A stretch of 32,273 bases of DNA from an uncultured Alphaproteobacteria bacterium (GTDB lineage: Bacteria; Pseudomonadota; Alphaproteobacteria; CAAHEQ01; UBA3637). Every line of letters begins with the position of its first letter. The first letter of the stretch is position 1. The translations under genes were made by a program, and so were the position numbers. The notes below the pieces were generated by a model. The model had not been told where the DNA came from, did not search any database, and saw only the letters and a program-made list of their open reading frames with translations. The stretch covers positions 1 through 32,273 of the forward strand of contig CALXUB010000003.1 in NCBI GenBank assembly GCA_944391565.1, in the 5' to 3' direction. Shown piece by piece: positions 1-32,273 of this stretch.

Positions 1-1211
1 GTTCTGGCATGACGGGTTTACGAGATGAGAACGGGAACTGTTTATGTCTTGAAGGGACGAATGCCGAGACATGTGCTTGTCCCGCCGGATACATCTATCT
101 CGACGGAGCTTGCCAAAGATTCGAATGCAGAGGGGGACCTACGAATTATAATTGTTATATCAATGATCTCTTGTGTGGTTATAGTTGCAATTCTATTGGA
201 AAAAATTGTGCGCTAGGTGTGTGTTATTCTGAAGATTGTCCAGAAGATTCCATATTTGTTAAACTGCAAACCAGACATCAAGCCGGATACGCGTACGGTT
301 GTCAAAAAGGAAGATATGAAGCAATGTCTCAATTTTTCGCGTATGATGGCGTATGGTGTTGTAGAAAAGACATCTCCTTTGATTTCGACGGACCTTGCAC
401 AACCGGAATATGCGAGGGAGATTATGACTGCAGCCAATATGGCGCTATTAAAGGATATTTGTATTATAACCAATATCAAGGTTGTATCTTTAATTCCGGA
501 ACTTTGAACGAATACAGATGTGCTTATCATTCTGCTTCGGGTAAATGGGACTGCTATAAAAATGAAGTCTTTTGCGGAACTGGCTGCGCTGATCCAGCAA
601 ACTGCGGAACGTGTGGCATGATCTGCAACTTTGAAGCCACATATAATGCTTCTACTAATATGTGCGAAAAAGACGGTGTCTCATGTACCTTGACCTCTCC
701 TATGACTTGTTATCGGGGAGATAAACAATGCGGCAAACAAGCTCCGGCGAACCAGTCAGAATTTGCTCAAACCAGCCTTGGGAATTGTTGGGATCCCGGG
801 TGCAGTGCTTTGGGAATGACCTATGGTTATATTCAATCTGTTGATTATTGGGGGTGCATCAGCTCAGATGGCATGTTAAGCTGTTATCAATCAGGGAATA
901 TGCCTCCAATTAATTGTCAGTATGAAGGAAAAGGACTTTGCGCTGCTTATTGTCAGGGCTATGATGCTTCTGATTGTGATGCGATTTTCTTTGAAGAATG
1001 CGCGCCTATTGATGAAGAAACTGGCAAGCGTATTTGTCCGTTCGACAAAACAACAACTGAGACTTGTGTTTGCACAACAAACCGCAACGCGGCAGTGGGA
1101 ACACTTTGTTGTCCACCCGGAGATTATTACAATGTCAATGGTCGTTGTACGCTGGTCACTTGTCCCGAAGGACAGGAGCCGGATGGAAACGGTATCTGTC
1201 GGGAGCTATAG
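1..1211 (+). CDS. Cys-rich secreted/surface protein, 3' part (5' end outside window)
   Basis: The reading frame is open from the first bases and the first ATG (position 9) is not preceded by a ribosome site or followed by a signal peptide, so the gene almost certainly begins upstream. The visible ~400 residues hold about 47 cysteines, many as CC, CxC or NCGTCG-type clusters. Gly, Asn, Asp and Tyr are frequent. Modules resemble each other: a C-x-C then CP-x-G-Y/D then GxC pattern occurs near the start of the visible part and again in the last 60 residues (CVC, CCPPG, GRC, CPEG, GIC). Such spacing is typical of disulfide-rich extracellular modules. No membrane segment or catalytic motif is visible. 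It ends with TAG and is followed after about 60 bases by pgm on the same strand. Function unknown; an extracellular role is inferred from composition. Confidence 0.75.
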   Translation, partial: SGMTGLRDENGNCLCLEGTNAETCACPAGYIYLDGACQRFECRGGPTNYNCYINDLLCGYSCNSIGKNCALGVCYSEDCPEDSIFVKLQTRHQAGYAYGCQKGRYEAMSQFFAYDGVWCCRKDISFDFDGPCTTGICEGDYDCSQYGAIKGYLYYNQYQGCIFNSGTLNEYRCAYHSASGKWDCYKNEVFCGTGCADPANCGTCGMICNFEATYNASTNMCEKDGVSCTLTSPMTCYRGDKQCGKQAPANQSEFAQTSLGNCWDPGCSALGMTYGYIQSVDYWGCISSDGMLSCYQSGNMPPINCQYEGKGLCAAYCQGYDASDCDAIFFEECAPIDEETGKRICPFDKTTTETCVCTTNRNAAVGTLCCPPGDYYNVNGRCTLVTCPEGQEPDGNGICREL

Positions 1212-1218
1212 TTGATAA

Positions 1219-2904
<1,686 letters not shown>

Positions 2905-2960
2905 GTCGTACTTGAATTATTTTCCCACCGGTCTACCTGATAAAAGGATAAGGAGGGAAA

Positions 2961-3719
2961 ATGCTGAAACTTTATTCGTATATGTTGAACGGTTCCGGTC
3001 GCGGTAAACGATATTTACTATTGCTTGCCGTTATTTTCGCAGCTGTTGTCAGCTTATTGTTTTATACCACATGGTCGGCTTATTTATTTTCTTCGGAAGG
3101 AAAAACTTTTTTGGAGAAATTACCGGCTCTCAGCATAGAAAACGGAGAGGTCACACAACCTGCTGATGTGTCTTGGGAATATCTAATCAATGTGCCGGAA
3201 AGTATCTCAGACAGTGGAGAAATAAGTGTTGTTATTGATACAACACAGGCCGATTTTAACCCTTTGACAGCACCCAAAAACGGTCTTTATTTAACGCGTT
3301 CGGATCTTTATTTTGTCAAAGATGGAACGATCTATATGCAGTCCTTGCAAAGCATAGATAAGATGAAAATCAAACAAAATGAATATATGCCCCTTTTTAA
3401 AAAAAGTCTGATGATCTCAGCCTGGACTTTATGGCTTTTGATGACAGTTTCCTTTTTTATTGTTTTATATTTATGGAGCTTGTTTTATGCCGTTTGTTCT
3501 TATGTTCTGACAGTTTTTATCCCGGGCGAATCGTATTCTTTTCCCGTTCGGCGGCGATTAAGTGTTGTCAGTATGTTTTTTGCTTATTTGGTTTTAATAC
3601 CCATTAGTTTTTTGGGACTGTATCCGAGTCTTGTTATGTTTTTTGTTTTAGTGCTGATTTTTGAGGCGATTTTTTTAGCTGGCCTTCCTAAAAATATGAT
3701 AATAACTGTTGACAAGTGA
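2961..3719 (+). CDS. DUF1189-like integral membrane protein
   Basis: 252 residues with a ribosome site AGGAGG directly upstream. One hydrophobic segment (about 19-41) is followed by a soluble loop of about 100 residues and then a C-terminal cluster of hydrophobic segments (about 149-177 and 200-245). The loop has the pattern seen in DUF1189 proteins: LPALSIENGEV, then an I-D-T-T element, then a region ending in D-G-T-I. That arrangement places the loop outside the membrane. Function of the family is not established. The final codons contain a TTGACA that serves the downstream tRNA gene. Family call is from memory of the pattern and is moderately certain; the membrane topology is clear. Confidence 0.7.
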   Translation: MLKLYSYMLNGSGRGKRYLLLLAVIFAAVVSLLFYTTWSAYLFSSEGKTFLEKLPALSIENGEVTQPADVSWEYLINVPESISDSGEISVVIDTTQADFNPLTAPKNGLYLTRSDLYFVKDGTIYMQSLQSIDKMKIKQNEYMPLFKKSLMISAWTLWLLMTVSFFIVLYLWSLFYAVCSYVLTVFIPGESYSFPVRRRLSVVSMFFAYLVLIPISFLGLYPSLVMFFVLVLIFEAIFLAGLPKNMIITVDK

Positions 3720-3737
3720 AAAAAAATTCGTCAAAAT
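3709..3737 (+). promoter_or_regulatory. Promoter of tRNA-Ala, inside the preceding gene
   Basis: A perfect TTGACA at 3709-3714 and CAAAAT at 3732-3737 (4 of 6 matches) are separated by 17 bases. The predicted start near 3744 lies about 9 bases before the mature tRNA. The -35 element overlaps the last codons and stop of the DUF1189-like gene. Confidence 0.7.
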
Positions 3738-3752
3738 AGCGCTTCATGACGT

Positions 3753-3828
3753 GGGGATATAGCTCAGCTGGGAGAGCGACGCGTTCGCAATGCGTAGGTC
3801 AGGAGTTCGATCCTCCTTATCTCCACCA
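3753..3828 (+). tRNA. tRNA-Ala(CGC)
   Basis: 76 bases fold into a complete cloverleaf: acceptor stem GGGGATA/TATCTCC, D stem GCTC/GAGC, anticodon stem ACGCG/TGCGT, T stem AGGAG/CTCCT with loop TTCGATC, and an encoded CCA end. The anticodon CGC at 3786-3788 reads GCG. The acceptor stem has the G3-U70 wobble pair that specifies alanine. A 9-bp-scale terminator hairpin follows 30 bases downstream, so this is a single-gene transcript. Confidence 0.97.
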
Positions 3829-3859
3829 AATATACTCGTCAGTAAAGACGGTTCTTTAC

Positions 3860-3888
3860 AGACTGGAATTTTCCAGTCTTATTTTTTT
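3860..3888 (+). terminator. Rho-independent terminator of tRNA-Ala
   Basis: An 8-bp perfect stem AGACTGGA / TCCAGTCT with a 4-base loop is followed by TA and seven T residues (3882-3888). Confidence 0.85.
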
Positions 3889-3970
3889 ATAAAACTTTAC
3901 TATCAAGTATGCGCCTCACAACAATAAATCCATCTTGATCTTGAGCTAAAAATATTTTAAACTAAAAATT

Positions 3971-4435
3971 ATGAAGTATTTATTTTTGATTTTATTAAGC
4001 TCGTTTATCTTTGCAACACAGGCTGAAGAAGTGCGTTTTAAAAACCCCATTTTCTATGGGCCGCTGACAAATAAAAATAAAGTGGGAACTTACGAGTATT
4101 ATATAACTCCGACATCTGTCATCAATAAAGCATACGATGAAACGGAGCAGAAATGTGATCTAATAGAAGATACCGGTTCCAGAGTTTTATTAAAATGTTT
4201 GAATAAATATAATAAATTTTATTATCTGCTGCTCATTAATACAGGCCCCCGTTTAACGCCGGAAAAAAGGAAATTTTTCTACGGAGAAGACAAACTCCCC
4301 TCTTGCCTTATCCAATCATATTACGAAGATGATCTGGACAAAATCATGAAGGGAGAGTTTTGGCTTAGGAATCCGCTTTATGCAACAGACACACTTAACA
4401 ATGAATGTGGAATTTATGAAGACTTTAAGCCTTAG
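3971..4435 (+). CDS. Hypothetical secreted protein
   Basis: 154 residues. The first 18 form a classical signal peptide (Lys at 2, hydrophobic LFLILLSSFIF core, cleavage after ATQA). The mature part is polar with four cysteines, which could form two disulfides in the periplasm. No recognised domain. There is no good ribosome site before the ATG, only an A-rich stretch. Codons are noticeably more A/T-rich than in the housekeeping neighbours. Its TAG overlaps by four bases the stop of the convergent gene. Its place directly behind a tRNA gene suggests possible lateral acquisition, but no att-like duplication of the tRNA end was found. Confidence 0.6.
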   Translation: MKYLFLILLSSFIFATQAEEVRFKNPIFYGPLTNKNKVGTYEYYITPTSVINKAYDETEQKCDLIEDTGSRVLLKCLNKYNKFYYLLLINTGPRLTPEKRKFFYGEDKLPSCLIQSYYEDDLDKIMKGEFWLRNPLYATDTLNNECGIYEDFKP

Positions 4436-4944
4436 TCAAAAGAAGCCTCTATAAACCACTTGTAAATTTGGTCATTTCTTTCTTGATTTACATCTTTTCG
4501 GTGGGATTGTTTGGCTGCCTCTTTATAATCTTCTACTTTCAAAGCATGAAATAAATTTGGCCATTTATCGGCATTAAATTTCATGTTGCCGATATTGTAC
4601 TGCATATCCATAACGGCCAGTTTTGCGGTTCTGGGCAAATAATCAAATTCAATTTCATTGTCACGCAATTTTTCTTTTAGTAATGGCAAATCTTGCCTGA
4701 TATGCTCTCTGGCAAAACGCTCCATATTTTCTTCACTGATTTTTGCTTCTTGAAATACAGATAAAATCGGATCATTTCTTTGAGCTTCAACTATCTTATT
4801 ATAGTGACCGTTTTCGACAACAACATCTTGTATTATTTTGCATTCTTCGTATAACTTTTCTTTTTCTTTTTGTGACAAGCGTTTACCTTCTTCATTTTCA
4901 AATGGGATTTTAGTAGAGTGATATGTAAAAAAATTGCTCCCCAT
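4432..4944 (-). CDS. Lysozyme-like protein lacking the usual catalytic lobe
   Basis: 170 residues, started at the ATG preceded by AAAGGA; an in-frame TAA two codons upstream excludes a longer product. The C-terminal half (about 103-168) follows the T4-lysozyme/pesticin-type pattern: LPxxxKLAVMDMQYNIG, an aromatic W-P-x-L-F-H-A-L turn, DYKEAA, and a final R-N with aromatic residues. The start corresponds to a point after the Glu/Asp/Thr catalytic lobe of true muramidases, and I see no equivalent EG..Y..GxxTIGxGH segment. It has no signal peptide. It could be a remnant, a non-enzymatic relative or an immunity-type protein. Codons are A/T-rich like the convergent partner. Family assignment is tentative. 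Confidence 0.5.
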   Translation of the reverse strand: MGSNFFTYHSTKIPFENEEGKRLSQKEKEKLYEECKIIQDVVVENGHYNKIVEAQRNDPILSVFQEAKISEENMERFAREHIRQDLPLLKEKLRDNEIEFDYLPRTAKLAVMDMQYNIGNMKFNADKWPNLFHALKVEDYKEAAKQSHRKDVNQERNDQIYKWFIEASFD

Positions 4945-4985
4945 TTTCCTTTAAGTTATTTTTTTGGTGCTTTGACCTTTCTTTG

Positions 4986-5018
4986 AAAAAGGAGACTGCC
5001 GGAGCAAGCCCCGGCAGT
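4986..5018 (-). terminator. Terminator of the radical SAM operon
   Basis: A perfect 8-bp stem ACTGCCGG / CCGGCAGT (4995-5002 and 5011-5018) with an 8-base loop is followed on the minus strand by CTCC and five T. It lies 26 bases past the radical SAM stop codon. Confidence 0.8.
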
Positions 5019-5043
5019 TAGATGAAACAGAGGAAATGACAGC

Positions 5044-6093
5044 TTATGACGCAGCTGTCAATTGTTGTTCGGCAGCAATTTTATAGAACTCTTCAAGTTC
5101 CATTCCTTGCATTGTTTTGCCGAACCGGACTTCCCCCAGATTTTTGCGGTAATGTTTGCGCTCAGGATGAGCTGCAATAAGAACATTACGCCGATCAATC
5201 ATCTTGGCAATGAGGGCTTTCTTTTCCTCATAAGGAAGTCCTTGGATTTTGAACATCTCGTTGTCATTCAGACAAACGGATGTCATACCCTGCGGTGTGA
5301 TGCGTAGTTTATGGCAGTCACCGCAGACGTATCCCCATGAAAACATGGCCAAAAGTCCGAAGGAAACATTTTTACCCATGATTTTATAATAACGCATGGT
5401 TGGATTGTCTCCGGCAAACGGGCAATTTAAGGTTCTTTCAACAGCACCTTCTTTGGCTATTTCCATTAAGATTTCTTTTTCAGTCACATATTCTTGTTTC
5501 CAATAAGTTTGTCCTTCTGTACTGAGCTGATTGGGCTGACATGGGAAAAACTGTAAGAAACGGATAAGAATACGTTCTTGGCCGAAACGTGTGTTATACC
5601 CGTCGGCCAATTTGATAAAACGACCGACTTCATGTAGATTGTCTTTCATGACAACCATATTGATTTTGACTGTTTTATCTGTTTGTGTCATAACGGCGTC
5701 CAGACCTTGCAGTACTTGGTCCAAGCAGTAAACGGTTGTCACTTCGCCAAATAAGTCGGGATCTAAGGTGTCGAGGCTGATATTGAAACGACTGACACCG
5801 GCATCGACCAGAGGGCGAGCCAACGGTCCGAGAAGTTGACCGTTTGTCGTAATGGATTGCTCTTGGTATCCCAGATCTTTGGCATAATGCATCAATTCCA
5901 AAATATTCTTTTTGACCAGCGGTTCACCTCCGGTCCAATGGACACGTTGAATATTGTTTTCATAAGCTGCTTTTAAAATTTCTTTGATCTCATCATCGGG
6001 AATTCCTTTTTCCAATTTGCCGTGAGAATGACAATATTTACACTTGAAATTACAAGCCGACGTGACGGCAAAACGCAGATGCCAGTTGTTCAT
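5044..6093 (-). CDS. MoaA-like radical SAM enzyme with second Fe-S cluster
   Basis: 349 residues. C14-x3-C18-x2-C21 binds the SAM-cleaving [4Fe-4S] cluster and TGGEP (54-58) is the SAM-binding loop. Further MoaA-like elements are ITTNG (81-85) and a NISLDTL strand. Near the C-terminus C257-x2-C260-x13-C274, within a GDCHKLRITPQG context, matches the auxiliary cluster of GTP 3',8-cyclase. The C-terminal Gly-Gly of MoaA is absent and no moaC, moaE or moeA lies nearby. Its start overlaps the HD gene stop in an ATGA, so the two are translationally coupled. It is the last of four genes that all have nucleotide-type folds. I infer a radical reaction on a nucleoside triphosphate or related substrate. 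A true molybdenum cofactor role remains the main alternative. Confidence 0.85.
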   Translation of the reverse strand: MNNWHLRFAVTSACNFKCKYCHSHGKLEKGIPDDEIKEILKAAYENNIQRVHWTGGEPLVKKNILELMHYAKDLGYQEQSITTNGQLLGPLARPLVDAGVSRFNISLDTLDPDLFGEVTTVYCLDQVLQGLDAVMTQTDKTVKINMVVMKDNLHEVGRFIKLADGYNTRFGQERILIRFLQFFPCQPNQLSTEGQTYWKQEYVTEKEILMEIAKEGAVERTLNCPFAGDNPTMRYYKIMGKNVSFGLLAMFSWGYVCGDCHKLRITPQGMTSVCLNDNEMFKIQGLPYEEKKALIAKMIDRRNVLIAAHPERKHYRKNLGEVRFGKTMQGMELEEFYKIAAEQQLTAAS

Positions 6094-6650
6094 TTTAAAA
6101 TCTCCATTAAGTAGTTATACAAGTCTTTCATTTCTTCTTTAACAAAATCGAATTGAATTTTATTCCAGGTTCGTTCCATTTTTTCTCGAGTTTCACGTGC
6201 TCCATCATCTATCGACATTTGAAAACGGCCATACCATTTATGAAAAAACGGCAGCGGTTTTTGCAGGTGTGCCATTGCATCGGCGGTGCAGACAATTTTT
6301 TCTTCGACACTGTTTCTGGGGGAGTCCAGTGAACCGCGATGATGGCGAATACAGTCTTCGACCAAGCGGATTTTGGCTTCCGGGTAATGATATTTTTCTA
6401 AAAATTCACGAGCAATGTCCGCACTTGAATTATGATGATTGGCTTTATCGCCCGTGATGCGGGTAAAATCATGGAAGTAGGCGGCTAATTCTACGACTTC
6501 TGCATCTGCGTTCAAGCGTTCTGCTAATCGTAAAGCATTATTGACAACAGGCAAGATATGATGTTTCATCCGATCCGGTTCGCTGGTTTTGGTCAGCAGC
6601 TGAATCACATCTTGACGTATGTCAGGATAGTTCGAGGTGGGGGCAGTCAT
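6090..6650 (-). CDS. HD-domain phosphohydrolase
   Basis: 186 residues with AGGAGA six bases before the ATG. The metal-binding HD set is visible: His30/31, H60-D61 in YFHD, paired histidines at 72-73 and 103-104, and Asp124 in TADAMAHL. This is the layout of small HD hydrolases that remove phosphate from nucleotides or hydrolyse cyclic or alarmone nucleotides; the substrate cannot be read from the sequence. It lies 13 bases after the NDPK-like gene and shares an ATGA with the radical SAM gene. An HD phosphohydrolase paired with a radical SAM enzyme is known from oxetanocin A biosynthesis (OxsA/OxsB), an analogy only, since OxsB is a cobalamin-dependent enzyme of a different type. Confidence 0.85.
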   Translation of the reverse strand: MTAPTSNYPDIRQDVIQLLTKTSEPDRMKHHILPVVNNALRLAERLNADAEVVELAAYFHDFTRITGDKANHHNSSADIAREFLEKYHYPEAKIRLVEDCIRHHRGSLDSPRNSVEEKIVCTADAMAHLQKPLPFFHKWYGRFQMSIDDGARETREKMERTWNKIQFDFVKEEMKDLYNYLMEILK

Positions 6651-6663
6651 TTTTTCTCCTTTC

Positions 6664-7155
6664 TTAGACTTTTGTTTTTTGTTTCCGGGGTGTAAAGGTT
6701 TGGTTGCGGCAGATCAGACGGGGTTTGATAAACGGTCGAACAAGATTAACCTCTCGTTGTGCATCCTCCGGCATTGAACGATGAATGGCGTTGACATAAA
6801 AAGCGACACCGTCTACTTGAATAAGACTGGGTTCAAAGCGATAACGATATCTGAGGCTGTCGGAAGAACATGCTTCGGGGTTAAATGTTTTGCCGCAAAG
6901 TTCAAAAAGTTTAATTTTGGCATTTTCCCCTTTGACGATACCTAAAATGATTTTCTTGTCTGCCAGATAAGAAGCGTTGGCTTCTTTATACGGAGAGATT
7001 TCATTTTCGTGAAAAGTCAACCAAAAATCAGCCGGTAAAGCAATCGGATCGGAAAAGGCAACCGTAAACTGTTTTTTCAGTTCGTTGATTATCTTTTCTG
7101 CCTGTTCCAATGCGGGGGGTTTAATAAAAAAGACAGATTCTTCAAGTGTTGTCAT
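6664..7155 (-). CDS. Nucleoside diphosphate kinase-like protein
   Basis: 163 residues from the ATG at 7155, chosen because GAGGA lies seven bases upstream; an in-frame ATG at 7176 has no properly spaced site. The fold signature runs along the whole length: F-I-K-P with Lys12 near the start, GIVKGENA (72-79) equal to the EGENA strand, SLRYRYR (Arg102), then N122-A-I-H125-R-S127, equal to NxxHGSD with the phosphohistidine, and A-Q-R-E-V equal to AAREI. Thus the main catalytic residues of NDP kinase seem preserved, while overall sequence is strongly divergent from housekeeping Ndk and there is a basic C-terminal tail. It may phosphorylate a modified nucleoside diphosphate made or salvaged by its operon partners. 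The role is inference; the homology is reasonably firm. Confidence 0.7.
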   Translation of the reverse strand: MTTLEESVFFIKPPALEQAEKIINELKKQFTVAFSDPIALPADFWLTFHENEISPYKEANASYLADKKIILGIVKGENAKIKLFELCGKTFNPEACSSDSLRYRYRFEPSLIQVDGVAFYVNAIHRSMPEDAQREVNLVRPFIKPRLICRNQTFTPRKQKTKV

Positions 7156-7165
7156 TTTTGTATCC

Positions 7166-8044
7166 TCAGTTAACATCTCCCAGGTAAACAGTTTGTGCTT
7201 CGGGAGAAATATTTTGCAGATATGGAATTAACGCTTTGGGATAAAAGTCGCTTTTGCCCAGTTGATCTAATGGTATCCAATCAATTTCCTGATTGACGCC
7301 ATCCGGGGCGGCACCTTTGCCCAGCATACTGAAATCTGCTACGTGACACCAAAACATCAGCTCAACCTGATGAAACCGTTGAGAGGCTAATGCGTCGGGA
7401 TGATTTTTCGCGATGTAATCTCGGATAAATAAAAGCCCTTCGGGAATAACAGTAATGCCTAATTCTTCTTTGCATTCACGAACCAAAGCTTCTTTGATGG
7501 TTTCACCCCATTGCTGACCGCCACCGGGTAGTTTACTGAACGCACCGCGGCCATAGTCGCAACGTTCAACCAAAAGCGCATTATCCTTGATTATGACAGC
7601 TTTAATAGAATAACGGCAGCTGTTTTGCTGAAGTAAATCAAACCAGTATAATTGTTGATTTTCGATATTTTTTTCTAAACGAGCTCCCATTTTTTCAAAC
7701 AATTTTTGCGAAGTTTCATCTTGCATCGGACAAAGGATAGAAACTTGTGCAATTTCTTTTTTTCGTGCTTCTGTTAATAGCCAGCGAATCAGCTCCCTTT
7801 TGTGCCGAATCGGATTTGTGTTGTCTAAGACATAAGTTTCCAAATGCGCTTTTTGATGTGAGAGGTCTGCTTTATAACGCAGCTTTCCGACAGCAACACA
7901 AGTCATTCCTTCGCTTAAAACAAATAAATCTTCATCCGGTGTCGGAAGTTCCATATCAATTTTATTTTCAACTAAAAATCTTTTAAAGTCATCAGATGTA
8001 TCGCTGTTTAAGAGAGATGTGAGTTGATAAGCTTTGTCAATCAT
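7166..8044 (-). CDS. GNAT-like domain fused to a Nudix hydrolase
   Basis: 292 residues, first gene of the four-gene minus-strand operon. Residues ~1-137 look like a GNAT acyltransferase-type fold (VAVGKLRY strand, a helix rich in Lys/Arg, a VSILCP strand, then the F-x-K-M-G-A-R-L-E ending). A Nudix domain follows at ~145-290 with a perfect Nudix box, G175-x5-E181-x7-R189-E190-x-x-E193-E194-x-G196, preceded by K-L-P-G-G-G. Nudix enzymes cleave nucleoside diphosphates linked to another group. Its stop lies ten bases before the NDPK-like ATG and supplies part of that gene's ribosome site. The GNAT acyl-CoA loop is weak, so that half may not be catalytic. A housecleaning or processing role for an unusual nucleotide is plausible. 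Confidence 0.85.
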   Translation of the reverse strand: MIDKAYQLTSLLNSDTSDDFKRFLVENKIDMELPTPDEDLFVLSEGMTCVAVGKLRYKADLSHQKAHLETYVLDNTNPIRHKRELIRWLLTEARKKEIAQVSILCPMQDETSQKLFEKMGARLEKNIENQQLYWFDLLQQNSCRYSIKAVIIKDNALLVERCDYGRGAFSKLPGGGQQWGETIKEALVRECKEELGITVIPEGLLFIRDYIAKNHPDALASQRFHQVELMFWCHVADFSMLGKGAAPDGVNQEIDWIPLDQLGKSDFYPKALIPYLQNISPEAQTVYLGDVN

Positions 8045-8100
8045 AGTAAACCTTCTATTTTTATTAAGTTATGACACAATTTAACTCGTTTTATAGTAAG

Positions 8101-8128
8101 CTTATAATCGAAAAATTGTATTTGTCAA
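8101..8128 (-). promoter_or_regulatory. Promoter of the GNAT-Nudix/NDPK/HD/radical SAM operon
   Basis: On the minus strand a perfect TTGACA (8128 to 8123) and TATAAG (8106 to 8101, 5 of 6 matches) are 16 bases apart. The predicted start lies about 50 bases before the first ATG. Confidence 0.6.
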
Positions 8129-8163
8129 TACTTATTTAACTAAAAGTTTTTAAAATTGACATA

Positions 8164-8196
8164 AAAAGACAAAAAAAGAGGAAAAAATTGTCTTTT
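8164..8196 (-). terminator. AT-rich hairpin after the uracil-DNA glycosylase gene
   Basis: A 9-bp inverted repeat AAAAGACAA / TTGTCTTTT with a 15-base loop lies just past the glycosylase stop. The stem is A/T-rich and the T-run on the minus strand is short, so it is a weak terminator at best. A regulatory hairpin is an alternative. Confidence 0.35.
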
Positions 8197-8206
8197 GAGT
8201 TTATAA

Positions 8207-8989
8207 TTATTGTTTAAGTTCGGCTAATTTTTGAGAAATAACCAGCATATCACGCCATGCTAATTTTTTTTGCCCGGGGCTGCGAAGTAAAAAAGCCGGA
8301 TGGAAAATGGCGATGGCGGGAATGGGTGCAGACAATCCCGGTGTTTGATAGCTGTACCAATTGCCGCGGGCCCGTGTAATGGTTTCGGGCCGCACCAACA
8401 AAGCATTAAAAGCGACTCCGCCCACAAAGACTAAAATCTTGGGAGCTAAAAGTTCAATGTGCCGTTGAACAAACGGCAGACATAAAGAAACTTCTGCAGT
8501 GGAGGGACTTCTGTTTCCGGGCGGTCGCCACGGGATAATATTGGTAATATAGCTGTTTTCTTCTCGGGATAATCCGACGGCATGCATCATTTTATCCAAC
8601 AGTTTTCCACTGACGCCGACAAAAGGACGACCGGTTCTGTCTTCATCTGCGCCGGGAGCTTCACCAACAAATAAAACATCTGGATGAGGGACGCCTTCGC
8701 CGAAAATTGTGCTTTTTGCAGTTTTTTTCAGGCTGCATCCGTCAAAGTTTTCTAAAAGTTTTTTTAATTCATCTTCATTTTGAGCTTGTGAGGCTCGACT
8801 TAATGCATCGCTGAGCAGGTTATCCGGTGCGGGCGGTGGAGTCGCTGCTATCGGAGGATCGGGATGAATTTCTTTTTTTAAAAGTGTTTGTTCCTGAGGC
8901 AGATTAAAGCGATTCATGGGCGAAAGACCGATTGTCTCTGTGACACCGGCATCCAAATACCATTCTAGAATATTTTTTTTTGTCCTCAT
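8207..8989 (-). CDS. Uracil-DNA glycosylase, family 4 type
   Basis: Removes uracil from DNA in base-excision repair. Motif 1 GEAPGADEDRTGRPFVG, the ITNIIPWRPPGNRSP segment and the C-terminal FHPAFLLR are all present. Of the four cysteines that hold the [4Fe-4S] cluster in archetypal family 4 enzymes, only one in DGCSLKKTA and one in SLCLPF remain; the one in the PPGNR segment is Trp. From memory many alphaproteobacterial homologues share this Trp, so the loss seems clade-typical. A Pro/Ala-rich linker (~45-65) joins an N-terminal ILEWYLDAG helix to the catalytic domain. I take the ATG at 8989; a GTG at 9001 would add four residues, and neither has a clear ribosome site. It is divergent from the TPR gene. 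Confidence 0.85.
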   Translation of the reverse strand: MRTKKNILEWYLDAGVTETIGLSPMNRFNLPQEQTLLKKEIHPDPPIAATPPPAPDNLLSDALSRASQAQNEDELKKLLENFDGCSLKKTAKSTIFGEGVPHPDVLFVGEAPGADEDRTGRPFVGVSGKLLDKMMHAVGLSREENSYITNIIPWRPPGNRSPSTAEVSLCLPFVQRHIELLAPKILVFVGGVAFNALLVRPETITRARGNWYSYQTPGLSAPIPAIAIFHPAFLLRSPGQKKLAWRDMLVISQKLAELKQ

Positions 8990-9054
8990 GATGAAAAACA
9001 CTGTATTTTTCGTTTATTTTCTTTTATACTTTACCTGAGTTTTAATTAATTTGC

Positions 9055-9065
9055 GAGTCTAAAAT
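9055..9065 (+). promoter_or_regulatory. GANTC site abutting a -10 element before the TPR lipoprotein gene
   Basis: GAGTC (9055-9059), in the context GCGAGTCT, is directly followed by TAAAAT (9060-9065, 5 of 6 matches to a -10). No good -35 is present at 17 bases. A weak -35 with GANTC next to the -10 is the arrangement known for GcrA/CcrM-controlled promoters in Caulobacter. Function is inferred. Confidence 0.35.
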
Positions 9066-9083
9066 ACAAAAGTGTTCAAAAAG

Positions 9084-10856
9084 ATGAAAAAAAGAACCGT
9101 TTTTTTATGGCTGCTGATCAGCATTTTCTTATCAGCATGTGTTTATTTTTCGCTGCCTCAAACGACACAAAAGCCTACTGAAGAGCCGCAGACCCCCGAA
9201 GAACTTCAAGAAGCACAAATTGAGGCTTTTTTTAATAGCCGTCCTGTTCGGGATGTTCCGTCTGATGCGGCATTCGGCGCGTATTTGGCGGGTAATATGG
9301 CAAAACAGTCTCGTGATTTTAAAGCAGCCGCTGATTATTTTGCCACAGCTCTTAAACAAGATCCGACTAATCCTGAATTAAAAGCATCTTCGTATTTATT
9401 GTTTGTTTTGGCCGGGGATGTGGAAGGTGCTCTGCCGTATGCCAAAGAAGTTTTGGCCGAAAAACCGGATGAAATGCTGCCGAATTTAGTTCTTTTTGCA
9501 AATGCGGTTAAAAATGAAAATTGGAAAGAGGCCGCTGCTTATTTGGCTGTCGATAAAAGCAAAAGTGAAGCTCTTTTCTTGATGCCGTTATTGGATGCGT
9601 GGATTAAAGCAGCTCAAAATAATGAGAAAGCTGCTTTAGCGGCATTAAAGCCGATGGCGGCCGAAAAGACGTTAAAACCGCTTTACCTGTTGCATCGCGG
9701 ATTGATTTTGGATTATTTGGGACAAACAAAAGAAGCCGCTCAATCTTTCGATGCCATGTTGGAATTACCGCAAGGGCGTTCCATCCGAACATTGCTGTTG
9801 GCTCGTAATTTCGAAGAAAGAACCGGTGCCTTAAATAATAAGGCGCTCTTTATCGAACTTTATCAAACCTATCGTGATGAAAGCTTTGTTTCGCGGGAGC
9901 TGATGGCTCGAACAAAAAGCAGCGAGCAAGTTCATACGCCGGCACAGGGAGTTGCTTTGGTTTTCTTTGACGTAGCAGGTTCCATCAATGAGTTAGGCAG
10001 TGCAGAGACGGCACTTTTCTTGGCACAATTATCGCTTTATCTGAATCCGGATTCGTCGATTACAAAATTTTTTACAGGAGAGCTGCTGGAAAATCTTGGG
10101 CGCTTGGAGGAAGCTAATGCTCTTTATGCTACAGTTCAGCCCGATAACGACATTTATCTATCCATGCAGATGCGCTATAACATGAACTTAATTCGGCAGG
10201 GACAGTTGAAAGATGCAGCACAGCGTTTGAATGAAATCATCGAACATTATCCCGGATTGCCGATTTTTAATATGACTTTGGGGGATGTATATCGTCAGGA
10301 TGGTCAATGTAAAAAAGCTTTGGTGCAATATCGGGAAGCCTTGAAACATGCAAAAAAAGATGATACCGGCATCGGCGCATTGTATTTCTCATGTGCGATT
10401 TGTTATCAGGAATTAGGTGACTGGGAAAAGGCGGAAGAGTCTTTGGTCTATGCACTTGCTGTTGAACCGGACAACGCTTTGTATTTAAATTACTTGGGGT
10501 ACAGTTATTTGGAAAACGGCGAAAAATTGGATGAGGCTTTTGCCATGATTCGTCGTGCCGCCGAACAAGTTCCTTATGACGGTAATGTTTTGGACAGTTT
10601 GGGATGGGCTTATTATTTGCGCGGCGATTATGATAAAGCTGTTGAAATTTTAGAAAAAGCTGTGGATTTACAAGCCGGTAATGCTTTGATTAACGCCCAT
10701 CTTGGAGATGCTTACTGGCGTGTCGGTCGAAAAAGAGAAGCTGTTTTCCAATGGGAACATGCTTTGATATTAAAACAGGATTTGACTTCTCGGCTGAAAG
10801 AAGAATTACGCAGAAAAATTGAAAACGGATTAACGCCGATTTCTCAGAAAGACTAG
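9084..10856 (+). CDS. TPR-repeat lipoprotein
   Basis: 590 residues from the ATG at 9084. The N-terminus is a lipoprotein signal: KKR, a hydrophobic FLWLLISIFL core and the lipobox LSAC, so the Cys would be lipidated and the protein anchored to a membrane facing the periplasm. A GTG at 9072 would add four residues before the same signal. After a Pro/Gln/Glu-rich linker the protein is alpha-helical throughout, with TPR motifs most evident in residues ~390-570 (repeated G-D/Y-x-x-A-x-x-x-Y/L-x-x-A-L, L-x-Y-L-G-Y, D-S-L-G-W-A-Y). Large TPR proteins of this type are common in alphaproteobacteria and act as scaffolds for envelope assembly; the partner is unknown. Its TAG is within CTAG, shared with the convergent gene stop. 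Confidence 0.85.
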   Translation: MKKRTVFLWLLISIFLSACVYFSLPQTTQKPTEEPQTPEELQEAQIEAFFNSRPVRDVPSDAAFGAYLAGNMAKQSRDFKAAADYFATALKQDPTNPELKASSYLLFVLAGDVEGALPYAKEVLAEKPDEMLPNLVLFANAVKNENWKEAAAYLAVDKSKSEALFLMPLLDAWIKAAQNNEKAALAALKPMAAEKTLKPLYLLHRGLILDYLGQTKEAAQSFDAMLELPQGRSIRTLLLARNFEERTGALNNKALFIELYQTYRDESFVSRELMARTKSSEQVHTPAQGVALVFFDVAGSINELGSAETALFLAQLSLYLNPDSSITKFFTGELLENLGRLEEANALYATVQPDNDIYLSMQMRYNMNLIRQGQLKDAAQRLNEIIEHYPGLPIFNMTLGDVYRQDGQCKKALVQYREALKHAKKDDTGIGALYFSCAICYQELGDWEKAEESLVYALAVEPDNALYLNYLGYSYLENGEKLDEAFAMIRRAAEQVPYDGNVLDSLGWAYYLRGDYDKAVEILEKAVDLQAGNALINAHLGDAYWRVGRKREAVFQWEHALILKQDLTSRLKEELRRKIENGLTPISQKD

Positions 10857-12199
10857 TCTCTTTCAAAACCGGGTAATAATTGTTGAATAAGTTTCTGTTC
10901 AGTGCTTTTGTTTACGGAATGATAAGCATTTTTTTCCGGAGTTTCTTTGCTTGGTGCCGGTGTGGGGGGTGCTGCCACGCTTCCGGCGACCAGTAAAGCA
11001 ACGGCTGTTGATGCATATCTGAGCGCGGATTTGCGATTTTCTTCCGTTGTTGTATTCTCTGTCTGTTCAAAGTTCAAAAGTCCTTGTTCTAAGTGAACAG
11101 GCGGAGCGGGTTTTTCTTCTTTGGGCGAAAAGTCTAAATTGCCTTGTGTCATTATTTTGGAGAGCTCTCTACGGCGGCGATTTTCTTCTTCGCGGAGACG
11201 AGCCATTTCGATTCGTTTTTCAAGTTTCGCCTTTTCTTCATTTTTTCGCACATGTTTTTCGGCAATCTGAATCGCACCGCGAATTTTTTCTTCATAGGAT
11301 TGAATTTTTCTTTTTTGAGAAAATTCTCGTTCATTAGTGCTGTAAAATCGATGGAAAAAGCGTTTATTCTGTTCGTAATGGGCATTGAAGTGTTTTTCAA
11401 CTTGCGCAAAGTTCAACGCTTTTTGAAAAGCAGCCATATTTGGATTTTCCTTTAAAAAATCAAGTAAAGCCATTGCTTGATTAAAGCATCGATGTTTAAT
11501 CATCAACGAAAAAAGCGTTTCACCATCTTCATTCTTGTGTGTCAAAACGGTTTGATCAGAAGGTGTATGCGGCATTGTGTAAAATTCGGCAAACGGCGGA
11601 AAATTTTTGTTAGGATAAGGAAATTTAAAATATGCAGAGTGATTTTGACGGGCATCTTGTTCATGACGTTCGAAAAAAAACATAAAAGGTGTATTTTTCG
11701 CAAGCTTTAAAAGATTTTTATTTCCCCTTTGAGGAACATCAACTTGAACAATGCCATGAGGATTAGCTCCCTCGTTAATCAGTCGACGAGCCAAGTCCAC
11801 CGGTTGGAAACAACCGAAGCTTTCTTCGTTGGTTCCTTCAGTCATCAGCAATAAATTTTTTTGGCTTTGGTCAAGGTAAGGCATGAAAACACTTAAAAGC
11901 TGATACACTTTTAAATCAATTGCCATTGTCAACAGAGTATAAGGCATGGGCCTTCCGTTTTCGTCGCGGGTCATTGCTACATGGTTGACAACGCCGCAAG
12001 GGTCTTCATGTCGATAAAGTAAACCGGCAATATTGCGCGGATCTGTTTTGTCCCGATGTTCTAAAATGATTTGTCGGATAGAATTAAATAAGCCATATTC
12101 TTCATCGGTAAAGGAGGCTTTTTCACGTGAACGCTGAAAGAAAGCTTCTTTCAGCCTTTCCAGGTAAAGACGTCGATATGCCGTATAAGGGGCAGTCAT
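10853..12199 (-). CDS. Orphan protein with ankyrin-like helices, coiled coil and Pro-rich tail
   Basis: 448 residues with AGGAGG before the ATG. The first ~270 residues contain helical pairs that recall degenerate ankyrin repeats (LLTMAIDLKVYQLLSVFM; DLARRLINEGANPHG; DGETLFSLMIKHRCFNQAMALL). A strongly charged coiled coil of roughly 60 residues (EEKIRGAIQIAEKHVRKNEE through EENRRRRELSK) follows. Then comes a low-complexity tail with a short Ala/Val hydrophobic stretch (about STAVALLVAGSVAAPP) flanked by proline. No enzymatic motif is seen. No signal peptide at the N-terminus. The composition resembles effector-like or cytoskeletal proteins of host-associated bacteria, which is only a suggestion. 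It is divergent from the c-di-GMP phosphodiesterase gene. Confidence 0.65.
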   Translation of the reverse strand: MTAPYTAYRRLYLERLKEAFFQRSREKASFTDEEYGLFNSIRQIILEHRDKTDPRNIAGLLYRHEDPCGVVNHVAMTRDENGRPMPYTLLTMAIDLKVYQLLSVFMPYLDQSQKNLLLMTEGTNEESFGCFQPVDLARRLINEGANPHGIVQVDVPQRGNKNLLKLAKNTPFMFFFERHEQDARQNHSAYFKFPYPNKNFPPFAEFYTMPHTPSDQTVLTHKNEDGETLFSLMIKHRCFNQAMALLDFLKENPNMAAFQKALNFAQVEKHFNAHYEQNKRFFHRFYSTNEREFSQKRKIQSYEEKIRGAIQIAEKHVRKNEEKAKLEKRIEMARLREEENRRRRELSKIMTQGNLDFSPKEEKPAPPVHLEQGLLNFEQTENTTTEENRKSALRYASTAVALLVAGSVAAPPTPAPSKETPEKNAYHSVNKSTEQKLIQQLLPGFERD

Positions 12200-12354
12200 C
12201 TTATTCCTCCTTTTTTCTTTATCATAGCAAAAAAAAGACGTTCCGTCAATGATTTTAGGTTAATGGTGCTTTTTTTGAAAGGGAATGTAGGTTTTGCTTT
12301 AAAACTTTTTAAAAATTTGCTAAGTTATGAAAAAAGCAAAGAGGAGACTCAACA

Positions 12355-14835
12355 GTGGCCAAAAAGATACAGGACGTTTCGGATGCAGTTATTGTGATTG
12401 ACGAAACCGGTACGATGGTAAAAGTCAATCCGGCTGCTGCGGCTTTGTTCGGCTACGAGGAAGAAGAACTTTTAAGTCGGCCCATTATCGAGCTGTTGCC
12501 CCCTTCCGGACAGAATTGGTCAGATCGAGATGGGTTGGTCTTCGAACTGCTGAAAGGAAGAGTCGAGTCGCTTTATAAAAAGGGCGTTAAAAAAAACGGT
12601 TTGTCATTTCCGGTTGATGTTTTTATCGTCCCCTTTAAAAAAGACGGCCGGCAGTTTTATGATTGCGTCATCAAAGATGATAGTGCACGTTTTTTTCACG
12701 AACGCTTGGAAGCTTTGGCAAATGTGATTTTGCGCCGAGTCTTAATCGGTGAGAATTTGGAAAATGTTGCTCCCTTTATCGTGGAACAGTTGGCGACGGT
12801 TTTTCCTTTTCCGCTTCTGTGGGTCGGTCGTTATGAACGGGAAGAAAAAGGTGTCGTTGTTTTGTCTTCTTGGGGACCGTTGGCTTCTATGGCACCGAAG
12901 GGAACGCTTTATACACATCAGGAAGATATTGTTCATCCGGCTGTTTATGCATGTGAAAGAATGGAAGTTCAGTCAGACGATGTTCATGATGAGGATGGCG
13001 GACTCTATAAAATGATGGCTTTTCCGTTCTTATCGAAAAAAAACGTCTCTGGCGTCTTAACGGTTTTAGCACCGGTTGAGTATTTAAATCATGTGCAATT
13101 GAACCGATTGGAAAATATCGCGTTGCGGCTTGGAATGATTTTACAAATTGCCGAGGATCAGAACGCTTTAAGGTTGTTGGGAACAGCTATTTCTTCGGCT
13201 ATGAACGCCGTTTTTATTACGGATGCGCATGGTAAAATTATTTGGGCAAACGAAGCTTTCGCCAGATTAAGCGGATACACGCTTGAGCAAGTTATCGGTC
13301 GAATGCCGGATTTTCTTTATTCCGGGAATCAACCGCCGGATTTTTATCAACGGATGTGGCGAACCATTAAATCCGGTCGTTGTTGGCGGGCCGAGGTGAT
13401 TGACCGTAAAAAAGATGGCTCTTTGATGACAATCGAGCAAATGATTACCCCGATTTTGGACAAGGAAGGACGTGTTAAAAATTATGTTGTCGTGAATGAT
13501 GATTTAACGGCTCGACGGACGGCAGAGGGCAAAGTCCTTCATTTATCAAATTATGACCAGCTGACGGGTCTTCCGAATCGTTCTTTATTTCATGAAAAAT
13601 TACGTCAAGCGGTTGTGCGTGCAGCTCGTAGAAATGAGATATTTGCTATTTTGTTTCTAGATTTGTCCGGTTTTAATCGGTTTAATGATACACTTGGACA
13701 TCCGGTCGGGGATCAAATTTTAAAAACGATGGGGGAACGGTTGGTTTCATGCGTTTCTTCCAAAGATTTGGTGGCCCGCATTGATGGAGATGAATATGGT
13801 ATTCTGCTTCGTGACTTGGAAAGTCCTGATGTGGCAGGAGTGAAAGCCCATCAAATCATTCGAACCATTCAGCAGCCGTTGCGTGTGCAAGAAAACGAAA
13901 TCAGTTGTGGCAGCTGCATCGGCATTTCTTTGTTTCCAAATGATGCTTCGACGGCTGAGAAGTTAGCCAATTATGCGGATATGGCTTTGTTTAAAGCCAA
14001 AGGGGCCGGGCAAAACACATATTTTTACTTCGCACCGCAGATGAACTTGGAGATGGAAGAACGTTTGTCTTTAGAGCGCGATATGCGTAAAGCTTTGACC
14101 AATCATGAGTTCTTTTTAAATTATCAACCGCAAATTAAGATGGATACCGGTCGTGTGATCGGTTGGGAAGCTTTGGTTCGGTGGCAACATCCTGAACGCG
14201 GGCTTGTGCCTCCGAACATGTTTATTTCGGTTGCGGAAGACACAGGATTGATAACGCCATTATATGAGTTTGTGCTTCATGTTGCACTGGACCAACAAAA
14301 AAAATGGGAGCAAATGGGATACCCTGGCATGACAATGGCCGTGAATTTGTCCTCAGCACAGTTTGAAGATAAAAATTTGGTTAAAACCATTAAAAAAATG
14401 CTGACACTTACAAAAGTCAGACCGGATGCGTTGGAGTTGGAATTGACAGAGTCTTTGTTAATGAAAGATGCACAGGAGGCCAATAAAATCTTACGGGAAA
14501 TTTCCGGTTTGGGTGTGCGTATCGCTATTGATGATTTCGGAACGGGCTATTCTTCACTGAGTTATCTGCGTCGTTTCCCGGTTGACAAACTAAAAGTAGA
14601 CCGTTCTTTTGTCAAAGATATGAATCATTTGAAGGAAAATGCCGAAATCGTGAAAGCCATTATCAGTTTGGGTCATATTTTAGGCATGGATGTTATTGCA
14701 GAAGGTGTTGAAAACGAAGACCAACTGAAGCTTTTAAAAGAACTGGGCTGTGATTCGATGCAGGGTTTCTTTCTTGGTAAGCCGATGAGTGCGGCCGATG
14801 CCACCGGTTATTTGGTCGAAAAAAATTCAAAATAA
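12355..14835 (+). CDS. PAS-GAF-PAS-GGDEF-EAL c-di-GMP phosphodiesterase
   Basis: 826 residues, no membrane segment. Start is a GTG with GAGGAG eight bases upstream. Domain order: PAS (~1-120), GAF-like (~125-275), PAS (~280-395), GGDEF (~400-565), EAL (~580-820). The cyclase signature is degenerate, DGDEY at 477-481, so synthesis activity is doubtful. The EAL domain looks intact: E605-A-L, AVNLS, ELTES, I-D726-D727-F-G-T-G-Y-S-S, KLKVDRS, AEGVE and QGF. It therefore probably degrades c-di-GMP to pGpG, with the degenerate GGDEF as a possible GTP sensor and PAS/GAF as input. It runs tail-to-tail into a membrane GGDEF protein with a nine-base overlap. A GANTC site lies inside the ribosome-site region (12346-12350). 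Confidence 0.93.
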   Translation: MAKKIQDVSDAVIVIDETGTMVKVNPAAAALFGYEEEELLSRPIIELLPPSGQNWSDRDGLVFELLKGRVESLYKKGVKKNGLSFPVDVFIVPFKKDGRQFYDCVIKDDSARFFHERLEALANVILRRVLIGENLENVAPFIVEQLATVFPFPLLWVGRYEREEKGVVVLSSWGPLASMAPKGTLYTHQEDIVHPAVYACERMEVQSDDVHDEDGGLYKMMAFPFLSKKNVSGVLTVLAPVEYLNHVQLNRLENIALRLGMILQIAEDQNALRLLGTAISSAMNAVFITDAHGKIIWANEAFARLSGYTLEQVIGRMPDFLYSGNQPPDFYQRMWRTIKSGRCWRAEVIDRKKDGSLMTIEQMITPILDKEGRVKNYVVVNDDLTARRTAEGKVLHLSNYDQLTGLPNRSLFHEKLRQAVVRAARRNEIFAILFLDLSGFNRFNDTLGHPVGDQILKTMGERLVSCVSSKDLVARIDGDEYGILLRDLESPDVAGVKAHQIIRTIQQPLRVQENEISCGSCIGISLFPNDASTAEKLANYADMALFKAKGAGQNTYFYFAPQMNLEMEERLSLERDMRKALTNHEFFLNYQPQIKMDTGRVIGWEALVRWQHPERGLVPPNMFISVAEDTGLITPLYEFVLHVALDQQKKWEQMGYPGMTMAVNLSSAQFEDKNLVKTIKKMLTLTKVRPDALELELTESLLMKDAQEANKILREISGLGVRIAIDDFGTGYSSLSYLRRFPVDKLKVDRSFVKDMNHLKENAEIVKAIISLGHILGMDVIAEGVENEDQLKLLKELGCDSMQGFFLGKPMSAADATGYLVEKNSK

Positions 14836-16101
14836 TTCGTAGAATTTGCCGTTTTTATTATAAACTGTTTTGTTGCGACCGGTTTGTTTTGCTTTATAAA
14901 GCGCTTGGTCGGCAATATTCATGACATCTTCACCCGTTTCATTGTCCGTTTTTTCACTGACGCCGACGCTCAGTGTAATTTTAATAGAGGCCATATAAGG
15001 ATATTTTTCCAAATTGCCCAAGTGGATACGTTTCTTAGGCCTGAGTAGAAAATCGGAAGTTGAAATCAATTCACGTGTTTCTTCAATTTCATCCAGGACT
15101 TCTTCCAGGCGTTTGTGTGGATAGAGCAAAACGAATTCTTCTCCGCCATATCGAAATAAATGTCCGGCATGTGCATTTTGCGTCAGTCTCGCTGAAATCA
15201 TACGTAAACCTTGATCGCCAACTTCATGTCCGTAGGAGTCGTTTAATCGTTTGAAAAAATCAATGTCAATCATGGCGAATGTATAATTCTGATTTTCCAG
15301 CTGCTGAAGTGTACTCATTAAAGCGCGTCGGCCCGGTATGTTCGTCAGCTCGTCCAAGAAAGCCATTGTGTGCGATGTTTGCAGCAAAGCCAACAGCACA
15401 CATCCCGTCGCACTCAAGAAAAGTGTTGTTGGGAGCATGGTATCATAAATAAAATAAAAGGAAATGAACGTCAGAATAAAGACACATAAAAAGGCGGTGT
15501 GAATGTAGTCCATCGCCTTTTTAAATCGCCAAACACAAATTGTGAAATAGCCGACGAAAATCAAAAAACTGATCGGCGGCATAACCAACTTTGATGGAAA
15601 AAGTCCAAAAGAATAATTCAATACTTTCGATACATTCATTTGAAAAATCAGATTGAGGCGGTCACCCAAAAGAGAAGGAAGAAAATATGTCAAGAAATAA
15701 ATACAGAAAGTTTCAATCGTTAAGATAATTACTTTTCGAACAAAAGATTTTAAAAACAAATCATTGACTTTAACACTGGTTAATAAGCACAAGTTGATGG
15801 GATATAAAATACACATTAACGGGTAGGCAACCAGTGTATAATAATTATTGTCATATTGATGGGTTGCAAAATAATCAATCAATAAGTAGGCAATCATCGT
15901 CAGGAAAAGAAGAAAGAACGGCTTTTCCTGTTTGAACCATAAACAAAGAAACAAGCTGATTCCTGAAACCGTAAAAAGAGCGGTTTTTAAAACAATTCGA
16001 TAAGTCCATTCATCCAAGATTTTGGATAGCAAAAATGAGCTCAGCAGAATACCGAGAAGACATAAAAGGCAGTAAAGTAAAGAGCTCATCCATTGTTTCA
16101 T
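14827..16101 (-). CDS. Membrane-bound GGDEF diguanylate cyclase
   Basis: 424 residues. The N-terminal ~245 residues hold several hydrophobic segments (six to eight) with short loops and no recognised sensory domain, so it is an inner-membrane protein. The C-terminal GGDEF domain has the active GGEEF signature at 319-323 within FRYGGEEFVLLYP, the substrate motif DIDFFKRLNDSYGHEVGD and a final ADQALYKAKQTGRN. The RxxD inhibitory site expected five residues before GGEEF is replaced by AHAG, so product inhibition is probably absent. It makes c-di-GMP from two GTP. The convergent neighbour is the presumed phosphodiesterase. Ribosome site weak (AGAAAG). Confidence 0.92.
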   Translation of the reverse strand: MKQWMSSLLYCLLCLLGILLSSFLLSKILDEWTYRIVLKTALFTVSGISLFLCLWFKQEKPFFLLFLTMIAYLLIDYFATHQYDNNYYTLVAYPLMCILYPINLCLLTSVKVNDLFLKSFVRKVIILTIETFCIYFLTYFLPSLLGDRLNLIFQMNVSKVLNYSFGLFPSKLVMPPISFLIFVGYFTICVWRFKKAMDYIHTAFLCVFILTFISFYFIYDTMLPTTLFLSATGCVLLALLQTSHTMAFLDELTNIPGRRALMSTLQQLENQNYTFAMIDIDFFKRLNDSYGHEVGDQGLRMISARLTQNAHAGHLFRYGGEEFVLLYPHKRLEEVLDEIEETRELISTSDFLLRPKKRIHLGNLEKYPYMASIKITLSVGVSEKTDNETGEDVMNIADQALYKAKQTGRNKTVYNKNGKFYELF

Positions 16102-16188
16102 TTTTTTACTTTCTTTTTATTTCATTATAACATAGCATACAAAAACAAAATAGTTAAGAAAAAAAACGAATCATAAAGGAAAGAAAAA

Positions 16189-16821
16189 ATGAAAAAAAAT
16201 GAAATTAAAATTTTCTTTGAACGTTTGTTAAAAGAATTCCCTAATCCGAAGTGCGAACTGGAGTTTATCAATCCTTATACATTGATGGTATCCATTATTT
16301 TATCGGCTCAGGCGACAGATAAAGGGGTCAATAAAGCAACGGCGCCGCTTTATGAGCGTGTTCGAACGCCGGAACAGATGTTGGCTTTGGGAGAAGACGG
16401 ATTGCGCGAGTATGTTAAAAGTCTGAACTATTACAATAACAAAACACGCAGCATCATTCGCATGACCGAAGTTTTGCTGAAAGATTACAACGGTCAGTTT
16501 CCGAAAGATTTAGATGAGCTTCAAAAACTGCCGGGCGTTGGTCGCAAGACAGCAAATGTCTTTTTGAATGTCGCCTATGATTATCCTTTGATTGCTGTGG
16601 ACACACATGTTTTTCGCGTTTCAAATCGTCTGAAAATCGCTATGGGAAAAACGCCTTTGGAGGTTGAAGAGGGATTGAAAAAGGTGGTTCCGGATGAATT
16701 TAAACCGATTGCGCAGCATTTGATGGTCTTATTCGGGCGTTATATTTGTAAAGCGGTTCATCCCAAGTGCATAAGTTGTCCTGTTCGTGATTTATGCCCT
16801 TGGCCCGAAAAAGTGCTTTAA
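16189..16821 (+). CDS. nth: Endonuclease III
   Basis: DNA glycosylase/AP lyase that removes oxidised pyrimidines. 210 residues, like Escherichia coli Nth (211). The helix-hairpin-helix LPGVGRKTANV contains catalytic Lys120, and VDTHVFRV contains catalytic Asp138, the same numbers as in E. coli. The C-terminal C-x6-C-x2-C-x5-C binds the [4Fe-4S] cluster. AAAGGA precedes the ATG. A GAATC followed by CATAAA (16168-16177) lies just upstream and may be a methylation-sensitive -10 region. It is the first gene of a long plus-strand run. Confidence 0.96.
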   Translation: MKKNEIKIFFERLLKEFPNPKCELEFINPYTLMVSIILSAQATDKGVNKATAPLYERVRTPEQMLALGEDGLREYVKSLNYYNNKTRSIIRMTEVLLKDYNGQFPKDLDELQKLPGVGRKTANVFLNVAYDYPLIAVDTHVFRVSNRLKIAMGKTPLEVEEGLKKVVPDEFKPIAQHLMVLFGRYICKAVHPKCISCPVRDLCPWPEKVL

Positions 16822-16865
16822 GGATATGAAAAACTGTGCTATAACTCCGCTATAGGGAGGTTGGT

Positions 16866-18623
16866 GTGACGCGGATTTTCGGGCTTATTGCTGGTATCAT
16901 GATGATGGCGGGGGCTGTTTGGTCTCAGCCGATGGACTCTCTTTTGTCATTAAAACAACGAGCAACACAGCAATCCATTCAAAACTGGACTGGCGATCCG
17001 ATAGTTTATTTCGGCCCGACGGTAGGTGTTAAAACGCCTCAAAAACCCGGTTTTGTCCCTATGCTGCCGTCTTGGCGACCCGAGGTTCCCCAAGTTCAGA
17101 TATCTTTGCCCTTTGGGGAAAATATGATGGTGCCGAATGTATTGCACATCCCATATTTTTTAATTTCTGTTCAGCTTTTAACCGATGGAACGGCGTTGGT
17201 GCGAGAGGACATTCAGCTGATTATTCCCGAAGGCGAGGCTGCTCAAATCTTTAACCGCCAATATGAAACACAGATAAAAGATAAATTGGACCGTTCCCAT
17301 ACGCCAATGCGATTGTTCGTGGAGGCCAGACATAATGGTCAAAGTGTTCCTTTTGAAGTTATACGCGATGAAGAAAACGGTGAAGAAACTTTGATTTTCC
17401 ATGAAAACAGTCCGATGATGCCGGGGGTACATACTTATCAGATTTCTTATCAGATACCGGGGGCGGTCTTTTTTGATGTCAGCCAAAATCAAATTTTTTT
17501 AAGTTTGTTAGGTCGTTCTCTGCCTTATTTAACGGAGCGGCTTGTCATTTGGTTAAATCTACCGAAATTGACACCGGTTGCTGGAGCCAGCGTTCTTTTC
17601 GGGACTAACAACCAAACAGCACCAAATGTTGGCAGTTTTTTACAGGACGAAGAGGGTAATGTTATTTTCAAATTAAAAGGAATTCTACCGTCTCAAACGG
17701 ATGTTCGGTTGGACGTTTGGACTGAAAAAGGTACCTTTGAAGCACCTACTTTATGGGATCGGCTTCTGACACGTTTATTCCATGGAATCGTTTATTGGAT
17801 TGCTTGTGTCAGCATATTTGTCATTTGGCTTTATTATCGACTGGAAACACGCTTTTCCAAGGGCGATGTTATGGATAAGACTTATCAAAATAAAATGAGT
17901 TTGCGCTTATCTTATCAGCCGGTTTTGATGCGTTTTGTTTTGCATAAAAAAACAGATAATGCTTCGTTTGTCAGTTTGATTTTAGGACTGGCGAATAAAG
18001 GATATTTGAAAATTCAGCCTCGTCAAACAGAGATTTTGTTTTTAAAAACACGAGGGAAAGGGCGTTTAACAAGAGCAGAAAAGGCTTGGATGAAATATGT
18101 ATTTGGTCGTAAAAAACAAATGGTGGCATTCAGTGTTCTTTCACCCAAACCATTTTTGCATCATGTTTTGACACCGCTTTTGGAAAAAGAAGAACAGCGA
18201 CAATTGGCGATATTGACCGGCGCATATCGGCGTGTCGGATGGTTTTTGTGGCTGTTGTGCGGAGCAGCACTTTATTTCGCACAGGCATCTTTGGTTCAGG
18301 CGGTGATTATTCTTGGTTTGTCAGCGGGTGTTGTTATTTGGGGACAGCATAGGCTGATTCAAAAAGGGGCTTTTAGGGCTTATTTACGTCAATCTTATGA
18401 ACATAACGAGGCTTATTGGCGTCAACCGATGGCACAAAACATGACAGCCGTTCGACAGGAGGCCTTTTTGTTGCGTCGTTTGCCCTATGAAGCCGCGCTT
18501 CAGCTGCCGATTTTGGAAGGAGAAAAAACAATTCAACCCATATGGCTTTTAGGAGAGGAAAAGCAGTTTTACTTGACTTCACTCGTAAAAGAGCTTTTAA
18601 ATAAAATGGTTTATCTGAAATGA
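16866..18623 (+). CDS. DUF2207-family membrane protein
   Basis: 585 residues from a GTG with GGGAGG six bases upstream. A signal peptide (cleavage after ~AVWS) leads into an exported beta-rich domain with the DUF2207 start (ISVQLLTDGTALVREDIQL) and YQISYQIPG. A first membrane helix lies at ~310-330 (IVYWIACVSIFVIWLYY) and two more at ~455-500. The cytoplasmic stretch between them contains the typical winged-helix-like LILGLANKGYLKI. The family is widespread and of unknown function. Followed after ten bases by the DUF4139 gene, so the two are probably one transcript. Confidence 0.82.
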   Translation: MTRIFGLIAGIMMMAGAVWSQPMDSLLSLKQRATQQSIQNWTGDPIVYFGPTVGVKTPQKPGFVPMLPSWRPEVPQVQISLPFGENMMVPNVLHIPYFLISVQLLTDGTALVREDIQLIIPEGEAAQIFNRQYETQIKDKLDRSHTPMRLFVEARHNGQSVPFEVIRDEENGEETLIFHENSPMMPGVHTYQISYQIPGAVFFDVSQNQIFLSLLGRSLPYLTERLVIWLNLPKLTPVAGASVLFGTNNQTAPNVGSFLQDEEGNVIFKLKGILPSQTDVRLDVWTEKGTFEAPTLWDRLLTRLFHGIVYWIACVSIFVIWLYYRLETRFSKGDVMDKTYQNKMSLRLSYQPVLMRFVLHKKTDNASFVSLILGLANKGYLKIQPRQTEILFLKTRGKGRLTRAEKAWMKYVFGRKKQMVAFSVLSPKPFLHHVLTPLLEKEEQRQLAILTGAYRRVGWFLWLLCGAALYFAQASLVQAVIILGLSAGVVIWGQHRLIQKGAFRAYLRQSYEHNEAYWRQPMAQNMTAVRQEAFLLRRLPYEAALQLPILEGEKTIQPIWLLGEEKQFYLTSLVKELLNKMVYLK

Positions 18624-18633
18624 GGAGAAAAAA

Positions 18634-20043
18634 ATGAAAAAGTCACTTTTAATGTTTGTTGCGCTTTTGGGGGGTGTTGCGACAACCGTATGGGCAGCGC
18701 CTAAAGAAGTGCCTGTATCGGACAGAACATCTTTGACAATGACAATTTATAATCAAGGTCGGGCTTTGGTCAATGATACACGTCGGGTCGATCTGACGCA
18801 GGATAAAAATACAGTGTCATTTTTGGATATTTCCAACCAAGTTATGCCGGAAACTGTTTTGATCAAAGCTGCCGGTGTTTCTATGTTGGAGCAAAATTTT
18901 AATTTTGATTTGTTAAACCATTATAATATGATGAAAAAAGCCGTGGGAACGGATGTCGATGTCGAATGGATTAACCCGGCAACAGGTGTTGCTACAACGC
19001 AAAAAGCCAGATTACTGGCTTTTGATGGCGGTGATCCGGTTTTAAAAATCGGTAATAAAATTGAAACACGCTATCCGGGGCGTGTCGTTTTTAACAGCGT
19101 TCCGGCTTCTTTGCATGCAAAACCGACATTGATTTTTGATTTGTCGAGTACAAAAGCAGGAACCGAAAATGTCGAGTTGTCTTATCTGACAACAGGCATC
19201 AGTTGGAGTGCCGATTATGTTGCTGAATTAAATGATGCGGAAAATGAGTTGAGCTTAAACGGTTTGGTCACTTTGACGAACAATACACAGGTTAATTATG
19301 AAAATGCCGCATTGCAATTAGTTGCCGGGGATGCGAACATGTCTGCACCGGCACCGGTTTTGATGCGAGCAATGGCTAAAGACGCGATATATGACGAAGT
19401 GGGAAATGCAATTGGTAATATGACTTCCGAAGCTGTAAGCGGTTATTATCTGTATACTTTGAACCGGCCCACGGATATTATGTCCAACCAGACAAAACAG
19501 GTTTCTTTATTGTCCGGCGATCAAGTAAAGGCAGAACGGCACTACTTATATACTTCTCCGCTGTCCGTCAACAGTGCCTATTCGTTCAAGGATGAGAAAC
19601 CATCCATTCAATTAAAAATACAAAACAGCGAATCGGATGGTTTGGGCATGCCGTTGCCGAAAGGAACGGTTCGGGTGTATAAGAAAGACAGTCGAAATCG
19701 GTTAATCTTTATCGGTGAGGATGGTATCAATCACACGGCTAAAAATCAAGAGATAACATTGACGCTTGGTGAAGACTTTGATTTAACGGTCAAGGGAAAA
19801 CGCGTCAATTACACAACCTTGAGCAAAGGATTGTATGAGGCTTCTTTTGAGGTTTCTTTCATGAATGCCAAAACACGGGAAGTGACGATTCGTTTTGAAC
19901 AAAATCTGCCTAACGGGTGGAAAATTTTGTCGGAAAGTCTGAAAAGCCAAAAGGAAAATGCCAATACGATTTTCTGGAATGTGTCTGTTCCGGCCGAAGG
20001 AGAAACGATCTTAACCTATAAAGTGCAAGTTAAAACAGAATGA
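18634..20043 (+). CDS. DUF4139-domain exported protein
   Basis: 469 residues with GAGGAG upstream and a clear signal peptide ending TTVWA-A. The mature sequence follows the DUF4139 pattern: LTMTIYNQGRALVNDTRRVDL near the start, SFLDISNQVMPETVLI, LEQNFNFDLL, then a central SYLTTGISWSADYVAEL and a series of beta strands to the C-terminus. Periplasmic or surface-facing; no enzymatic residues known for the family. Its TGA overlaps the next ATG (ATGA), which indicates coupled translation with the orphan downstream. Confidence 0.85.
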   Translation: MKKSLLMFVALLGGVATTVWAAPKEVPVSDRTSLTMTIYNQGRALVNDTRRVDLTQDKNTVSFLDISNQVMPETVLIKAAGVSMLEQNFNFDLLNHYNMMKKAVGTDVDVEWINPATGVATTQKARLLAFDGGDPVLKIGNKIETRYPGRVVFNSVPASLHAKPTLIFDLSSTKAGTENVELSYLTTGISWSADYVAELNDAENELSLNGLVTLTNNTQVNYENAALQLVAGDANMSAPAPVLMRAMAKDAIYDEVGNAIGNMTSEAVSGYYLYTLNRPTDIMSNQTKQVSLLSGDQVKAERHYLYTSPLSVNSAYSFKDEKPSIQLKIQNSESDGLGMPLPKGTVRVYKKDSRNRLIFIGEDGINHTAKNQEITLTLGEDFDLTVKGKRVNYTTLSKGLYEASFEVSFMNAKTREVTIRFEQNLPNGWKILSESLKSQKENANTIFWNVSVPAEGETILTYKVQVKTE

Positions 20044-21107
20044 AAAGAATAATTTATGCATTGCTGGGAGGACTATTAGCCGTTGAAGCAGCAGCTGTGA
20101 TTCCTTCTGATATAAAAGTGATCGAAAGTCAAAAAGTATCTGCCGACGCCGTGATGGGATTGCTTCAAAAGGCGGAAGATCCTCGCTACAGCGAAGAAGT
20201 TTTGGTGCAGATTCTGTTGTCTTTTCCGTTTGAATATCGTCAGTATGTCATCCCGGCGTTGCATAAAATGAAATCTGTTTCGGAAAAAACAAGGACGATG
20301 CCCGGTATTATTGAATGGCGCGGTAAGCTGCCGACTCGGATTGCGCCGGAATTGGAAGAATATGCCAAAGAATGGCTGCCTTATTTGCATCCGGCTTTTT
20401 ATCCGGCATTGATGCCTGAAGCATGGCCGTCTTTCCATGAAAAAAAAGAAAGTGAGACAGAAATTGCTGCTGTTCCCAGAACTTATTCCATTTCATCCGA
20501 AGAAGATATGGCGGCTTTGTTTCCCGTGCTGACATTCCCTGATAAGCTGGCGGATCGTCACATTGCACCGCGTCAGCCTCGATTGAATGCCGACGGTGGT
20601 TTGACGGATGGCGAAATTCAATCCACACTGCGGGTTTTTAATAAAATTAAAAGCCTGGGAGAAGGAACAGAGGGGCAAAAACGATGGAATGATTTAATTA
20701 TGCTGTTAACGCCGGATAAAGTTGTTCAAGCTTTGGCGACACCCTGTGCTTCTTTGGTCGAACGGTTGCCTCAGATTGGCGCCGGAGAATGGCTGGATAT
20801 GCAATTGGAACAGGAAAATTTAACACGTCAGCAATATGCGACGCTTTGCGATCGTGTCATCAATGCGTATCGTGTTTCACGTTTGTCTCCGACGATGGCG
20901 CGTCAAATCCGCAATATGCAGATAGAAGCTTATTTACTTCCGCCCGCCGAAGCGTATAAAAAAAGTTTGTGGCTGGCGTTGGGACAGGGTGTTAAAACAA
21001 AGCCGGGTGACGTTTATGCGTTAGCTCCGTATGAAGCTGAATTAGAAGATGCTTTTTTAAATCCGCGTTTTTTAATTATGGGGACTCCGGTTTTACTTGA
21101 CTTTTAA
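20040..21107 (+). CDS. Exported orphan protein coupled to DUF4139
   Basis: 355 residues. The N-terminus is a short signal peptide (KR, IIYALLGGLLAVEAAA). The remainder is soluble and mostly helical; no domain is recognised. Translation is coupled with the DUF4139 gene via ATGA, and the three genes 16866-21107 probably form one envelope-related unit with DUF2207 and DUF4139. It ends 48 bases before gcrA. Function unknown. Confidence 0.7.
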   Translation: MKRIIYALLGGLLAVEAAAVIPSDIKVIESQKVSADAVMGLLQKAEDPRYSEEVLVQILLSFPFEYRQYVIPALHKMKSVSEKTRTMPGIIEWRGKLPTRIAPELEEYAKEWLPYLHPAFYPALMPEAWPSFHEKKESETEIAAVPRTYSISSEEDMAALFPVLTFPDKLADRHIAPRQPRLNADGGLTDGEIQSTLRVFNKIKSLGEGTEGQKRWNDLIMLLTPDKVVQALATPCASLVERLPQIGAGEWLDMQLEQENLTRQQYATLCDRVINAYRVSRLSPTMARQIRNMQIEAYLLPPAEAYKKSLWLALGQGVKTKPGDVYALAPYEAELEDAFLNPRFLIMGTPVLLDF

Positions 21108-21155
21108 GTTTTTTTCGATAAGGTTGAAAAAGATTTTTTTTAAAGGAGAACGCGC

Positions 21156-21620
21156 ATGGGCTGGACCCCTGAACTTATTAAAGATTTAAAGAAACATTGG
21201 AAAAAAGGTTTGACGACCGGGGAAATCGGTCGTCTCATCGGCATGAGCAAAAATGCAGTTGTCGGTAAGGCACATCGATTGGGATTGGAATCAAGGCCTT
21301 CTCCCATCCGTCGTGAAAAATTGGAGGCTTCCAAAACCAGGAAAGCCGCTAAAAGACTTTTGAAACCGGTTCAAAACGAGCAACAAAACGAGCTCAATAC
21401 ATCCACTGTTGAAGCAGGAAAATCAGTAAAATCTGCAAGAAAAAACGGCAAAAACAAAGGCGTTAAGCTGGTGGATTTAAAACCGACTTCCTGTCGTTGG
21501 CCGGAAGGTGATCCGAAGGATCCGGATTTTCATTTTTGCGGAAAAGAGGCTGTGCCGGGTAAGTCTTATTGCGACGAGCATTGTCAAGTCGCTTATTCGG
21601 GTGTGTTTAAAGCCAGATGA
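21156..21620 (+). CDS. gcrA: GcrA cell-cycle regulator
   Basis: 154 residues with AAAGGAG before the ATG. The N-terminal helix-turn-helix, MGWTPELIKDLKKHWKKG then TTGEIGRLIGMSKNAVVGKAHRLGL, is characteristic. The C-terminal sigma-factor-binding part shows CRWPEGDPKDPDFHFCG and a final YCDEHCQVAY. Between them is a basic low-complexity linker. In Caulobacter GcrA binds RNA polymerase holoenzyme and promoters with CcrM-methylated GANTC. The gene is confined to alphaproteobacteria and so places the organism. Its TGA overlaps the polA ATG, an unusual coupling of cell-cycle control with DNA repair polymerase. Confidence 0.95.
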   Translation: MGWTPELIKDLKKHWKKGLTTGEIGRLIGMSKNAVVGKAHRLGLESRPSPIRREKLEASKTRKAAKRLLKPVQNEQQNELNTSTVEAGKSVKSARKNGKNKGVKLVDLKPTSCRWPEGDPKDPDFHFCGKEAVPGKSYCDEHCQVAYSGVFKAR

Positions 21621-24409
21621 ACGGAACAGAAAAAAAGAAGCTATGTTTAATTGACGGCTCGGGCTATATTTACCGGGCCTTTTATGCGATCCCTCCCATG
21701 TCACGACCCGGGGATATGGTGCCGATCAATGCTGTTTACGGTTTTACAGCAATGCTGATGCAGTTTGTTCGTGAAGATGAAGCTGAATGTTTGGCTGTTG
21801 TTTTTGATGCACAGCGTCATAATTTCAGGAATGATATTTATCCGGAATATAAGGCTACACGAAAAGAAGTGCCGCCGGAACTGATACCTCAATTTTCAAT
21901 CATCCGTGAAGCGGTTAAAGCTTTTAATGTTGCGTCGGTTGAGCAGGAAGGATATGAGGCAGACGATTTGATTGCCAGTTATACGCGCGAAGCGTTGGAA
22001 CAAGGATATGAAGTCATTATTGTGTCTGCTGACAAAGATTTGATGCAGTTAATGCGGGAAAACGTTCACATTTATGACCCGCTTAAGAAAAAAATGCTGG
22101 ATGAAACGGATGTTGAAAAGAAGTTCGGTGTTTCTCCTGATAAAGTGACGGATGTTCAAGCATTGGCCGGAGACAGCACGGATAACATTCCGGGAGTGAA
22201 CGGCATTGGTATTAAGACGGCTTCGGAGTTGATTCATCGCTATGGCACTTTGGAAAAACTGATGGCCGCTGCCGAGACGATTCCACATGAGCGGCGGCGG
22301 AAATTATTGTTGGAAGGGCGGGAAAGTGCTTTTTTGTCTAAGAAACTGGTGACATTGGATGATCATGCCCCGTTGCCTAAACCAATAGAAGCTTTTTGTT
22401 CGCATGAACCGGATGCCGAAGAGATACGGGCTTTTTTAGAAAAAAATACGTTTAAGAGTCTTTTAAATCGAATGGGTGGCTTTATCAGCCGACGGGCAGC
22501 TCATGTACACGGTATGCAGCATGGACAAATGGAAACACATTATGAATGTATCCAAAAAACGGAAGATTTGCTGAGGTGGGTGGAAAAAATTAAACAAGCA
22601 GGTCGTTTTGCTTTTGATACGGAAACGGATTCTCTCAACCCTTTGGAAGCTGAAATTGCCGGGATATCTTTATGCGTCAAGGCCGGGGAGGCTTGTTATA
22701 TTCCGTTGAACCATCGTCATTTATCTGATCAACGAAAAGAAAAGAACCCGGTTGATTTATTTAATTATACCGAAAAGAAAGCGCCTGAAATTAAAATACC
22801 TCAAGTTTCTTATGAGGATATTCGTACCCACCTTTTACCGCTGTTTGCTGATCCACAAATAATGAAAATCGGGCATAATATTAAATATGATATTGAGGTC
22901 TTGAAAAACAATTTCGGGCAACAAGTGCGCGTTGATCCCGTTGAAGATACGATGGTCATCTCATATGATTTGGATGGTGTCACGCACGGGCGAAGTTTGG
23001 ATGAACTGGCTTCCATTTTTTTGCATCACAAAACAATCTCTTATGAGGAAGTTTGCGGTCGGGCACGTAATCAGATTTTATTTAAATATGTCGAACTTGA
23101 TAAAGCTGTTCCTTATGCGGCTGAAGATGCGGACATGACCTTTCGTTTATATGAAATAATGCGACCGAAGTTGGTTGAAGGCAATGTTTTGTCGGTGTAT
23201 GAGGACATTGATCGACCTCTGATACAAGTTTTGATGCGTATGGAAGAACGAGGGATTTTGGTTGATAAGCATACTTTATTGATGCTCAGCCAAAATTTCG
23301 CGACCAAAATTGCTGCTTTGGAAAAAGATATTTATGCTTTGGCGGGAGAGGTTTTTACCATCAATTCTCCGATGAAACTGGGTGAAATCTTATTCGAAAA
23401 AATGAAAATTGAGGGTGGAAAGAAAAACGCAAAAACCCAAAATTGGATTACGGATCAGGAGGTTATGGAAAGTTTGGCTGCCGAAGGGATGGAGTTGCCT
23501 CAGAAAATTTTGGATTATCGGCAATATTCCAAATTAAAGACGACCTATGCTGATGCTTTGGTGGAATTGATCAATCCCAAGACACAGCGTGTCCATACGA
23601 CATTTGCTCAAGCAATGACGGCCACGGGTCGGTTGGCTTCCAACAATCCGAATTTGCAAAATATTCCGATTCGCACAGAGGCCGGTCGCCAGATACGTTC
23701 AGCTTTTGTGGCTTCTCCGGGGCATGTTTTGTTATCGGCGGATTATTCTCAAGTCGAATTGCGTCTGATTGCTGATGTTGCTGATGTCAAGGGCTTAAAG
23801 GAGGCTTTTGCACAGGGATTGGATATTCATGCGGCTACGGCGTCCCAGGTTTTCGGTATCTCAATGAATGAAATGGATCCCATGGTTCGACGTAATGCCA
23901 AAGCGATTAACTTTGGGATTATCTATGGGATTTCTGCTTTCGGTTTGGCGCGTCAGTTAAATATTTCCAGAACAGACGCCAAACAATATATTGATTCTTA
24001 TATGAAACGCTATCCGGAAATTAAAGAATACATGGACCGGACAGTCGAATTCGCCAAAGTTCATTCATATGTTTTGACACCTTTCGGAAGAAAGTGTTTT
24101 ATTAATGGTTTTGAAAACGGATCAACGCGCGGTTTTGCTACTCGAGCTGCCATTAACGCACCTATCCAGGGCGGAGCCGCGGATATTATTAAAATGGCAA
24201 TGAATAAAATGGAAGACGCTTTAGCCGCGGAAGGACTGCATTCTAAAATGCTGCTTCAGGTGCATGACGAGCTTGTTTTTGATACGCCGGAAGATGAAGT
24301 TGAAAAAACGGCTCGTGTTGTTAAAGATGTCATGGAAAACATTGTTCAGCTGTCTGTTCCTCTGGTTGTCGAAGTCGGAACCGGTCATAACTGGACTGAA
24401 GCACATTAA
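21617..24409 (+). CDS. polA: DNA polymerase I
   Basis: 930 residues, the usual length. The 5' nuclease domain occupies ~1-295 (LIDGSGYIYRAFYA, EADDLIASYTR, the helix-hairpin-helix DNIPGVNGIG). The proofreading domain (~320-520) keeps its acidic set D334/E336 (FDTETD), D425 (HNIKYD) and Y500/D504 (YAAEDAD), so it should be active. The polymerase domain has TGRLASNNPNLQNIP, motif A with D709 (DYSQVELR), motif B RRNAKAINFGIIYG and motif C with D884 (QVHDEL). It fills gaps in repair and removes RNA primers. Translation starts within the gcrA stop (ATGA), and trhP follows after 11 bases. Confidence 0.97.
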   Translation: MNGTEKKKLCLIDGSGYIYRAFYAIPPMSRPGDMVPINAVYGFTAMLMQFVREDEAECLAVVFDAQRHNFRNDIYPEYKATRKEVPPELIPQFSIIREAVKAFNVASVEQEGYEADDLIASYTREALEQGYEVIIVSADKDLMQLMRENVHIYDPLKKKMLDETDVEKKFGVSPDKVTDVQALAGDSTDNIPGVNGIGIKTASELIHRYGTLEKLMAAAETIPHERRRKLLLEGRESAFLSKKLVTLDDHAPLPKPIEAFCSHEPDAEEIRAFLEKNTFKSLLNRMGGFISRRAAHVHGMQHGQMETHYECIQKTEDLLRWVEKIKQAGRFAFDTETDSLNPLEAEIAGISLCVKAGEACYIPLNHRHLSDQRKEKNPVDLFNYTEKKAPEIKIPQVSYEDIRTHLLPLFADPQIMKIGHNIKYDIEVLKNNFGQQVRVDPVEDTMVISYDLDGVTHGRSLDELASIFLHHKTISYEEVCGRARNQILFKYVELDKAVPYAAEDADMTFRLYEIMRPKLVEGNVLSVYEDIDRPLIQVLMRMEERGILVDKHTLLMLSQNFATKIAALEKDIYALAGEVFTINSPMKLGEILFEKMKIEGGKKNAKTQNWITDQEVMESLAAEGMELPQKILDYRQYSKLKTTYADALVELINPKTQRVHTTFAQAMTATGRLASNNPNLQNIPIRTEAGRQIRSAFVASPGHVLLSADYSQVELRLIADVADVKGLKEAFAQGLDIHAATASQVFGISMNEMDPMVRRNAKAINFGIIYGISAFGLARQLNISRTDAKQYIDSYMKRYPEIKEYMDRTVEFAKVHSYVLTPFGRKCFINGFENGSTRGFATRAAINAPIQGGAADIIKMAMNKMEDALAAEGLHSKMLLQVHDELVFDTPEDEVEKTARVVKDVMENIVQLSVPLVVEVGTGHNWTEAH

Positions 24410-24420
24410 CGGAGAAAAAA

Positions 24421-25665
24421 ATGAATAAACCCGAGCTGTTATTACCGGCCGGTTCTTTGGAACGTTTGAAAACCGCTTTTTTATATGGGGCAGATGCCGT
24501 CTATTGTGGATTGCCGAGTGTTTCTTTACGTGCTAAGAGCTGCTTTACCACTTCAGACCTGAAAGAGGGTATAGATTTTGCGCATCAGTTGGGGAAAAAG
24601 GTTTATTTAACCTTAAATTTGTTTACTCACAATGGAGATTTAGAACGTTTGACCGAGGCTGTGAAAATGTTGCATTTACTGCGGCCAGACGGTGTTATTG
24701 TTGCAGATCCCGGTGTTTTCTCGTTCGTTGGTAAGATGTGCCCCGGTTTACCGCGTCATATTTCAACACAAGCAAATGTCTGCTCTTCTTTAACGGTTGA
24801 TTTTTGGAAACAACAGGGCGCAACCTTGTGTGTTTTGGGGCGTGAAGTGCCATTAAAGGAAATGCGGGCAATTCGCCATGATTGCCCGGATATTAAGCTG
24901 GAGGTATTTGTTCATGGTGCGATGTGTATCAGTTATTCGGGGCGTTGTCTGTTATCTAACTTTATGACTGGTCGTAGTGCAAATAAGGGGAATTGTGCGC
25001 ATTCTTGTCGTTGGAAATATAAAGTCTATTTGGAAGAAGAAAAACGTCCCGGTGAATTGATGCTTTGGGAAGAGGATGAACATGGTAGTTATGTCATGAA
25101 TTCTCGGGATCTGTGCTTGATGAGCAGATTAGATGAACTCATGGATGTGGGTCTTGATTCTTTTAAAATTGAAGGACGAAATAAATCCGAGTATTACGTC
25201 GCTGTCGCAGCACGAGCTTATCGTCATGCGATTGATGATTATTTCAGCGATCCTGAAAACTGGAAACCAAACACATATTTGGCTGAGCTGGCAACTTTGC
25301 AAAACAGAGGCTATACGTTGGGTTTTTTTGACGGAAATGCCGGCCCTGATAGCTTAAACTACGAGCTGTCGGCCAGCACGGGTGATTGGCGTTATGCGGG
25401 ACAAATTCGGGGAAAAACGGATGATGCGGTAATTTTCGAGGTAAAACACAAAATTAACAAAGGAGATGTTTTGACCTTTTTGCCGCCGGGACAGTTTGAG
25501 CCAATTCAATATCAAGTTGATACGTTTTATGATGCCGAACGGGGTGTTAGCCTGGAAACAATTTCTTGCGGGCATTTGGGACAGGCTGTTCGTTTGCCGA
25601 TGTCTCAAGAAATGTTGGAACGTTTGCCGGTTTTATCAGTTGCGCGTAAATGCATCAAGGAATAA
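24421..25665 (+). CDS. trhP: U32-family tRNA hydroxylation protein (TrhP/YegQ type)
   Basis: 414 residues with GGAG seven bases before the ATG. It matches YegQ throughout: PELLLPAGSLERLKTAFLYGADAVYCG at the start, the U32 signature EVFVHGAMCISYSGRCLLSNFMTGR followed by two cysteines in NCAHSCRW, and KIEGRNKSEYYVA. The cysteines bind a Fe-S cluster in this family. The protein takes part in prephenate-dependent 5-hydroxylation of U34 in tRNA. The length and C-terminal beta domain favour TrhP over RlhA. It lies 11 bases after polA and its stop overlaps that of the convergent orphan by 11 bases. Confidence 0.88.
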   Translation: MNKPELLLPAGSLERLKTAFLYGADAVYCGLPSVSLRAKSCFTTSDLKEGIDFAHQLGKKVYLTLNLFTHNGDLERLTEAVKMLHLLRPDGVIVADPGVFSFVGKMCPGLPRHISTQANVCSSLTVDFWKQQGATLCVLGREVPLKEMRAIRHDCPDIKLEVFVHGAMCISYSGRCLLSNFMTGRSANKGNCAHSCRWKYKVYLEEEKRPGELMLWEEDEHGSYVMNSRDLCLMSRLDELMDVGLDSFKIEGRNKSEYYVAVAARAYRHAIDDYFSDPENWKPNTYLAELATLQNRGYTLGFFDGNAGPDSLNYELSASTGDWRYAGQIRGKTDDAVIFEVKHKINKGDVLTFLPPGQFEPIQYQVDTFYDAERGVSLETISCGHLGQAVRLPMSQEMLERLPVLSVARKCIKE

Positions 25666-26032
25666 TGTGAAGGATTCTTTTGCCGATTCTCATGTAAAAA
25701 CGAACTTGAGCCGCCTTCATCCATTGTTCGTTAAAGCGTTCAGGATGTAAAAGTGTCACGCGGATACGTCTTGATCCCGGAATTTCTCGATAAGTTTCGA
25801 TATTTTCTTCACCACCTAAAGCCCGAAGAACGGACTTATTCAACTTCCCGGCACTTTGAGGGCAATCATGAAAACGGACGGGAATGGCGAATGGTGCTCG
25901 CTCGTTGGAAATAATCGGAATATTAACAAGTCCGCGTTGGGTATCATCTTTTGTTCTCAGTCGGCCGTGTTGTTTTTCTTCTGCCAGAAAGGAAAAGAGG
26001 TCTTTTAAATAGAAAAGCGTTTCTTTTTTCAT
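25655..26032 (-). CDS. Small orphan with a PTS EIIB-like segment
   Basis: 125 residues with AAAGGA nine bases upstream of the ATG. The second half (66-112) has KLNKSVLRALGGEENIE, then a SRRIRVTLLHPERFNEQWMKAA stretch, which recalls the alpha/beta core of glucose-type EIIB domains (ALGG-x-x-NI, then R-x-R-V, D-x-x-x-x-x-x-x-W). The phosphorylated Cys expected before the Arg strand is missing (PGSRRIRV instead). The likeness is short and may be chance. N-terminal ~55 residues are unfamiliar. No signal peptide. A GANTC (26033-26037) touches its start codon. Confidence 0.5.
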   Translation of the reverse strand: MKKETLFYLKDLFSFLAEEKQHGRLRTKDDTQRGLVNIPIISNERAPFAIPVRFHDCPQSAGKLNKSVLRALGGEENIETYREIPGSRRIRVTLLHPERFNEQWMKAAQVRFYMRIGKRILHIIP

Positions 26033-26173
26033 GAATCAATCCTTTTACTATTCGTATCCTCATTCATCATGAATACACGTAAAAAGAGAAAAGTCAAACT
26101 CTTTTTATGATTTTTATTGTTTTTTTGGAAAAGCCTTTGTAAGATATGAAAAAAACAAATAAGGGAGTTTTTG

Positions 26174-32273: not shown

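Follow-up and report, generated by a model that had tools for sequence, protein, structure and literature searches.

This window, the whole stretch of 32,273 nucleotides that was analysed, contains a cluster of four genes encoding a Nudix hydrolase, an NDPK-like protein, an HD-domain protein and a radical SAM enzyme that is a relative of MoaA without being a member of that family. We give roughly even weight to the reading that the four genes together make up a nucleotide-modification cassette capable of horizontal movement. With a confidence somewhat short of even, the combination of a MoaA-sister radical SAM enzyme, an NDPK-like protein and an interchangeable Nudix or DUF402 hydrolase may represent a new mobile nucleotide pathway, whose product would be a new nucleotide used as a weapon, as a signal or in phage defence. 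If so, the nucleotide chemistry of radical SAM enzymes gains a branch beside MoaA and viperin, and a use of the MoaA scaffold beyond molybdenum cofactor synthesis would be shown. The operon, compact enough to be expressed whole in E. coli, would also offer a new nucleotide analogue from a source that can be tested. An initial annotation of the window knew of no described system of this composition, and literature searches for a cassette of these family combinations likewise found none.

The four ORFs were confirmed on the minus strand between 8044 and 5044, in the order GNAT-Nudix, NDPK-like, HD, radical SAM. The features of the locus are as follows.

3753 to 3828, plus strand: tRNA-Ala (CGC), identified by ARAGORN
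3830 to 8201, no strand: variable segment, missing from congeners G011 and G012, with the cassette and two ORFs inside (blastn synteny)
4995 to 5018, minus strand: terminator-like hairpin, 10 bp and GC-rich, with a T-rich tail (consensus match only)
5044 to 6093, minus strand: MoaA-like twitch radical SAM enzyme, 349 aa (Pfam Radical_SAM and Mob_synth_C, tree, predicted fold)
6090 to 6650, minus strand: HD-domain protein with H...HD...H...H...D pattern, 186 aa (Pfam HD)
6664 to 7176, minus strand: NDPK-like protein with phospho-histidine motif N-x-x-H, 170 aa (Pfam NDK, predicted fold)
7166 to 8044, minus strand: Nudix hydrolase with weak GNAT-like N-terminal part, 292 aa (Pfam NUDIX, GNAT)
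8101 to 8128, minus strand: promoter-like TTGACA-16-TATAAG (string located; consensus match only)

The start of the NDPK-like gene is ambiguous. The first listed ATG gives an 11-base overlap with the Nudix gene, and an internal ATG (MTTLEES...) gives a 10-base gap. The NDPK-like and HD genes are 13 bases apart and the HD and radical SAM genes overlap (gap −4), so that the one-strand quartet with gaps of 10, 13 and −4 described initially is reproduced, the first value with the internal ATG. The single promoter and single terminator of that description were both located, but such consensus matches are about equally frequent in shuffled sequence.

The initial annotation made its reading depend on co-location of the genes in relatives, and this was found. 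In G040, which belongs to another genus of the same family, the GNAT-Nudix, NDPK-like, HD and radical SAM genes occur in identical order and strand. Three loci from Clostridia MAGs (L003, L004 and L005) hold HD, DUF402, NDPK-like and radical SAM genes together, with no Nudix gene seen, and in a further locus (L006) a Nudix gene follows a radical SAM gene truncated at the end of the contig. The cassette-bearing genomes found number six, all of them MAGs and three of them close kin. Because G040 repeats the whole order, and the Clostridia MAGs share three of the four families, the association appears to go beyond chance. There is support for the proposal that all four products are of nucleotide-type families, and the Clostridia DUF402 gene adds to it: DUF402 enzymes are nucleoside di- and triphosphate hydrolases (PMC11602121). 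Among HD enzymes, YpgQ hydrolyses (d)NTPs and OxsA removes phosphate from oxetanocin phosphates (PMC8177086).

The cassette genes are rare. Searches found the radical SAM gene in 2 genomes among 43 in the order and the HD gene in 1 among 385 in the class; among 398 genomes in the Clostridia phylum, the NDPK-like gene turned up once, in the centre genome itself. No further carriers were found in 398 Bacillota-side or 387 further phylum genomes, apart from a weak match judged to be an ordinary NDPK. The cassette lies just 3' of the tRNA-Ala gene. Synteny with both congeners is lost after position 3829 and returns at 8202; other genes occupy the interval, and in both congeners the tRNA-Ala is also found at the break, so the segment 3' of the tRNA is likely to be an insertion spot. 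Rarity, together with a tRNA-adjacent site that holds other genes in congeners, makes horizontal acquisition probable, and this is the simplest reading. No integrase was found, nor any att-like exact repeats of at least 10 bases between the tRNA end and the segment. Viral or plasmid carriage was rejected on the following searches. The HD and NDPK-like alignments found no relative in viral_contigs. For the HD protein, phages yielded nothing and plasmids just two matches, which come from Halocatena and have different neighbours; the NDPK-like protein had no plasmid match, and its L004 homologue no phage match. The segment also holds ORFs at 3971-4435 (plus strand) and 4432-4944 (minus strand), neither with a Pfam family above cut-off; the latter has a weak phage-lysozyme match.

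The radical SAM protein matches Pfam Radical_SAM (6.4e-26) and Mob_synth_C (5.5e-10). It has two three-cysteine clusters, CxxxCxxC and the MoaA-type CxxC-x13-C, in agreement with the second cluster proposed initially. MoaA (GTP 3',8-cyclase) is the nearest family by profile and also by fold, since the predicted model (pLDDT 83.8) has MoaA as its best match with Z 28.4, the next fold being at 20.7. Even so, an ordinary MoaA of molybdenum cofactor synthesis, with incidental neighbours, is hardly credible. On the MoaA equivalog model the protein scores 186.1 bits against a cut-off of 284 (E. coli MoaA control, 370), and it falls under all three MoaA cut-offs, the main one of which E. coli MoaA clears. 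In a 33-row tree, a cassette clade (support 98/96) stands beside the clade of twelve MoaA (96/97); it consists of the window protein, the copies from L003-L006 and G040, and tandem pairs from G1155 and G647. The C-terminal Gly-Gly present in 12/12 MoaA is missing throughout the cassette clade. MoaC was found in none of the six carrier genomes (G000, to which the window belongs, G040 and G423-G426; controls positive in 11 of 14, G000 94% complete). On these grounds the candidate was rejected. The initial annotation had named grouping inside MoaA, in a genome with moaC and moaE, as the outcome that would speak against it, and the tree and the MoaC search gave the opposite.

No other radical SAM match in G000 is MoaA-like; they are ordinary or unrelated, and by eye comprise MiaB-, MtaB-, HemW-, NrdG- and RlmN-like ORFs and one without assignment. 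G000 also encodes an odd radical SAM-like protein whose score lies under the family cut-off (contig C21, L100 640-1860, minus strand). Matches to the radical SAM protein in the phage collection were set aside, those read being MoaA-like with Gly-Gly tails; one such match has fdhF and moaE/moaC alongside.

The substrate pocket was compared using the numbering of S. aureus MoaA, the reference sequence being identical to a staphylococcal entry in the phage collection. All six cluster cysteines are kept in the cassette copies; a tandem copy, L116_4, is without C278. Within the clade T73, S126, K163 and R268 are retained, and R17, K69 and R192 are either R or K. Two positions differ from MoaA in every member, R266 being replaced by K and R71 by H or S. 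Structure 2fb2, in the structure-match listing, is an R17/R266/R268 triple mutant of MoaA, and these arginines are therefore counted as functional in MoaA. Because R71 and R266 are altered, the substrate may be something other than GTP itself. The sequence comparison and the model suggest that the ligand would be phosphorylated and nucleotide-like, not necessarily GTP.

The NDPK-like protein scores just above the Pfam NDK cut-off (1.4e-6, 28.7 bits against 27), and its predicted model, with a pLDDT of only 68.5, matches NDP kinases. The fold and the phospho-histidine motif claimed initially are confirmed, the motif being kept as N-A-I-H-R-S, and the K, S/T, N and H positions of the active site are retained. 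The kinase step claimed with them is weakened: the canonical YRxxMG arginine is missing from every aligned cassette copy, so the full canonical set is not present. Since one canonical active-site arginine has been lost, the kinase role is putative, and a plain label of kinase is not supported. Genome searches found canonical ndk matches in G011, G012 and G040 and none in G000 or G423-G425. From this pattern it is possible that the NDPK-like protein replaces ndk in some genomes, not in G040; in G000, which is incomplete, the absent portion may contain ndk. Another divergent NDPK-like protein, with the motif NLMHSA, adjoins secA in G000 (contig C21, L140 5861-6328, minus strand), and there are weak NDK matches in congeners G011 and G012 as well.

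The HD protein is clear from Pfam (8.4e-12), and its metal ligands H31, H60-D61, H104 and D124 are invariant in alignment A2. Among 286 other genomes in the Clostridia order, 37 have an HD protein of the same kind standing alone, and the HD protein may for this reason be a general helper. The stand-alone genes (L064-L092), which are common in that order and have around 35-42% identity to the cassette HD, have no conserved partner, no neighbour within 1.5 kb recurring at more than 3 of the 29 loci; a Nudix gene lies near some copies.

The first gene was initially described as a GNAT-Nudix fusion with a perfect Nudix box. The Nudix half holds (Pfam NUDIX 4.5e-13), and the box was read in the sequence (GGQQWGETIKEALVRECKEELGI). 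The GNAT half does not: its Pfam match (0.017, 15.6 bits) is below the cut-off of 24.3, and the glycine-rich acetyl-CoA motif, QNKGKGK in the G040 homologue (56% identity over 227 aa), is missing from the window copy, which reads NPIRHKRE. GNAT activity of the N-terminal part is therefore doubtful.

On the basis of its gene content, the operon would make a modified nucleotide, as proposed initially. The radical SAM enzyme would bind a phosphorylated nucleoside at its second iron-sulfur cluster, a 5'-deoxyadenosyl radical would abstract a hydrogen, and the sugar or base would then be rearranged. Through its histidine, the NDPK-like protein may pass on the terminal phosphate of either substrate or product, or it may alternatively act as a nucleotide-binding phosphotransfer partner. 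Hydrolysis of di- or triphosphates would fall to the HD and Nudix proteins, or to DUF402 in the Clostridia version, and would serve to set the product free or to shield the host from it.

The purpose of such a product could differ. It could be an antimicrobial nucleoside comparable to those of thmA-C or oxetanocin, secreted to harm competitors while the hydrolases give self-resistance; we regard this as somewhat unlikely. In Photorhabdus, 4'-thiothymidine is made by the three-gene cluster thmA-C, which consists of a radical SAM enzyme, a kinase and an NTPase that confers self-resistance (PMC12691670), so three genes suffice. The present cluster resembles it in gene content, as a minimal set of radical SAM and phosphate-handling genes in a mobile site, thmA-C including a nucleoside triphosphatase, but the AbmG-like nucleoside kinase of thmA-C has no counterpart here, and no NDPK-like, HD or DUF402 gene is reported there. 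The oxetanocin pathway similarly pairs an HD phosphohydrolase, OxsA, with a nucleotide-acting radical SAM enzyme, OxsB. OxsB is cobalamin-dependent, whereas no cobalamin-binding Pfam domain was matched within the 349-aa cassette enzyme. The fold matches include two enzymes of modified-nucleoside synthesis, AbmM and BlsE; AbmM of albomycin, a radical SAM enzyme with a nucleoside-type substrate, is ranked fifth by Foldseek. However, AbmM has 19% identity and Z 18, and neither is nearer than unrelated twitch or SPASM enzymes. There is also no exporter within the cassette.

Antiphage defence, in which a chain-terminating or toxic nucleotide would be made upon infection, as by viperins, and the hydrolases would spare the host, is in our judgement unlikely. 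It would fit a variable spot beside a tRNA with different genes in congeners, and the patchy distribution of the cassette genes. Viperins, too, are radical SAM enzymes acting on nucleotides, viperin structures with CTP and UTP are among the listed matches, and prokaryotic viperins (pVip) likewise have nucleotide-related partner genes. The partners are different ones, however, and the cassette enzyme has a second-cluster domain. Its NCBIfam viperin score is 67.6 bits against a cut-off of 180 and covers the core domain, not the full length, so that it was rejected as a viperin; PADLOC gave no defence gene apart from this core match and weak ones for HD and Nudix, and no defence-island neighbours were recognised within the window. 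A modified nucleotide serving within the cell, as a regulator or coenzyme that the hydrolases would switch off, seems quite improbable. One synthase with several degrading enzymes does recall signalling cassettes, and MoaA itself supplies a cofactor pathway, but the cassette has no receptor or effector gene, and no user of a cofactor was found.

The substrate of the radical SAM enzyme could instead be a peptide, an RNA or another non-nucleotide, with the nucleotide genes serving some other task. The changes at R71 and R266 would be compatible with this, as would the tandem pairs of same-clade enzymes beside cysS in G1155 and G647 (L116 8818-10751 and L117 499-2430), near which the other cassette genes were not found. 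We nevertheless consider it a poor prospect: HD, NDPK-like and radical SAM genes are co-located across distant genomes, and most of the basic residues on the phosphate side of the pocket are retained.
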